A stretch of DNA of 59,195 bases from Nitrospiraceae bacterium (GTDB lineage Bacteria > Nitrospirota > Thermodesulfovibrionia > UBA6902), in NCBI GenBank assembly GCA_003599505.1, contig QZKO01000031.1:1-59195 (forward strand). Reading direction: 5' to 3'. The position numbers and the translations under genes are program-made. The notes below the pieces were generated by a model that ran no database searches, was not told the origin of the DNA, and worked only from the letters and a program-made list of their open reading frames with translations. How positions within the stretch are numbered: the first letter of the stretch is position 1; each line of letters opens with the position of its first letter. Shown piece by piece: positions 1 through 59,195 of the stretch.

Positions 1-1
1 C

Positions 2-223
2 GTGGAAAAGATCATCCCCGGGCACGGGCCTGTCTCAACGAAAACGGATATTGAGGACATGAAAAATTATCTTATCGCCTTTGATAACAAAGCAAAAGAG
101 CTTGCAGCCGCATCAAATGATGCCGCAAACATTGCTTCTGAAATCCAAAAGTCTCTGCCACCGAGACCCGAAGGCGCAGGACTTATACTATGGAATATCC
201 AGATGAAGTACCTGAAGAAATAA
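2..223 (+). CDS. Metallo-beta-lactamase-fold hydrolase, C-terminal part
   Basis: The window opens inside this gene, so only about 73 C-terminal residues are visible and the true start lies upstream; the GTG at position 2 is only the first in-frame start-like codon. The segment PGHGPV near its beginning is typical of the last metal-ligand region of metallo-beta-lactamase-fold hydrolases, where the histidine helps bind the zinc or iron pair. It is followed by a helical tail, as in glyoxalase II-like and SoxH/quinoprotein-relay-type members. The exact substrate cannot be told from this piece. It reads in the same direction as the gene fragments that follow. The family call is fairly safe; the function is not. 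Confidence 0.6.
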   Translation: MEKIIPGHGPVSTKTDIEDMKNYLIAFDNKAKELAAASNDAANIASEIQKSLPPRPEGAGLILWNIQMKYLKK

Positions 224-243
224 AAGGCCGGCGAGGGAGGTGA

Positions 244-324
244 ATGATGAAAGACATAATTTACCTCCGTGATCCTGACGGCAATCTCATTGAGCTGTCA
301 AATCACGTAGAGTCAACTATATGA
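244..324 (+). pseudogene. Remnant of a VOC (glyoxalase/bleomycin-resistance) family gene
   Basis: This 26-codon frame contains RDPDGNLIELS, the hallmark C-terminal strand of vicinal-oxygen-chelate proteins, whose glutamate is normally a metal ligand. A normal VOC domain is 110-130 residues, so at least 80% of the gene is missing. A GGGAGG sequence lies just upstream at 235-240, but nothing upstream encodes the rest of the domain. I read it as the 3' end of a decayed gene. A second tiny frame overlaps its stop (321-371) and leads into the sigma-factor fragment; it resembles nothing I know. Confidence 0.5.
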
Positions 325-370
325 AAAGAGTATGTATTGACCTGAAAGGGGCGGACACGGAGATCCATTA

Positions 371-556
371 ATGAATACATCAGAAAAAGTCTGGCAAGAA
401 TATCATTCAAGGCTTCGTGCATTCATTAAGAACAGAATTTTCGATGACACGGCGACTGATGACATTCTTCAGAGCGTATTTCTGAAAATGCATATCGGGT
501 TGCATTCCCTGAAGGACGAGACAAAGCTGCAAAAAGGAGTATTGCGGTTAAATTGA
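371..556 (+). pseudogene. Truncated SigZ/ECF-like RNA polymerase sigma factor
   Basis: The first 50 or so residues match the start of SigZ-type ECF sigma factors: region 2 with the acidic, helical pattern DDTATDDILQSVFLKMH that contacts core RNA polymerase and the -10 element, followed by SLKDETKLQ. After KLQ, where these proteins normally continue with a tryptophan-rich region 2.3/2.4, the frame changes to unrelated residues and stops. Region 4, which would recognise the -35 element, is absent from all frames downstream. A working ECF sigma factor is about 170-190 residues. It lies in a stretch of other gene fragments, which supports decay after transfer. Confidence 0.55.
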
Positions 557-702
557 AGAATGGATACAAATAAACGGCAATGACAAGTCTTAATGGATAG
601 ACAGGAAAGAAACGGGTTGAAGATTTAAGAGATTTCATCGATTCCAGAGGGCAACGTCGCCGTAAAATATCTGAAGGAATAAAAGCTCATCAGGAGGATA
701 AC
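557..702. other. Intergenic stretch with decayed coding sequence
   Basis: No intact gene is visible. One frame near 625-690 reads plausibly protein-like (a basic run followed by ISEGIKAHQE) but has no start and I cannot name a family. It is probably the eroded remainder of the sigma-factor region or of a neighbour. The sequence AGGAGG at 691-696 is the ribosome binding site for the next gene. Confidence 0.3.
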
Positions 703-981
703 ATGGGGAAAAGGTTTATATTCTTTTATTTCATGAAAAAGGAGCCGGAAAAGATAAGGGGCGCTGTGCCTTTGCATATTGAGTATTGGCACGAGCTGAA
801 ATTGAACAAATATCTCGGCGGGCCTTTTGCAGACAGATCAGGAGGGATGATTGCATTCGAGGCCGGAAGCATTGAGGAAGCAAATAAGATAACGAATAGT
901 GACCCTTTTGTTATTCAGGATTTAATTGAGAGCAAATGGATAAAAGAATGGGTTGTGAAAGAACCGGAGGAGCGGACATGA
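703..981 (+). CDS. YciI-like domain protein
   Basis: This 92-residue protein fits the YCII-related family of small dimeric alpha/beta-barrel proteins. Support comes from its length, from the GGPFADRSGGMIAFEA segment (central strand-turn-strand) and from the SIEEANKITNSDPFV helix that closes the fold. The biochemical role of most YciI-like proteins is unknown; some are thought to bind or transform small molecules. It has a good ribosome binding site (AGGAGG, 7 nt upstream). Its stop overlaps the start of the next gene in an ATGA arrangement, so the two are probably translated together. The fold call is likely; the function is unknown. Confidence 0.65.
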   Translation: MGKRFIFFYFMKKEPEKIRGAVPLHIEYWHELKLNKYLGGPFADRSGGMIAFEAGSIEEANKITNSDPFVIQDLIESKWIKEWVVKEPEERT

Positions 982-1415
982 TGCAATATGGATTAATATT
1001 TGCCGGGCTTTCCTCTATAGCATTGGGTATTTTCCACATTCCTCAGATTTGGGGAACTATTTTCACTCAGTGGAATACCGAAATGAACGGCCTTAGTCTG
1101 TTAAGCCGAAAATTGATAAATACGGTCCTTGTTGCGCTTGGACTTACTTTAATAATTCTTGGTGTTGCAACATTACTTTTGATTAAAGAAAATCCGGCAT
1201 ATTATGCTGTCCTGGGTTGGTTTCTCGTCTTTTGTTTTATATTTTGGACCTGGCGTCTGGCATGGCAAATAATGTACTTTCCTTATCGCAAACTTAATCC
1301 AGGCAGGCAACTGCTGGTCCTTCACATATTTCTGATTGTTATTTTCCTTTTCAATACGATTGCTTATTTGGCGCCGCTTATAATCGTCTTGCCGATAGGT
1401 ATCTTAAAGCATTAG
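978..1415 (+). CDS. Small integral membrane protein, unknown family
   Basis: I place the start at the ATG at 978, which overlaps the stop of the YciI-like gene and has GGAGG about 8 nt upstream; a longer frame from 936 would run through the previous gene. The 145-residue product is almost all hydrophobic, with four likely membrane helices (roughly residues 3-20, 45-70, 75-97 and 113-135) and a basic loop with YFPYRKLNPGRQ between helices three and four. I do not recognise the family. The overlap with the YciI-like gene suggests the two act in the same process. Confidence 0.6.
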   Translation: MMQYGLIFAGLSSIALGIFHIPQIWGTIFTQWNTEMNGLSLLSRKLINTVLVALGLTLIILGVATLLLIKENPAYYAVLGWFLVFCFIFWTWRLAWQIMYFPYRKLNPGRQLLVLHIFLIVIFLFNTIAYLAPLIIVLPIGILKH

Positions 1416-1796
1416 CAGGCGGAGGCAAGTTAGTGTCCAGAAACGTTGCATCCATAGGCATCGAGCCCGTTGAAGAAAAGGGCTCCCGTTGAAGAAACCT
1501 CAGAGATGGCGCCTGGAACCTGGCTTGTCATTGCGGGACCGAATGATTTTCCCCCAAAAAAATAGTGAATTATGCTAATATTTCGAGAAGATAGACGGAA
1601 ATCATGAAATTATTGTTAGACGGATAATATTCCATTTTGCATGTTGTACGGATCTCGATAATAACTTGTTAGCGTTTGTGACATATGACTGATGAAGATA
1701 GAATAAGAGAGCTGGCGGAACGATTTCGAGAAACGGGAAGTATAATAATTTCATGTCGAAAATATTCGGATTGATCTTCAGTTCCGATAGGGCAGC
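1416..1796. other. Gap with no intact gene
   Basis: About 380 bases without a supported gene. Short frames exist (for example a 29-codon frame at 1685-1774 on the plus strand) but none has a ribosome binding site or recognisable motif. The last 50 bases contain, in another frame, residues that look like the continuation of the hydrolase fragment at 1797 (SSDRAAC), which points to a frameshift in a decaying gene rather than a clean start. Confidence 0.4.
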
Positions 1797-2060
1797 ATGC
1801 ATACCGTTCCAAAGCGGATACTGGATTCCGGTGACTGGCTCGGTTCCCTCTGGTCGCAGCGGGACAGGATAAAGGATAAGCCCGTCCTCGTCTTATGGGG
1901 GATGAAAGATATCGCCTTCAGAGAGCAGGAGTTGAACAGGTGGATGGGTCTCTTCCCCGGCAGTAAAATAACCAGGTATGCCGACGCGGGGCATTTCGTT
2001 CAGGAAGAGAAGGGAACTGAAATGTGCCCGGTTATCGAGGAGTTTCTCAGACATGAATAA
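1797..2060 (+). pseudogene. C-terminal fragment of a haloalkane-dehalogenase-like alpha/beta hydrolase
   Basis: The 87 residues correspond to the last third of haloalkane-dehalogenase-type hydrolases: a SGDWLGSLW segment, then KPVLVLWGMKDIAFREQELNRW, which carries the late acid of the catalytic triad, then ADAGHFVQEE with the catalytic histidine. The nucleophile elbow and N-terminal two thirds are missing. A stop codon (TAG at 1788) lies directly upstream in frame, while related residues appear in another frame just before it. A full protein of this family is about 290-300 residues, so this is very probably a non-functional remnant. An intact alpha/beta hydrolase follows at 2091. Confidence 0.6.
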
Positions 2061-2090
2061 ATCCGTCTCAGGAAAAGGAGGAATGATCGA

Positions 2091-3074
2091 ATGAAAGGCG
2101 GCTTAAAAATAAAATCCCGATCAATTTACAGGAACAGGAAAAATACTATATTCCTTATCACGGCGCTTTTGTTGCTTGCAATATTTTCATTCAACTCCTG
2201 CGACTATGAAAAAAATCAGACTGCCTCATCATCTCACTATGCTTCCCTGAATGATATACAAGTCCATTATATCCTGGAAGGGAAAGGAGACAAGACGCTG
2301 TTATTCATTCACGGCTGGTCCTGCGACACGACCTTCTGGAAGGCCCAGATCGACTTTTTCAAAAAAGATTACAGGGTAATCGCTATCGACCTCCCCGGCC
2401 ACGGGAAAAGCTCCAAACCGGAGATTCCTTACACCTTCGATCTGTTTGCCGATGCCGTCAGGGAGGTCATCGATGACGCGGCTATTGATAAAGTCTTTTT
2501 AGTCGGCCACAGCATGGGATATCCAGTGGCAAGGCATTTCATCAAAAAATATCCTCAAAAGGCTTCGGGGTTATGCATCGTTGACGGCGCTTATTTCCGC
2601 GTCCCTGAAGAGCCGGACAAGTTCATCGAATGGAAAAAACAGAATGACGGATATGTCCAATCCCTCAAGTCGGACAACAGGAAGGAATTCCTGAATCAAT
2701 TCCTTGCTTCACTATTTGTCGAAGAATCTCCTTCAGAGCTGAAGGCAGAGATCAAAGCAAAGATGCTCAGCGCTCCCGAACACGTGGCAAACAGCGCAAT
2801 GGAAGAGATGGTAAGGCCGGAAAACTGGAAAGAGTATCCTCTCAACGTTCCCACGCTTGCCGTTTATGCTGTCTCGCCGGATATCCCTGCTGACAACGAG
2901 GAATATTTGCGCTCTTTATTCCCTCTGATGGAATACCACTTATGGGACAAGGTAGGACATTTTATTATGATGGAGCAGCCGGAGAGGTTTAACAGCCTTT
3001 TGTCGGGATATCTAAGCAAACAGTTCGGCAAAGGAAGAGAAGGCGGAGACCTGAACGACATGGGTCTGGAATAA
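2091..3074 (+). CDS. Lipoprotein alpha/beta hydrolase
   Basis: A 327-residue alpha/beta-fold hydrolase. After a basic start and a hydrophobic stretch (residues 19-34) comes FNSC with Cys37, a plausible lipobox, so the enzyme is probably anchored to a membrane outside the cytoplasm. The fold motifs are clear: oxyanion HGW at 74-76, the nucleophile elbow GHSMG with Ser141, and the catalytic histidine in VGHFIMMEQPERF (His290). The ribosome binding site is AAGGAGGA. The next gene starts inside its stop codon (TAATG), so it is co-transcribed with the TauE/SafE transporter. The substrate is unknown; ester or carbon-halogen hydrolysis are both possible in this superfamily. Confidence 0.75.
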   Translation: MKGGLKIKSRSIYRNRKNTIFLITALLLLAIFSFNSCDYEKNQTASSSHYASLNDIQVHYILEGKGDKTLLFIHGWSCDTTFWKAQIDFFKKDYRVIAIDLPGHGKSSKPEIPYTFDLFADAVREVIDDAAIDKVFLVGHSMGYPVARHFIKKYPQKASGLCIVDGAYFRVPEEPDKFIEWKKQNDGYVQSLKSDNRKEFLNQFLASLFVEESPSELKAEIKAKMLSAPEHVANSAMEEMVRPENWKEYPLNVPTLAVYAVSPDIPADNEEYLRSLFPLMEYHLWDKVGHFIMMEQPERFNSLLSGYLSKQFGKGREGGDLNDMGLE

Positions 3075-3802
3075 TGGAAATAAATATCCTGATTCCAATC
3101 CTGGCGGCATTCCTGTCGGCGGCCCTGACTTTAATGACGGGGTTCGGGCTCGGCACAATCCTTACGCCTGTATTTCTCATATTCTACGATGTAAAGATCG
3201 CCATTTTAATTGTGGCTGTCGTGCATCTCTCGAACAATCTCCTGAAAATATCTCTTTTTAGCAGGCATATCAGCATCGATATTCTGAAACGCTTCGGCTC
3301 TTTAACTCTCATTGGGGCATTTATCGGCGCGTTCTTTCAGGGGAAAATGGATTCATCCGTTGTGAAGATACTGCTCGGCACAGCTCTTATTTTCCTCGGC
3401 TTGAAAGAGGCCTTCGGATTTGGAGAAAAACTGAGGCTTCCGCAAAAGATAGATTTTATCGGAGGTTTTCTTTCGGGGATTCTTGGAGGCCTTGTCGGTA
3501 ATCAGGGAGCAATCCGCAGCGCCTATCTGCTCAATTACAACATTCCGAAAGAGACATTTGTCGCCACTGCAGCCATAATCGCGTCCGTTGTGGACGTTAC
3601 AAGGATCCCTGTTTATATTTTCAGCAACAGAGACGTGCTTGCGGATAACGGATTTCTTTTGCTTATAACGACAGCATCCGCATTTGCAGGGACATTTGCA
3701 GGCAACAAATTTTTAAAGAAAACATCTTTAAAAACTTTCAAAACTTATGTAGCTGTTACGATAATAATAATCGGGGCGCTTTTAACGTTTAGGATAATCT
3801 AA
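3074..3802 (+). CDS. TauE/SafE-family anion exporter
   Basis: A 242-residue membrane protein of the sulfite exporter TauE/SafE family. It has about seven or eight hydrophobic helices and the two internally similar halves typical of the family, each opening with a glycine-rich helix (LTLMTGFGLGTI near the N-terminus; GGFLSGILGGLVGNQGAIRS in the middle). Members move sulfite, sulfoacetate or other small organic anions across the inner membrane. The start codon overlaps the stop of the lipoprotein hydrolase by one base. Its 3' end overlaps by 21 bases, tail to tail, with the truncated multicopper oxidase, which suggests that a rearrangement joined these two genes. Confidence 0.75.
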   Translation: MEINILIPILAAFLSAALTLMTGFGLGTILTPVFLIFYDVKIAILIVAVVHLSNNLLKISLFSRHISIDILKRFGSLTLIGAFIGAFFQGKMDSSVVKILLGTALIFLGLKEAFGFGEKLRLPQKIDFIGGFLSGILGGLVGNQGAIRSAYLLNYNIPKETFVATAAIIASVVDVTRIPVYIFSNRDVLADNGFLLLITTASAFAGTFAGNKFLKKTSLKTFKTYVAVTIIIIGALLTFRII

Positions 3803-5254
3803 TATACCGCTTAAAAAAACATCCGTCACCGGCACGAGCATTTTCACGCTCCCCCATTTAGGGACAAGCACCGTGTCCTTCCAGGCAGGGATCGATGAGT
3901 ACTGAGGATAAGAAGAATCGATCCCGCTTATGGAGAGCACCTGGGCCGCGTTCACATGCTGATGAAAGGGATGGTCCATTCCGCTCCGGTTGACTACTGT
4001 CCATATTTCGTAAGTCCCTAAATCGGACATTACGGTATAAGGGTCTACGTCGAAGTCCTGACCGTTGATATATCCCCTGCCCTGTCCCATGCTTAAGGTA
4101 AGGGCCCTTTCAGCGGCTATCATTACGGAGTTCGGATCTATCCGGACGGCCCCGGGATTGATGGATGAGGGAATGCCGTCGCTTGCCTTCGATCCCTGGA
4201 CAGAAAGGGTCATAAGGGTAATCTGAGGGGACTTCATCATCATCCCCATCCGTGAGTAGGACAGGGAGAGGAATTTATAATTCCCTTTTGTTGCGCTCGC
4301 CTTCACCAAAATATCCACACGCTCTCCGGGAGAGAGCAGGATTTGAGTGCGGGGATATGCCTTATCAAGCAGCCCTCCATCGGTCCCGATCAGATACATA
4401 GTGTGGTTTGACAGGCTTAATTTATAGAACCTCGCGTTGCTCGCATTAACAATGCGCCACCTCTGCACCTGCCCCGGTCTTGCAGGCAGCACAGGGTTCA
4501 CCTGGCCGTTCACCATAATGATATTGCCTTCCTTTCCGTTCATGAAGTCTCCCATCACCGAGTGGGGAGCAGGCGCGGACCCGTTAAGCGAGATGTCTTT
4601 CAGCACCATAATATGCGTCTCATAACCTCCGAGGACGGGTATCTCATCTTCTACGATCATGGCCCCGGCAAGCCCGGCCCAGGATTGTTCGGCAACGAGG
4701 CCGTGACGATGCGGGTGATAGAAATTAAGGGCGCCGCTGTCGAGCATCGAGAGGTCATACTCATAATTGTATGTCTCATCAGGCATTATATCTAAATGCG
4801 CCGCATCGGCAGGCTCTTTAGGCGAAACATGCCATCCGTGGGTGTGAAGGTTCGTCATATTTTTCTGATAACCCAACAAATTCGTCTCAGTTGTGAAAGG
4901 CAGAGAATTGGTGAAATTTATCCTGAGGACGTCGCCTTTCTTGACGCTTATGGTAGGCCCCGGGTAATAGCCGTTATAGGTCATAAGGTCGGCCATTGTG
5001 CCGTTTACATTTACCTGTGAGATCATGGGCTCCAGTGTCACGTCCACAAGATTGCCGTTCCTGACCGACTGCATGGGCACGGGGTCTCTGAATGCCGTTC
5101 CCGGGGGAGAATCGATCGTGCCTCCGCCCCCCATCCCGCCTCCACCTCCCCCCATCATCCCGGCAGCCGGCTCAGTGGACTTAAGCGCCATGTACCCGCC
5201 CAAAGCTGAAAGTGAAGCATGTTTAAAAAAATCCCTTCTTGAAAGCTTTTTCAT
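3782..5254 (-). CDS. Multicopper oxidase, truncated at the C-terminus
   Basis: I start this gene at the ATG at 5254, preceded by AAAAGGAGAT; the 490-residue product begins with a Tat signal (SRRDFF, residues 5-10) and a hydrophobic stretch, so it is exported folded. A glycine/methionine-rich linker follows (32-45). Three copper-binding motifs are present: HTHGWH (137-142), HPHRH (180-184) and HPFHQH (428-433). The fourth, the HCHxxxH motif with the remaining type 1 and type 3 copper ligands, should follow PVTD about ten residues from the end but is missing. The frame instead ends in unrelated residues that lie over the neighbouring transporter gene. Without that motif the type 1 site cannot form normally, so the enzyme is probably inactive. 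Confidence 0.75.
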   Translation of the reverse strand: MKKLSRRDFFKHASLSALGGYMALKSTEPAAGMMGGGGGGMGGGGTIDSPPGTAFRDPVPMQSVRNGNLVDVTLEPMISQVNVNGTMADLMTYNGYYPGPTISVKKGDVLRINFTNSLPFTTETNLLGYQKNMTNLHTHGWHVSPKEPADAAHLDIMPDETYNYEYDLSMLDSGALNFYHPHRHGLVAEQSWAGLAGAMIVEDEIPVLGGYETHIMVLKDISLNGSAPAPHSVMGDFMNGKEGNIIMVNGQVNPVLPARPGQVQRWRIVNASNARFYKLSLSNHTMYLIGTDGGLLDKAYPRTQILLSPGERVDILVKASATKGNYKFLSLSYSRMGMMMKSPQITLMTLSVQGSKASDGIPSSINPGAVRIDPNSVMIAAERALTLSMGQGRGYINGQDFDVDPYTVMSDLGTYEIWTVVNRSGMDHPFHQHVNAAQVLSISGIDSSYPQYSSIPAWKDTVLVPKWGSVKMLVPVTDVFLSGILDYPKR

Positions 5255-5350
5255 GTAATATCTCCTTTTGTTGAAAAATGCCGGCCCGCGTTGCCCTCCC
5301 CGGAGGGACTTCCCATTAAACAAAAGATACGTCAAAATAAATCCCGGGGC

Positions 5351-5370
5351 AATGGGTAGAAATACCCATT
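5351..5370. promoter_or_regulatory. Perfect inverted repeat upstream of the multicopper oxidase
   Basis: AATGGGTA and TACCCATT form a perfect 8-base inverted repeat around GAAA. It lies about 100 bases upstream of the multicopper oxidase start and about 215 bases upstream of the response-regulator start, in a gap between divergent genes. The symmetry and place suggest a binding site for a dimeric regulator, but I cannot name one. A small RNA hairpin is the alternative. Confidence 0.35.
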
Positions 5371-5512
5371 TGCAGCAGTTGAGGAAAACTGTTCTGCGGC
5401 CGAAGTCCTTACTTATCCGGCCTCTCCCATGAAAAACTTGAGACCCAAACGGCCTGAAAGACGAGGCAGGCGCTTCAGGCGTTATATGCATAACTTATAG
5501 GCAATTTTCTCC

Positions 5513-5541
5513 TTGACATTATCTATCGTCATAGATAACAT
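5513..5541 (+). promoter_or_regulatory. Sigma-70 promoter with an operator in its spacer
   Basis: TTGACA (5513-5518) and TAACAT (5536-5541) are separated by 17 bases, a good housekeeping promoter reading towards the response-regulator gene at 5586. The spacer and part of the -10 box form a perfect palindrome, TTATCTAT-CGTC-ATAGATAA (5519-5538). A dimeric repressor bound there would cover the promoter, so the gene is probably controlled by repression. The regulator is not identifiable from the window. Confidence 0.6.
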
Positions 5542-5585
5542 ACGAAAAAGTTTCTCTGATCACTCCTGATATTATTCTATTAGTT

Positions 5586-6361
5586 ATGACGGAAAAGAGT
5601 ACACAGACTGATATAATCATCGCTGAAAAGGACCATGATTTCAGCCGTCTGGTACTGGAAACCCTTAAGGACTACGGTCTTCACTCTATGCGGCTCTTTA
5701 CCGGAAAAGACGTAATTGACAGGGTTGCTGAGAACCCTGACTCTTTGCTGCTGCTGGGCTGCAGCCTTCAGGACATGACAGGCAGTCAGGTTATTGAAAT
5801 CCTGTCCGGAAAAAACATCAGTGTTCCTTTCATCCCCATAATAGGACCGGGCGACGAAAAAGCAGCGGTCGAATTAATGGAAATGGGGGCTAAAAACTAC
5901 ATCATTAAGGGGACCGGTTTAACAGACATTATTCCTCTTGTGGTGAAAAATGTTCTGAGAGGCTTTGAATGGGAAAAAGAGGCGGCCGAGGCAGAGGACA
6001 TCCTTCAGAAAAAATCCTATCTGAACCAGATAATCCTTGACAGGATGCCCTGCGTAACCCTCCTCCTTGAATCATATACTATACGCGTGAGATTATCGCT
6101 TCAAACGCGGCCGCAGTGAAAATCGGAGCGGTTGCCGGCAAGACTTGCTTTTCAGGATGGTTTCAAAGGGAAGACCCCTGCCCCTCGTGCCGGGCCCCTG
6201 TTTTATGGGAAAGCGGTGAGGAGCAAAACCTCAGATTAGAAGCATCAGGTTCTGTATGGGACGCATATTGGGTCCCTGTTGAAAAAAACATGTATCTGCA
6301 TTATGCCTTCGATATATCAGGCCGGATGAAGGACCCGGACCCTGCGCCCCCGGTTACATAA
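5586..6361 (+). pseudogene. Receiver-PAS response regulator interrupted by a frameshift
   Basis: Residues 1-120 form a receiver-like domain. The usual phospho-acceptor aspartate is replaced by glycine (Gly58 in LLLLGCSLQDMTG), although the conserved lysine (Lys108) is kept, so it cannot be phosphorylated in the normal way. A linker helix and the start of a PAS domain follow, up to SYT near 6082. There the frame breaks: the PAS sequence continues in another frame as REIIASNAAAVKIG through a PCPSC cysteine pair to the stop at 6361. Reading CGCG at 6084-6087 as a doubled CG restores one frame. It could be a true pseudogene, a phase-variable gene or an assembly error. Confidence 0.6.
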
Positions 6362-6375
6362 AGAAGATTTTCTTC

Positions 6376-6609
6376 CTACTCAAGGAACGGCATTTTCTTA
6401 TGCTCTAATCCCGTTGACGAAAGTTTGTCAAAGAGATAATTCACGCCGATCGCCGCAAGGGCGAGAAAGAGAAGGACAAGAAAAAGCTTCGGTTTCCTGA
6501 AGAGCAGAAAAAGCAGGATGACGGCGACGGCTATCGCTACAGCGGGGTTGGCATGAAAATAATCCATGCCTCTTTGAACAAGATCATTGAAATGCATGAC
6601 AAACTCCAT
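6376..6609 (-). CDS. Small membrane protein, unknown family
   Basis: A 77-residue protein, or 73 residues if translation begins at the second methionine (ATG at 6597, which has GGAG 6-7 nt upstream and is my preferred start). It has one long or two short hydrophobic helices (residues 24-40 and 44-58) around a RKPK turn, which suggests a hairpin in the inner membrane, and a soluble tail with LFDKLSSTG. I do not recognise a family. It follows ilvE on the same strand with a 29-base gap, so it may be co-transcribed with it. Confidence 0.5.
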   Translation of the reverse strand: MEFVMHFNDLVQRGMDYFHANPAVAIAVAVILLFLLFRKPKLFLVLLFLALAAIGVNYLFDKLSSTGLEHKKMPFLE

Positions 6610-6638
6610 CCCCCGGACCCATGACTATCGACCCTTTG

Positions 6639-7544
6639 TTAAACATACGTCAGCCACGACTTGTAAGCCTTTGCCTCGCCTTTGACGATCTTGAAGAAAA
6701 GGCCCTGCAGTTTCTTTGTTATCGGTCCCGGCTTACCGCTCCCGATGCTCCTGTCGTCCACCTCTCTGACAGGCGTCACTTCTGCGGCGGTCCCGGTGAA
6801 AAACGCCTCGTCGGCGATATATACTTCATCCCTTGTGAAAGATGTTTCACGGACTTCTATTTTTTCCCTGCGCGCCATCTCCATAATGCTGTTTCGCGTA
6901 ATGCCCTCAAGGACCGAAGGCAGCGGCGGCGTTATCAGCGCGCCGTTTCTCACAATGAACAGGTTCTGTCCCGTCCCTTCCGAGATATAGTTGTTTGAGT
7001 CAAGCAAAAGCGCCTCTTCATAGCCTGCCGCGAGGGCCTCGCGTTTCGCCAGTGTCGAATTGACATAATCCCCGCACGTCTTGCTTTTCGTCAGAGAGGC
7101 ATTCCATGTGAAAGAAGATATCTTTACCCTGATGCCGTTTTTAATGCCTTCTTCTCCGAGATACGCTCCCCAGGGCCACGCGGCAATCGCGAGCCTGATC
7201 GGATTGTCCTTGGGATATAAACCCATATTCTTGTATCCGATATACACAATGGGACGGATATAGCACTCCTTGAGAGCGTTGACCTTTACTGTATCTAAAA
7301 TGGCCCCGCTGATCTCGGCGTGCGAAAAAGGAGGATCGATCTTCAGGATATGACAGGAGTCAAGAAGCCTGTCCACATGCTCCCGCAGCCTGAAAACAGC
7401 CGGGCCTTTTTTCGTCCTGTAGCACCTGATCCCTTCGAAGGCCCCTGTCCCGTAGTGCATCGTATGGGTAAGGATATGGACATTCGCGTCAGCCCAGTTT
7501 ACAAATTTCCCGTCCATCCATATCTTCCTGGATTCCTTAAGCAT
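6639..7544 (-). CDS. ilvE: Branched-chain amino acid aminotransferase
   Basis: A 301-residue PLP enzyme of fold type IV. It moves the amino group between glutamate and the keto acids of leucine, isoleucine and valine. The N-terminal block IWMDGKFVNWADANVHILTHTMHYGTGAFEGIRCY is characteristic. The PLP lysine is Lys155 in KTCGDYVNS, and the phosphate-binding loop is EALLLDSNNYISEGTGQNLF. The length matches the usual 290-310 residues. The start at 7544 is preceded by AAGGAGGAAAA. D-amino acid transaminases and aminodeoxychorismate lyases share the fold, but length and the FEGIRCY motif favour IlvE. Confidence 0.92.
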   Translation of the reverse strand: MLKESRKIWMDGKFVNWADANVHILTHTMHYGTGAFEGIRCYRTKKGPAVFRLREHVDRLLDSCHILKIDPPFSHAEISGAILDTVKVNALKECYIRPIVYIGYKNMGLYPKDNPIRLAIAAWPWGAYLGEEGIKNGIRVKISSFTWNASLTKSKTCGDYVNSTLAKREALAAGYEEALLLDSNNYISEGTGQNLFIVRNGALITPPLPSVLEGITRNSIMEMARREKIEVRETSFTRDEVYIADEAFFTGTAAEVTPVREVDDRSIGSGKPGPITKKLQGLFFKIVKGEAKAYKSWLTYV

Positions 7545-7609
7545 TTTTCCTCCTTATTAACCTGCGGACTCTAAAATTATACTCCTGCCGAAAAAAAATT
7601 TCCTATTGT

Positions 7610-7706
7610 CTGTCATCCCGGCAGTCCTTAAGCCGGAATCCAGTCTGATAACGACTCTGGATTCCCGCTTTCTAACCCCTCGGGCCCCTGGCCCCCCTGA
7701 ACCCTT
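7610..7706. repeat. REP-like inverted repeat plus C-rich short-word tract
   Basis: GGAATCCAG (7635-7643) and CTGGATTCC (7657-7665) are perfect inverted arms. They sit inside a longer TGTCATCCCGGC...ATTCCCGC unit of a kind widespread as extragenic palindromes in many bacterial genomes. Next to it (7676-7706) is a tract of repeated CCCC-containing words (GGGCCCCTGGCCCCCC). The element lies between two minus-strand genes; it may end transcription of the flavoprotein gene or stabilise its mRNA. Confidence 0.55.
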
Positions 7707-7707
7707 T

Positions 7708-9096
7708 TTATATTCTTCTTAATATCTCCCGCGCCGCAATAATCCCCGATGCCGACGCCTGGATGAGGCCCCTGCTCACACCGGCTCCGTCGCCCACAGC
7801 AAACAGGTTTCTGATTTCTGCCTCAAGATTACTGTCGAGTTTCAGTTGTCTTGAATAGAATTTTACCTCTACTCCGTATAACAGCGTATGGCCGCTGTAA
7901 ACACCCGGCGCGATCCTGTCCATCACGCGGAGCATTTCAAGGAGATTGACTATGTACCGGTGAGGGAGCACAAAACTGAGGTCTCCGGGCGCGGCGTCCT
8001 GAAGCGTCGGCTTCACCGGTCCCCTCGCGATACGGGCGTAAGTCGACCTTCTTCCCTTCATGAGGTCGCCGAGCCGCTGAATGATAACCCCTTTGCCCAG
8101 AAGATTTGCAAGCCTCGCGACATATCTCCCGTACAGGTGAGGTTCGTCAAAGGGCTCCGTAAAATACGTACTGACGAGCAGGGCAAAATTTGTGTTGGCG
8201 GTTTTTATATCGGAATAACTGTGCCCGTTGACGGTCCATACGCCTTTAACATATTCCTTGACTATCTCCCCGTACGGGTTCACGCAAAAGGTCCTGACCT
8301 TGTCGTGAAATTTTTTTGAATAATAAACCAGCTTCGGCTCGTAGACAATCGCGGTAAGGGGTTCAAGAACAGACGCCGGCAACTCGACCCTGACGCCGAT
8401 GTCCACGGGATTTTTAAGCAGGGAAAGCCCCATTATCCTGGCCTGCCGCTCCAGCCAGAGAGCGCCTTCCCTGCCGGGAGCGATGATCACATAATTTCCG
8501 TAGAATATTTCTCCATCGGTCGTTTCAACTCCATCGACTGTCCCGTTTACTGATGCGATCCTTTTAACATTTTTTGAAAACGCGATGTCTATCTTTGAGT
8601 TAAGCTCCGCCTTGATATTCTTCAGAAGCCCCGGGCAGCGGTCGGTCCCGATATGCCGTATCCTTGACGGGATAAGGGTCAGCCCGTTTTCTTCAGCGCG
8701 TCTCCTGAGGGCGCTGACCTTTTCCATATCATCCCCGAATATTACGGCGGGAGCGCCGTATCTGACATAAATCCCGTCAGTATATGTTATAAGCTCCTCA
8801 AGAGAAGCTTCATCGATATAGCGCAACAGGTTGCCGCCCACTTCTTTTGAAAGAGTAAGTTTTCCGTCACTGTACGCGCCCGCTCCGCCCCATCCGCATA
8901 AAAGACCGCAGTCCGGACACGCCGTGCATGACACTTTCCCGGAAGCGGAAGGACAGACCCTCTCTTCAAGGTCCCTGCCTTTTTCGAGAAGCAGGATTTT
9001 AATCCCTTTATTCGCGGATACCAGCTCAAGCGCGGCAAAAATACCGGCAGGCCCGGCGCCGACTATGATTACATCGTAGTGTTTTATATCTTCCAT
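7708..9096 (-). CDS. FAD-dependent dehydrogenase of unknown substrate
   Basis: A 462-residue flavoprotein. The dinucleotide-binding loop GAGPAG (13-18) opens the protein, and the second FAD contact NLFAVGDGAGVSRGLIQASASGIIAA lies close to the C-terminus, as in the uncharacterised 'FAD-dependent dehydrogenase' group related to geranylgeranyl reductases. Between residues 48 and 67 five cysteines (48, 57, 60, 63, 67) precede GWGGAGAYSDGKL, which suggests a metal or redox-active site. The usual length is 450-530. It overlaps the start of surE by 13 bases on the same strand, so it comes second in that transcript. Substrate and electron partner are unknown. Confidence 0.7.
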   Translation of the reverse strand: MEDIKHYDVIIVGAGPAGIFAALELVSANKGIKILLLEKGRDLEERVCPSASGKVSCTACPDCGLLCGWGGAGAYSDGKLTLSKEVGGNLLRYIDEASLEELITYTDGIYVRYGAPAVIFGDDMEKVSALRRRAEENGLTLIPSRIRHIGTDRCPGLLKNIKAELNSKIDIAFSKNVKRIASVNGTVDGVETTDGEIFYGNYVIIAPGREGALWLERQARIMGLSLLKNPVDIGVRVELPASVLEPLTAIVYEPKLVYYSKKFHDKVRTFCVNPYGEIVKEYVKGVWTVNGHSYSDIKTANTNFALLVSTYFTEPFDEPHLYGRYVARLANLLGKGVIIQRLGDLMKGRRSTYARIARGPVKPTLQDAAPGDLSFVLPHRYIVNLLEMLRVMDRIAPGVYSGHTLLYGVEVKFYSRQLKLDSNLEAEIRNLFAVGDGAGVSRGLIQASASGIIAAREILRRI

Positions 9097-9851
9097 CTCT
9101 TCTTTATATGCTTCAAAGCTTCATAATTTGTAAGGTCCAGGTGTACGGGAGTGATGGAGATATATCCGTTCCGGATCGCTTCAAAATCAAAATCTTCATC
9201 CGGCTCCCATTGGGGGGCCGTGCCGCATATCCAGTAATATTTTCTCCCGCGGGGGTCTGAAGTCTCATGAACGGCATTGTAATAAACAGGCTTCCCCTGT
9301 TTTGTGAATTTCACCCCTTTAATCCCGGAGATGTTCGGCACGTTGACATTAAGGAGCGTATCCGAAGGCAGGCCCTTCAGCAAGACCTTTCCCGCAAGAC
9401 CGGATGTAAAATCCGCCGCTGTCTTCAGAAGCGATATCCTTTTGCGATAGCCTTCACTGTTATTGTCGTTCCTGACAAGCGACACGGCAATTGACGGAAT
9501 ACCGAGGAGCGTCCCTTCAATCGCCGCTGCCACGGTGCCGGAATAAGTAATATCGTCTCCAAGATTGGCGCCGTTGTTGATGCCGGAGACAATCATATCA
9601 GGTTTACAGGGGAGTATTTTATTGACCGCTATTATGACGCAATCAGTGGGCGTGCCGTTGACGGAGTAAGTGTTTTTACCGGTTTTTTCGGACCGCAGCG
9701 GCCTGTGGAGCGTAAGAGCATGCGCGACAGCGCTCTGCTCAGTTTCAGGAGCGACAACATAAACATCCCCGACGGATTTGAGTGCCCTTGAAAGCATTTT
9801 AATCCCCGGAGAAGATACCCCATCATCATTGGTGACCAGGATCGTCGGCAT
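9084..9851 (-). CDS. surE: 5'/3'-nucleotidase SurE
   Basis: A 255-residue SurE phosphatase, which removes phosphate from nucleoside monophosphates and short polyphosphates and is linked to stationary-phase survival. The metal-binding signature TNDDGVSSPGI (Asp9, Asp10) is at the N-terminus, followed by the SAVAHALTLHRPLR loop, GTPTDCV, and the SGINNGANLGDDITYSGTVAAAIEG block that carries the metal-binding Asn. Length and motif order are standard. The stop region overlaps the downstream flavoprotein gene by 13 bases. Upstream, the divergent gap to fabD carries a promoter for the other direction. Confidence 0.95.
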   Translation of the reverse strand: MPTILVTNDDGVSSPGIKMLSRALKSVGDVYVVAPETEQSAVAHALTLHRPLRSEKTGKNTYSVNGTPTDCVIIAVNKILPCKPDMIVSGINNGANLGDDITYSGTVAAAIEGTLLGIPSIAVSLVRNDNNSEGYRKRISLLKTAADFTSGLAGKVLLKGLPSDTLLNVNVPNISGIKGVKFTKQGKPVYYNAVHETSDPRGRKYYWICGTAPQWEPDEDFDFEAIRNGYISITPVHLDLTNYEALKHIKKRWKI

Positions 9852-9917
9852 GCCGTATTTTAACAGAATTATTAATATTAGGGGCCAGGGGTCCGGGTAG
9901 CGCAGTATGCCTGAAGT

Positions 9918-9947
9918 TTGTCAAGGCAGCGGAGGATTGTATATAAT
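9918..9947 (+). promoter_or_regulatory. Sigma-70 promoter of fabD
   Basis: TTGTCA (9918-9923) and a perfect TATAAT (9942-9947) are separated by 18 bases, about 30 bases upstream of the fabD start codon. The fabD ribosome binding site AAGGAG follows at 9968-9973. A G-rich short-word tract (GGGGCCAGGGGTCCGGG, near 9881-9897) lies just upstream. Confidence 0.65.
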
Positions 9948-9977
9948 TACATGCCTGTTAACTTTTAAGGAGACCAC

Positions 9978-10907
9978 ATGAAAATAGCATTCGTATTCCC
10001 CGGACAGGGCTCTCAGCATGCCGGGATGGGTAAAAATTTATATGACAATTTTGAGGAAGTCAGAGAGATATACCGTGCGGCTTCGGACGCTCTGGGATAC
10101 GATGTCTCCGGACTGAGTTTTAACGGACCTGAGAGCGAGCTGAACAAAACATTCAGGACGCAGCCCTGTCTTTTAACGGCTGGCTATGCCGCATTCAGGG
10201 TCCTGACTTCAGGAGGAATATCCCCTTTCTGTGTTGCCGGGCACAGTCTCGGAGAATATACCGCTGTTACCGCGGCAGGGGTTTTCTCATTCACTGACGC
10301 GGTGAAGGTCACGGAGAAAAGAGGACAGTATATGCAGGAGTCCGTGCCTGAGGGAAAAGGACTGATGGCCGCTGTGATAGGCATGGAAAGGGAGGCATTG
10401 GTGAATGTCTGCGCTTCCGTTCATTCCGGCTATGTGGCCCCCGCGAATTACAACTGTCCCGGCCAGATTGTAATTGCCGGCGAGAAAACAGCGGTTGAGG
10501 AAGCCATGAAACTTGCTGAGGCCGGCGGCGCCAGGAAAGCGGTGCCTCTTTCGGTCTCCGCGCCTTCTCACTGCGCCCTTATGAAAAGCGCTTCGGAAAA
10601 GCTTGCCGGCCTGCTGGAGGGGATAGAGCTCCGGGCGCCGCAAATCCCTGTGATAAATAACGCGGACGCGGCCTTTTTAACTGATCCCCGGAAAATCAGG
10701 GAATCCCTCGTACGTCAGCTCAACCAGCCCCTGCTGTGGGAAGATTCCGTCAGGACAATGGTCCAAAACGGAGTTGACACGTTCATTGAAGCCGGCCCCG
10801 GGAAGGTCCTCGCGGGCCTGATTAAAAGAATAGACGGAAACGTGAAAATCCTGAATGCCGGGGATACGGAGGGTGTTGAAAAGACGCTGAAGACGCTCTG
10901 CGGCTAA
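9978..10907 (+). CDS. fabD: Malonyl-CoA:ACP transacylase
   Basis: A 309-residue FabD. It transfers malonyl groups from CoA to acyl carrier protein to start and feed fatty-acid synthesis. The N-terminal FVFPGQGSQHAGMG motif is intact, the nucleophile is Ser90 in GHSLGEYTAV, the catalytic histidine is His198 in APSHCALM, and GPGKVLAGLIKR near the end is standard. The gene stands alone in this direction; it overlaps the end of the HAMP-protein gene by 4 bases tail to tail. The ACP, reductase and ketosynthase genes lie 3-6 kb downstream on the same strand, so it is near its pathway partners but not in one transcript with them. Confidence 0.95.
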   Translation: MKIAFVFPGQGSQHAGMGKNLYDNFEEVREIYRAASDALGYDVSGLSFNGPESELNKTFRTQPCLLTAGYAAFRVLTSGGISPFCVAGHSLGEYTAVTAAGVFSFTDAVKVTEKRGQYMQESVPEGKGLMAAVIGMEREALVNVCASVHSGYVAPANYNCPGQIVIAGEKTAVEEAMKLAEAGGARKAVPLSVSAPSHCALMKSASEKLAGLLEGIELRAPQIPVINNADAAFLTDPRKIRESLVRQLNQPLLWEDSVRTMVQNGVDTFIEAGPGKVLAGLIKRIDGNVKILNAGDTEGVEKTLKTLCG

Positions 10908-11440
10908 ATGCTTTTTAACGGTCCCTGCTCCAGCGATTTGATCTTACCGTGAAACGCCAACGCCGCTTCCCGCAGTTTTTCCTTTGATTGCTCCCCTTCT
11001 TCGATAAGAGAAATGAAGTTCATCAGCTCCGAGTCAATGTGCATCACGATATCTTCTTTGTAACCATGCAGTTTCTCAAGCTCGCCCAGTATCCTGTTTA
11101 CTTCCAGGATAAACGACCTGATATACAGGTCATCATTGTTTCTTACAGTCAGCCTCCTCCGGTACTCACCGGCCACAATAAGCCTTATCTCTGTTTTCAA
11201 TCGTTGAAACGGCCCTATCAGCCTGTGTGAAAACAGCATAGTCAATGCAACCACTATCACAATGTACCCCAGCATCACTATTACAAACAACAGGACCCCG
11301 TGGCCTATTTTCTCCCCGAGCTCCTTTGCAAAATAAGTGAAAAAAGCCGCGACAAGCAGAGACCAGAGGATTATGAGGGCTATTGAAATGCGGAGCTCTC
11401 TGGAAACAAAATATTTCTGTCTGGTGATTTTTTCTGACAT
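10904..11440 (-). CDS. Membrane protein with HAMP-like domain, no output domain
   Basis: A 178-residue protein with two membrane helices (about 17-37 and 46-70) joined by a short periplasmic loop. A HAMP-like segment follows (HRLIGPFQRLKTEIRLIVAGEYRRRLTVRNNDD), then a coiled-coil tail with LEKLHGYKEDI. No kinase, methyl-accepting or cyclase domain follows, so it is either a stand-alone signalling adaptor or a structural membrane protein. Similar short HAMP proteins are common in Nitrospirota and Desulfobacterota genomes but are functionally uncharacterised. It comes after the lytic transglycosylase gene on the same strand (gap 39 bases), so co-transcription and a role at the cell envelope are possible. 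Confidence 0.6.
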   Translation of the reverse strand: MSEKITRQKYFVSRELRISIALIILWSLLVAAFFTYFAKELGEKIGHGVLLFVIVMLGYIVIVVALTMLFSHRLIGPFQRLKTEIRLIVAGEYRRRLTVRNNDDLYIRSFILEVNRILGELEKLHGYKEDIVMHIDSELMNFISLIEEGEQSKEKLREAALAFHGKIKSLEQGPLKSI

Positions 11441-11479
11441 CCGTTTTTATTTTATCCGGCCGGGAAGAGCGTCATCAGG

Positions 11480-13204
11480 TTAATCAGCTACCCGTAAAAC
11501 CTGTCCCTCATAAAGGAGGGCTGATGTGAGATGGTTCAGTTTCTTGAGATGTGTTGTATTCGTATTGAATTTTTTCGCGATGGTCCTGAGGGTATCGCCC
11601 CTTTTCGCGCGGTATTTGTTACCCTGCGTCTGATCATCTTCATATGACAGCAAATCGCCCCCTTTCCCGCCCCTGAGAGGTATTTTCAACTTCTGGCCTA
11701 TACGGAGGTTTCGTTTCCTGCTTATTTTATTCACCTTCACAATCGCGTTTACGGTTGTGCGGTATTTGACTGCTATGCGTGATAATGTCTCACCCTTCTT
11801 TACAGTGTGATAAATAGTCTCGGCGTACTCATTCTTCTGAGGGGTCCAGTTTGGTATGGTATCGAGTTTCGCAAGCAGGACACTCCCGGTTCCGGCAGGG
11901 ATATTAAGGTAGTATTTCGCAGGGGGCGTCGCCTGTCTTCGCAGCTCCGGGTTCAGCGCGGCCAGCTCATCAGCGGGGACCCCTATGCCTTCAGCCATGT
12001 CCTTCAACCGGATCTGTTTTTCAACGAGAACGCTTTCAGAAAAAGGCGGACTGTCCAACTGGTCAAAAGTAAAACCGTATTTTCCGGGATCTTTCATGAT
12101 ATGCAATGTAGCGAGGAATCTCGGCACGTACCGCGCGGTCTCCCGTGGAAGTCTCTCATAGAGGTCCCAGAAGTTATCAAGGTAATTGACTTTCTGTCCC
12201 CTTATAACACGCAGCACATTCCCTTCCCCGCAATTATAGGCTGCCAGGACCGTGGTCCAGTCTCCGAACATCTGATGAAGCTCTTTAAGGTATGCTATGG
12301 CGGCGGCGGTTGCTTTCCGCGGGTCCATCCTCTCATCGATCCAGGTATCTCTTTTCAGGCCGAACTTATAGCCTGTAGAAGGGATAAACTGCCAGATCCC
12401 GAGGGCGCGCGCCGGAGACAGCGCCTTTACCTTGAACCAGCTTTCTATAAAAGGGAGCCATGAAAGCTCCTCAGGCAGTCCGGCCTCTTTCAGGGACTTC
12501 ACAATTTCTTCCCTGTATCTTCCCGAACGCTTATACCCTTCCAAAAACAACTCCCGTTCATATCCCTGAAACGACCTGATCTCCCTTTCCACATATTCGT
12601 TCATTGTAAGGGGGATCTCCTTGTGATTGCCGTTGACCGTTGTAAAACGTAAAGAATAAATCTCCATTATCCTCTTGGAAATGGTGAACCTCAGGTCTTC
12701 CTTCTGCTGAATCAGCTCCGGATATTTGTCCGTATCGGCATTCAGCACAAGCTGATATGCCTCATCAAGAGATTCAATGGCCTTTTCATGATTTCCCCCC
12801 GTCCAGAACTCCTGGGCTGTTTCACAGTAATCCAGCGCCGCATCCAGCATGGCCTGGTCCCGCGCCGCATTATTTTCACTTTCTTCATCGACGATTAAAT
12901 TACTGTCTTCCCGCTGACTGATTTCCAGGTCATTGCCGGCAATAACTGATCTGTGCTCTTTTATATTTTCAGTGACTGCTTCAACTCCTTCCACATCAAT
13001 AGAGGATAACTCCTTTCCCTTCTTCAGATTATTCAGGGAAACAACAGCGGGGCCTTCTCCTTTATTGTCAGGCATTGATAATACATGCCGGGGGGCTGCC
13101 GTGAGCTGCCCGCTGTTACTGACGACCTGCGAACTTGAAACAGAGCAGCCAAACCCCAGGATACCAAGCACAAAGATTATATGCTTGAAATATGAAACTT
13201 TCAT
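11480..13204 (-). CDS. MltD-like membrane-bound lytic transglycosylase with two LysM domains
   Basis: A 574-residue lipoprotein (lipobox LGFGC, Cys20). It probably cuts peptidoglycan glycan strands in the periplasm, forming 1,6-anhydro ends. An N-terminal helical region (about 110-230) leads to the family 1 transglycosylase domain: the catalytic Glu253 in PFIESWF, then ALGIWQFIPSTGYKFGL and AAYNCGEGNV. Two LysM peptidoglycan-binding repeats follow (about 464-508 and 530-572), each with a G-E/D-TL core. The layout is that of MltD, with a longer N-terminal segment than usual. Neighbouring genes do not form an obvious cell-wall operon. Confidence 0.88.
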   Translation of the reverse strand: MKVSYFKHIIFVLGILGFGCSVSSSQVVSNSGQLTAAPRHVLSMPDNKGEGPAVVSLNNLKKGKELSSIDVEGVEAVTENIKEHRSVIAGNDLEISQREDSNLIVDEESENNAARDQAMLDAALDYCETAQEFWTGGNHEKAIESLDEAYQLVLNADTDKYPELIQQKEDLRFTISKRIMEIYSLRFTTVNGNHKEIPLTMNEYVEREIRSFQGYERELFLEGYKRSGRYREEIVKSLKEAGLPEELSWLPFIESWFKVKALSPARALGIWQFIPSTGYKFGLKRDTWIDERMDPRKATAAAIAYLKELHQMFGDWTTVLAAYNCGEGNVLRVIRGQKVNYLDNFWDLYERLPRETARYVPRFLATLHIMKDPGKYGFTFDQLDSPPFSESVLVEKQIRLKDMAEGIGVPADELAALNPELRRQATPPAKYYLNIPAGTGSVLLAKLDTIPNWTPQKNEYAETIYHTVKKGETLSRIAVKYRTTVNAIVKVNKISRKRNLRIGQKLKIPLRGGKGGDLLSYEDDQTQGNKYRAKRGDTLRTIAKKFNTNTTHLKKLNHLTSALLYEGQVLRVAD

Positions 13205-13634
13205 ATATGGCCTCCTCTCTGAAACCTCTCCCGTTCCCGCAACGGAAATTTAAAATTCATTTACTATAGCAAAATTTCTCTCATAGTACAAACAAAAAAC
13301 ATAATGCTTCTTTAATGATTTTAGCAATTTCTGTTCCATATGCGCGCATCGACATAAATCCACTATGATTATACCTCTTGAGGTTATCCCTTTCTGTGAT
13401 CCTGAAAAGTTCAAGCATCCTGTTAAATAAAGGAATTGTGAATTGTATGAAATGCGCCTCTTTCACTTGCGAGTATGCCTTCACCGTAAATCCGGTTATT
13501 GAAAAATGAGCGGAACGTGTCATTAAAAAGATACAATATGTCATCAGTCTGACAACCTCCTGAAAACAGTTCAAATATCACGCAAATATCCTCAGGTTTA
13601 CTTAAGAATATGTTTTTTATAAAATAGACGGGTT
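13205..13634. other. Gap with one doubtful minus-strand frame
   Basis: A 430-base stretch. On the minus strand, 13281-13574 could encode 97 residues; its second half (RITERDNLKRY then HSGFMSMRAYGTEIAKIIKEAL) looks protein-like and might be the end of a decayed hydrolase, but there is no convincing start signal and I cannot name a family. The first half is not protein-like. I treat it as a possible remnant. The rest is AT-rich leader DNA for the flanking divergent genes. Confidence 0.3.
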
Positions 13635-14408
13635 ATGCTCCCCTTAAAAGATAAAGTCGCCCTGATTACGGGAAGCTCAAGAGGCATCGGCAACGCAATA
13701 GCCCGTAAATGCGCCCTTGCCGGAGCCGATGTTGTTATCAATTACCGGAAGGCCGGCGGTTCTTCCCAGGAACAGGCGGAGCAATTATGCAAAGAGATAG
13801 AAGGGATGGGACGCAGCGCTCTGATGGTCCAGGCTGATATAGCCGCAAAAGATTCAGTAAAAAAATTATTTTCCGAGACAGCCGGAAGATTCGGACGCCT
13901 GGATTTTCTCATATTGAACGCGGCCAAGGCGCCGTTTAAACCTGTTGAAAAGCTTTTTGAACGCGAGCTGCGCCAGCTCGTTGAGACAAATTACCTCGGC
14001 AACATATTCTGCATACAGGAATCCGTCCCCCTTCTTGCAAAAAGCGGCGGGAGGATTGTTTTTATCTCAAGTCTCGGGAGCCGTTTTTATAACCCCGCCT
14101 ACCCTCTCGGGAGCATGAAGGCGGCAATGGAGTCGGTGGTAAGGGATTGCGCGGAAAGTTTAAGGCATAAAAAAATACTGGTCAACGCGGTATGCGGGGG
14201 CATTGTCAGGACCGACTCGTTCAAAATCCTCAGACAGTACTGGGAAAATATTGACATGCTGCCGGACGAGCTCTTTGTCGAGCCCGATGAAATAGCGGAT
14301 GCGACAGTCTTTTTGTGCGCCCCTGAAAGCAGGGGGATAACCGGACAGACCCTTGTCGTTGACAGGGGGCTGAGTAATTCTCTTTTCAGGGCGGTTTCTA
14401 ACCCTTAG
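13635..14408 (+). CDS. Short-chain dehydrogenase, FabL-like enoyl-ACP reductase candidate
   Basis: A 257-residue short-chain dehydrogenase. The cofactor loop GSSRGIG (13-19) and the NAA motif (95-97) are normal. The SSLGSR strand (145-150) carries the catalytic serine. The Tyr/Lys pair is unusual: Tyr156 and Lys162 are separated by five residues (YPLGSMK), neither the YxxxK of typical ketoreductases nor the six-residue spacing of FabI/FabL. The overall sequence and the DRGLSNS ending resemble FabL. Directly downstream are an ACP and a ketosynthase, so it probably reduces an acyl-ACP intermediate, either in housekeeping fatty-acid synthesis or in a small dedicated pathway. Confidence 0.7.
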   Translation: MLPLKDKVALITGSSRGIGNAIARKCALAGADVVINYRKAGGSSQEQAEQLCKEIEGMGRSALMVQADIAAKDSVKKLFSETAGRFGRLDFLILNAAKAPFKPVEKLFERELRQLVETNYLGNIFCIQESVPLLAKSGGRIVFISSLGSRFYNPAYPLGSMKAAMESVVRDCAESLRHKKILVNAVCGGIVRTDSFKILRQYWENIDMLPDELFVEPDEIADATVFLCAPESRGITGQTLVVDRGLSNSLFRAVSNP

Positions 14409-14413
14409 TTTTT

Positions 14414-14450
14414 GGCTGTCGGCTGATAGCTGTCAGCTATCAGCTATTTA
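14414..14450. repeat. AGCTATCAGCTG-type short-word repeat
   Basis: An imperfect palindrome built from GGCTGATAGCTGTCAGCTATCAGCTATT. It belongs to the same word family as the tracts at 24181-24267, 31756-31834, 36227-36262 and 55188-55275. It lies in the 59-base gap between the reductase and ACP genes. Confidence 0.6.
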
Positions 14451-14467
14451 AATATTCAGGAGGTATC

Positions 14468-15031
14468 ATGAGTCAGAATCTTCTTACTGAGGCGAAGGTC
14501 TTTGAAGAAATAAAAAAGGCTGTCGCTGAAACATTACGGGTTGATGAAGGCAAAATAAACCCGGAGACATCCCTGATAAAAGATTTGGGAGCCGAGTCTC
14601 TGGACTTCCTTGATATCAACTACAGGCTGGAGCAGGCCTTCGGGATCAAGATGGCGCGTCATTTTGTGCTCGAGCATATAGAAGAGATGTTCGGCGAAGG
14701 CGCAGCCATAGATGAAAACGGTCAATTGACGGACAAGGCCGTCCAACTGCTGAAAATACGCTTCGGAGACAGCGCTCCCGAACTGACACACGGCATGGAC
14801 ATGGACGAGGTCCCGTCTTTAGTCACCGCGCAGTCAATGGCACAGGGAGTTATGGATATCCTTGACAGCCTGCCCGGAAAATGCCCGAAGTGCGGCAGTG
14901 CAGCGTGGAAATCCGGTAACGGAGTTCGTGTATCCTGCGGCTCCTGCAATGAAGCAGCGGCATTCGCCAACGGCGACGACCTGATCAAAGACTGGCTGAA
15001 AAAAGTCCAGGAAGAGAAGAAAATATTCTGA
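14468..15031 (+). CDS. Acyl carrier protein fused to a C-terminal zinc ribbon
   Basis: Residues 10-85 form an acyl-carrier domain with the phosphopantetheine serine Ser44 in DLGAESLDFLD. An ordinary ACP ends near residue 80. This 187-residue protein continues with a helical linker and a zinc-ribbon module, CPKCG (Cys139, Cys142) and CGSC (Cys157, Cys160). The extension may dock a partner enzyme. It lies between the FabL-like reductase and the ketosynthase, 8 bases before the latter, with the ribosome binding site AGGAGG. The context suggests it carries the growing chain for that ketosynthase. The product is unknown. Confidence 0.8.
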   Translation: MSQNLLTEAKVFEEIKKAVAETLRVDEGKINPETSLIKDLGAESLDFLDINYRLEQAFGIKMARHFVLEHIEEMFGEGAAIDENGQLTDKAVQLLKIRFGDSAPELTHGMDMDEVPSLVTAQSMAQGVMDILDSLPGKCPKCGSAAWKSGNGVRVSCGSCNEAAAFANGDDLIKDWLKKVQEEKKIF

Positions 15032-15039
15032 CCCCCGAT

Positions 15040-16335
15040 ATGTCAGCGAAATCTTTCAGACGGAGGGTAGTAATCACCGGATACGGAATGATTACGCCGT
15101 CCGGTAAAAATACTGAGGAAACTTTTGACAACTGCGTCAAAGGAGTTTCCGGCATCGATTACATAAGGTCTTTTGACACTGCCGGGTTCCCATGCAGAAT
15201 AGGCGGCGAAGCAGATAATGCCTGGATTGAAGACTTCGAGAACAGAACGGACCAGTCGTTACGGAAATTCTCCTCCCGCGCGCTCAGGCTGATGCGCATC
15301 GCTACTGCCGAGGCCTGGCGGCAGGCAGGGCTCGATAAAATATCAGACCGCGGTTCCATCGGTGTTTCTCTCGGCTCCCACGGAGATAACCCTTCAATCC
15401 CCGACATGCTGTTTCTCAACAGGTTTACCGACGGCGCAGGACACTGGGATATGAAAGGACTCATCTCCGCGGGCGGATATCCCTACCTGAATTTTTTTAA
15501 AAGGAAACCTGACGCGGCGACGTCCATTCTTGCGACCCTCTTTAATTGCAAAGGCCCCGCCCTTTCCATAGTCTCCGCATGCGCCGCAGGCTCCCAGGCG
15601 ATAGGAGAGGCCCTGAGATTGATTCAGGACGGAAGGTGCGCGATCATGATTGCCGGGGGTTGTGAGGCGACCCTGGATTTCGCGGGGATGACAGGCTTCA
15701 TATTATTGAAAGCGCTGTGCGAAAAATACACGTCGCCCCAAACCGCTTCCAGGCCGTTTGACCGTAAAAGGAACGGCTTCGTAATGTCGGAAGGCGCCGC
15801 GGCAGTGGTCCTTGAAGAACTTGAACATGCCCGCGCAAGAGGAGCTGAGATATTGGGGGAGCTGAAAGGCTACGGATCTTCAGCGGACGCTTACCGGATA
15901 ACAGATACCCATCCGAAAGGTCTCGGGGCCGTCATAGCCATCAGGTCCGCTATGGAAGACGCCTCGGTAAGTCCCGAAGAAGTGGATTATATCAACGCGC
16001 ACGGCACGTCCACAACGCAGAATGACTTGACAGAGACACGGGCGATTAAAGAGGTATTCGGCGAGAGGGCGAAAGATATCCCCGTAAGCTCCAACAAATC
16101 CATGTTGGGTCATACCATCGCGGCGGCCGGGGCCATCGAGTGCATCCTCACACTTGAGGGGATAAGACGCTCGGTCATTCTTCCCACCATAAACCACGAA
16201 TTCCGCGACCCCAGATGCGACCTCGATTATGTCCCCAATGAAGCAAGGATGAAAGTGCACCGCGTCGCCCTTTCAAACTCCTTCGGCTTCGGAGGGCAGA
16301 ACGCGTGCCTGTGCCTTGGGGACTTTGAAGGATAA
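15040..16335 (+). CDS. FabF-type beta-ketoacyl-ACP synthase
   Basis: A 431-residue condensing enzyme of the KAS-II family, which extends acyl-ACP by two carbons using malonyl-ACP. The catalytic triad is complete: Cys181 in SACAAGSQAIGEA, His321 in NAHGTSTTQND, and His358 in NKSMLGHTIAAAGAIE. FabF proteins are about 410-415 residues, so the length is normal. It follows the ACP-zinc-ribbon gene by 8 bases and its stop lies 1 base from that of the convergent RNase HI gene. It could be the main FabF or a member of a dedicated pathway; only one copy is visible here. Confidence 0.88.
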   Translation: MSAKSFRRRVVITGYGMITPSGKNTEETFDNCVKGVSGIDYIRSFDTAGFPCRIGGEADNAWIEDFENRTDQSLRKFSSRALRLMRIATAEAWRQAGLDKISDRGSIGVSLGSHGDNPSIPDMLFLNRFTDGAGHWDMKGLISAGGYPYLNFFKRKPDAATSILATLFNCKGPALSIVSACAAGSQAIGEALRLIQDGRCAIMIAGGCEATLDFAGMTGFILLKALCEKYTSPQTASRPFDRKRNGFVMSEGAAAVVLEELEHARARGAEILGELKGYGSSADAYRITDTHPKGLGAVIAIRSAMEDASVSPEEVDYINAHGTSTTQNDLTETRAIKEVFGERAKDIPVSSNKSMLGHTIAAAGAIECILTLEGIRRSVILPTINHEFRDPRCDLDYVPNEARMKVHRVALSNSFGFGGQNACLCLGDFEG

Positions 16336-16336
16336 C

Positions 16337-16795
16337 TCATTTCTTCGCGCGGGTTACTGCGCGTCGCGCCAATGAATCGGCTTCCTTATTCATCTCCCTG
16401 GGAACATGCCTGACGGTATAGTGCGCAAAGCCTTTCAGGATATTCATGGCCCGCACCCACAAAGGCATTAAATTCATGTTCCTGACTCTATATATCCCGT
16501 TTATCTGCCTTACCAGCAATTCGGAATCCATGAAAATCCTTATTTCCTGTATCCCAAGGGACCTCGCTGTTTCAAGCCCTTTCAGCAAAGCGGAATATTC
16601 AGCCACATTGTTTGTCGCGGTGCCGATATATTCCGAAATCCTCCGGCTCCTGTCTTTGTCCCCGGCCGGATTAATTACCACCCCTATTCCGGAAGGTCCC
16701 GGGTTCCCGCTCGAGGCCCCATCACAGTACATTTCGGCCGACAGCGTGTCGAACAAACCCTGCTGGGTTTCTTCTTTTTGAGTTTTGATTTTCAT
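16337..16795 (-). CDS. RNase HI family protein
   Basis: A 152-residue RNase H-fold protein. The first strand carries YCDGASSGNPGPSGIG (Asp25), followed by AEYSALLKGLETA with the catalytic glutamate, FMDSELLVRQING with the second aspartate, and KEADSLARRA near the end with the last. This is the stand-alone 'reverse transcriptase-like' RNase HI type found in bacteria and archaea, which cuts RNA in RNA:DNA hybrids. It lacks the basic handle region of E. coli RNase HI. It ends 1 base from the ketosynthase stop and is the last gene of a minus-strand group that begins with the coiled-coil zinc-ribbon gene. Confidence 0.85.
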   Translation of the reverse strand: MKIKTQKEETQQGLFDTLSAEMYCDGASSGNPGPSGIGVVINPAGDKDRSRRISEYIGTATNNVAEYSALLKGLETARSLGIQEIRIFMDSELLVRQINGIYRVRNMNLMPLWVRAMNILKGFAHYTVRHVPREMNKEADSLARRAVTRAKK

Positions 16796-16825
16796 TCGAA
16801 CTTATGTACATCACCCGGAATAAGT

Positions 16826-16853
16826 AAACCACTGAGACGCAGAGGCACAGCGA
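16826..16853. repeat. CACTGAGACGCAGAGGCACA intergenic element
   Basis: The words CACTGAGACGCAGAGGCACAGCGAAA occur as dispersed intergenic repeats in many environmental bacterial genomes, to my recollection. Here one copy lies in the 124-base gap between the RNase HI gene and the zinc-ribbon gene. No second copy was seen in this window, so its status as a repeat rests on general knowledge. Confidence 0.3.
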
Positions 16854-16919
16854 AATGAACAATGTTGAATGGGTAATGAGTAATTAAGGAGATTATTTAT
16901 CACCATAATTACTTGTTGC

Positions 16920-17675
16920 TCACTGTTGATTTTTAATTGAACTTTGAGGACCCTGTGGTTTATCGCTTTCCTGCTCTTTATAGTAAAGGAACCTCTTGCA
17001 AAAATAACAGTTGAAAATATTCTCGTTTTTCTTGATATCGTTATATTGCTGCGGGGGGATGTTTGTATTGCAGCCGAGGCAAATTTCATTTCTGGTCTGG
17101 ACCACCGCCAGTCCCCCGGAGCGTTTCAAAAGATTCATGTACTGGTCATAAACTTCACTTTCTATCTTCGCGACAAATTCTTTTCTCTTCGTTTTGAAAG
17201 TTTCCATTTCCGCGTGCAGCTTCGTTTTCTCTTCTTCAACCGTCTTTTCCTGCTGTTTGAACTCTTCTTCAGTCTTTTTTACTTTTACTTCCTCTTTCTG
17301 CGAATTTTTAGTAAGGGCTTCCAGGTCTTCCATTATGGAAAGGACCGCGTCCTCGATCCTGAACTTTTCCTTTTCAAACCCCTCTATTTCCTTCAGATAC
17401 GCCTCATATTCCTTGTTTGTTTTTATTTCCTTGGTCCTGGATTTAAGCTTGTTGATTTTCTCCTGTATTTCATCAGCTTCCATCTCTTTGTTTTTTTTGT
17501 TCTTGATCAGGGCCTCACATTGGGACTTTACCTTCTGGAGTAAACTGCCCGCTTCTTTAAACGGGGCCTTGAACTGCTCCAGCCTGCCGGGAAGAGATTC
17601 AATTTTTTCGGCTATGGAAAGGATAACGGTGTCTATTTCCTGGAGCTCGATTAGAAGCTTTAATTGCTCATTCAA
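16920..17675 (-). CDS. Coiled-coil protein with C4-type zinc ribbon
   Basis: I start this gene at the TTG at 17675, which has GGAGGGG 3-5 nt upstream; a longer frame would run into the tRNA. The 251-residue product is a long coiled coil (roughly residues 5-180, rich in Lys and Glu) followed by a zinc ribbon with CLGCN and CYFC pairs, the layout of the widely conserved CT398-like/DUF164 family. Proteins of this family have been linked to flagellar, secretion or nucleic-acid functions without a settled role. It is the first gene before the RNase HI on this strand and lies immediately after a tRNA gene, from which it may be co-transcribed. Confidence 0.8.
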   Translation of the reverse strand: MNEQLKLLIELQEIDTVILSIAEKIESLPGRLEQFKAPFKEAGSLLQKVKSQCEALIKNKKNKEMEADEIQEKINKLKSRTKEIKTNKEYEAYLKEIEGFEKEKFRIEDAVLSIMEDLEALTKNSQKEEVKVKKTEEEFKQQEKTVEEEKTKLHAEMETFKTKRKEFVAKIESEVYDQYMNLLKRSGGLAVVQTRNEICLGCNTNIPPQQYNDIKKNENIFNCYFCKRFLYYKEQESDKPQGPQSSIKNQQ

Positions 17676-17699
17676 TTTCCCCTCCACAAACAAAATCGT

Positions 17700-17775
17700 T
17701 GGTGGGCCCACCAGGACTCGAACCTGGGACCAACCGGTTATGAGCCGGTAGCTCTACCAACTGAGCTATGGGCCC
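17700..17775 (-). tRNA. tRNA with CAU anticodon (Met or Ile2)
   Basis: A complete 76-base cloverleaf on the minus strand: a 7-base-pair acceptor stem (GGGCCCA with TGGGCCC), D-arm TAGCTCAGTTGGTAGAGC, an anticodon arm with CTCATAA, T-arm CCAGGTTCGAGTCCTGG, discriminator A, and an encoded CCA end. The anticodon CAU could belong to elongator methionine tRNA or to tRNA-Ile2 after lysidine modification. It is not the initiator, because the first acceptor pair is an ordinary G-C. The CCGG anticodon stem followed by TTGGTC is somewhat like tRNA-Ile2 genes; I leave the choice open. Confidence 0.93.
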
Positions 17776-17847
17776 TGCAGTTAAATCAAACATGTCATTC
17801 TATGATAAAACGCCGGGAAAAGTAAACTCTTGAAAAACCAGGATGGG

Positions 17848-19398
17848 CTAAAGGTCCTTCCTGACCGCGACCCGCTGATAGAAACCGCACTTTTTGCAAT
17901 TACCCAGTTTCTGGGCGATCGCGCCGCTGACCTTTTTGCCGCAAAAAGTCCCGGCCACCGCCCAGCATACGCGTCCGTAGTCAGGATAAGCCGGGCATCT
18001 CATATTGGCGGCCCCTTCCGCTTTTTCTACGCCGCACCTGTTGAATTCCCAGCACTTGATCCGGGCGCCGTTTTCTTCGCTCTGGTAAGGGAAGAGCATT
18101 TTGAACGTAGTGCCCCTGTCTGTTTTGCTTTCCGCGAATATCAGGCCGTTATGTTCATCAAGAATTTTCTTGCATATCGCCAGACCGAGACCTGTGCCTA
18201 TGCCGATCTCCTTTGTCGTATAAAACGGCTCAAATATCCTGTACAGCGCCTCCTCGGGCATGCCGGGGCCCGTGTCGGACACCTCAACCACGACATAATT
18301 TACCTCGTAGAGCTCCTGCATGTATGTTTTTATACTAAGTTTCCCGCCGCCGGACATTACATCAATCGCGTTGGAGACAAGATTGTTGACAGCCTGCCTG
18401 ACCTGGTCCCTGTCAATCAGGACCCGGGGGAGCGGGTCTGTCAGGTTTTCTTCAATCCGTATCCCCTGGTCACTACATATATCGGCAAAAGCCTGAATGG
18501 ATTCTTTTATCGGGACGTTGATTTCCTGGCGCTCCATTTTATATTTCGTTTCTCTCGAGAACGAAAGCACGTCTCTGAGTATCCTCTCCAGTCTGTCGAC
18601 TTCCGAGACCACGATCTCAGCGTAACCCTTTTCCCTCGAGCCGTCGGATAATTTTTTATGAAGACGTCTCGCAAACCCGCCTATGGACGTCAGGGGGTTC
18701 CTTATTTCATGGGCGACGTCGGCTGTAAGCCTTCCGAGGGCGGACAATTTTTCAACCTGGACGAGCTTCCCCTGAACGCTCCTCAATTCTTTGATATTTA
18801 CCTCAAGGTCCTTGTTAAGGTCCTCGATTTTCTGCTTGTCTTTTTTCAATTTCTCCGACAGGAGACCGAGAGGAGCCGCCAGTAAAAACAAAAATGCGAC
18901 CCGGACCATGAAATCAGTCCAGTGGAGCATATTGAACCCATCATTACAGCTTACGTAATACAATGAAGCCGCGGAGGCGGCGATGAACGTCCCCGGGACA
19001 AGGCCGAAATAAAAAGAATAAAGGGCTGTTATTAAATAGAAGCCGTTGAAGAAAGAACTTTCAAAGCCCCCGGTCACCCTGACAAGAAGGGCCGCGAACA
19101 GGAGGTCGAAGACAAGCGCGGCGCCGTAAATGAGTTTTTTCCTCTGCGGAGAAATGAAGAGCCAGATATATATGAAAATACTGTAAACCGATAAGTAACT
19201 GAAGATGGTGCCGACGTTTATGAATGTCTCATGTGTAATGCGGGAGAACACGAGCCAGCCGAATCCGCCGCAGAAGATTACGATCCTGATAATGATAAAA
19301 GCAAGGTCGGTGACTTCCAGGGACTTCCCGGCTTTTTCCCATATGGCCTTTATCGTTTTATAAGGAGCTAATATTCTTACCGCGCAGCTTACTCCCAC
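17848..19398 (-). CDS. Membrane sensor histidine kinase with cysteine-rich tail
   Basis: A 516-residue kinase. About six membrane helices (residues 33-180) form the sensor region with no obvious periplasmic domain. A coiled coil follows (182-218), then the dimerisation and phospho-acceptor domain with His230 in ADVAHEIRNPLTSIGGFARRL, then the ATPase domain (VSDTGPGMPEEALYRIFEPFYTTKEIGIGTGLGLAICKKI). The last 70 residues hold eight cysteines starting with CWEFNRCG and ending with CKKCGFYQ, which could bind a metal or Fe-S centre and sense redox state. The start is uncertain: the GTG at 19398 has no strong ribosome binding site. No response-regulator gene is adjacent. Confidence 0.8.
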   Translation of the reverse strand: MGVSCAVRILAPYKTIKAIWEKAGKSLEVTDLAFIIIRIVIFCGGFGWLVFSRITHETFINVGTIFSYLSVYSIFIYIWLFISPQRKKLIYGAALVFDLLFAALLVRVTGGFESSFFNGFYLITALYSFYFGLVPGTFIAASAASLYYVSCNDGFNMLHWTDFMVRVAFLFLLAAPLGLLSEKLKKDKQKIEDLNKDLEVNIKELRSVQGKLVQVEKLSALGRLTADVAHEIRNPLTSIGGFARRLHKKLSDGSREKGYAEIVVSEVDRLERILRDVLSFSRETKYKMERQEINVPIKESIQAFADICSDQGIRIEENLTDPLPRVLIDRDQVRQAVNNLVSNAIDVMSGGGKLSIKTYMQELYEVNYVVVEVSDTGPGMPEEALYRIFEPFYTTKEIGIGTGLGLAICKKILDEHNGLIFAESKTDRGTTFKMLFPYQSEENGARIKCWEFNRCGVEKAEGAANMRCPAYPDYGRVCWAVAGTFCGKKVSGAIAQKLGNCKKCGFYQRVAVRKDL

Positions 19399-19479
19399 TT
19401 TTTTATTATAACAAAGACGTCCTCATTTAATCGCTCCGCCTCAGTTGAAGTTTTCCATTCCATCATTCATAATAGCTTC

Positions 19480-20634
19480 ATGAATCCCGCTTTCACAAAG
19501 GCCCATTCGGAAATCCTCAGAGGAATGAAGCTCTCCAGGTGCAGGAAATGCGGCTGCATGAGAGGGACCCTCGAAAACCTGAAGGCCTCGCTTCCGTTAC
19601 TGAAAATGAAGGACGCGGGAGAACTGCTGCAGAGCGTCAATGAATGGTACGCCCGGCTCGAACCCCAGGAATACCCCTGTTTCGGGTGTAAATACTGCAT
19701 CCCTCCTGAAGCGATGACCATTCTCACTACAAAATATCCCGTTCTGGCGTCATCGACTCTGTCAAGCTGCGAGATAAAAATCAGCAATACGTCCTGGCCG
19801 CCTGTTGAAGGCGAATACACGGTGCTTGACAGGTCCGCCCCCGTGGCTGTTTCCACCCTTGCAAGCGTCGAGCTTGAAGAGAGACTTGCAAGGCTCAGAC
19901 CTGACGGCCTTTGCATCGTAGGTAAAACGGAGACGGAGAACATAGGAATCGATAAAATCGTAAAGAACGTCATATCAAACCCCGTTATAACCTGTCTTAT
20001 TGTGGCCGGGAAAGACACTGATGGACATCAGAGCGGCGGGACGCTTCTGGCGCTCTGTAAAAACGGGGTGGATAAAAATATGCGGGTCATCGGTTCAAAG
20101 GGCAGAAGACCTATTCTGAAAAATATAACGCCTTCGGATGTGGACGCTTTCCGCAAACAGATTCAGATAAGGGACATGATAGGCTGCGAAGATACAAAAG
20201 CGATAGTGAAGTCCGTCAGGGAACTATCAAGAAAAGCCGCGCCTGCCGCTGCAGCGTCCGGCTGCGGATGCGGCGGTGAATGCAATACACAATCGACTGC
20301 CGGGACTTCTGTTTCTTTATCGTTCAGGAAACCTCTCGCGGCCGTTTCCGAAATTACAGCAAAAAAGTTCGATAAGGCGGTGAAGCTCGATAAAGCTGGT
20401 TATTTTGTAATTATACCGTCAAAGAAATCCGGGAATATCCTTGTTGAGCATTATTCTTATGACAACAGGCTGCTCAGAAAGATTGAAGGCAAAAACAGCC
20501 GCGACATTTACTTTACAATCATCAACAATAACTGGATAACCGAATTAAGTCACGCTTCATACCTGGGGAAAGAGCTCGCGCGGGCGGAGCTCTCTATCAA
20601 AAAAAGGTTCAAGTACGTCCAGGACGGAGCGTAG
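19480..20634 (+). CDS. MtrA-like corrinoid-domain protein with DUF4346-like C-terminus
   Basis: A 384-residue protein in three parts. The N-terminus (1-100) has cysteine pairs CRKCGC (21-26) and CFGCKYC (67-73), probably an Fe-S or metal site. Residues about 106-250 match the cytoplasmic cobamide-binding domain of the methanogen methyltransferase subunit MtrA, including VGKTETENIGIDKIVKN and DGHQSGGTLLAL; His183 is the likely counterpart of the cobalt-ligating histidine. After a linker with GCGCGGEC comes a DUF4346-like domain (280-384). Bacterial MtrA-like proteins are known but poorly characterised; with CODH/ACS in the same genome, a role in methyl transfer is plausible. It is followed 5 bases later by parA. 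Confidence 0.7.
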   Translation: MNPAFTKAHSEILRGMKLSRCRKCGCMRGTLENLKASLPLLKMKDAGELLQSVNEWYARLEPQEYPCFGCKYCIPPEAMTILTTKYPVLASSTLSSCEIKISNTSWPPVEGEYTVLDRSAPVAVSTLASVELEERLARLRPDGLCIVGKTETENIGIDKIVKNVISNPVITCLIVAGKDTDGHQSGGTLLALCKNGVDKNMRVIGSKGRRPILKNITPSDVDAFRKQIQIRDMIGCEDTKAIVKSVRELSRKAAPAAAASGCGCGGECNTQSTAGTSVSLSFRKPLAAVSEITAKKFDKAVKLDKAGYFVIIPSKKSGNILVEHYSYDNRLLRKIEGKNSRDIYFTIINNNWITELSHASYLGKELARAELSIKKRFKYVQDGA

Positions 20635-20639
20635 CGGCC

Positions 20640-21413
20640 ATGGGTAAAATAACCGCCGTAGCCAACCAGAAGGGGGGCGTCGGCAAAACGACTACAGCCA
20701 TTAATATATCAGCATCCCTTGCCGATGCCGGCAAACGCGTCCTGCTCGTGGACACCGACCCCCAGGGGAACTCAACCAGCGGGCTCGGTCTTGATAAAGA
20801 CAACCTTTACGGCAGTCTTTATGATTTATACACCGGGACCAGGACCCTCGAAGAGACGATAATGGACACTACCCTTCCCTCCCTCAAGATTATCCCATCG
20901 AACATAGAGCTGATCGGGTCCGAGCTTGAACTTGCGACAAAAGAGGGCCGGGAAACGGTCCTGCGGCAGGCCCTTGAGCCGCTCAGACACCGGTTTGATT
21001 ACATCTTCATTGACTGCCCGCCTTCACTCAGCCTTTTGACACTGAATGCCCTTGTTGCCGCCGACAGCCTGCTCGTTCCCATGCAGTGTGAATATTACGC
21101 CCTTGAAGGGATCAGCATGCTGCTGAGGACCTTCAATCTTATTAAGAATTCTTTCAACCCGTCTCTTGAAATCGAAGGGATTCTGCTTACCATGTTTGAC
21201 GGCAGGAACACGCTTGCAAACCAGGTTTCCGACGAGCTGAAAAGACATTTCGGCAATAAAGTTTATACGACATTGATACCGAGAAATGTCACTCTCGCGG
21301 AGGCCCCGAGTCACGGAAAACCTGTTATACTATACGACGTCCGCTCAAAAGGAGCGCAGAGTTATCTTGAACTCGCAAAGGAGATAATGAAAAATGAAGC
21401 CGGCGTTGGGTAA
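20640..21413 (+). CDS. parA: Chromosome-partitioning ATPase ParA/Soj
   Basis: A 257-residue ParA. The deviant Walker A motif KGGVGKTTTAINIS lies at the N-terminus, LLVDTDPQGNSTSGLG carries the Walker A' aspartate, and FIDCPPSLSLLTLNAL is Walker B. Length and motifs are those of chromosomal Soj-type proteins without a DNA-binding N-terminal extension. It drives origin segregation together with ParB, whose gene overlaps its 3' end by 20 bases. No full parS palindrome (GTTTCACGTGAAAC) was seen in the window; a half site lies near 6844. Its position suggests the region may be near the origin in some relatives, but dnaA and other markers are absent. Confidence 0.95.
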   Translation: MGKITAVANQKGGVGKTTTAINISASLADAGKRVLLVDTDPQGNSTSGLGLDKDNLYGSLYDLYTGTRTLEETIMDTTLPSLKIIPSNIELIGSELELATKEGRETVLRQALEPLRHRFDYIFIDCPPSLSLLTLNALVAADSLLVPMQCEYYALEGISMLLRTFNLIKNSFNPSLEIEGILLTMFDGRNTLANQVSDELKRHFGNKVYTTLIPRNVTLAEAPSHGKPVILYDVRSKGAQSYLELAKEIMKNEAGVG

Positions 21414-22239
21414 AGGCCTCTCGGCCCTGATACCCGATAAGGGGAAAGACAGGGCGAGGGAGATATTTGAGCTGAACATAAATACAATCGTGCCCAACGA
21501 GTACCAGCCGAGAAGGGTCTTTAACGACGCGGCGCTGAACGAACTCGTTGCATCGATAAAGGAAAAGGGGATAATCCAGCCTGTTATCGTAAGGAGGGCT
21601 TCCGATAATTCATATCACCTCATTGCCGGCGAGAGAAGATGGAGGGCCGCAAGGCTCGCAGGATTCGTCAGTATTCCCGCAATCGTCAAAGACGCCGCTC
21701 CTGAAGACGCGCTCGAACTGGCCCTGATCGAAAACATCCAGAGAGAAGACCTGAACCCGCTCGAAACAGCGGAGGCCTTTCAGAGACTGATAAACGACTT
21801 CAAACTCACGCACGACGACATCTCGAAAAAAGTCGGTAAAGACCGCGCCACCGTAACCAATTACCTGAGGATATTGAAGCTGCCCCTGGATGTAAAAAAG
21901 TGGATTGCGGACGGCTCCCTGAGTATCGGCCACGCAAAGGCCCTGCTCCAGGTTGAAAAGCCGGGGGTACAGGCAGACATAGCCGCCAGAGTAATCAAAT
22001 ACGGATTGAGTGTAAGAGAGACGGAAGCATTATGCAAGAAAGGCCCGGCGTTAAAAGTCTCCCCGGGGCGCCTTAAACCGAGGGACCCCCAGATAGCCTC
22101 CCTTGAAGAAAAAATGATGCAAAATCTCGGAACAAAAGTCCGCCTCATCCACAAATCCAATAAAAAAGGCGGGAGAATAGAGATAGAATATTACTCCCTC
22201 GAAGAGCTGGACAGGCTTCTTGAGATTTTGACAGGATAA
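21394..22239 (+). CDS. parB: Chromosome-partitioning protein ParB
   Basis: A 281-residue ParB/Spo0J. The N-terminal CTPase/nuclease-like domain has YQPRRVF and the GERRWRAARLAG box. The central helix-turn-helix region (DDISKKVGKDRATVTNYLRILKLP) binds parS. A C-terminal dimerisation region ends in YYSLEELDRLLEIL. It begins with MKPALGKGLSALIP, the usual ParA-interacting start. It overlaps parA by 20 bases, so translation is coupled. A small peptide gene follows at 22319. Confidence 0.95.
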   Translation: MKPALGKGLSALIPDKGKDRAREIFELNINTIVPNEYQPRRVFNDAALNELVASIKEKGIIQPVIVRRASDNSYHLIAGERRWRAARLAGFVSIPAIVKDAAPEDALELALIENIQREDLNPLETAEAFQRLINDFKLTHDDISKKVGKDRATVTNYLRILKLPLDVKKWIADGSLSIGHAKALLQVEKPGVQADIAARVIKYGLSVRETEALCKKGPALKVSPGRLKPRDPQIASLEEKMMQNLGTKVRLIHKSNKKGGRIEIEYYSLEELDRLLEILTG

Positions 22240-22318
22240 AACTTTATCCTTTGCAGCGTGATTCCCGTCACTTAATTCCGGTCCATGCCACGGTAAAATA
22301 AAACATGAAAGGAAGGAA

Positions 22319-22444
22319 ATGCTGGTTGAATTAAAAAATATTTACTGGAAGCTGATGACCTCCTTCAGGGAAAAGAAACAGAGAAAACAAAAGGCCCTGG
22401 TCCAGATGAAGATGATGTCAGGCTATGTAAGAAGGGTCAAATAG
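22319..22444 (+). CDS. Small basic peptide, hypothetical
   Basis: A 41-residue frame with a strong ribosome binding site (AGGAAGG, 3 nt before the ATG). It is rich in Lys, Arg and Met (KLMTSFREKKQRKQK) with an amphipathic helical pattern, and lies between parB and the convergent glgC, ending 6 bases before the glgC stop. I recognise no family. Good translation signals and the absence of other content in the gap make it a reasonable real small gene. Confidence 0.45.
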   Translation: MLVELKNIYWKLMTSFREKKQRKQKALVQMKMMSGYVRRVK

Positions 22445-22449
22445 GCAGG

Positions 22450-23670
22450 TTAAAGCCTCGAGGTCTGCTTCTCAGTCGCGATTACAGTAATCCCCGAGGG
22501 GTCCGAATGGGCCCGCCAGTAAGGCGTCCTGCTGTCATATCCTATATGAACATTTTCTTCAACCACATTGTAAGCGTCCACAATTACCCTGTTTAAAGTG
22601 CAGCCCTTTTTCAGCGTTACATAATCCATTATAATTGAATCTCTTATTTCCACGTCCTCCTCGATGGTAACGCCTTTGCGGACAACTGAATTTATTATCT
22701 TTGCCTTATTAATAAGCGAACCTTCGGCAAGGATGCTGTTGGTAATTTCTCCACCGAGAATTTTTGTGGCCGGGAGTTCATTTCTTGAAGGCCGGACCGG
22801 CCACAGTTCATTGTTGATCTCAAAAAAGGGCTTTTCGCCCAGCATATCCTGGTGCGCGTCCCAGAATGACTTTATTGTCCCTACATCCCTCCAGTAACCC
22901 TGTTCTTCATAAGGCCTGGTGCCCCGGATTTTATTTGTGGCGAAATCATATGCGAAAAGCCTTTCGCCCGCGTTCAAAAGATTCGGTATCACATGCTTGC
23001 CGAAGTCATATTCCTTGTTCCGTTCCGCCTGGATAAGCGCCTTTATCAGGGTATCGGTATTGAAAATATAATTTCCCATGGAACAATAGGCCCTTGTCTT
23101 GTCATCCGGCAAGTGCGGCGGGTTTTCGGGCTTCTCCACAAACCCCTTTATCCTGCCGTCAGTTTCCGCGTCTACGATCCCGAATAAACTGGCTTCACCG
23201 ATAGGAACAGGCCTCGCGGCTACGGTAACATGGGCCTCGCTTGCAAGGTGAAAGTCCACCATCTGGCGGATATCCATGCGGTATATGTGGTCGGCCCCAA
23301 ATACAATCACGAGTTCGGGTTTATGCTGGCGTATAAGGTTAAGGTTCTGAAATACGGCGTTGGCGGTCCCCTGAAACCAGTCAGGTCCATATCTCATCTG
23401 AGGAGGGACGACGGTTACAAAATGGTCGCTCATTACAGAAGAAAGCCCCCAGTTTTCTCTGACATATTCTATCAGAGACTGGGATTTGTATTGCACGAGA
23501 AGATAGATGGAAAAGATCTGTGAATTGATCATGTTGCTGAGAACGAAATCAATAATACGGTAGCGTCCTCCGAACGGAACAGCAGGTTTGGAGCGCTCAA
23601 ACGTCAGGGGGAAAAGTCTTTCACCCCTTCCGCCGGCCATGATCATAGCAAGTGTCTTTGGATATGCCAT
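22450..23670 (-). CDS. glgC: Glucose-1-phosphate adenylyltransferase
   Basis: A 406-residue GlgC, which makes ADP-glucose from ATP and glucose 1-phosphate for glycogen synthesis. The N-terminal nucleotide-binding motif GGRGERLFPLTFERSKPAVPFGGRYRIIDF is intact. WFQGTANAVFQNL contains the conserved region before the catalytic aspartate (FGADHIY), and FVEKPENPP is the substrate lysine region. The C-terminal left-handed beta-helix (roughly 290-390) is visible as repeated hexapeptides. Length is normal (400-430). The gene stands alone between parB and the tmRNA gene, both convergent or separate. Confidence 0.94.
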   Translation of the reverse strand: MAYPKTLAMIMAGGRGERLFPLTFERSKPAVPFGGRYRIIDFVLSNMINSQIFSIYLLVQYKSQSLIEYVRENWGLSSVMSDHFVTVVPPQMRYGPDWFQGTANAVFQNLNLIRQHKPELVIVFGADHIYRMDIRQMVDFHLASEAHVTVAARPVPIGEASLFGIVDAETDGRIKGFVEKPENPPHLPDDKTRAYCSMGNYIFNTDTLIKALIQAERNKEYDFGKHVIPNLLNAGERLFAYDFATNKIRGTRPYEEQGYWRDVGTIKSFWDAHQDMLGEKPFFEINNELWPVRPSRNELPATKILGGEITNSILAEGSLINKAKIINSVVRKGVTIEEDVEIRDSIIMDYVTLKKGCTLNRVIVDAYNVVEENVHIGYDSRTPYWRAHSDPSGITVIATEKQTSRL

Positions 23671-23792
23671 ATTTTCCTGTTAAAAAAAGATTAAAGAGTT
23701 GTTAAGATAACTAAAAGATAATTTAATTTCAAGACATCAGAATTTGATCTGAAATAAGGGGCGAAAATCGGGCGTCGTGATATTTTTTCCCT

Positions 23793-23815
23793 TAACTCCA
23801 AACTCTCAACTCTGT
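23793..23815. repeat. ACTC/GAGTT-type short-word repeat
   Basis: TTAACTCCAAACTCTCAACTCTG lies just past the 3' end of the tmRNA gene. The same word family makes the larger tract at 41436-41506. It may form part of the region where tmRNA transcription ends. Confidence 0.4.
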
Positions 23816-23819
23816 CTTT

Positions 23820-24166
<347 letters not shown>

Positions 24167-24180
24167 GTTAAGTACATTAT

Positions 24181-24267
24181 AGCATAAGCTATAGCTATAA
24201 GCTGTTAGCTGTAAGCGGTAAGCTCAAAAACAGCCGGCTTATCGCTGATAGCTTAACGCTTAGAGCT
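24181..24267. repeat. AGCTATAAGCTG-type short-word repeat
   Basis: A tract of AGCTATAAGCTGTTAGCTGTAAGC words facing an inverted set (GGCTTATCGCTGATAGC). It can fold into an imperfect hairpin between the tmRNA promoter region and the rhomboid gene. It belongs to the same family as the tracts at 14414, 31756, 36227 and 55188. Confidence 0.65.
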
Positions 24268-24291
24268 GGAAAATGATATACTTCTCTCATC

Positions 24292-24963
24292 ATGTTCCCT
24301 TTTAAAGACGACAACCCTACGCGTATCTTCCCCTTTGTAACGATCGGACTGATAATACTCAATTCCGCGGTCCTTGTCCTGCAGATATTTTCACGCGCCG
24401 ACCCGCAATATATCGCGTACGCCTATGGCGCGGTCCCGCGGTTCATTCTGTCGTTCGAGGCAGTGCAGCCTATCCATCCGGCATTGACCGTGTTTACCTC
24501 AATGTTTATGCACGGGGGGTTATTCCACCTCGCCAGCAATATGCTTTATCTCTGGATATTCGGCAATAATATCGAAGATAAGCTGGGACATGCGAGGTTC
24601 ATCATATTTTATCTTCTTTGCGGTACGGCGGCGGCTTACGCCCACGCATTGACGGACCCTCTTTCAAAAATGCCCATGATAGGGGCGAGCGGGGCCGTAT
24701 CAGGCATTCTCGGCGCGTACCTGCTGCTGTTTCCCCGCGCAAGGGTTCACACACTTATCTTTCTGGGGTTTTTTATTCAGGTGGTCAGATTGCCGGCTAT
24801 ATTTGTGATAGGGTTCTGGATTGTTATTCAACTTATAAACGGCGTAATAAGCAAAGGGATCGCGGCCCAGGGAGGAGTTGCCTGGTTTGCGCATATAGGA
24901 GGTTTTATTATCGGTCTTTTAACAGTAAAACTTTTTATAAAAAAAAGGGGAGGATATTATTAA
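24292..24963 (+). CDS. Rhomboid-family intramembrane serine protease
   Basis: A 223-residue membrane protein with about six helices. It carries the rhomboid signatures: HGGLFHLASNMLYLW (conserved His79 and Asn83 in helix two), GASGAVSG with catalytic Ser133 in helix four, and HIGGFIIG with catalytic His201 in helix six. Rhomboids cut transmembrane segments of other proteins. The length fits the basic six-helix bacterial form. The start lies 5 bases upstream of no clear ribosome binding site, so translation efficiency may be low. It is followed by the groESL promoter, with which it shares no transcript. Confidence 0.9.
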   Translation: MFPFKDDNPTRIFPFVTIGLIILNSAVLVLQIFSRADPQYIAYAYGAVPRFILSFEAVQPIHPALTVFTSMFMHGGLFHLASNMLYLWIFGNNIEDKLGHARFIIFYLLCGTAAAYAHALTDPLSKMPMIGASGAVSGILGAYLLLFPRARVHTLIFLGFFIQVVRLPAIFVIGFWIVIQLINGVISKGIAAQGGVAWFAHIGGFIIGLLTVKLFIKKRGGYY

Positions 24964-25074
24964 GCTTCAGACCATCATTCATCACATATTCAATATTTTT
25001 GAGAAAATCAAAGAAAATTAAACATATTTTTTCATATTCACCATATTTTAGTCTTTTTCTGCTAATATATGTCC

Positions 25075-25129
25075 TTGTTTTCTCAAATCATTAACAATTA
25101 TATTAGCACTCGTCATATTAGAGTGCCAA
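25075..25129 (+). promoter_or_regulatory. groESL promoter with CIRCE operator
   Basis: The CIRCE element lies at 25103-25129: TTAGCACTC, nine bases, then GAGTGCCAA. Only one base differs from the consensus TTAGCACTC-N9-GAGTGCTAA. CIRCE is the binding site of the heat-shock repressor HrcA. A likely sigma-70 promoter sits just before it, TTGTTT (25075-25080) and TATATT (25099-25104) with an 18-base spacer, so bound HrcA would cover the -10 box and the start point. This makes groESL heat-inducible by loss of repression. Confidence 0.88.
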
Positions 25130-25194
25130 TGTGATATCATTCTGTTTGTAATACAAATCAAAACCATAAAACTGAAAAGAAAGGAGACGCAACA

Positions 25195-25485
25195 ATGAAA
25201 TTCAGACCATTGAAAGACAGGGTATTGGTAAAGTATTCTGAAGAACCTGAGAAGAGTTCCGGGGGCCTTTATATCCCAGACTCTGCAAAAGAAAAACCCC
25301 AGAAGGGTGAAGTAATCGCGACGGGGCCGGGCAAGATAACCGATGACGGCAAGCTTCAGAAGATGGAGATCAAAGTAGGCGATGTCGTGCTTTTCGAGAA
25401 ATATTCCGGTTCCAAAATAAACCTTGACAACGTGGAATACCTGATAATCAGGGAAGACGATGTTCTCGGGATAGTGGAAAAATAA
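25195..25485 (+). CDS. groES: Co-chaperonin GroES
   Basis: A 96-residue GroES, the lid of the GroEL folding chamber. It begins FRPLKDRVLVKYSEEPEKSSGGLYIPDSAKEKPQKGEV, contains the mobile loop (about 17-33), and ends with the typical YLIIREDDVLGIV. The ribosome binding site AAGGAGA is strong. It is the first gene after the CIRCE element and lies 36 bases before groEL. Confidence 0.97.
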   Translation: MKFRPLKDRVLVKYSEEPEKSSGGLYIPDSAKEKPQKGEVIATGPGKITDDGKLQKMEIKVGDVVLFEKYSGSKINLDNVEYLIIREDDVLGIVEK

Positions 25486-27159
<1,674 letters not shown>

Positions 27160-27189
27160 AAAACAGAATTCAGAAGTCAGAAGATCACA

Positions 27190-27217
27190 AAAGGGTGAGG
27201 AGAAATCCTCACCCTTT
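27190..27217. terminator. Bidirectional terminator after groEL
   Basis: AAAGGGTGAGGA (27190-27201), loop GAAA, and TCCTCACCCTTT (27206-27217) form a perfect 12-base-pair stem. On the plus strand it is followed by TTTGTCGTTTTC, and on the minus strand the A-run before the stem gives TTTTGTG. It separates the convergent groEL and diguanylate cyclase genes. Confidence 0.85.
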
Positions 27218-27228
27218 GTCGTTTTCTG

Positions 27229-28875
27229 TTACCCTGCTTCCACCCTGTTCTTCCCTTTTTGTTTGGCCTGATACAGGGCGGTGTCCGCCTTTTTGACCAG
27301 GTCTTCGACACTCTGCATCTCATGAGAACAGGAGGCAATGCCGAGGCTTGCGGTAACATCCGAGTTCGCCTCAGTGGATTTCCTTATTCTGTCGGCTACG
27401 CGGTGGGCGTCTTCCAGTCCCGTCTCCGGCAGAAGTATCAGGAATTCTTCCCCGCCGTATCTGGCGACAAGGTCTATGGCCCTTACTTCATTTAAAAGGA
27501 TATTCGCGGTCCTGACAAGCAATTTGTCTCCGGCGCCGTGTCCGTGGACATCATTATATTGTTTGAAATTATCCAGGTCCAGCATAATGACCGAAAACGG
27601 ACTCCCGTCTCTCTCTGACTTCGCAAAGTTTTTCTCCAGCTCGACATTCATAAGATTCCTGTTGGCAACTTTCGTAAGGGGGTCATGAAGTGAAAGGTTC
27701 CTTGACTGTTCATACAGCATGGAATTATTAATCGCCATGCCTATCTGATTTCCTATAATGGAGAGAATCCCTGTTATCCTTTCATCAACATCGGAATGAG
27801 CGGGCGTATAGAGGTACAGGACCCCTAAAACTTTACCTGTTGTCTTTATCGGAATAATGATGTGTCCGTGAGGCGACATGCCGGGATATGTTATGGAATG
27901 GCGGCTGTCCTTGTGAGAATCTTTTGATATAATGATTTCTCCGGTCCTTACCGCCAACCCGCAGAGACAGTCGCTTATCGTAATGCTTTTGTGCAGATCC
28001 AGAAAAGACTTTTGATGTCCGAGATGGGCGACGAGTTTTAATCTGTCGCCGTCAACAAGCAGTATCCCGCCTTTGCGTTTAATCCTGAGGATATCGAGGT
28101 CCGTAATAGTATCAAGTATGTTATGGAAGAGGTCGTTTATTTCTATTGTTCTGCTGATCGCCGCAGAGACGTTAAACAACGTTGACAGTTCCATGTTCCT
28201 TGCCTCAAGCTCATAGCCCTGTCTTATAATCCTTTCCTCTGCCTGTCTGCGCGTAGTGACATCAAGAAGGGTTCCGATAACGGCGGGCCTGTCCCGGTAT
28301 ATAATTTTAGAGCCGTAAACCTCGACGGAGATAATATCCTTATTCTTTTTGGTCCCCCTGAAACTGTATTGAATTGCTCCTGTTTCACCGGACAACCTCT
28401 TTCTCAGATTTTCCCTGACGACCGGTAAATCTTCCGGGACCACCAGGTCGTCAGGTCCCTTCTTGTCCGTCAGCTCTTCAACTGTATAACCGAATACCTC
28501 AGCCAGCATGGGGTTGACATATTTGAATACCCCGTCCTGAATAAGATAAACCCCCGTCATAGCTTTATCCGCGAGGTTCCTGAATTTCTCCTCTGATTCC
28601 AGCAGCAGCTTCTCTGTCCGTTCACGTTCGGCAACTTCATGATCAAGCTCTCTCCATCTGCGCAGCGAGAAAATACTGAAAGCAATCCCGAGGAATACAA
28701 GCACGACTACAAGTTCATCAAATTTCAAACCTGCAAAGTGTTTATCGGCAGCCCACTGCTCAATATTCCTGTGCGCATCAGTGAAAACAGCAATGAAATA
28801 CATTAATATTCCGAGAACGGCGATTACGGACAGTTCTATAACGACTGTCAGGTTCTTCTGTTTCTTAACCTGCAT
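27229..28875 (-). CDS. Membrane diguanylate cyclase with PAS and GAF domains
   Basis: A 548-residue protein with two membrane helices (about 10-30 and 55-66) and a short external loop. A PAS domain follows (about 90-215), then a GAF domain (about 230-370) with the NNSMLYEQ exit helix, then the GGDEF domain (about 378-548). The active-site motif is GGEEF (ARYGGEEFLILLPE), a functional variant, so the protein probably makes cyclic di-GMP from GTP. An RxxD inhibitory site is not obvious. The two PilZ proteins at 33.7-34.4 kb are possible receivers of the signal. It ends at the hairpin shared with groEL. Confidence 0.88.
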   Translation of the reverse strand: MQVKKQKNLTVVIELSVIAVLGILMYFIAVFTDAHRNIEQWAADKHFAGLKFDELVVVLVFLGIAFSIFSLRRWRELDHEVAERERTEKLLLESEEKFRNLADKAMTGVYLIQDGVFKYVNPMLAEVFGYTVEELTDKKGPDDLVVPEDLPVVRENLRKRLSGETGAIQYSFRGTKKNKDIISVEVYGSKIIYRDRPAVIGTLLDVTTRRQAEERIIRQGYELEARNMELSTLFNVSAAISRTIEINDLFHNILDTITDLDILRIKRKGGILLVDGDRLKLVAHLGHQKSFLDLHKSITISDCLCGLAVRTGEIIISKDSHKDSRHSITYPGMSPHGHIIIPIKTTGKVLGVLYLYTPAHSDVDERITGILSIIGNQIGMAINNSMLYEQSRNLSLHDPLTKVANRNLMNVELEKNFAKSERDGSPFSVIMLDLDNFKQYNDVHGHGAGDKLLVRTANILLNEVRAIDLVARYGGEEFLILLPETGLEDAHRVADRIRKSTEANSDVTASLGIASCSHEMQSVEDLVKKADTALYQAKQKGKNRVEAG

Positions 28876-28939
28876 ATCGATAAAGTCGGTATTTTTGCTT
28901 TATTTCTTGAGTGTTACCCGTAAAAAAGAGCTTACTTCT

Positions 28940-31753
28940 TCAGATGAAACGGTTTCTGATCATCCTTCTCACGTAAAACTTCCTCACTTCTTCTGCCAGC
29001 AGCAGCCCTGTTCCAAACGGGACCAGTACCAGCCAGACTTTCAGTTCCAGAGACCCGGTCCCGAAGATCATGTTGCCCAGGGGATGATAGATGATAAAGG
29101 CTGAGAGTATCAACTCAATAATTATCCCGTATAAGATAAGCCTGTTTGAGAAGAATCCAAGACTGAACACGGATTCATGGAACGAGCGGCAGGCAAACAC
29201 ATTCCCTATCTGTGAAACGATAATCCCGGCAAGACACGCTGTTGTGGCCTGCATATAAAGCAGATGGTCCTGGGGAAGCGTCGCTCCCCACTGCCATCCG
29301 CCGGATTTCAGCACATAGAAAAACCCGAATAGCCCCGCTGCCGCTTCAATCGGGCCGAGGAAAAAATACGCGCGCCCCAGTATCCTTGAATTCAGCAGTT
29401 TTTCGTCAGGGCTTCTCGGCGGCTGCTTCATAACTTCCTTTGCCGGTTTTTCAGCGCCGAGCGCAAGCGCCGGAAACATGTCCGTTCCGAGGTCCACGGC
29501 AAGTATCTGCATAATGGTAAGAGGCAGCGGGATGCTGAAAACAACATACGCGATGTAAGGGACAATCTCCGGTATGTTTGACGCGAATATGTAACTGATG
29601 AATTTCCTGATATTCTCGAATATGCCCCTGCCCTCTTCTATCGCATTTACAATAGATGCAAAATTGTCATCAAGCAAAATTATGTCCGCAGCCTCTCTTG
29701 CCACGTCCGTTCCGGTCATGCCCATCGCTACGCCGATGTTCGCCTTTTTAAGCGCGGGGGCGTCGTTGACCCCGTCGCCCGTCACCGCTACTCTTTCTCC
29801 TTCGTCTTCGAGGACCGATACTACCCTCATTTTATGAACGGGCGTCATCCGCGCAAAGATAATTTCAGATGACAGGAGTTTTTCACGCAGCGCGCTGTCA
29901 GGCATGATGTCCATCTCATGCCCCTCTATCACCACGGGCTCATTGTTAATAAGGCCGATCTGCCTTGCTATCGCGATTGCTGTTCTGCTTGCATCGCCTG
30001 TAATCATGATGACTTTGATGCCGGCATCGTGACATTTTTTCATTGCATCAGGGACTTCCGGTCTTGGAGGGTCTTCAAGTCCCATGAGGCCGGCGAAGAC
30101 GAGGTCGGATTCAATGTCTGTGAAATCCGACAATTGTAGGGGCAATTCATGAATTGCCCCTACAGGTTTATACGCGAACGCTATCACCCTGAGCCCTGCG
30201 TCCATCATTGAATGGTAAGCCTGCATAATGGAATTTTTGTTATCTTCAGTTATCTGCTGCAGGGGCGATTCATGAATCGCCCCTACCTTGTCGCTCACAA
30301 GAATTCCGCTGCAGAGCGGTAGAACGGTTTCCAGAGCGCCTTTGGTGAAAGAAACATATTGAAAGGGTTCGAGGGGCCGAGGGGTCAAGGGGTCAAGGGC
30401 AGAAAGCATCTGTTCACTTGAACCCTTGAACCCCTGAACCCCTGACCCCTTGTAAACAACCGTCATCCTTTTCCTGTCCGAATCAAACGGTATCTCGGCA
30501 ATACGCTCAGCTTTTATATCACCGAGCGCCTCTCTTGCCGCTTTCAAAATAGCAGCGTCAGTCGGGTCGCCCTTGTAAGCGCCGTTATCGCAGGTCGCGT
30601 TGTTGCAAAAGTAAGCGGTTTGCATGAGCATGTGTGTGGCCGGGACGGGTTTAAAACCCGACCCTACGTCATCTCTGCCCCCTCGCCCCTTGCCCCTTGC
30701 CCCTTGCCCCTCTAACGTCCATACCTTCTCGACCTCCATCTTATTCTGCGTCAACGTGCCGGTCTTGTCCGTGCATATGACGGTAACTGATCCGAGCGTC
30801 TCTACTGATGTGAGTGTCTTTATCAATGCCTTTTTCTTTGCCATCCTCTGGCTCCCCATCGCGAGGGAAAGGGTTACCGTAGGCAAAAGCCCTTCAGGGA
30901 CATTGGCTATAATGATCCCGACCGCGAAAAGAAAATTGTGCCAGAAGCTTCTCCCGATAAAAAATCCCAGGGCAAAGAAGAATATCCCGGTTGTTATTGC
31001 GATAACCGCGACTATCTTGGTTACCCTGACAATCTCTTTCTGAAGGGGGCTTAATCTTTCCTGTACTCCTCCCGTAAGATGCGCGATCTTGCCGAACTCC
31101 GTCGACATGCCGGTGGCGTACGCCACAGCCCTGCCGAGGCCGCTGACGACAAGTGTGCCCGCAAAGACGATATTCGGACTGTCAAAATAATTTCCGTTAA
31201 ATGCCTCAGGTCCGCGCAGTCTTGCGTCCGATTCACCTGTGAGAGGCGCATTGTTGACCATCAGGCGGTTTGATTCTATAAGACGCGAATCCGCGGGCAC
31301 CTTGTCACCCTCGCTCAAAAGTATTATGTCGCCCGGAACGACTTTTTCCGAACGGACCTCTTTTACAACGCCTTCCCTTATGACTTTTACGTTGAACGGA
31401 AGAAGTTTTTTCAGTTCCTCCACAGCCTTTTCCGCCCGGTATTCCTGAATAAATGTGAAAACAGCATTAATAAATATGACTACCGTTATAGCTATGCCGA
31501 GGGAAAGCAGCCCCTCTCCCGGATGGAAATATTCGGACAGAAAACAAAGGGCGACCGCCGCCCAGAGAAGGACGGCAAGGAAATGCGTAAACTGGGCCAG
31601 AAATTTTTTGTATAGCGGGACCTTCCTGATTTCCTTTATCTCGTTCAGCCCGTATTCATGAAGCCTTTTGACAGCCTCTGTTGCGGATAGCCCGTTAACG
31701 GATGTAAGAAGACTTTTCAGCGCCTCGTCTTTAGAAAGAGTTTGGATGTTCAT
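28940..31753 (-). CDS. P-type cation-transporting ATPase with in-frame repeat insertions
   Basis: A 937-residue P2-type ATPase (Ca2+-ATPase/PMR1-like). It has the N-terminal cation-ATPase domain, TGES in the actuator domain, the phosphorylation site CDKTGTLTQNKM, MITGDAS and TGDGVNDAPAL in the P domain, and about ten membrane helices. PEGL in the fourth helix fits a calcium or similar divalent cation. Unusually, the nucleotide-binding region contains four insertions made of repeat DNA: about residues 346-372, 434-464, 490-499 and 531-540. The last two spell VGAIHESPLQ and VGAIHELPLQ. All keep the frame, so the protein may still fold with enlarged loops. The neighbouring universal stress protein suggests a stress role. 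Confidence 0.9.
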   Translation of the reverse strand: MNIQTLSKDEALKSLLTSVNGLSATEAVKRLHEYGLNEIKEIRKVPLYKKFLAQFTHFLAVLLWAAVALCFLSEYFHPGEGLLSLGIAITVVIFINAVFTFIQEYRAEKAVEELKKLLPFNVKVIREGVVKEVRSEKVVPGDIILLSEGDKVPADSRLIESNRLMVNNAPLTGESDARLRGPEAFNGNYFDSPNIVFAGTLVVSGLGRAVAYATGMSTEFGKIAHLTGGVQERLSPLQKEIVRVTKIVAVIAITTGIFFFALGFFIGRSFWHNFLFAVGIIIANVPEGLLPTVTLSLAMGSQRMAKKKALIKTLTSVETLGSVTVICTDKTGTLTQNKMEVEKVWTLEGQGARGKGRGGRDDVGSGFKPVPATHMLMQTAYFCNNATCDNGAYKGDPTDAAILKAAREALGDIKAERIAEIPFDSDRKRMTVVYKGSGVQGFKGSSEQMLSALDPLTPRPLEPFQYVSFTKGALETVLPLCSGILVSDKVGAIHESPLQQITEDNKNSIMQAYHSMMDAGLRVIAFAYKPVGAIHELPLQLSDFTDIESDLVFAGLMGLEDPPRPEVPDAMKKCHDAGIKVIMITGDASRTAIAIARQIGLINNEPVVIEGHEMDIMPDSALREKLLSSEIIFARMTPVHKMRVVSVLEDEGERVAVTGDGVNDAPALKKANIGVAMGMTGTDVAREAADIILLDDNFASIVNAIEEGRGIFENIRKFISYIFASNIPEIVPYIAYVVFSIPLPLTIMQILAVDLGTDMFPALALGAEKPAKEVMKQPPRSPDEKLLNSRILGRAYFFLGPIEAAAGLFGFFYVLKSGGWQWGATLPQDHLLYMQATTACLAGIIVSQIGNVFACRSFHESVFSLGFFSNRLILYGIIIELILSAFIIYHPLGNMIFGTGSLELKVWLVLVPFGTGLLLAEEVRKFYVRRMIRNRFI
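30135..30164. repeat. Perfect GTAGGGGC palindrome inside the ATPase gene
   Basis: A perfect 30-base palindrome with 15-base arms (TGTAGGGGCAATTCA and its complement). On the coding strand it encodes VGAIHELPLQ at residues 531-540 of the ATPase. Confidence 0.85.
30261..30284. repeat. Second GTAGGGGC palindrome inside the ATPase gene
   Basis: A perfect 24-base palindrome (arms AGGGGCGATTCA and complement), extending imperfectly on both sides. It encodes VGAIHESPLQ at residues 490-499 of the ATPase in the same frame as its sister 100 bases away. Confidence 0.85.
30370..30453. repeat. Inverted heptamer tract (GGGGTCA / TGACCCC) inside the ATPase gene
   Basis: GGGGTCAAGGGGTCAAGGG words on the left face CCCTTGAACCCCTGAACCCCTGACCCC words on the right across about 25 bases. 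The RNA could form a long hairpin. It encodes about residues 434-464 of the ATPase, a segment absent from normal relatives as I know the family. Confidence 0.7.
30640..30716. repeat. Imperfect palindrome plus CCCCTTG heptamer array inside the ATPase gene
   Basis: GGGACGGGTTT and AAACCCGACCC (30642-30664) form an imperfect palindrome. It is followed by an array of CCCCTTG heptamers (about 30683-30712). Together they encode a Gly/Arg-rich loop near residues 346-372, between the phosphorylation motif and the normal N domain. Confidence 0.7.
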
Positions 31754-31755
31754 AA

Positions 31756-31834
31756 TTAGCTAATAGCTATAAGCAATAAGCTGTAAGCTGTTGGCCTTAA
31801 GCTTACAGCTTATAGCTCACAGCTTATAGCTGTC
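31756..31834. repeat. AGCTATAAGCTG-type short-word repeat
   Basis: Words of the type AGCTATAAGCAATAAGCTGTAAGCTG face TTAAGCTTACAGCTTATAGC, so the tract folds back on itself. It fills the gap between the universal stress gene and the ATPase gene and runs into the coding end of the former, whose last codons (CAG CTA TAA) come from the repeat. Confidence 0.7.
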
Positions 31835-32669
31835 GATTTTTTGTTCCCCTGAATATTATCAGATTGCACGGTGTATGCCTTAACACGTCCTCAACCGGAT
31901 TCCCTCTCATTATGGATTTCAGCAGGCTCCTTTCGCTTGCGCCCATAACAATGAGATCGTTCTTTTTGTGCGCCGCTTCTACAGTTATGGCCCTTGCGAC
32001 TCCGCCGCGCCCGATCTTTTTTTCATGGATTATGTTGTAGTGATGCAACTGCCGCCGGAATTCCTCTACGTCTTTGGGAATATGCGCTTCCCTCTGAAGA
32101 GGCGTCAGATGCATCTCGCCGTGAAAAAAGCCTGTAAGGGGTTTATGTAAATGAAACAGCGTCACGCCGGAGTCGAAACCTTCCGCGAGTTTAGCGATGA
32201 AATATGCCCTTTCTTCAATGTCGGGTATCCTGCCGCTTAACGGCACAAGTATATTCCCGGGGTGGATGCCGCCCATTCTGACCACCCTCACGATTGCGAC
32301 CGAGCACGGGAGTCTCACCATGATCTGTCTCGAAAGGGTCCTGACAAAAAATCGTTTCCTGATGTCCTCCCTCCTTGTGGCGGTGAAAACAAGGTCGATA
32401 CCCTGTGCCTTTACAATTTCGGCAATCTCGCTGACAGGCTCTCCGCTCTCAACGATGGTTTGCACATCGATTCCGCTGCCTTCCGCATCCATAAAAAGCC
32501 TCTCAAGCGCCGCCTCGGCGTGTTTTAATTTGTCCTTGTGAATATTCTCTTCAGCTATAAAGGCAAGAAACAGTTTTGCACGGCATGATCTTGCAAGAGT
32601 CAATGCATAACGGGCGGATATCTCCGAGTTTGAAAATTCATTGACCGCGGCAAGGATTTTTTTGTACAT
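31824..32669 (-). CDS. Tandem universal stress protein
   Basis: A 281-residue protein with two UspA domains (about 1-135 and 145-278). Each begins with a hydrophobic strand (YKKILAAVNEFSNSEISARYALTLA; GNILVPLSGRIPDIEERAYFIAKLA). The second ends with the nucleotide-binding-like DLIVMGASERSLLKSIMRGNPVEDVLRHTPCNLIIF, where the GxxxR...GN(P)V pattern suggests ATP binding; the first domain's site is poorer. Such proteins help cells survive energy or redox stress. The ribosome binding site GGAGGG is strong. Its stop codon lies in an AGCTATAAGC repeat. The P-type ATPase gene follows on the same strand. Confidence 0.85.
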   Translation of the reverse strand: MYKKILAAVNEFSNSEISARYALTLARSCRAKLFLAFIAEENIHKDKLKHAEAALERLFMDAEGSGIDVQTIVESGEPVSEIAEIVKAQGIDLVFTATRREDIRKRFFVRTLSRQIMVRLPCSVAIVRVVRMGGIHPGNILVPLSGRIPDIEERAYFIAKLAEGFDSGVTLFHLHKPLTGFFHGEMHLTPLQREAHIPKDVEEFRRQLHHYNIIHEKKIGRGGVARAITVEAAHKKNDLIVMGASERSLLKSIMRGNPVEDVLRHTPCNLIIFRGTKNRQL

Positions 32670-32722
32670 TCTCCCTCCTTCTAACGTTTATATTACTATT
32701 CTGAATAAGCCTGTCAATTGTT

Positions 32723-32748
32723 TTATTTACCAGGGTTATTTACCAGGG
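32723..32748. repeat. Tandem 13-base repeat upstream of thyX
   Basis: TTATTTACCAGGG occurs twice back to back with no spacer. It ends 6 bases before the -35 box of the thyX promoter, where an activator could bind, and also lies upstream of the divergent stress-protein gene. Two copies with a 13-base period suggest a pair of protein-binding sites close to one helical turn apart. Confidence 0.5.
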
Positions 32749-32754
32749 ACCAAA

Positions 32755-32783
32755 TTGACTTATAAACATGATAGGTTTATTAT
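32755..32783 (+). promoter_or_regulatory. Sigma-70 promoter of thyX
   Basis: TTGACT (32755-32760) and TATTAT (32778-32783) are separated by 17 bases, about 33 bases upstream of the thyX start codon. The thyX ribosome binding site AAGGGAG follows at 32804-32810. Confidence 0.65.
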
Positions 32784-32815
32784 TTAAACATCTTTAATTT
32801 TTCAAGGGAGATATC

Positions 32816-33556
32816 ATGCCTGAAGCAAAATTAAAAGTAATTCTACTCCGTCATACGCCGAATCCTGAAGAGACCGTGGCAATGGCGGCAAAGCTGTGTT
32901 ACAGCCCTTCGGACATCACATCCCTGAAGGATAAAATAGAAGCAAGGGACCAGAAGGCTTTTGTCGAAAAGCTCGTTAAGATGGGACATATGAGCCCGAT
33001 TGAACACGCCACTTTCACCTTCGCGGTCGAGGGCATTTCAAGGGCGTGCTCGCACCAGCTTGTCAGGCACAGGCTTGCCTCATACAGCCAGCAGTCGCAG
33101 CGTTATGTCAGCGAAGAAGCAGGCTTTGATTATATTATCCCCCCGTCTGTCAGGGATGACAAAGAAATGAAAAAGCTGTTTGTCTCTTTCATGGATGAAG
33201 CCCAGAATGCTTATAACAATATGGTCAAGAAATTGAACGACAAAGGGATAAAGGGAGAATCGGCAAATCAGGACGCCCGGTTTATCCTGCCCAACGCCGC
33301 TGAGACAAAAATCATGGTGACGATGAACGCGAGGGAATTGCTCCATTTCTTCCACCAGAGATGCTGTAACCGCGCCCAATGGGAAATACGGCAGATGGCG
33401 GAGGAAATGCTGAAACTCGTTAAAAAAGCCGCCCCCACCTTATTTTATAAAGCAGGCCCCGGATGCCTTCACACCCCTTGCCCTGAAGGGGATTACTCCT
33501 GCGGCAAGATAAAAGAAGTAAGGGCAAAGTATGGATTCCCGCCATCTCGGGCATGA
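32816..33556 (+). CDS. thyX: Flavin-dependent thymidylate synthase
   Basis: A 246-residue ThyX, which methylates dUMP to dTMP with methylene-tetrahydrofolate and reduced flavin. The diagnostic motif is RHRLASYSQQSQRYVSE, a good RHRxxSxxxxSxRY match. SPIEHATFTF and the late FFHQRCCNRAQWEIRQMA are also typical. It uses the same folate pool as AcsE. The last residues (GFPPSRA) and the stop codon overlap a REP-like unit (GGATTCCCGCCATCTCGGGCATGACA), which may have replaced the original end. Confidence 0.95.
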   Translation: MPEAKLKVILLRHTPNPEETVAMAAKLCYSPSDITSLKDKIEARDQKAFVEKLVKMGHMSPIEHATFTFAVEGISRACSHQLVRHRLASYSQQSQRYVSEEAGFDYIIPPSVRDDKEMKKLFVSFMDEAQNAYNNMVKKLNDKGIKGESANQDARFILPNAAETKIMVTMNARELLHFFHQRCCNRAQWEIRQMAEEMLKLVKKAAPTLFYKAGPGCLHTPCPEGDYSCGKIKEVRAKYGFPPSRA

Positions 33557-33560
33557 CACA
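33532..33560. repeat. REP-like unit overlapping the end of thyX
   Basis: GGATTCCCGCCATCTCGGGCATGAC resembles the CTGGATTCCCGC...GCGGGAATGACA repeat family seen at 7610-7675. It covers the last seven codons and the stop of thyX. Confidence 0.4.
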
Positions 33561-33726
33561 ACATTGGCCACGATGTCAATGAATCAACACATTATCAACC
33601 AATAAATCCACCCTGTTTACTTTCAATTCAACAAGTTACCGGAAGGCATTGAATTTGCTTTAAGATATATCAGGTATTGATTTTCTGATTGCGCTGTTTA
33701 ATAAATTATCTTTGGGAGGCATGAGC

Positions 33727-34089
33727 ATGCAGGATGAAAGAAGAAGGCATATCCGTTTCGAGGTCCCCCTTGACGTAACTTTCAGGCCGTTGAATGATCA
33801 AGCGCCTTATTCAGCCGGGGTTATCAGAAATTTTTCCCGCAGCGGGTGCTGCATTGAATCAGGAGATCCGGAGACGTCTTTAAAGGAAATCCTGGAATTA
33901 AAGGTAAGGCATCCCCAAAAAGATATGTTTGTCAACGCAACGGGCGATATCGTATGGAAACGGCCTGTAGGCGGCGGATGGCTGGCCGGCGTCAGGATTC
34001 TTGAGATGGACAAAGCAGCCAAAAGCGAGATACTGGACTTTGCTTACGATATCTGGCTGGAAAAAAACCTGAAGCTGAGCCAGGCTTAA
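33727..34089 (+). CDS. PilZ domain protein
   Basis: A 120-residue protein made of a single PilZ domain. I choose the ATG at 33727, which has GGGAGG 7 nt upstream, over earlier in-frame codons. The cyclic di-GMP-binding features are present: an arginine-rich start (RRRHIRFEVP) and NFSRSGCCIES in place of the usual D/NxSxxG. It probably binds cyclic di-GMP and acts on motility, pili or polymer export. A second, different PilZ gene follows 17 bases later, so they form a pair. Confidence 0.82.
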   Translation: MQDERRRHIRFEVPLDVTFRPLNDQAPYSAGVIRNFSRSGCCIESGDPETSLKEILELKVRHPQKDMFVNATGDIVWKRPVGGGWLAGVRILEMDKAAKSEILDFAYDIWLEKNLKLSQA

Positions 34090-34106
34090 CTTATTTAAAC
34101 ATAAAC

Positions 34107-34439
34107 ATGGAATTCATTCAACGCAGAGCTTTCGAAAGAGTCCCGGTAAATATCAGGGCCAGATTCTATTCTTATAATACAGACTTTTCAGGGACCATCA
34201 CGAATCTTTCAGAAAACGGGATGTTCATCAGTATGAAGAAAATGATGTTCCCTCTTGATTCAAAGATAGAAATAATCATCCCTCATGAAAAAAAGCTCCT
34301 GAAAGTGCCTGTCAGGGTCATCAGGATGACAAAATCAGGAAATGTCTTTAACGGTTTAGGCGTGGAATTACTGGTCATTCACCGGGAATATCTTGAATTC
34401 ATTAACAGCCTGAAATGTGAAGCAAATGTTAGCTGTTAG
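34107..34439 (+). CDS. PilZ domain protein
   Basis: A 110-residue PilZ protein. It starts with QRRAFERVPVNIRARF, which carries the RxxxR motif, and has TNLSENGMFIS as the second cyclic di-GMP-binding motif. It is in the same direction as the preceding PilZ gene and shows only moderate similarity to it, so it is an old duplicate or an independent member. Its last codons (AAT GTT AGC TGT TAG) are repeat-like words and its stop joins a GTAGGGGC-type palindrome at 34440, so its end may have been set by the repeat. Confidence 0.82.
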   Translation: MEFIQRRAFERVPVNIRARFYSYNTDFSGTITNLSENGMFISMKKMMFPLDSKIEIIIPHEKKLLKVPVRVIRMTKSGNVFNGLGVELLVIHREYLEFINSLKCEANVSC

Positions 34440-34510
34440 TAGGGGCGGGTTTTAAACCAGCCCTTGCCTCTTACCTCTTGCCCCACTTGCCTTTTGCCTT
34501 TTGCCCCTTG
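34437..34510. repeat. GTAGGGGC-type palindrome and CTTGCC heptamer tract
   Basis: TAGGGGCGGGTTTTAAACCAGCCCTT is an imperfect palindrome of the family found in the ATPase gene. It is followed by CTTGCC/CTTTTGCC words to about 34510. The block lies directly before cooC and holds no gene. Confidence 0.65.
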
Positions 34511-34522
34511 TATTTTAGATTT

Positions 34523-35290
34523 ATGGCATACGTAATAGCTTTCGCCGGGAAAGGCGGCACGGGTAAAACAACCATTGCCGCCCTTACAATCAGGTACCTT
34601 ATTGAAAAGAAACGCAAACCGGTGCTCGCTGTCGACGCTGACAGCAACTCCTGCCTCAACGAAGCGCTTGGAGTAACCGTTCACGCGACTATAGGTAAAT
34701 TACGGGAAGAATCTCTTGCTACCGTCCGCAGCGGCGCTGAAAGACCCGGCGGCATGAGCATGGAGCAGCTTTTTGACTATCAGGTCCAGCAATCTGTGAT
34801 TGAGGCAAAGGGGTTCGACCTCATGGTAATGGGCAGACCTGAAGGGCCGGGATGTTATTGCGCGGCAAATAACATAATCCGGAAATACACTGACAAGCTC
34901 TCCGACAAATATCCTTACGTCGTTATTGATAACGAAGCGGGCATGGAGCATTTAAGCAGGCGCACCACACATAAAGTCGATCTCCTTCTTGTCATCAGCG
35001 ACCCTACCCAGAAAGGGATCCAGACCGCCAAAAGGATCGACAGCCTCGTTGACGAGCTTGCGCTTGATATAGGCCGGCGCGAGCTGATTGTAAACAGGAT
35101 ATCCGGTGAGAATTTCGACAAGTTAAAAAATGTATCAGGCGGGTTGTCTTTTGAGAACTTCTTCAACGTCCCCGAAGACGACAACATCTTTCACCTCGAC
35201 CTCGAAGGAAAACCCGTCTTCGCCCTCCCCCCTGATTCAATTGCCGTAAAGACGGTTTTTGGAATACTCGATTCCTGCAGGATACCGTAA
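34523..35290 (+). CDS. cooC: CooC-like CODH nickel-insertion ATPase
   Basis: A 255-residue MinD/CooC-type ATPase. I start it at the ATG at 34523; the upstream in-frame codons belong to a repeat tract. The Walker A motif is GKGGTGKTT (9-17), the VDADSN segment is typical, and the metal-binding pair Cys111-x-Cys113 (CYC) matches the CxC motif where CooC dimers bind nickel or zinc. CooC uses ATP hydrolysis to help load nickel into the C-cluster of CODH. It heads the acs/coo region and ends before a weak hairpin, so it may be transcribed partly separately. The ribosome binding site is poor. Confidence 0.85.
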   Translation: MAYVIAFAGKGGTGKTTIAALTIRYLIEKKRKPVLAVDADSNSCLNEALGVTVHATIGKLREESLATVRSGAERPGGMSMEQLFDYQVQQSVIEAKGFDLMVMGRPEGPGCYCAANNIIRKYTDKLSDKYPYVVIDNEAGMEHLSRRTTHKVDLLLVISDPTQKGIQTAKRIDSLVDELALDIGRRELIVNRISGENFDKLKNVSGGLSFENFFNVPEDDNIFHLDLEGKPVFALPPDSIAVKTVFGILDSCRIP

Positions 35291-35300
35291 CGAGTTTTTC

Positions 35301-35347
35301 CGCATTTATTTAATTTTTTAATTATCAAATAAATGCGTTATTTTTTT
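35301..35347 (+). terminator. AT-rich hairpin with T-run after cooC
   Basis: CGCATTTATTT (35301-35311) and AAATAAATGCG (35327-35337) form a perfect 11-base-pair stem with a 15-base loop, followed by TTATTTTTTT. The stem is AT-rich, so it may end only part of the transcription. TATAAT at 35360-35365, just beyond, could be the -10 box of a promoter for acsE; no good -35 box is seen. Confidence 0.55.
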
Positions 35348-35433
35348 AATCTCCTATGTTATAATTTTTAACTTTGCTTCTAAGCTGTTTCTGCTGTCAA
35401 AGCAAGACACAACCCCTTAAAGGAGATTAAAGT

Positions 35434-36222
35434 ATGATCATCATCGGTGAAAAAATCAGCGTTATAGCCAAAAAAGTAAGAGAAGCGATGAACAGCCGCG
35501 ATCCCTTGCCCATACAGGAGCTTGCCATGGCGCAGTGGAAGGCCGGGGCGCATTTTATAGATGTTAATACAGGTCCGGCGGAGGAGAAGGGCGAGGAGTT
35601 GATGACATGGATGGTGCAGAGCATCCAGGAAAAAGTCCATGCGCCGCTCTGTCTCGACACTACCAACCCCCAGGCGCTTGAGGCCGGGCTGAAGGCACAT
35701 AATAATCAATGGGGAAGTCCTCTTATCAACTCGACTTCAAACGACCCCGAACGCTTCATCATGCTTGAGCTTGCCGCAAAATACAACGCGCAGATCATAG
35801 CGCTTACTGTCGGTAAAGGCGGTCTGCCGGCAGACGCTGAAGAAAGATGCGCCCTGGCCGCCGAGATTATGGCAAGGGCCGCTGAGTTCGGCGTGCCGCT
35901 TGAAAACATCTTCCTCGATCCCCTGATTCTCCAGGTCTGCACCACGCAGGACCAGGCTTTGCATTCTCTCAAGGCCATCAAGATGTTCCAGGAGCTGAAC
36001 GACCCTCCGATGAAGACGGTGGTCGGGCTCAGCAATATCTCAAACGGCGTCCCAAAGAATATGAGGGGACTCATAGACAGAGTATATTTGACGTTGTTAA
36101 TGTATGAGGGTCTTACAGCGGCAATCATGAACCCTCTTGATAAAGAGCTTATGGATGCGATGAAAACTACTGACGTGTTTATGGGAAAGACACTGTACGC
36201 GCATTCGTATCTGGAAATGTGA
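35434..36222 (+). CDS. acsE: Methyltetrahydrofolate:corrinoid/Fe-S protein methyltransferase
   Basis: A 262-residue dihydropteroate-synthase-fold enzyme. It moves the methyl group from methyl-tetrahydrofolate to the cobalt of the corrinoid protein AcsCD, the last step of the methyl branch. MIIIGEKISVIAK, HFIDVNTGPAEEKGEE (the folate-binding Asp) and PLCLDTTNPQALEAGL are typical, as is GLSNISNGVPKN. The length matches AcsE (about 262). It has a good ribosome binding site (AAAGGAG) and lies 69 bases before acsD, separated by a repeat. Confidence 0.94.
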   Translation: MIIIGEKISVIAKKVREAMNSRDPLPIQELAMAQWKAGAHFIDVNTGPAEEKGEELMTWMVQSIQEKVHAPLCLDTTNPQALEAGLKAHNNQWGSPLINSTSNDPERFIMLELAAKYNAQIIALTVGKGGLPADAEERCALAAEIMARAAEFGVPLENIFLDPLILQVCTTQDQALHSLKAIKMFQELNDPPMKTVVGLSNISNGVPKNMRGLIDRVYLTLLMYEGLTAAIMNPLDKELMDAMKTTDVFMGKTLYAHSYLEM

Positions 36223-36226
36223 ATTC

Positions 36227-36262
36227 AGCTATAAGCTTACAGCTAACAGCCATTAGCTTTTG
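36227..36262. repeat. AGCTATAAGCTTACAGC short-word repeat
   Basis: AGCTATAAGCTTACAGCTAACAGCCATTAGC, the same family as at 24181 and 31756. It lies in the 69-base gap between acsE and acsD and can form a small hairpin that may affect the balance of the two mRNAs. Confidence 0.6.
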
Positions 36263-36291
36263 AGTTTTAATTATTAATCACGGAGGTTGAT

Positions 36292-37233
36292 ATGTCATAC
36301 GTTGTTCCAAAGGAATCTTACAACGGGAAGGTCTTAAGCCTGGATTTCGGAAAAGGCGATAAAGCCGCGGTCATCGGCGGTGAAAACACGCTGCCGTTCC
36401 TTTCTTTTGAAGGTGACATTCCTAACCGGCCTGTTGTGGCTTATGAAATTCAGGATTGTCCTCCTGATGATTGGCCCGAAACGGTAAGGAACATGTACAA
36501 AGATGTCAGCGGAGACCCTGTTACATGGGCCAAACATTGCCGGAACAATTTAAACGCGAAAGCTGTTGCCCTCAGACTGGTCAGCACGCACCCCGACAGA
36601 GATAACCGCTCAGCTGAAGACGCGGCAAAGACAATAAAGGACGTACTGGCGGCTATTGACATACCTCTTATAATTCTCGGCTCCAACCACATTGAAAAAG
36701 ACGCGGCCGTGCTTGTCGCCGCGGCAGAGGCCGCGAGCGGATATAACTGTATCATCGGCAAGGCCCAGGAAGGAAATTACAAAACAATAGTAGCGGCGGC
36801 CCTCGCCCATAATCATAAACTGATCGCCATGTCCGAGCTCGATATCAACCTCGCGAAACAGTTGAACATACTGATAACCCAGATGGGCTTTGACAAGGAA
36901 AGGCTTATTACCGACCCGATGTGCTCGGCGCTCGGTTATGGTCTTGAATATACGTATTCGGTCATGGAAAGGATAAGGCTTGCCGGACTGCTCCAGAATG
37001 ACGCAACCATGCAGCCCCCGATACTCGGTGATGTCGGCATGTATGTCTGGAAGATAAAAGAAGTGTCCGCGCCTGAATCCGACGTCCCGGAATGGGGCTC
37101 CATTGAAGAAAGAGGCATTGCATGGGAAGCGGTTACGGCAACATCAATGCTTGTCGCGGGAACAAACCTGCTTATAATGAGACACCCGAAGTCTATAGAG
37201 ATTGTTGAGAAGACGATAGCGGAACTTTTTTGA
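36292..37233 (+). CDS. acsD: Corrinoid/iron-sulfur protein, small subunit
   Basis: A 313-residue AcsD, the small (delta) subunit of the corrinoid/iron-sulfur protein. It forms a TIM-barrel that pairs with AcsC and helps hold the cobamide. Diagnostic segments include DPVTWAKHCRNNLNAKAVALRLVSTHPD, IILGSNHIEKDAAVL, and DPMCSALGYGLEYTYSVMERIRL. The length is normal (about 310-325). It lies between acsE and acsC in the usual order, 41 bases before acsC, with the ribosome binding site GGAGG. Confidence 0.95.
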   Translation: MSYVVPKESYNGKVLSLDFGKGDKAAVIGGENTLPFLSFEGDIPNRPVVAYEIQDCPPDDWPETVRNMYKDVSGDPVTWAKHCRNNLNAKAVALRLVSTHPDRDNRSAEDAAKTIKDVLAAIDIPLIILGSNHIEKDAAVLVAAAEAASGYNCIIGKAQEGNYKTIVAAALAHNHKLIAMSELDINLAKQLNILITQMGFDKERLITDPMCSALGYGLEYTYSVMERIRLAGLLQNDATMQPPILGDVGMYVWKIKEVSAPESDVPEWGSIEERGIAWEAVTATSMLVAGTNLLIMRHPKSIEIVEKTIAELF

Positions 37234-37257
37234 TTTGAAATTTGAGATTTGAAATTA
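37232..37257. repeat. TTTGAAAT short-word tract
   Basis: GATTTGAAATTTGAGATTTGAAATTA is a run of three near-identical TTTGAAAT/TTTGAGAT words in the acsD-acsC gap. It is one of several short-word tracts, each built of a different word, that fill gaps in this window. Confidence 0.45.
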
Positions 37258-37274
37258 CTTACTGGAGGTAACCA

Positions 37275-38618
37275 ATGGCATTAACCGGAGTTCAGATATT
37301 CAAACTTCTCCCGAAAACGAACTGCAAGAAATGCGGGTTCCCCACCTGTCTTGCCTTTGCTATGGCGCTCGCGCAGGGGAAAGCCGACATTGCAAAATGT
37401 CCCGACGTTTCAGAGGAATCAAAGAAGGTCCTTGGCGAGGCCTCTGCCCCGCCGATAAGGACCTTCGATCTCGGCTCCGGCGCCAAAGCCGTAAAGGTGG
37501 GCGGAGAGACCGTCCTTTTCAGACATGACAAGAAATTCTTTAACCCTTGCGCCCTGGCGATAAACATTAAAGATAATCTGAGTGACGATGAGCTCGCTAA
37601 AAAAGCGGCGGAAGCCGCGAACTCGGAAATAGAGCGCGTGGGCCAAAAACTCAGGGTTGACGCCGTATCGGTTGAATACGCCTCAAACAGCAGCGCGCAA
37701 TACGAAAAAGCCGTAAAACTCGTTGCTGAAAAGGCCCCTGACGCATCCATCATTCTTAATTGTAAAGACGCCGCTGCTGCCGAAGCTGCGGTCAAGGCGG
37801 TCGCTGCCAGAAAACCCCTTGTCTACGGCGCGACAAATGAAAACGCCGGGGCCATGGCAAATATCGCGAAGACGCACTCTGTCCCTCTTTGCGCGTGCGC
37901 CCAGGGACTTGAGGCCTTAAGCGCGCTGACTGAAAAATTGCAGGGTTTGGGCGTAAACGATATCGTTCTTGATTCCGGCGCGAAATCCGCAAAGGAGATT
38001 ATCGATCACAACACTCAAATAAGACGCGCCGCCCTGAGAAAAGGTTTTAAGCCCCTTGGTTTCCCTGTTATTAATTTTGTATTAAGAGATAATTCAATAC
38101 AGGAGGTCTCAATTGCCTCTGTTGCGATAGCAAAATATGCTTCGATCGTTGTCCTGAGCAGCATCGAAAAGTGGAAAAACCTGGCCCTTTTCACATTAAG
38201 ACAGAACCTGTATACAGACCCGCAGGTACCGATGCAGGTGGAGCAGAAGATTTACAAAGTAGGAGAACCGGACGCTGCCGCTCCGCTTATGATTACGACA
38301 AACTTCTCTCTCACATACTTCATAGTATCGGGAGAGGTTGAAAACAGCAAGGTGCCGAGCTTCCTTGCCGTTATGGACTGTGAAGGCCTGTCGGTGCTCA
38401 CGGCATGGGCGGCAGGTAAATTTACAGCCGCCAAGATATCCCAGTTCATCAAGGACAGCGGGATAGAAAGCCAGGTCAGCCACAAGGAGCTTATAATCCC
38501 GGGACAGGTCGCCATCCTTAGCGGGGCGCTTGAGGACAAACTTGAGGGATGGAAGATAACCGTCGGGCCGAGGGAGGCAAACGCCATTCCTACTTTCCTG
38601 AAAAGCAGGACGGTGTAG
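37275..38618 (+). CDS. acsC: Corrinoid/iron-sulfur protein, large subunit
   Basis: A 447-residue AcsC (gamma subunit). The N-terminal four-cysteine motif (Cys17, Cys20, Cys25, Cys42 in TNCKKCGFPTCLAFA...AKCP) binds the 4Fe-4S cluster that keeps the cobalt reduced. The middle is a TIM barrel, and the C-terminal domain (about 330-447, with LSVLTAWAAGKFTA and ELIIPGQVAILSGALEDKL) binds the cobamide. It accepts the methyl group from AcsE and passes it to AcsB. Length and motifs are standard. A Fur-family gene separates it from acsB. Confidence 0.95.
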   Translation: MALTGVQIFKLLPKTNCKKCGFPTCLAFAMALAQGKADIAKCPDVSEESKKVLGEASAPPIRTFDLGSGAKAVKVGGETVLFRHDKKFFNPCALAINIKDNLSDDELAKKAAEAANSEIERVGQKLRVDAVSVEYASNSSAQYEKAVKLVAEKAPDASIILNCKDAAAAEAAVKAVAARKPLVYGATNENAGAMANIAKTHSVPLCACAQGLEALSALTEKLQGLGVNDIVLDSGAKSAKEIIDHNTQIRRAALRKGFKPLGFPVINFVLRDNSIQEVSIASVAIAKYASIVVLSSIEKWKNLALFTLRQNLYTDPQVPMQVEQKIYKVGEPDAAAPLMITTNFSLTYFIVSGEVENSKVPSFLAVMDCEGLSVLTAWAAGKFTAAKISQFIKDSGIESQVSHKELIIPGQVAILSGALEDKLEGWKITVGPREANAIPTFLKSRTV

Positions 38619-38698
38619 CCGGTTTTTGACAAGAACGGTTCTAATCTGATAATGTTTATAGTGTAATGCGGGGTATCCGAATTCCGCAATGGCAGTAT

Positions 38699-38730
38699 CT
38701 ATGTAAGGGCGTTTTGCAATACGCCCCTGC
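38699..38730. repeat. GTAAGGGCGT...ACGCCCCTGC imperfect palindrome
   Basis: ATGTAAGGGCGTTTTGCAATACGCCCCTGCGGG is an imperfect member of the GTAGGGGC palindrome family. It lies in the 158-base gap between acsC and the Fur-family gene, where it may act as a weak terminator or processing site. The gap holds no gene. Confidence 0.5.
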
Positions 38731-38776
38731 GGGCCCCGGGACGGCATAATCAAAAGACAGGATTCTTGGAGCTTCG

Positions 38777-39175
38777 ATGGAGAAGTACAGACAACTCAAT
38801 ATCAAGTTAACGCCCCAGCGCCTTGCTATTCTTGATTATTTGAGAGACAACACTAATCATCCATCGGCGGAAGACATATTCAAGGCCGTGAAAAAAAAAT
38901 TCCCGACAATGTCCTTTGCAACTGTCTATAACACGCTTGAGACTTTATTGAATAAGGGCGGCATTCACGAGCTGAAGATAGAGACCGGCAAGAAAAGATA
39001 TGATTATGACGTTACACCCCATCACCATATAATTTGCATTAAATGCAGGAAAATCGTCGATTTGTACAAAGATTACAAGATACCGCTTCCTGATGAAATA
39101 ACCAGGGAATTTGAATTGATAAATAAAACTGTTGAATTTTACGGTACTTGCCGTAATTGCAAAAAGCGTCATTAA
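38777..39175 (+). CDS. Fur-family transcriptional regulator (PerR-like)
   Basis: A 132-residue Fur-family repressor. The N-terminal winged helix includes LTPQRLAILDYLRDN and FPTMSFATVYNTLETLL (DNA recognition). The C-terminal half has HHHIICIKC (82-90), and two CxxC pairs (Cys87/Cys90 and Cys125/Cys128) form the structural zinc site, as in PerR and Fur. PerR senses peroxide through iron-catalysed histidine oxidation; the sequence alone cannot tell PerR from Fur. Its position between acsC and acsB suggests that the oxygen-sensitive CODH/ACS genes are controlled by peroxide or iron. Confidence 0.87.
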   Translation: MEKYRQLNIKLTPQRLAILDYLRDNTNHPSAEDIFKAVKKKFPTMSFATVYNTLETLLNKGGIHELKIETGKKRYDYDVTPHHHIICIKCRKIVDLYKDYKIPLPDEITREFELINKTVEFYGTCRNCKKRH

Positions 39176-39215
39176 TTTCAGAATATAGGTTTACTAATTA
39201 TTACAGGAGGTTGAA

Positions 39216-41429
39216 ATGTCAAAGATAATAGCCTCTGCCGCCATCAAGGCAGCACACGCGCTCGTTAACAGAGCAGAGGATATGCTTGAAAAGGCAATCG
39301 CAGAAAAAGGTAAGGATTTCGTGTTTGAATTCCCTGACACCGCTTTCTATCTTCCGATGATTTACGCGATGACTGCGTTTCCGGTGAAGACGCTTGCCGA
39401 CATGAAGGTCGCGCTCAGCATGACAAAAGAAATGCTTCACGAGGAGCCGGAGGAAAAGCTCTGGAAACCTTACCTCGGCGAGGCCCTCGATTCAGGGATG
39501 GCGACCCTTTTCGCTGAAGAGATTATTCTCGCCTTGAGATACATCAACGGCCTTGAACCCGCTGTCGATGCCGAAACCGGATACGTATATAACGGTTTCA
39601 TAACCGACACTATTCAGAGAAACCTCGGCATCCAGCTTGTCGACGGCAGGATGCCCGGTTTTGCCGCCATCATCGGAGCAGCCCCTGATGAAGATACCGC
39701 GGTCAAGATCGTCAGAGAGTTGCAGGAAAAGAATATACTTATTTTTCTTTCAGGCCAGGCAAAAGACAAAAACGGCGAAGTCACAAGCGTCACCAGACAA
39801 CTCCTGAGAAAGAATGTGGCCCTGGGCTGGGAGACATATATTGTCCCCCTCGGACCCGATACTGAACATACACTCTACGCCCTTGACTGGGCGATAAGGG
39901 CGTCGCTCATATTCGGCGGTAAAAAGCCCGGCGATTACAAAGAGCACCTCAAATATCAGAAAGACAGGGTCTTCGCGTTCGCGCTCGTGCTGGGCGAGCT
40001 TGACGACACCAAATGGTCTACCGGCGCGGGAGCGATAAACATGGGCTTCCCTGCCGTATGCGATACGGACGTGCCTGTAATCCATCCCACAGGCGTTTGC
40101 ACTTATGAACATGTGGACAAGGAATTTGATCACAGCAAGATCGTCCAGAAAGTAATCGAGGTAAGGGGTCTCAAGGTTACCGTTGAAAAACCGCCGATCC
40201 CGGTCTCATACGGCCCCGCGTTTGAGGGCGAGAGGATAAGGAAAGAAGACATGTTCGTAGAGTTCGGCGGACAGCGCTCACCGGCCTTTGAATGGGTGAG
40301 GACCAAAGAGCTGCACGAGATCGAAGACGGCAAGGTGATCATTGTCGGCACGGATGTTGAAGAAAGGTTTAAAAAAGGCGGTGTAATGCCTATGGCTGTT
40401 GTCATCGATGTCGCCGGCAGAAAGATGCAGAAAGATTTCGAGGCGATCATAGAGAGAAAACTCCATCACAATATCAATGAGGCCCAGGGACTCTGGCACA
40501 TGGGACAGCGCGACATCGTGTGGATGAGGATCAGCAACCAGGCATATAAAGACGGGATAACGCTGGAGCACCTCGGAGTCATACACAACGTAATGACGCA
40601 TAACAGGTTCAAATCGATTGTCGATAAGGTACAGGTAACGCTTTATGTAGATGAAAAGGACGTGCTCGGGCTCCAGGATGAAGCGCGGAAGGTATATAAG
40701 GAAAGGGACCACAGGCTTGCCGGTCTGACGGACGAATCTGTAGACACCTTCTATTCCTGCCTGCTGTGTCAGTCCTTTGCCCCCTCGCATGTTTGCGTCA
40801 TAAGCCCGGAGCGTCTCGGCCTTTGCGGCGCGTATAACTGGCTCGACACGAGGGCGGCGTTTGAAATCGACCCGACCGGGGGCAACCAGCCGATTTTAAA
40901 AGGCGAGGCCATGGACGCAACAAAAGGCAGATGGGCCGGGGTCGACAGCTATCTGAAAAGCAATTCCGCGGGCGCTGTAGAATCGTTGAACCTCTACACA
41001 ATAATGGACAATCCCATGACGTCCTGCGGCTGCTTTGAATGCATAGTCGCGATTATTCCCGAAGCCAATGGTGTAATGCTCGTGCAGAGAGGCCACACCG
41101 GGATGACCCCCGCGGGCATGAAGTTTTCCACGCTTGCCGGAACAGTCGGCGGCGGCACACAGAACCCCGGCTTCATGGGGATTGGAGTAAACTTTATTAC
41201 GAGCAAAAAATTCCTTTTCGCAGACGGCGGCATTAAAAGGATCGTTTGGATGACCAAGAACCTGAAAGAGAGGATCGGGGAAGACTTCAAAAAGAGGGCC
41301 GCAGAGGAAGGGGTACCCGATTTACTTGATAAGATTGCAGATGAAACAGTAGGAGAAGATTCTGAAAAAATCATGGAGTTCCTTGCAGGCGTCGGACACC
41401 CCGCGCTTGAAATGGACCCGATGTTTTAA
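39216..41429 (+). CDS. acsB: Acetyl-CoA synthase, CODH/ACS beta subunit
   Basis: A 737-residue bacterial-type acetyl-CoA synthase. It joins the methyl group from AcsCD, CO from CooS and CoA to make acetyl-CoA. The A-cluster ligands are all present: Cys515, Cys518, Cys527 and Cys537 for the 4Fe-4S centre and Cys604-Gly605-Cys606 for the nickel site; the 89-residue distance between the first and the CGC motif equals that of the Moorella enzyme. The full N-terminal domain that docks with CODH is present, unlike the shorter archaeal form. It has a strong ribosome binding site (AGGAGG) and is followed by cooS. Confidence 0.97.
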   Translation: MSKIIASAAIKAAHALVNRAEDMLEKAIAEKGKDFVFEFPDTAFYLPMIYAMTAFPVKTLADMKVALSMTKEMLHEEPEEKLWKPYLGEALDSGMATLFAEEIILALRYINGLEPAVDAETGYVYNGFITDTIQRNLGIQLVDGRMPGFAAIIGAAPDEDTAVKIVRELQEKNILIFLSGQAKDKNGEVTSVTRQLLRKNVALGWETYIVPLGPDTEHTLYALDWAIRASLIFGGKKPGDYKEHLKYQKDRVFAFALVLGELDDTKWSTGAGAINMGFPAVCDTDVPVIHPTGVCTYEHVDKEFDHSKIVQKVIEVRGLKVTVEKPPIPVSYGPAFEGERIRKEDMFVEFGGQRSPAFEWVRTKELHEIEDGKVIIVGTDVEERFKKGGVMPMAVVIDVAGRKMQKDFEAIIERKLHHNINEAQGLWHMGQRDIVWMRISNQAYKDGITLEHLGVIHNVMTHNRFKSIVDKVQVTLYVDEKDVLGLQDEARKVYKERDHRLAGLTDESVDTFYSCLLCQSFAPSHVCVISPERLGLCGAYNWLDTRAAFEIDPTGGNQPILKGEAMDATKGRWAGVDSYLKSNSAGAVESLNLYTIMDNPMTSCGCFECIVAIIPEANGVMLVQRGHTGMTPAGMKFSTLAGTVGGGTQNPGFMGIGVNFITSKKFLFADGGIKRIVWMTKNLKERIGEDFKKRAAEEGVPDLLDKIADETVGEDSEKIMEFLAGVGHPALEMDPMF

Positions 41430-41435
41430 GGCAGT

Positions 41436-41506
41436 TGAAGAGTTTGAGAGTTAAGGAGTTCAGGAGTTAACTCCACAACTCTATAACTCCGCAACTCATT
41501 AACTAA
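41436..41506. repeat. GAGTT / AACTC inverted short-word tract
   Basis: GAGTTTGAGAGTTAAGGAGTTCAGGAGTT on the left faces AACTCCACAACTCTATAACTCCGCAACTC on the right, so the mRNA between acsB and cooS can fold into a long hairpin. Its words differ from those of the other tracts but the design is the same. Confidence 0.65.
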
Positions 41507-41519
41507 TTTTGGAGGATAA

Positions 41520-43526
41520 ATGGACAAGGTAATGAAAAGCGCGGATATATCAGCGGAGAGAATACTCGAATGGGGTGAGGAGCGTAAAATAGATACCTGT
41601 TTTGAGCGGGCTGAAAAACTGAAGCCCTGCCCTATCGGCGAAACAGGGGCCTGCTGCAAAGTATGCCACATGGGGCCGTGCAGGCTTGTCGGCAAAAACG
41701 CGGAAGAAGAAGGACGCGGAGTTTGCGGAGCGCAGCTTCCTACAATCGCGGCAAGAAACCTGGTCCGGATGATCGCCGGCGGGACCGCGGCGCACTCCGA
41801 CCACGCGCGCGACATGGCGATGACCCTGCTGGCCGCCGCAACCGGTGAAGCGAAAGATTTCAAAATCACGGACGTAAAAAAACTCTACCGGGTCGCCGAT
41901 ATCATCGGGATTGAATTTGAAGGAAGGCCCGTCAATGATGTCGCGAAAGACGTGGCCCTTAAATTCATAGAAGATTTCGGCAGGCAAAACGGTGAAATCA
42001 ACTATGCAAAAAGGGCCCCGAAAAAGACCCTGGAGAGATGGAGGAAATGGGGCATCGTGCCCCGCGGCATCGACAGGGAAGTTGTTGAGGCCATGCACCG
42101 CACGAGCGTCGGCGTGGACCACGACCCGGACCACCTGCTGACACACGGATTAAAGACCGCTCTGGCCGACGGCTGGGGCGGCTGTATGGTTTCAACTGAT
42201 ATAACCGACATCCTCTTCGGAACTCCGAGGCCGGTCAAGGCTGAAGCGAGCTTCGGTATCTTCAAAGAAGATGAAGTCAACCTTGTCGTTCATGGTCATG
42301 AACCCACGCTCGCTGAAATAATCGTTGATGTTACATATGATCCGAAAATAATTGAATATGCGAAGTCCAGGGGCGCAAAAGGGATAAACCTCGGAGGCAT
42401 GTGCTGTACCGCGAATGAAGTCCTGATGAGGCACGGCATACCGACAGCCGGCGGTTTTACAAACCAGGAGCTCGGCATAATGACAGGGCTCGTTGATGCA
42501 TTAACAGTTGACGTTCAATGCATCATGCCTGCGATTGCCGAGCTGTCAAAAAAATTCCATACAAAGATAATCACAACAAGCAGAAAAGCTATGATACCCG
42601 GCGCGGTGCATGTTGAATATGACGAACACAATGCGCGTGAAATAGCGGAGAAGATCGTGAGAATGGCTATCGACAATTATCCGAACAGGACCAAACAGGG
42701 GAGCCATATCACTGATAAATTCCCCGTCATCGCGGGTTTCTCGCATGAATACATTGAATATATGCAGGGTGGCAGATGGCGCGGTTCCTTCAGGCCGCTG
42801 AATGACGCAATAATGGCAGGAAGGATCCGGGGTGTTGTCGGTCTCGCGGGATGTGATAATCCAAGAGTGCCGTCCCAGGGACTCCACAGATATCTTGCGA
42901 TCGAATTGATAAAAAATGACGTATTAATCGTCTCAACGGGCTGCGGTTCCGCCGCATGCGGCACCGCGGGGTACCTTACACCTGAAATGGCGCTGGAAAA
43001 TGCAGGTCCCGGACTTAGAGAGGTTTGTGAGGCGATTGGAATACCGCCGATCCTGCATCTCGGGGCATGTGTGGATAATTCAAGAATCTTAACGATTGCA
43101 ACCGCAATGGCTGCAGAGGGTGGACTTTCAGATGAAATCGGCGGCATGCCGGCAGTAGGCATAGCGCCGGAATGGATGTCTGAAAAGGCCATCGCGATCG
43201 GCTGTTATTTCGCGGCGTCAGGCGTTCCGGTAATTTTCGGAGGCGAATCCCCTGTCGGAGCGAGCAAGGAAGTAACAAAAATCATGACTGAAGTCTGGTT
43301 TGAAAGGTTTATGGGCGCGCTCCATTTTGAACCGGACCCTGAAAAGATGCTCGCTATGACTCTTGATTACATTGATAAGGCGCGCGCAAATCTGAAACTC
43401 AGGAAATACGAGCCGGGCAAATTCGGGGCCGAAAGGGTCCTCATGGATATGGCTGCAAGAAGAGAGATCGAAAGGGCGGCAGCGCCTCACGCGGGCGTCG
43501 GAGGTATAAATGAGTCTGAAAACTGA
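41520..43526 (+). CDS. cooS: Carbon monoxide dehydrogenase catalytic subunit
   Basis: A 668-residue Ni-Fe CODH (also called AcsA). It interconverts CO2 and CO. The N-terminal cysteine set CPIGETGACCKVCHMGPC (Cys37, 45, 46, 49, 54) and GVCGA supply the D- and B-clusters. Downstream segments with conserved cysteines (GGMCCTANEVLMRHG, VGLAGCDNPR, STGCGSAACGTAGY, HLGACVDNSR) supply the C-cluster ligands. The length (about 630-680) is normal. It overlaps the NuoE-like gene by 17 bases, which ties CO oxidation to the electron-transfer module. Together with acsB it forms the enzyme complex. Confidence 0.97.
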   Translation: MDKVMKSADISAERILEWGEERKIDTCFERAEKLKPCPIGETGACCKVCHMGPCRLVGKNAEEEGRGVCGAQLPTIAARNLVRMIAGGTAAHSDHARDMAMTLLAAATGEAKDFKITDVKKLYRVADIIGIEFEGRPVNDVAKDVALKFIEDFGRQNGEINYAKRAPKKTLERWRKWGIVPRGIDREVVEAMHRTSVGVDHDPDHLLTHGLKTALADGWGGCMVSTDITDILFGTPRPVKAEASFGIFKEDEVNLVVHGHEPTLAEIIVDVTYDPKIIEYAKSRGAKGINLGGMCCTANEVLMRHGIPTAGGFTNQELGIMTGLVDALTVDVQCIMPAIAELSKKFHTKIITTSRKAMIPGAVHVEYDEHNAREIAEKIVRMAIDNYPNRTKQGSHITDKFPVIAGFSHEYIEYMQGGRWRGSFRPLNDAIMAGRIRGVVGLAGCDNPRVPSQGLHRYLAIELIKNDVLIVSTGCGSAACGTAGYLTPEMALENAGPGLREVCEAIGIPPILHLGACVDNSRILTIATAMAAEGGLSDEIGGMPAVGIAPEWMSEKAIAIGCYFAASGVPVIFGGESPVGASKEVTKIMTEVWFERFMGALHFEPDPEKMLAMTLDYIDKARANLKLRKYEPGKFGAERVLMDMAARREIERAAAPHAGVGGINESEN

Positions 43527-43986
43527 TGAAATTATCGGGCACGTTGGCGGCGTATTAGAGGAGGGCCAGAAGAAAAGGGGGATATTGATCCACGCCTTTC
43601 AGAAGATACAGGAAGAGCATAATTATCTTCCTGAAGAAGAGCTGAGGAACTTGTCAAAGAATCTCGAAATCCCGCTTGCTGACGTTTACAGCACCGCCAC
43701 TTTCTACAAACAGTTTTACTTCACGCCCCGCGGCAGGAAGATAATCAGGGTATGCACCGGCACGGCCTGTCACGTGAGAGGCGCTTCAAAGGTCCTCAAC
43801 AAGATCAAGGACGAATTCAATATTGAGGAAGGCGAGACGACCCCTGACCTTGCTATGACGCTTGAGACTGTAGGCTGCATCGGCTGCTGCGGCCTCGCGC
43901 CGGTGGCCACGATAAACGAAGACATAGTCGGCGAGATAGACGCCAAAAAGGTTGAAGAGGTTATTGAGGTGATAAAAGGTGAATAA
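43510..43986 (+). CDS. NuoE-like [2Fe-2S] subunit
   Basis: A 158-residue thioredoxin-like ferredoxin of the NuoE/HydC type. The four cluster ligands are Cys82, Cys87 (VCTGTACHVRG), Cys123 and Cys127 (VGCIGCCGLAP). It pairs with NuoF-like subunits to pass electrons from or to NADH. It overlaps cooS by 17 bases and the NuoF-like gene by 8 bases, so all three are probably made together. The other Nuo genes of complex I are not next to it, so it belongs to a soluble complex rather than the membrane enzyme. Confidence 0.92.
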   Translation: MSLKTDEIIGHVGGVLEEGQKKRGILIHAFQKIQEEHNYLPEEELRNLSKNLEIPLADVYSTATFYKQFYFTPRGRKIIRVCTGTACHVRGASKVLNKIKDEFNIEEGETTPDLAMTLETVGCIGCCGLAPVATINEDIVGEIDAKKVEEVIEVIKGE

Positions 43987-45871
43987 CATGAACAAACTTA
44001 ACAGCGTAAACGAGCTTACGGAGTACAGGAAGAAACTCAAAGCCGAGACGTTCAGGCCTGACAGGCTGAGGGCGAGGGTCTGCTGCGGCACCGCCTGCAC
44101 GGCAACAGGCGCCCATCAGGTCATCGACGCCTTTAAAAAAGAATCCTCTCAGTCCGGGATAGATCTGGAAATCGTCAAGACCGGATGTCAGGGGATATGT
44201 CAGAAAGGGCCTGTCTTAAAAGTTGAGCCCATGGACATTTTCTATCAGCGGACCAAACCCGCGAGCGTCCCGTGGATAATGAGTTATTCGATCCTGGGAA
44301 GCATGCCTTACAGGCAAGGACTTTACAGGGACAGCTTCCTCAGCGAACCTGTGCCGGTAATGACCGACGTCCCATTTTACAAGAAACAGATAAGGATAGC
44401 GCTGAGAAACAACGGCAAGATCGACCCCTGCAACATAAGCCATTATATCGCGGTCGGCGGGTACGCGGCGCTCGGAAAGGCGCTTTCAGACATGACGCCG
44501 GACACGGTGCTTGCTGAAGTTGATAAGGCAAATCTCAGAGGAAGGGGCGGCGCCGGATTCCCCGCTGGAAAGAAATGGAAGCATACCAAATCCGCCTCAG
44601 GCAATATAAAATTCGTAATCGCAAACGGCGACGAGGGCGACCCCGGGGCCTTCATGGACAGGTCCATCATGGAGGGCGACCCGCACAGTCTTCTTGAAGG
44701 AATGGCATTGTGCGCGTACGCGATAAACGCGCAATATGGAATCATATACGTCAGGCATGAATATCCCCTCGCGGTCAAAAACCTCGGGATAGCGATAAAG
44801 CAGGCTGAAGAATTAGGGCTGCTCGGCAAAAATATCCTCGGCAGCGATTTCAGCTTCACTATCGACATCAGGGAAGGCGCGGGCGCGTTTGTATGCGGTG
44901 AATCCACCGCGCTTGTGGCGTCAATAGAAGGGGAAAGGGGGTTCCCGAGACCGCGACCTCCGAGACTTTCAGAGCATGGGGGCGGGGCCTGGGGTTATCC
45001 GACCAACCTCAACAACATTGAAACTTACGCGTGTGTTCCGGTGATTGTTGAGAAAGGCTCTGACTTCTTCCTTTCAATCGGCACAAAGACTTCCCCCGGC
45101 ACAAAGGTCTTCGCCCTCACAGGGAAAGTCAAAAACACCGGGCTTGTCGAAGTCCCCATGGGAATAACTCTGAGGGAAATAATCTACGACATCGGCGGCG
45201 GAATTTTAGGAGATAAAAAATTCAAGGCTGTTCAGACAGGCGGCCCTTCCGGCGGCTGCATCCCTCCTGAACATCTGGACCTGCCGGTAGACTTCGATTC
45301 ATTGGCGTCCGTCGGCTCCATGATGGGTTCGGGCGGTATGGTCGTCATGGATGAAGACACCTGCATGGTAGACGTGGCAAAATTCTTTCTCTCGTTCACA
45401 CAGTCCGAGTCCTGCGGCAAGTGTCCTCCATGCAGGATCGGCACCTACCAGATGCTTGAGATACTGAAGAGAATAACATCCGGACAGGGACAGGACGGCG
45501 ACATCGAGAGACTTGAGGATTTAGGCAGAAAGATCGTCAAAGGCTCGCTCTGCGGTCTTGGAAACAGCGCGCCGAACCCCGTGCTTACGACCATTAAATA
45601 TTTCAGGGAAGAATACGAGGAGCACATCAAAGACAAATACTGCCGCGCGAAAATATGCAGTGGTCTCGGCATCTTCAGGATAGAACATGATGAATGCTTC
45701 CTCTGCGGTCTCTGCAAACAGGCCTGCGCCTTCGGAGCGGTAAAGGAGTCAAGGAATAAATTCTTCATCGACCAGGACTACTGCACGAAATGCAAGGCGT
45801 GTTATACCGCCTGCCCGATCGGCGCGGTCAGGATAGAGAAGCAGAAAAGACAGGGTTTGGAGGTTAAATGA
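43979..45871 (+). CDS. NuoF-like NADH-binding flavoprotein with extra Fe-S domains
   Basis: A 630-residue protein in four parts. An N-terminal thioredoxin-like [2Fe-2S] domain has Cys36, Cys40, Cys70 and Cys74. The FMN/NADH domain follows (RGRGGAGFPAGKKW at 188-200; NGDEGDPGAFMDR), then SLBB and the N3-type 4Fe-4S site (SCGKCPPCRIG, Cys479, 482, 485). A C-terminal 2[4Fe-4S] ferredoxin completes it (cysteine runs from 573 and 602). This is the layout of HydB/NfnB-type subunits of bifurcating hydrogenases and formate dehydrogenases. It overlaps the NuoE-like gene by 8 bases and the Fe-S gene by 4. It probably links NAD(H) to the CODH electron pool. Confidence 0.93.
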   Translation: MNNMNKLNSVNELTEYRKKLKAETFRPDRLRARVCCGTACTATGAHQVIDAFKKESSQSGIDLEIVKTGCQGICQKGPVLKVEPMDIFYQRTKPASVPWIMSYSILGSMPYRQGLYRDSFLSEPVPVMTDVPFYKKQIRIALRNNGKIDPCNISHYIAVGGYAALGKALSDMTPDTVLAEVDKANLRGRGGAGFPAGKKWKHTKSASGNIKFVIANGDEGDPGAFMDRSIMEGDPHSLLEGMALCAYAINAQYGIIYVRHEYPLAVKNLGIAIKQAEELGLLGKNILGSDFSFTIDIREGAGAFVCGESTALVASIEGERGFPRPRPPRLSEHGGGAWGYPTNLNNIETYACVPVIVEKGSDFFLSIGTKTSPGTKVFALTGKVKNTGLVEVPMGITLREIIYDIGGGILGDKKFKAVQTGGPSGGCIPPEHLDLPVDFDSLASVGSMMGSGGMVVMDEDTCMVDVAKFFLSFTQSESCGKCPPCRIGTYQMLEILKRITSGQGQDGDIERLEDLGRKIVKGSLCGLGNSAPNPVLTTIKYFREEYEEHIKDKYCRAKICSGLGIFRIEHDECFLCGLCKQACAFGAVKESRNKFFIDQDYCTKCKACYTACPIGAVRIEKQKRQGLEVK

Positions 45872-46455
45872 CGGAACAAACAGAAAAAAAACTCGATGAC
45901 ATAAAAAAAGAGGCTGACCGGAAAAACTGTCCTGTACAGAAGTCGCTTTATTTCATTGACGAATTCCTTTCCGGCCCCATGTGCGGGAAATGCTTTCCCT
46001 GTTCTTTTGGAAGCTACGAGGCAAGGGTAAGGCTAAGGAGGCTGGCAGGCGGGACCGGTTCGGAAGAAGACGTTGCCGCGGTAAAAAGGATAGCTTCAAA
46101 TATGTCTGAAGCCTCGATGTGCAAAAAAGGGAAAGACACCGCTAAATACATACTCGAACATATAGATTCAAAAGAGTTCGCAGAACATGTCTCAGGGGTC
46201 TGCGCCCGGAATGAATGTATGGAATATTTCAAATATGTCATCGTGCCGGACAAATGCGACATGTGCGGCATCTGTCTGGATGTCTGCAAGGATAACGCTA
46301 TTACCGGAGAGAAGAAGAAATCCTATTTGTCCGGCTACCGTCCTTTTGAAATAGCGCAGAAGAGGTGCTCAAAATGCGGTAAATGCGTAACGGTCTGCCC
46401 GACAGGGGCGATTGTGGTTGTGAATGTGAAGGAAAGAGAGACGGCGGGAGTTTAA
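45868..46455 (+). CDS. Stand-alone duplicate of the NuoF C-terminal Fe-S region
   Basis: A 195-residue iron-sulfur protein. The first part has MCGKCFPCSFGSYEARVRLRRL (Cys39, 42, 45) and SMCKKG (Cys85), an N3-like 4Fe-4S site. The second part is a 2[4Fe-4S] ferredoxin (Cys130/133/136/140 and Cys167/170/173/177). It aligns by eye, domain for domain, with the last 160 residues of the NuoF-like protein encoded immediately upstream, but lacks the flavin and NADH domains. It looks like a duplicated tail that became its own subunit. It overlaps the NuoF-like gene by 4 bases, so they are probably made together. It could carry electrons to ferredoxin or to the NuoG-like subunit. Confidence 0.85.
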   Translation: MTEQTEKKLDDIKKEADRKNCPVQKSLYFIDEFLSGPMCGKCFPCSFGSYEARVRLRRLAGGTGSEEDVAAVKRIASNMSEASMCKKGKDTAKYILEHIDSKEFAEHVSGVCARNECMEYFKYVIVPDKCDMCGICLDVCKDNAITGEKKKSYLSGYRPFEIAQKRCSKCGKCVTVCPTGAIVVVNVKERETAGV

Positions 46456-46502
46456 GAAAAGAATAGGTCTTAGATGACCAATAAGACATATAGGGAGGAA
46501 CA

Positions 46503-48518
46503 ATGTCCAAAACAGTTTCTTTAAAAATAGACGCTAAAGAGGTAAAGGTCCCTGAAGGGACCAATCTGATCGATGCCGCGGAATCAGCGGGGATACACAT
46601 CCCTAACCTTTGTTATCTTAAGGGCACGAGAAGCATCGGAGCGTGCAGGATGTGCCTTGTCGAGGTTGAAGGCGCTAAAGGCCATTCGGTCGGCTGCATC
46701 ACGAAAGTTAAAGAAGGGATGAACGTCAAGACAACCACCCCCCAGATTGAGGAGATGCGGAAATTCATCCTCGACCTTGTGCTCTCGATGCATCCGCTGG
46801 ACTGCATGACCTGCACCAAGGCCGGTGTATGCACCCTCCAGCAGTACGCGTATGACCAGGGCATAAAGGAATCCAATTTTACGAGAAAAAAATTCGGGTA
46901 TCCGGTCGACGCCGCGAACCCTTTCATCAAGAGAGACCCTGATTATTGCATACTCTGCGCGAGGTGCGTGCGGGTCTGCAAGGAACAGGGGACAAACGTG
47001 CTCGACTTCATGGGCAGGGGCGTCGGCGCAAAAGTCGTCACCGCCATGGACAAACCCCTCCAGGAATCCGGCTGCACCTTCTGCGGAAGCTGTGTGGACG
47101 CGTGTCCGGTCAACGCCCTGCTCGAAGCGGACCGCTGGAGAAAAGGCAGGGAATGGGACTACACAAAGACAAAGTCGGCATGCCTCTCCTGTGGAAACGG
47201 CTGCGATATCACAGTCAGCACAAAAGACGGCGGCCTTGTAAAAATAAATTCAGGGGGCGAGGAAGGCTCTGCTGAAAAATACATATGCGCAATCGGCCGG
47301 TTCGGGTTCGATGCCGTTTCCTCGGACGCGAGGGTCACTGTCCCGATGGTCAGGGTAAACGGGGAGCTGAAGGAAGCTGCGTGGAAAGAAGCGCTGGACC
47401 TTGCCTCTGAAAAATTAAAAGCGGCAGCCGGCAGCACAGGGATCATAAGCACGGCGGGAATCCTCAATCAGGACGCCTTTGTGCTTTCAAAATTCGCGTC
47501 CGATGTCGTGAGGACAAAAAATGTTGATACCACCGCAAGTCTTTACGCGGAGGCTGATTCCATGAAATTCTCCGATTCAGCGGATATGGATTCTGCTGAC
47601 GTTATTGTTTTAGCGGGTCTGAATCCGTCGCAATGGGAAAGGGTCCTGCCCGCGCTTGACGCGTCAACCAGAAGGAGAGTTGCGAGGGGCGCCAAACTCG
47701 TTGTGATAAATTCCGGTGAGACAAGGGCTTCCTCAGTCGCGACAGTCAACATAGCCGCTGATGAAGCGTCAGCGTTTGCTCAAATCTCGAAGGCGCTAAT
47801 CTCAAAAGGCAAAAAAGCGGACAACGCGCTTGCATCCGCTGTTTCCGGGCTTACAGTACCGGAAGACGCGGAAAAGGCGGCAGCCTTATTGGCTGAGGCT
47901 AAATCTCCTGTTATATTCTGCCACCCCTCCCTCTTCAATGCGGCAAGAAACATTTCTCTCTTAACTGACATTAAGGTTGTAGCCGTGCCGTTTGAGGCAA
48001 ACGCGAGGGGCGTCGTTTCTCTTGGACTTACCACCGAAGGGAAGACCTACAATGAAATGGTTTCGGGAGGTTTGAATGTCCTGTACGCGGTCGGCGAAGT
48101 CCCGGTTACAAAACGGCCGGATGTGAAATTCCTTATTGTCCAGACCTCGTACATGACAGAGCTCGCGAAACAGGCGGACGTCATACTGCCTGCCTCAACA
48201 TGCCTTGAATCTGAAGGCACGATAATCAACTACCTCGGCAAGGTCAAAGAAGTTGAAAAAGCGGTTGAACCCGCGGGCGAATCAAAACAGCACAAGAATA
48301 TATTGATTGAGCTTTCAAAAATTATGGGAAACCCGATAAAGGAATCAGCAGCCAAGATGAAGAGCGCGTTCCAGGTCAAGGAGAAACCGGCATTTAAACC
48401 CTTCGAAAAGAAACAGGGGCTTGATATTGATCCGTCTGAATTTAACGACGCCGTCAATAAATCCGTAATCTATTCTTCACGGCTTGCCTGGCTGAAAGAA
48501 GTAATGACAGAGGCGTAG
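46503..48518 (+). CDS. NuoG-like iron-sulfur subunit with partial molybdopterin-oxidoreductase domain
   Basis: A 671-residue protein. The N-terminal 2Fe-2S site uses Cys37, 48, 51 and 65; the His-ligated 4Fe-4S site is His97, Cys101, 104 and 110 (HPLDCMTCTKAGVC); two further 4Fe-4S sites follow (YCILCARCVRVC, CTFCGSCVDAC) and then an N7-like CLSCGNGC. The rest (about 290-600) is the molybdopterin-oxidoreductase fold of NuoG without the C-terminal cofactor-binding domain and with no active-site Cys or Sec as in formate dehydrogenase. It is probably a wire, not a catalyst, bridging the NuoEF-like pair to CODH or ferredoxin. A few more genes would tell whether formate dehydrogenase is close by. 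Confidence 0.88.
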   Translation: MSKTVSLKIDAKEVKVPEGTNLIDAAESAGIHIPNLCYLKGTRSIGACRMCLVEVEGAKGHSVGCITKVKEGMNVKTTTPQIEEMRKFILDLVLSMHPLDCMTCTKAGVCTLQQYAYDQGIKESNFTRKKFGYPVDAANPFIKRDPDYCILCARCVRVCKEQGTNVLDFMGRGVGAKVVTAMDKPLQESGCTFCGSCVDACPVNALLEADRWRKGREWDYTKTKSACLSCGNGCDITVSTKDGGLVKINSGGEEGSAEKYICAIGRFGFDAVSSDARVTVPMVRVNGELKEAAWKEALDLASEKLKAAAGSTGIISTAGILNQDAFVLSKFASDVVRTKNVDTTASLYAEADSMKFSDSADMDSADVIVLAGLNPSQWERVLPALDASTRRRVARGAKLVVINSGETRASSVATVNIAADEASAFAQISKALISKGKKADNALASAVSGLTVPEDAEKAAALLAEAKSPVIFCHPSLFNAARNISLLTDIKVVAVPFEANARGVVSLGLTTEGKTYNEMVSGGLNVLYAVGEVPVTKRPDVKFLIVQTSYMTELAKQADVILPASTCLESEGTIINYLGKVKEVEKAVEPAGESKQHKNILIELSKIMGNPIKESAAKMKSAFQVKEKPAFKPFEKKQGLDIDPSEFNDAVNKSVIYSSRLAWLKEVMTEA

Positions 48519-48527
48519 AGTTGTAGG

Positions 48528-48989
48528 GTGGCCCACATCCTCGTTGACGGTTACAACCTCATCGGCATCGCCCACAAAGACCTTGAAAAAGAGCGCGATG
48601 GCCTGGTCCGGAAACTTTATGAATATTCAACGGCAAAAGGTCATCACGTCACATTAGTTTTTGACGGCTGGAAAAACGGGCAGAAGGACGAGACAAAAAC
48701 AGTCATGGGAAACCTGACCGTTATCTATTCGAGGCTCGGGGAAAACGCGGATACGGTCATCAGGGAGATATTATCCGCTGCGACAAAACCCTGGATTGTC
48801 GTAAGCTCGGACCGGGAGATTTCCGGTTTCGCTGAAAGAAAAGACTTCGCCGCCGTTACCTCTAATGAATTTGAAAGGAAGCTTGATAACGATGAGGATT
48901 TCGAACGCGCCCCTGTCCTGCGTAAAGGCATTTCCGGAAGGTTGTCAAAAAAGGGGAAAAGAAAAATCCAGGCGCTAAAAAAATTGTAG
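48528..48989 (+). CDS. NYN-domain (YacP-like) protein
   Basis: A 153-residue protein of the YacP/NYN family of PIN-like RNases. It starts at a GTG 9 bases after the NuoG-like stop. The first strand carries LVDGYNLIG with the conserved aspartate. VTLVFDGWKNG is the second acidic strand, ADTVIREIL the third, and WIVVSSDREISGFAER carries the last aspartates. In Bacillus the relative Rae1 cuts mRNA on the ribosome. The last part is rich in lysine (SKKGKRKIQALKKL). Its TAG stop is inside a GTAGGGG palindrome. Confidence 0.8.
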   Translation: MAHILVDGYNLIGIAHKDLEKERDGLVRKLYEYSTAKGHHVTLVFDGWKNGQKDETKTVMGNLTVIYSRLGENADTVIREILSAATKPWIVVSSDREISGFAERKDFAAVTSNEFERKLDNDEDFERAPVLRKGISGRLSKKGKRKIQALKKL

Positions 48990-49010
48990 GGGCAACTTAC
49001 CCCGCCCTAC
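48986..49010. repeat. GTAGGGG...CCCTAC palindrome between convergent genes
   Basis: GTAGGGGCAACTTACCCC followed by GCCCTAC. The TAG in the left arm is the stop codon of the NYN gene and, on the other strand, the TAG in the right arm is the stop codon of the Crp/Fnr gene. It may also serve as a shared terminator. Confidence 0.7.
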
Positions 49011-49711
49011 TCTTCAAGAAACCTGTTCAGGGAAACAACCTTTATTGATATCCTGCCGTCAGAAGATTTGACCATGCCCCTTTTCTGAAACTTGCTCATG
49101 GTCCTGATGCATGTCTCAACCGTTGTCCCGACCATTTCGGCTATCTCCTGGCGGGTCAACGGAAAGTCTATCTTCCTGAACCCGTTGTCGTCGATCCCTA
49201 CTTTTTCCGAAAGCTTCAGCAGGAGAGAGGCGATCCTCTTCTCGACCCTTTCCGTCGCGATATTCTTCAGCATTTCATGGGCGTCTCTCAGCTTGTCGCT
49301 GAAGTACCTGACTATCTCAAGCTTCAGGATCGGATATTCTTCCATGATCTTCAGCAGGTTCTGACGGCTTATACGCACGGCCGTTGTGGACTCCATCGCC
49401 TGTGCGGACGCGGGATAAGGTTTCTTGTCCAGCACGGCTACCCCTCCGAAGATGTCCCCGGGCGACATAATCTCCAGGATGATGTCTTTCCCCATCATGG
49501 TGTGCTTCAGGATTTTCACATTGCCTTCAGCGACAATGTAGAAGCTGTCGGACGGGTCCCCCTCGGTAAAAACCGTTTCGTTGTTCCTGAACGTGAGGTT
49601 CTCGAAAAGAGGGGTTATCTTCTTTATTTCCGTTTCCGTGAGAGGAGAGAATATCTCGCTCTTCTTCAGTATCTCGGAAATCTTATGGCCGGTTACAGGA
49701 GATTTCTTCAT
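49007..49711 (-). CDS. Crp/Fnr-family transcriptional regulator
   Basis: A 234-residue regulator. The N-terminal cyclic-nucleotide-binding-like barrel (about 20-145) has the typical VFTEGDPSDSFYIVAEGNVKIL run. It lacks the arrangement of cysteines of an Fnr Fe-S cluster, so it is not an oxygen sensor of the classic type. The C-terminal winged helix (about 155-225) includes LTRQEIAEMVGTTVETCIRTMSKFQKRG, the recognition helix. The gene is single. It sits next to the CODH/Nuo module and the flagellar operon; its targets cannot be told. Confidence 0.88.
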   Translation of the reverse strand: MKKSPVTGHKISEILKKSEIFSPLTETEIKKITPLFENLTFRNNETVFTEGDPSDSFYIVAEGNVKILKHTMMGKDIILEIMSPGDIFGGVAVLDKKPYPASAQAMESTTAVRISRQNLLKIMEEYPILKLEIVRYFSDKLRDAHEMLKNIATERVEKRIASLLLKLSEKVGIDDNGFRKIDFPLTRQEIAEMVGTTVETCIRTMSKFQKRGMVKSSDGRISIKVVSLNRFLEE

Positions 49712-49795
49712 AAGCCTGGGTTCAATATAACTTTATAATTGTGCAATTATAGCATATTTTACCCGCTCCGCATGATTATTTTAATCGATTTGAAA

Positions 49796-49830
49796 ACAAA
49801 AAAAATCCTCCTCCCTTTCAGGAGGAGGAT
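49796..49830 (-). terminator. Rho-independent terminator of the flagellar operon
   Basis: ATCCTCCTCC (49805-49814) and GGAGGAGGAT (49821-49830) form a 10-base-pair stem with a six-base loop. Read on the minus strand the stem is followed by TTTTTTTGTTTT, the classical U-run. It lies 27 bases after the motE-like stop, so the flagellar transcript ends here. Confidence 0.88.
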
Positions 49831-49856
49831 ATTTGAGGGGGGGTAATGACCTTTAA

Positions 49857-50303
49857 TTACAATTTCAGCTTCGCGATCTCCTTTGTCAGGAGCGTGGCCT
49901 TTTTTGAGTCCATCATCCCTATTACAAGTCCAGCCTTTTTACTTTCCATTTTCAGCAGTATCTGGACCGCTGTCCCGTTATCAAGCCCGCCGAGCCTTGT
50001 CGCCGCGTCTTCCGGCGCCATGGCCTCATACGCCTTTGCCACATGCCTTAACCTTTTGTTCCCGGTTTCCTCCACCTGCTGCAGCGATTTTTCTATCTGC
50101 TGGAGAAGGCCGGAATACTTGGCGATGTCTTCCTCGACTTCCTTCTTCAACACCTTCAGTCTTACGGTTTCCTGTCTGATAACCTCTTCCTTTTTTGCCA
50201 GTTCAAGCTTCTGTTTTTCAACTGACGGCTCCACGCTCTCCTGGGCCTGTGCCGTAAGCGCCGACAAAAGGACCATCATAATGCAAACAAATATTCTTTT
50301 CAT
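49857..50303 (-). CDS. MotE-like periplasmic flagellar motor protein
   Basis: A 148-residue protein with a signal peptide (residues 1-20, ending AQAQ), a long coiled coil (25-95) and a C-terminal MgtE-N-like helical domain (about 98-148: YEAMAPEDAATRLGGLDNGTAVQILLKM). This is the layout of MotE, which in other bacteria helps fold and place MotC beside the stator. It overlaps fliJ by 4 bases and is the last gene before the terminator. MotE is often found exactly here, after fliJ, which supports the call. Confidence 0.82.
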   Translation of the reverse strand: MKRIFVCIMMVLLSALTAQAQESVEPSVEKQKLELAKKEEVIRQETVRLKVLKKEVEEDIAKYSGLLQQIEKSLQQVEETGNKRLRHVAKAYEAMAPEDAATRLGGLDNGTAVQILLKMESKKAGLVIGMMDSKKATLLTKEIAKLKL

Positions 50304-50737
50304 CGCAACCTCCTTGAAAGCGCGAAAAAATCATTTTCTTTCTGTTCCACGTCCAGCCGTTCCTTGTGTTCCTTCCTGACAGCCTTGTTATTAAGCAGCT
50401 CAAACACCTTTTTGTCCTTGTGGGCGGTCACAAGGTTATCTTTCTGATGCGCCAGCTCACTCATGCATTGGGCATGGACTTGTTTCTGTTCGTTTATTTT
50501 CCCGTTGATGCGCGAGAAATAATCGTAACAGGAAATGAGATTGTTTATGTCCAGCGCGCCCTCATCATGTTTCTCGCTGAAATACCTGAACGTATCGAGG
50601 TAATCCTGTTCAAGGGACTGGAGCTTTGATTTTTCCTCATCCGCCCTGTCGGAGGCCTTTTTCACTTCAAGTTCAACCTCCCTTTTCCTGTTATCTTTCA
50701 GCTTCAGTATTTTTGCTATCGTCCTGTTTTTACGCAT
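50300..50737 (-). CDS. fliJ: Flagellar export protein FliJ
   Basis: I start FliJ at the ATG at 50737, which has GGAGAAGGG just upstream, giving 145 residues; a start at 50755 is possible. The protein is almost entirely coiled coil with many Lys and Glu, as expected of FliJ, which sits in the centre of the FliI ATPase ring and moves chaperone-substrate pairs. FliJ is poorly conserved, so the call leans on length, shape and position between fliI and motE. It overlaps fliI by 8 bases. Confidence 0.82.
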   Translation of the reverse strand: MRKNRTIAKILKLKDNRKREVELEVKKASDRADEEKSKLQSLEQDYLDTFRYFSEKHDEGALDINNLISCYDYFSRINGKINEQKQVHAQCMSELAHQKDNLVTAHKDKKVFELLNNKAVRKEHKERLDVEQKENDFFALSRRLR

Positions 50738-52061
50738 TTCCCTTCTCCATTTCATTAAAAATAAAATATAAGCTTTGTACGCTGTCCGCGAAATCTATAT
50801 GCGACTTCATATCCTGCCGGAGATAACTCTTTAACCTGTCAATAAGCCTGATGGAATAATCGACCTTGAAGTTCGAACCGTGCTTGTAAGCGCCGAGATT
50901 TATCATGTCCTCGAACTTCTTGTATATCGACAGGGCCTCAATAAACTTTCCGGCATACTCTCTGTGCCTTTCATCAATGATATGCGGCATTACCCGGCTG
51001 ATCGACTGCAGAACGTCAATACAGGGATAATGGTTTTCCATCGCGAGCTCTCTCGAAAGCACGATGTGTCCGTCAAGGATGGACCTTGACATGTCCGCAA
51101 CGGGTTCGAGCATGTCATCCCCCTCCACAAGTATCGTATAAAGCCCCGTTATGCTGCCCCTCCCTTCAGAGGTCCCCACTTTTTCGAGCAGCTTTGGAAG
51201 GAGGGCAAAAACCGAAGGCGTGTATCCCCTTGTGGTGGGGGGTTCTCCGACGGCAAGACCTATCTCTCTCTGGGCCATCGCGACACGCGTCAGCGAGTCC
51301 ATGAGGAGCAGGACGTCGCTTCCCCTGCTTCTGAAATAGTCGGCGATGGCGGTAGCGGTAAAAGCGCCCCTCACCTTGGCGAGCGGCGTCTGCTCCGATG
51401 TCGATACGACAACAACAGACTTGGCCAACCCCTCTTCCCCGAGATTTTTTTCGACAAATTCCCTGACCTCGCGGCTCCTTTCCCCGATGAGCGCTATTAC
51501 GTTTACAGGGGCCTCCGAATATTTGGCTATCATACCGAGGAGAACGCTTTTCCCGACGCCGGAGCCCGCCATTATCCCTACCCTCTGCCCCTTTCCGCAG
51601 GTCAGCAGTCCGTTTATGGACCTGACGCCCACGTCTATCTGTTCGTCGATCGTCTGTTTCCTGAGCGGATTAATTGAGGTTGAAAAAAGGGGATAGTCTA
51701 CGCCTTCAACAGGCCCCCCGCCGTCTATCGCGTTTCCGGCGGCGTCTATCACCCTCCCTATAAGCTTATCGCCGACCCTGACTGAGATGTTTTTCCCGAG
51801 AGGCAGAACCCTGCTGCCGTGTCTTATGCCGGACACCTCCCCGGTGGCCATAAGAATAACCTTCCCTTCCTTAAACCCGACAACTTCCGCGTCTACCGGG
51901 GGGGCGCTGTCGGAATAAATCCTGCATGCCTCTCCGATGCTTACGTCGATCCCGGTCGCCTTGATAGTGAGTCCGGTTATCTCTATAATCCTCCCGTAGA
52001 CTTTGAGCGGCTCGGAGTCTTCAACTGCGCTTATGTATGGGCCAAGGTCAAGGCTAATCAT
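50730..52061 (-). CDS. fliI: Flagellum-specific ATPase FliI
   Basis: A 443-residue FliI. The Walker A motif is GSGVGKSVLLG, the Walker B strand is DVLLLMDSLTRVAMAQREIGLAVGEPPTTRGYTPSVFALLPKLLE, and GSITGLYTILVEGDD is the arginine-finger region. It hydrolyses ATP to feed the flagellar type III export gate from the cytoplasm. Length and motifs are standard. It overlaps fliH upstream and fliJ downstream by 8 bases each, so synthesis is coupled. Confidence 0.95.
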   Translation of the reverse strand: MISLDLGPYISAVEDSEPLKVYGRIIEITGLTIKATGIDVSIGEACRIYSDSAPPVDAEVVGFKEGKVILMATGEVSGIRHGSRVLPLGKNISVRVGDKLIGRVIDAAGNAIDGGGPVEGVDYPLFSTSINPLRKQTIDEQIDVGVRSINGLLTCGKGQRVGIMAGSGVGKSVLLGMIAKYSEAPVNVIALIGERSREVREFVEKNLGEEGLAKSVVVVSTSEQTPLAKVRGAFTATAIADYFRSRGSDVLLLMDSLTRVAMAQREIGLAVGEPPTTRGYTPSVFALLPKLLEKVGTSEGRGSITGLYTILVEGDDMLEPVADMSRSILDGHIVLSRELAMENHYPCIDVLQSISRVMPHIIDERHREYAGKFIEALSIYKKFEDMINLGAYKHGSNFKVDYSIRLIDRLKSYLRQDMKSHIDFADSVQSLYFIFNEMEKGNA

Positions 52062-52641
52062 CCTTCATCTCTTCCATGATATTCGATAATAAAGAATCGA
52101 TATCCGTTACTACTTCTTCTATATCGCTTATTACCAGAGGTCCCGTAACCGGTATATTTGAATTGACGTCAAAAACCAGATCGGAATGCATATCGAGCAG
52201 CCCCTGATTGTTTTTGGTGAACAGTTCATGGAGCGCGGGATTTATCCGGACCGTTATGGTCCCTCTCCTCTGCAGCTTTTTCAGGGCCTCTTTTACCATA
52301 GTCACAATAATTTCAGGCCTCGTGTTCACTTCTTCAATTATTATCTTCCTGGCTATAGCGGTCGAGAGCTGCACGACCTGACTTTCAAGGGTTTTGATCA
52401 TGCTTTCCTTAAACTCCGTTATCTCTTCAATTATCTTTTCAAGCCGTTCCGTCAGGAGCAGCGCTTTATGTTCTCCCTCCGCATATCCCGCCCTCTCGCC
52501 TGAGGCGAACCCCTCCTCGTATGCCTGCCTCTGGATTTCTTCCGGCCCGGCCCGCAGGCCCCCGCCGGGTCTCTCCACTTCAAGGACCGGCATGGTGAAA
52601 AGGACCGCGTCGCTCCGCTTCAGGATTCTGCTGTTAGACAA
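52054..52641 (-). CDS. fliH: Flagellar assembly protein FliH
   Basis: A 195-residue FliH. It has an N-terminal region with the hydrophobic VLEVERPGGG stretch, then a coiled coil with small-residue repeats (QRQAYEEGFASGERAGYAEGEHKALL), and a C-terminal globular half (VVQLSTAIARKII, TITVRINPALHELF). FliH forms the stalk that holds FliI under the export apparatus. It overlaps fliI and fliG by 8 bases each. Sequence identity in this family is low, so position supports the call. Confidence 0.88.
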   Translation of the reverse strand: MSNSRILKRSDAVLFTMPVLEVERPGGGLRAGPEEIQRQAYEEGFASGERAGYAEGEHKALLLTERLEKIIEEITEFKESMIKTLESQVVQLSTAIARKIIIEEVNTRPEIIVTMVKEALKKLQRRGTITVRINPALHELFTKNNQGLLDMHSDLVFDVNSNIPVTGPLVISDIEEVVTDIDSLLSNIMEEMKDD

Positions 52642-53620
52642 ATTCCTCCTTGCCTCTGCCCGCGATGACTATTTTGCCTTCCTCATCGAGTTTTCTCGCG
52701 ATCTTTACAATATTCTGCTGGGCTTTTTCAACGTCGGACACCTTCACAGGGCCCCTTGCTTCCATCTCATCTTTCAGTATCTGGACCGCTCTCTGCGACA
52801 TGTTCTTGAAAATCTTCTGCTTGAAGGTATCGGACGCGGTCTTCAGGGCCAGCGTCAGGTCCTCGGTGCTGATCTCTTTCAGGATGAGCTGTATCCCCCT
52901 GTCGTCCACTTTCTCAAGGTCGTCGAACACGAGCATCAGTTCTCTTATGGAATCCGCCATCGGCGCGCTTTGTCCTTCTATTTTTTCGAGAATATTCTGT
53001 TCAGTGCCTCTTTCACAATGGTTTAAAATCTCGGCGATTGCTTTTGTGCCCTGGAAGCTTTTCCCCTGGCTGACCTTTCCCATGTCCAGGGAAACTTTTA
53101 ATACCGCCTCGATTTCTTCCAGCGCGCTGTCGGGTATCCTCTCGGTCGTCGCCACTCTCACGGCAATGTCGCCCCTGATGTTTTCCGGCAGGGTCTCCAT
53201 TACCGCCGCTGCCTGTTCTGCTTCAAGAAGACATAATATTAAAGCGATGGTCTGGGGATGCTCCATGACAAGGAAGCTTGAAAGGGTCTTGGGGTTCACC
53301 CATTTCAGTGAATCCAGCGGGCTTTCCTTTGAGACCATCTCGAGGATCTTCTCGGCGCTCTCATTCCCAAGCCCCCTTGTGAGTATCTTTTTTACGTAGT
53401 CCTCTCCGCCTACCTGGAAGATATCGCCGCTCCTGACCTTTTCCATTGTCTCCAGAAAAACGCTCTCGATCTGGTTTTTGTCGCTCTTTTTCGCGCGCGC
53501 CATAAATGACGTAATCTTTCCGATTACATCAGGTTCCAGCCCCCTCAGTATCTGGGCCGCGGTCTCCTCGCCTACCGCGCTCAGGAATATCGCCGCTTTT
53601 TCATAGCCGCTCATATTCAT
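52634..53620 (-). CDS. fliG: Flagellar motor switch protein FliG
   Basis: A 328-residue FliG, the rotor protein that meets the MotA stator. It has N, middle and C domains of normal length: the YEKAAIFLSAVGEETAAQILRGLEPDVIGKI N-domain that binds FliF, the EHPQTIALILCLLEAEQAA middle domain with the EHPQTIAL signature, and the C-domain charged helix (MLVFDDLEKVDDRGIQLILKEI). It is encoded next to fliF, with the stop of fliF one base before its start, and overlaps fliH by 8 bases. Confidence 0.95.
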   Translation of the reverse strand: MNMSGYEKAAIFLSAVGEETAAQILRGLEPDVIGKITSFMARAKKSDKNQIESVFLETMEKVRSGDIFQVGGEDYVKKILTRGLGNESAEKILEMVSKESPLDSLKWVNPKTLSSFLVMEHPQTIALILCLLEAEQAAAVMETLPENIRGDIAVRVATTERIPDSALEEIEAVLKVSLDMGKVSQGKSFQGTKAIAEILNHCERGTEQNILEKIEGQSAPMADSIRELMLVFDDLEKVDDRGIQLILKEISTEDLTLALKTASDTFKQKIFKNMSQRAVQILKDEMEARGPVKVSDVEKAQQNIVKIARKLDEEGKIVIAGRGKEEFV

Positions 53621-55174
53621 TTATTCTTCTTTTACCCATCCTTTTACCATGTCCGCCGCCCGCTGCGGGTTCTTGTTGGCCCATTCAATGACCTGTCTGT
53701 CAAGCGGTATTTCTTTGGGCTGTGTATAGTCCGACTCAAGCTCGTTCCCTGCCGCGGAAGCAAGCGGCTGTCTCCTGCCCTGCGGGGCCATGGAAAGTGT
53801 TTTGATCAGCGGGCGCACGACGATAAGGAAAAACAGCAGCGCGACCGCCGCGGGCACAAGGTATTTCAGGACATTGAGGATAACGGGAAGATATTCTTTC
53901 GGCGCCTCTTCCATATTTTCCGCCTCCATCTCTTTAAACGGCATTACTTTTACGCTGATCTCGTCTCCCCTGTCCGCGGTAAAACCCACCGTTTTCCTGA
54001 CGATATCTTCAAAGAACCTCACATCATCCTCCGAACGCTTGATGTACTGCTTCGCGTCTTCCCCGGAAGTTTCCTGCGAAGAAAGCACGCCGTCAATCAG
54101 CAACGCGACCGTCAGTCTTTCGAGAGAGACCGGAGATTCCACTACCCGGGTCACTGTCTTGCTGGTCTCATAGTTTATAGTCTCATCCTGCTTCTGTGAA
54201 GATTGCGACTGCGATGAGACCCGCTGCTGTCCGGCGCTGCCGGGCAGATTCGACGCGACTCCCGGGACCCCGGCGGGCGCGGCGGATGTCGATTTTTCCA
54301 TACTCTTCTGCTCGCTTCTCACAACGACCCCTTCAGGGTCGAATTTTTCTTCTGTCCTTTCGCTCTTTGTAAAATCGAAGGTCGCCGACACTTTTGCCTT
54401 TACCCTGCCCCTTCCGGCAACCGGCTCGAGAATGCTTATGATCTTGGAAGCCGTGTTCATTTCAAAGCTGTGCTGATATTCCATTTGCGACCCGCTGAGA
54501 CCCAGCATGCCGTCGCCTTTCGGTTTCTGCAGCAGCTCCCCCTTATTGTCGACAACGGTAACGCTTTCAGGGCTAAGGCCTTCAACGCTGCTTGCCACAA
54601 GATGGATTATTCCGTCCACTTCGCTGCTGCTGAGCTTTCTCCCCTGCCTGAGCGATATGAATATCGCCGCGGTGGGGTCCTGCCTGTTTTCCTGCAGCAC
54701 GAACAGCGATCTGTCCGGAACAACCAGATGCACCCTGCACTGCTGGACGCCCGCGAGAGACCGTATGGTCCTTGACAGCTCTCCTTCAAGCGCCCTCCTG
54801 TAATTAAGTTTCTGCACAAATTCGCTTGTAGTAAAATTCGTATTGTCGAAAATTTCAAAACCCACTCCCCCGCCCTGGGGAAGCCCCTGCGACGCAAGCT
54901 GAAGCCTTATGTCATAAACCTTGTCTGAGGCCACGAGTATGGCCCCCCCGGCCCCGGCCTTATAAGGTATCTTCTTTTCCTGTAATTCCTGGATTATCCT
55001 GCCGGTGTCCTCCTCAGACAGGTTGGCATATAAGACCTGATAATCGACCCTCTGCATCCATGAAAACAGGAGCAGTATGCCGGCAACGCTTATAACCAGC
55101 GCCGCCAGCGCCGAGGTCTTTTTACCCGCGGGCCAGAGTTTCAGGTTCTGAATGATATTGTCGATAGCCGCCAT
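53621..55174 (-). CDS. fliF: Flagellar MS-ring protein FliF
   Basis: A 517-residue FliF. It has an N-terminal membrane helix (about 22-41), a large periplasmic region with ring-building motifs (VDYQVLYANLSEEDTGRIIQELQEKKIPYK, GVGFEIFDNTNFTTSEFVQKLNYRRALEGELSRTI), and a second helix near residue 430-450, followed by a cytoplasmic tail that binds FliG. It forms the MS-ring base plate. Length is a little below the 550 typical. It is followed directly by fliG; upstream it is separated from fliE by a 104-base repeat-filled gap. Confidence 0.94.
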   Translation of the reverse strand: MAAIDNIIQNLKLWPAGKKTSALAALVISVAGILLLFSWMQRVDYQVLYANLSEEDTGRIIQELQEKKIPYKAGAGGAILVASDKVYDIRLQLASQGLPQGGGVGFEIFDNTNFTTSEFVQKLNYRRALEGELSRTIRSLAGVQQCRVHLVVPDRSLFVLQENRQDPTAAIFISLRQGRKLSSSEVDGIIHLVASSVEGLSPESVTVVDNKGELLQKPKGDGMLGLSGSQMEYQHSFEMNTASKIISILEPVAGRGRVKAKVSATFDFTKSERTEEKFDPEGVVVRSEQKSMEKSTSAAPAGVPGVASNLPGSAGQQRVSSQSQSSQKQDETINYETSKTVTRVVESPVSLERLTVALLIDGVLSSQETSGEDAKQYIKRSEDDVRFFEDIVRKTVGFTADRGDEISVKVMPFKEMEAENMEEAPKEYLPVILNVLKYLVPAAVALLFFLIVVRPLIKTLSMAPQGRRQPLASAAGNELESDYTQPKEIPLDRQVIEWANKNPQRAADMVKGWVKEE

Positions 55175-55187
55175 GTTCTCCTCTCTT

Positions 55188-55275
55188 CAGCTTACAGCAA
55201 TTAGCTATAAGCTATGCAATTTATAATCAGGCCCCGGTTATTTGCTCACAGCTTACAGCTAATAACTTATAGCTG
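55188..55275. repeat. AGCTATAAGCT-type short-word repeat
   Basis: CAGCTTACAGCAATTAGCTATAAGC and, after 30 bases, GCTCACAGCTTACAGCTAATAACTTATAGC. The tract fills the gap between fliE and fliF inside the flagellar operon. Because it can fold on itself it might reduce the expression of the downstream genes. Confidence 0.65.
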
Positions 55276-55278
55276 ATT

Positions 55279-55584
55279 TTACACCGGCATCCTCATGATT
55301 TCCTCATACGTGCTTATCAGCTTGTTCCTTATCTCCACCATCAATTGGAACGACATATCGGCCTTTTCAACGGCAAGGATCGCGCTCGTGACGTCGCCGC
55401 CGTTTGCCAGCTCGCCTATCGCCTTGTCGGCCTCGTTCTGCACCTGCGAGACCTTGCTTATTGCCTCATTGATGACATCGTCAAAACTGTTTCCCGAAAT
55501 ATTCCGGGCCGATGAATTATTCTGATTAATGTTGTTTGTGTTGATTGCGCTGCCGATGCTTTTAACAGGTATATCAGCCATCAT
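55279..55584 (-). CDS. fliE: Flagellar hook-basal body protein FliE
   Basis: A 101-residue FliE, the adaptor that joins the MS-ring to the rod. The C-terminal half carries the standard KADMSFQLMVEIRNKLISTYEEIMRMPV sequence and is nearly all helix; the N-terminal half is variable and rich in Asn. Either of two adjacent methionine codons could be the start. It overlaps flgC by 4 bases and is followed by the repeat-filled gap before fliF. Confidence 0.92.
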   Translation of the reverse strand: MMADIPVKSIGSAINTNNINQNNSSARNISGNSFDDVINEAISKVSQVQNEADKAIGELANGGDVTSAILAVEKADMSFQLMVEIRNKLISTYEEIMRMPV

Positions 55585-55988
55585 ACCCTCCCAAGCTCAA
55601 GCGCCTTCTGAAACATCCCTTTTGAGACATTGAAGGCCCTGACATTTGCTTCATAGGCGCGTAACGCCATCATCATATTCACCATCTCTTCAATAACGTT
55701 TATATTCGGCATGCTGACATAGCCGTTTTCATCGGCGTCAGGGTGCCCCGGGTCGTAAACTGTTATCGGCGGCTTGTTATCCTCCACGATTTCCCTTACC
55801 CTTACCCCTTCAAGTTTCCCGGAAGGTTTTGAGTTGATAGGCAGAGTTGAAAAAACGACGTCTTTTCTTATATAAGGACCTCCGGCTTCAGTCTTTGTCG
55901 TCTGCGCGTTTGCCATGTTGGAGGCTATAGTATTCATCCTCACCCTCTGCGCCTCAAGCGCCGTGGCGCTTACTTTGAAAATATCCAT
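55581..55988 (-). CDS. flgC: Flagellar basal-body rod protein FlgC
   Basis: A 135-residue FlgC. The N-terminus FKVSATALEAQRVRMNTIASNMANAQTTKTEAGGPYIRKDVVF is the rod-protein signature, and the C-terminal MMALRAYEANVRAFNVSKGMFQKALELGR is the matching helical end. It forms part of the proximal rod with FlgB and FlgF. Its start lies 6 bases after the flgB stop, and it overlaps fliE by 4 bases. The length is normal. Confidence 0.95.
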   Translation of the reverse strand: MDIFKVSATALEAQRVRMNTIASNMANAQTTKTEAGGPYIRKDVVFSTLPINSKPSGKLEGVRVREIVEDNKPPITVYDPGHPDADENGYVSMPNINVIEEMVNMMMALRAYEANVRAFNVSKGMFQKALELGRV

Positions 55989-55994
55989 AAATTA

Positions 55995-56363
55995 TTACCT
56001 CCGGCTTATCGCTGTTTTAAACATTCTTACTTTTGTCGACAGAATAGTGACCGCGGTATCATGAAGCAGGGCGTTCTCCGTCATCTTTGCGACTTCGACA
56101 TTCAACTCCACGTTATTCTGATCTTCCCACGAAAGAGTATCTTCCACCTTTGTCTTTCCGCTCACCGTGCCTGACCCGGCCCCTCCGATGTGTTTTGCGT
56201 CTGTTGTAAGGAGCTTCATCTCTTTCCCGAGGAGATTGCCGAATTTTACATCTTTTGCCTTATAACCCGGGGTATCGGCATTGGCAATATTGGACGCTAT
56301 TACCTTCTGTTTTATACCGGTTGCCTGCACTATCTTATTCAGAATATTAAATCCCTTGTCCAT
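55995..56363 (-). CDS. flgB: Flagellar basal-body rod protein FlgB
   Basis: A 122-residue FlgB, a proximal-rod protein. It starts GFNILNKIVQATGIKQKVIASNIANADTPGYKAKDVKFG, and ends with VAKMTENALLHDTAVTILSTKVRMFKTAI, both standard. It is the first gene of the flagellar operon, with a strong ribosome binding site (GGAGG) and a sigma-54 promoter 21-36 bases upstream of its start. Confidence 0.95.
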   Translation of the reverse strand: MDKGFNILNKIVQATGIKQKVIASNIANADTPGYKAKDVKFGNLLGKEMKLLTTDAKHIGGAGSGTVSGKTKVEDTLSWEDQNNVELNVEVAKMTENALLHDTAVTILSTKVRMFKTAISRR

Positions 56364-56383
56364 TTTTCCTCCACGCCTTTGTT

Positions 56384-56399
56384 ATCAAGAACTGTGCCA
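56384..56399 (-). promoter_or_regulatory. Sigma-54 promoter of the flagellar operon
   Basis: On the minus strand the sequence is TGGCACAGTTCTTGAT, which matches the -24/-12 consensus TGGCAC-N5-TTGC except that the last C is A. Transcription should begin near 56374, leaving a short leader that contains only the GGAGG of flgB. The adjacent activator gene at 56538 is a sigma-54 enhancer-binding protein, which makes this the likely target. Confidence 0.82.
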
Positions 56400-56405
56400 T
56401 TCATG

Positions 56406-56430
56406 AAGGCTAAAGGCTAAAGGGTTAAGG
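56406..56430. repeat. AAAGGCT short-word tract
   Basis: AAGGCTAAAGGCTAAAGGGTTAAGG is a run of three near-identical 7-8-base words directly upstream of the sigma-54 promoter. It overlaps the region where an enhancer-binding protein could contact DNA, but also fits the general short-word tracts of this genome. A nine-base C run follows further upstream (56515-56523). Confidence 0.4.
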
Positions 56431-56537
56431 ATGAAAAAATACCTTTAAATTCCAACGAGATCCCTCTGTCTCCAGCCTTTTCCCCCATCCTTCCGCCCTT
56501 CACCTTGCGTTTTTCCCCCCCCCATATGTCAATTTTT

Positions 56538-57845
56538 TTACACCACAGGAAAATTTTTCCCGTTCTCCTGGAGCTTGTTCCTTATCGTTCTTACACTGAC
56601 GCCCAATATCCTTGCGGCCCTGGTTTTGTTCCCATTTGTTTCTTCGAGGGTCCTGTGGATCAGGTCCATTTCCATTTCCTTCAGGCTCCCGTTTACAGCG
56701 CTGCTGAACTGCGAGTTCCCTTCAAGCATAAAATCGTCAACTCCGATCAGGTCCGACTTCGCGATAAGGACAGACCGGTGGACTGTGTTTTCCAGCTCGC
56801 GTATGTTCCCTTTCCAGGGGCTCGAAGCAAGCAGGTCCGCGGCCTCTTTTGTAAAACCCCTGATCGTTTTGTTCATCTGCGCAGAGAATTTTTGAGCAAA
56901 ATGCTCCGAAAGCAGCAGTATGTCTTCAGACCTCTCTCTGAGCGGAGGCAGTTGGAGCGGAAAAACACTCAGGCGGTAATAAAGGTCTTCCCTGAACCTC
57001 CCTTCATGAATCTCCTTCTTAAGGTCCCTGTTGGTTGTGGCGATCACCCTGACGTCAACGGGCACCGGCTGCTTCCCCCCGATCCTGTCGACTTCTCTCT
57101 CCTGCAGCACCCTCAGTAATTTCGCCTGCAGGGTCGCGGACATTTCCCCTATTTCATCGAGGAGTATGGTGCCTCCATGAGCGAGCTCAAACTTGCCTGT
57201 CTTCTTTTCCAGCGCCCCTGTGAAAGCGCCCTTTTCATAACCGAAAAGCTCCGACTCAAGCAGGTTGTCGGGTATGGCCGCGCAGTTTACCGCTATAAGG
57301 GGCTTCTTGCTCCTGCGGCTGGTCTTGTGAATATACCTCGCAAGCAGCTCCTTCCCGGTGCCGCTTTCCCCGAGAATAAGCACGGTCATGTCGCTCATGG
57401 CAACACTGCCGGTGAGATGTATCAGGTTTTTCATGCCCTCATTATCAGTCAACAGCTCTTCATGGTCGCGGGAAGGGCCTGATATGACGGCTTCTAACGC
57501 CTTTGTCAACGCGTCAAAAGAAAACGGCTTCATCAGATAATCGCACGCCCCTTCCTTCATGGCATTCACGGCGTTTTCAATCGTAGCGTATCCGGTTATA
57601 ACGAGGATCGGAAGGCTTCCGGCTTTCTTCCTCGCCTCCCTGATGAACTCAACCCCGTCCATCCCGGGCATCTTCATGTCCGTCACAATCATGGATACCG
57701 GAGCGTCATCAAGCTTCCTGAGCGCCTCGATGGGGTCTTCCGCGAGAATTACCGCGTAGCCCATTCTGCAAACGGCTTCCTTCAGCGCGCTTCTCAACTG
57801 CGGATCGTCGTCAACAACAAGTACGGTCTTTGTTCGCTCGTCCAT
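56538..57845 (-). CDS. Sigma-54-dependent response regulator, FlrC/AtoC type
   Basis: I start it at the ATG at 57845 (ribosome binding site GGAGGA); the 435-residue product has a receiver domain with phospho-acceptor Asp56 in VTDMKMPGMDG, a central AAA+ domain with Walker A GESGTGKE, the sigma-54-contacting GAFTGA loop and DEIGEMSATLQAKLLRVLQE, and a C-terminal Fis-type helix-turn-helix (HRTLEETNGNKTRAARILGVSVRTIRNKL). It activates transcription with sigma-54. The location, between a kinase gene and the flagellar operon with a sigma-54 promoter, suggests the FlrC role. Confidence 0.92.
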   Translation of the reverse strand: MDERTKTVLVVDDDPQLRSALKEAVCRMGYAVILAEDPIEALRKLDDAPVSMIVTDMKMPGMDGVEFIREARKKAGSLPILVITGYATIENAVNAMKEGACDYLMKPFSFDALTKALEAVISGPSRDHEELLTDNEGMKNLIHLTGSVAMSDMTVLILGESGTGKELLARYIHKTSRRSKKPLIAVNCAAIPDNLLESELFGYEKGAFTGALEKKTGKFELAHGGTILLDEIGEMSATLQAKLLRVLQEREVDRIGGKQPVPVDVRVIATTNRDLKKEIHEGRFREDLYYRLSVFPLQLPPLRERSEDILLLSEHFAQKFSAQMNKTIRGFTKEAADLLASSPWKGNIRELENTVHRSVLIAKSDLIGVDDFMLEGNSQFSSAVNGSLKEMEMDLIHRTLEETNGNKTRAARILGVSVRTIRNKLQENGKNFPVV

Positions 57846-57882
57846 GGAAAATCCTCCATATATCGAATTCCCGGCAAGAGGC

Positions 57883-57943
57883 AAGAGGCGATAGGCGATA
57901 GGATAGAGTCCCATAGCCTATTGCCCATCGCCTATAGCCCAAT
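57883..57943. repeat. GGCGATA / TATTGCC inverted short-word tract
   Basis: GGCAAGAGGCAAGAGGCGATAGGCGATAGGATAG faces CATAGCCTATTGCCCATCGCCTATAGCC, so it can form a long hairpin. It lies between the kinase and activator genes, perhaps lowering the level of the activator. It is another word family of the same general kind as the tracts above. Confidence 0.6.
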
Positions 57944-57970
57944 AGTATTCTCATATTTCATCCCACACTT

Positions 57971-59152
57971 TCATGCAACCGCCGACTCCGCCTTTTTAAT
58001 GCTTCCTTTGCCTGCCCGTGGGAAATAAAGGCGGAAGGTGCTGCCTCCTGAATCGTTCGTAAACACCTTGATAAACCCGTTGTGACACTGCATGATTTTG
58101 TGCGCGATCGTAAGTCCCAGTCCCGTCCCTTTGTCTTTTGTGCTGAAAAAAGGATCGAATATCTTCTCGATATTCTCCGGACTGACGCCTTCCCCCTCGT
58201 CTTTAACAGAGACGGTTACGGCTTCTTCACCGGATTCCATCACGACTTCCAGTTTCCCGCCGTCAGGCATGGCGTGGATTGCGTTCATAACAATATTCAT
58301 AAGCACCTGTTTCAGCAATTCCGGATCGCCGCTTATTTCGTCGTCGGTCAACGTCTTTGAAACACTCACCCTCCTGATTTCAGCAAAAGGAGTCAGCATG
58401 CCGAGCGAATCATCAATAACGCCGCGGAGCTTCACTTCCCTGAAAGCCGGCTTCTGGTTCCTGGCAAACAAAAGCATGTTTGTAAGGATATTGTTAAGAC
58501 TCTGAATGCCTGTAGAGATGCCTTTTGCCATTTCAGCATGGGGGGTCCTTTCGAGATCGTTTGCGAGCATCGTGGAAAAAAGCTCTATGCTGCACAAAGG
58601 GCTCCTTATTTCATGCACGATCTTTGCCGCCATCTCGCCCATAGCGATAAGCCTTGAGTTCCTCTCCTGCTGTCTTTCAAGCTCTTTTATTGCGGTAATA
58701 TCTTTTATCAGAATAACGTGCCCGCGCACGACTCCGCCGGGATCGCATACAGTCGAACGCGACAGTATCACGTCATATTTCTTTCCTCTTACGGATAAAG
58801 TTGTGCCTGTCCCTCCCTCTTCAAACGCGGCATCGAGCTCATGGAACCGTATTCCTGCGGCTTCATTGGGACCGAGGCTGAACATTTCCTCAGCCGACCT
58901 GTTTATCATCGTAATCTTCTCATCCCGGTCCAGGACTATCATCGCCTCTCCGATGCTCTGCAGCACCGCCTGGAGGAAATCTTTTGATTCACCGAGCTTT
59001 GAGAGCGCGTCGTTAAGCTGCGCGTTTTTCTTTTCCAGCTCCTGCGTAAGATACTGCACCTTCTCGCCCAGTTTCGTGTAATACGCCTCAAGGCTTTTTG
59101 AGGCCCGGGTAAAACTGCAGAAAGCTTCGTTAAGCAGGACCGCTTTGTCCAA
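57971..59152 (-). CDS. Sensor histidine kinase with PAS domain, FlrB/AtoS type
   Basis: A 393-residue soluble kinase with no membrane helix. It has an N-terminal coiled coil (about 25-57), a PAS domain (about 60-155), the phospho-acceptor His180 in AAKIVHEIRSPLCSIELFSTML, and an ATPase domain (DEGEGVSPENIEKIFDPFFSTKDKGTGLGLTIAHKIM). Start at a TTG at 59152; an in-frame stop lies 21 bases upstream. This is the usual form of the flagellar checkpoint kinase FlrB/FleS, which phosphorylates its neighbour FlrC/FleR when the export apparatus is ready. The gene reads into the activator gene across a repeat-filled gap. Confidence 0.88.
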   Translation of the reverse strand: MDKAVLLNEAFCSFTRASKSLEAYYTKLGEKVQYLTQELEKKNAQLNDALSKLGESKDFLQAVLQSIGEAMIVLDRDEKITMINRSAEEMFSLGPNEAAGIRFHELDAAFEEGGTGTTLSVRGKKYDVILSRSTVCDPGGVVRGHVILIKDITAIKELERQQERNSRLIAMGEMAAKIVHEIRSPLCSIELFSTMLANDLERTPHAEMAKGISTGIQSLNNILTNMLLFARNQKPAFREVKLRGVIDDSLGMLTPFAEIRRVSVSKTLTDDEISGDPELLKQVLMNIVMNAIHAMPDGGKLEVVMESGEEAVTVSVKDEGEGVSPENIEKIFDPFFSTKDKGTGLGLTIAHKIMQCHNGFIKVFTNDSGGSTFRLYFPRAGKGSIKKAESAVA

Positions 59153-59195
59153 TTTACTGGTAAACCTCTTCTATTTTATTTAACAGATTAATCTC

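Follow-up and report, generated by a model that had tools for sequence, protein, structure and literature searches.

In-frame REP palindromes and unrelated short repeat arrays in four loops of a P-type ATPase from a groundwater Nitrospirota bacterium

The stretch of DNA analysed here, referred to below as the window, comprises 59,195 nucleotides of contig QZKO01000031.1 from a Nitrospiraceae bacterium, and it carries a gene for a P-type ATPase with repeat elements inside its coding sequence (Table 1). The locus L089 (JACRLN010000033.1, Nitrospirae bacterium NC_groundwater_1882) matches part of G008:C23 without any difference, and G008 shares its genus with the window, which places the host among the Nitrospirota. 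The nearest solved relatives of the encoded protein are Na,K-ATPase alpha chains (E ~1e-166), and its top NCBIfam model is that of type IIC, with a score of 639.6 bits that lies below the naming cut-off of 946. The reading frame is unbroken over all 937 codons. Across 42 ATPase orthologues there is essentially no variation in the DKTGT and TGDGVND motifs, and comparison of the gene with those of congeners gives dN values of 0.16–0.22 and dS values of 1.7–2.8 (dN/dS ~0.06–0.10). Thus, purifying selection acts on the gene, and from these sequence comparisons it is almost certainly translated. A decayed or untranslated gene, the latter named in the initial annotation as a refuting outcome, is ruled out by the dN/dS values together with the conserved catalytic motifs.

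Table 1. Features in and beside the ATPase gene, in window coordinates.
Feature	Position	Strand	Remarks
P-type ATPase gene	28940..31753	-	937 aa; host of the inserts; closest to Na,K/H,K (IIC) alpha subunits
Site 4: GTAG...CTAC double-foot REP, core AATTCATGAATT	30135..30164		perfect palindrome; encodes VGAIHELPLQ after AFAYKP
Site 3: second REP copy, GCAG/CTAC variant, core GATTCATGAATC	30259..30286		near-perfect; encodes VGAIHESPLQ
Site 2: octamer tract, inverted arms (AAGGGGTC / CTTGAACC)	30363..30452		within beta hairpin before FTKGALE
Site 1a: decayed REP, different core (GGGTTTTAAACCC)	30638..30667		encodes ~DDVGSGFKPVP
Site 1b: heptamer array, CCCCTTG x4.7	30679..30711		period 7
AGCTNNN heptamer tract, inverted arms	31758..31831		noncoding; directly upstream of the ATPase start codon

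The initial annotation described four in-frame elements within the nucleotide-binding part of the ATPase. The frame and the placement, in four N-domain loops, both hold, as does the number of sites, but the elements number five, the decayed GTAGGGTCGGGTTTTAAACCCG... palindrome of site 1a having a core of its own. Both palindromes that had been reported at sites 3 and 4 are present, and so is the combination of a palindrome with a CCCCTTG array at site 1, although only the second part of the latter (site 1b) is heptameric. The tract of site 2 had been read as an inverted heptamer tract. Its inverted arms are there, whereas its unit, in the test for heptameric STRR-type repeats, is 8 nt long, as against 7 nt at site 1b. 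Among the genes of the window, inverted repeats this strong occur only in the ATPase, and the remaining period-7 and period-8 arrays of the window are intergenic. A further GTAGGGGCGGGTTTTAAACC palindrome, which resembles the site 1 element, lies outside the ATPase at 34439–34468. The predicted model of the ATPase is weak overall (mean pLDDT 65, pTM 0.41) and confident in the N domain (pLDDT ~80–90); in this model the inserts fall in low-confidence stretches (residues 350–369, 438–463 and 488–492) and at ~531–540, between strands and helices of the N domain.

What kind of element are the palindromes of sites 3 and 4? The word GTAGGGGCAATTCATGAATTGCCCCTAC is a perfect 28-nt palindrome and fits the pattern of 20–40 nt with GT[AG]G and C[TC]AC ends; the site 3 copy departs from it in its GCAG end. 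By these features the ATPase palindromes are classed as GTAG-type double-foot REPs, the type tied to TnpA-REP (RAYT) subclass 2.4. A search of the window with up to three mismatches returned two matches, against none in 100 dinucleotide shuffles, and the same tolerance gave 31 places in the whole 2.64-Mb genome (G000), where a reversed control pattern gave none. The phase of the copies accounts for the near-identical peptides that had been noticed at the two sites. At offset 1 the palindrome starts with TAG, at offset 2 it contains TGA, and at offset 0 it is open and reads VGAIHELPL(x) from either strand, so the likeness of VGAIHESPLQ and VGAIHELPLQ is forced by the single stop-free phase. When the 33 places found in sequence stretches of G000 were classified, 15 lay well inside ORFs of at least 250 aa, every one of them in the open phase. 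The hosts of in-frame copies, named by reading their sequences and not by family search, include AspRS, LeuRS, PrmC, cobalamin enzymes, an ArsA-like ATPase and an RND-type protein. Beyond this genome, the exact 28-nt palindrome occurs in at least about ten phyla; among the matches listed are Nostoc, Pseudanabaena, Brocadia, Scalindua, Acidobacteria, Omnitrophota, Zixibacteria, Spirochaetota, Balneola and others.

The genome that carries the window also encodes a 197-aa transposase (L048, 1351–1941, forward strand), a cognate enzyme located only via the palindrome itself: a palindrome of the same core lies in frame after NHVH, and two more flank the ORF, 25 nt upstream and 37 nt downstream (L230), which makes the locus a resident REPtron. 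Its motifs MPNHVHG, VWQKNYYEH and YIINNP fit the set NH[IFV]H, WQ and YIxNNP of subclass 2.4 (PMC6006769). It scores above the cut-off of Pfam Y1_Tnp (31.6 against 23 bits) and below that of its best NCBIfam match, REP_Tyr_transpos (67.5 against 80 bits). Within the class, 71 of 229 genomes encode a homologue. Readable HUH ORFs were available at 68 loci, 65 from the class and three (L149, L156 and L191) from other phyla; at 42 of these, as in L048, the ORF contains a palindrome that scores above threshold and sits between HUH and Tyr. Several of the loci with the exact palindrome, among the matches listed, have an in-frame copy in a small transposase just after MPNHVHGI. Where both an in-ORF and a flanking palindrome are present, their cores agree at 15 of 19 loci, as against 3.6 on shuffling (maximum 10 in 5000). 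Copy numbers in the genomes follow the same pattern: core C reaches its highest count in G220 (18 copies), and for core B the top genome is G007, with 11 copies, each of the two having a transposase of the core in question. In G000 a stricter pattern gave 28 copies of core A, which is abundant there. In each of five genomes a core was found just once, within the transposase (core E in G188, G199 and G201, core C in G196, core B in G189). The transposase residues just after the palindrome vary with the core, as judged by reading and not by statistics. A PF01797 search of relatives was also made, and the other Y1 transposases that it returned all lacked an adjacent GTAGGG...CCCTAC palindrome.

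How are the same loops occupied in other species? ATPase orthologues were drawn from 41 and then 230 genomes, and inverted repeats scoring at least 10 were assigned to site 1 (after MEVEKVW), site 2 (after RKRMT), site 3 (after the strand following KGALE), site 4 (after AFAYK) or elsewhere in the gene. Of the 53 such repeats in 42 orthologues from the class, 36 lie at the four N-domain loops, a count of inverted repeats to which gapped heptamer arrays would add. The other 17, or 0.40 per gene, are near the 0.30 obtained in dinucleotide shuffles. The contents of the loops vary by species and comprise GTAG palindromes with a range of cores, hairpins of the C6...G6 type, inverted heptamer arrays built on several words and a ATTGCGAG...CTCGCAAT element. 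The first two sites also hold inserts in the paralogous ATPases L018 and L022. Alignment with relatives lacking repeats, a comparison proposed at the outset, brought out short, repeat-free loops in L017 and, at site 2, in L015, L016, L208, L219, L224 and L225; the site 3 insert adds 8 aa over most relatives. The initial annotation had left the choice between tolerant loops and a selected function. Since the families of repeats are not the same from one species to the next and some orthologues have no repeats, loop tolerance is favoured, and the inserts yielded no positive support for a selected function.

Two aminoacyl-tRNA synthetases, which were picked for carrying a copy and give no measure of how common filled loops are, have surface loops of the same character. 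In both AspRS and LeuRS, the loop that holds a REP in G000 carries heptamer-like arrays or REPs in congeners (L300–L329), the REPs being those in AspRS of G005 and in LeuRS of G008. The LeuRS loop is short and plain in more distant relatives. The AspRS REP takes the place of a repeat-filled loop and is not a clean 30-nt addition.

We propose that GTAG REPs cognate to TnpA-REP, together with unrelated arrays, landed in four permissive, peripheral loops of the N domain and that selection filtered out the rest, a reading that we hold to be quite likely. The REPs would be non-autonomous hairpins cognate to a TnpA-REP (RAYT subclass 2.4 / group 4) HUH transposase, and single-strand transposition by this enzyme is the most likely route by which they are brought in. 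The octamer and heptamer arrays are not REPs, a point that counts against this reading, and a separate process would make the tandem arrays. Insertion is probably widespread; selection would then remove the copies that shift the frame, add a stop or hit the fold, and the survivors would be those in phase and in loops. Four sites would be filled because the domain offers four permissive loops, and relatives would have filled the same four independently. We infer that the resident transposase mobilised the ATPase copies, and the inserts are presumably near neutral. Two further observations speak against it, namely that the 33 listed copies of G000 showed no target duplication and that insert lengths depart from a clean 30 nt. 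Against the transposase as the source stands G008, a genome of the same genus as that of the window, which has the most copies of the palindrome (56), yet no close transposase was found in it. The transposase may have been lost, or the assembly may have a gap.

A more far-reaching proposal is that such loops are repeated landing pads, with short mobile hairpins and tandem arrays in this lineage rewriting one and the same surface loop time after time, in many proteins, essential ones among them, and with the resident repeats mainly setting the loop sequence; the ATPase N domain would be a hot spot and may carry a selected RNA hairpin. We regard this broader version as unlikely. Could the repeats instead have formed in place, by slippage and template switching that converge on hairpins with no transposase involved? 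The octamer and heptamer arrays, often with inverted arms, do fill the same loops, and the lack of target duplication is in favour of such a process, but slippage could account for the arrays only: the exact palindrome stands at many loci of G000 and in phylum after phylum, and transposase loci carry it, which makes local formation distinctly improbable as a general origin. Slightly less probable still is selection of the N-domain hairpins as mRNA or DNA structure (for example, for translational pausing in N-domain folding, or for gene regulation) with position kept and sequence free, since its two favourable points, the recurrence of inverted repeats of differing sequence at four loops in many species and the retention of a perfect 28-nt site 4 palindrome by L001 and L222 between flanks only ~75% identical, are met by orthologues with repeat-free loops, by the same elements in the species-variable loops of AspRS and LeuRS, and by direct heptamer arrays that lack arms altogether. 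L001 and L222 share the site 3 palindrome as well, and acquisition of sites 3 and 4 as one segment is unsupported, the identity of the flanks not being raised.

REPs in frame have been described before. Di Nocera et al. (2013) reported GTAG REPs in frame in many genes, including those of tRNA synthetases, and argued for loops and linkers as their positions (PMC3733652). Intragenic GTAG and CGTC REPs occasionally number two per gene, and two Xanthomonas species have similar recB sites (PMC3733652). Quentin et al. (2018) described double-foot GT[AG]G...C[TC]AC REPs of TnpA-REP subclass 2.4 in frame in the transposase, between HUH and Tyr (PMC6006769). The suggestion that words of this type had not been known in frame is therefore not sustained. 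The elements analysed here share with those of subclass 2.4 the GTAG foot with a complementary CTAC at the far end, the spread over many phyla, the positions flanking and in frame within the transposase, and the motifs NHVH, WQ and YIxNNP (PMC6006769); they differ in being in frame also in the ATPase and other Nitrospirota host genes and in that some genomes yielded a given core solely from within the transposase. With the intragenic REPs of Di Nocera et al. they have in common an in-frame position in known proteins, tRNA synthetases among them, whereas they are set apart by numbering five, at four sites within a single gene, and by the variety of repeats that occupy the same loops in many species (PMC3733652). 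RPE-4 and RPE-6 of Rickettsia have a CGTC tag and RPE-1 is longer (PMC3733652). The palindrome of the window, GTAG-tagged and 28 nt long, has neither that tag nor a long unit of the RPE-1 type, and the analogy with RPE that had been drawn thus applies to the effect, in-frame palindromes in protein genes, and not to identity. Nostoc reportedly has small dispersed repeats of 21–27 nt, often beside heptameric tandem arrays (Elhai et al. 2008). The likeness to these is by description only, although Nostoc does have exact copies of the 28-nt palindrome.

The ATPase of this groundwater Nitrospirota bacterium offers a striking example of how proteins tolerate a genomic parasite of a known kind. REPs that lie in frame in genes, and within subclass 2.4 transposases, have been published before. 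What appears new is that the same loops are filled in parallel, and in the open-access literature we found no report of the loops of one protein filled in parallel by unrelated repeats in dozens of species. In effect, nature has carried out an insertion experiment on a P-type ATPase, in which dozens of species reveal four loops that accept foreign peptides and the parts of the fold that refuse them. Likewise, a short peptide common to many proteins is linked to one transposase family. The cores seen only within transposases in five genomes suggest that the copy belongs to the transposase locus, from which it could seed new REP families.

Finally, several further features were seen in and around these genes. 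In comparison with L001, the last third of the ATPase gene (residues ~780–860) is of another type in L009, L014, L200 and L222, with 52–58% DNA identity as against ~75% elsewhere, a pattern that suggests mosaic recombination. L200 and L222, which belong to one genus, are 79–90% identical in DNA but only 70–77% over the N domain and the stretch that follows, as though the part rich in repeats had been swapped. No clear Shine-Dalgarno sequence was seen in the AGCTNNN tract just 5' of the ATPase start, and L002, L003 and L014 apparently have repeats at the same place before the start codon. In Gracilimonas, the transposase locus L156 (7178–7750, with its flanks) has three palindromes whose arms are lengthened by differing local sequence to as much as 50 bp of perfect pairing, and these extended arms may show how the palindromes are made.
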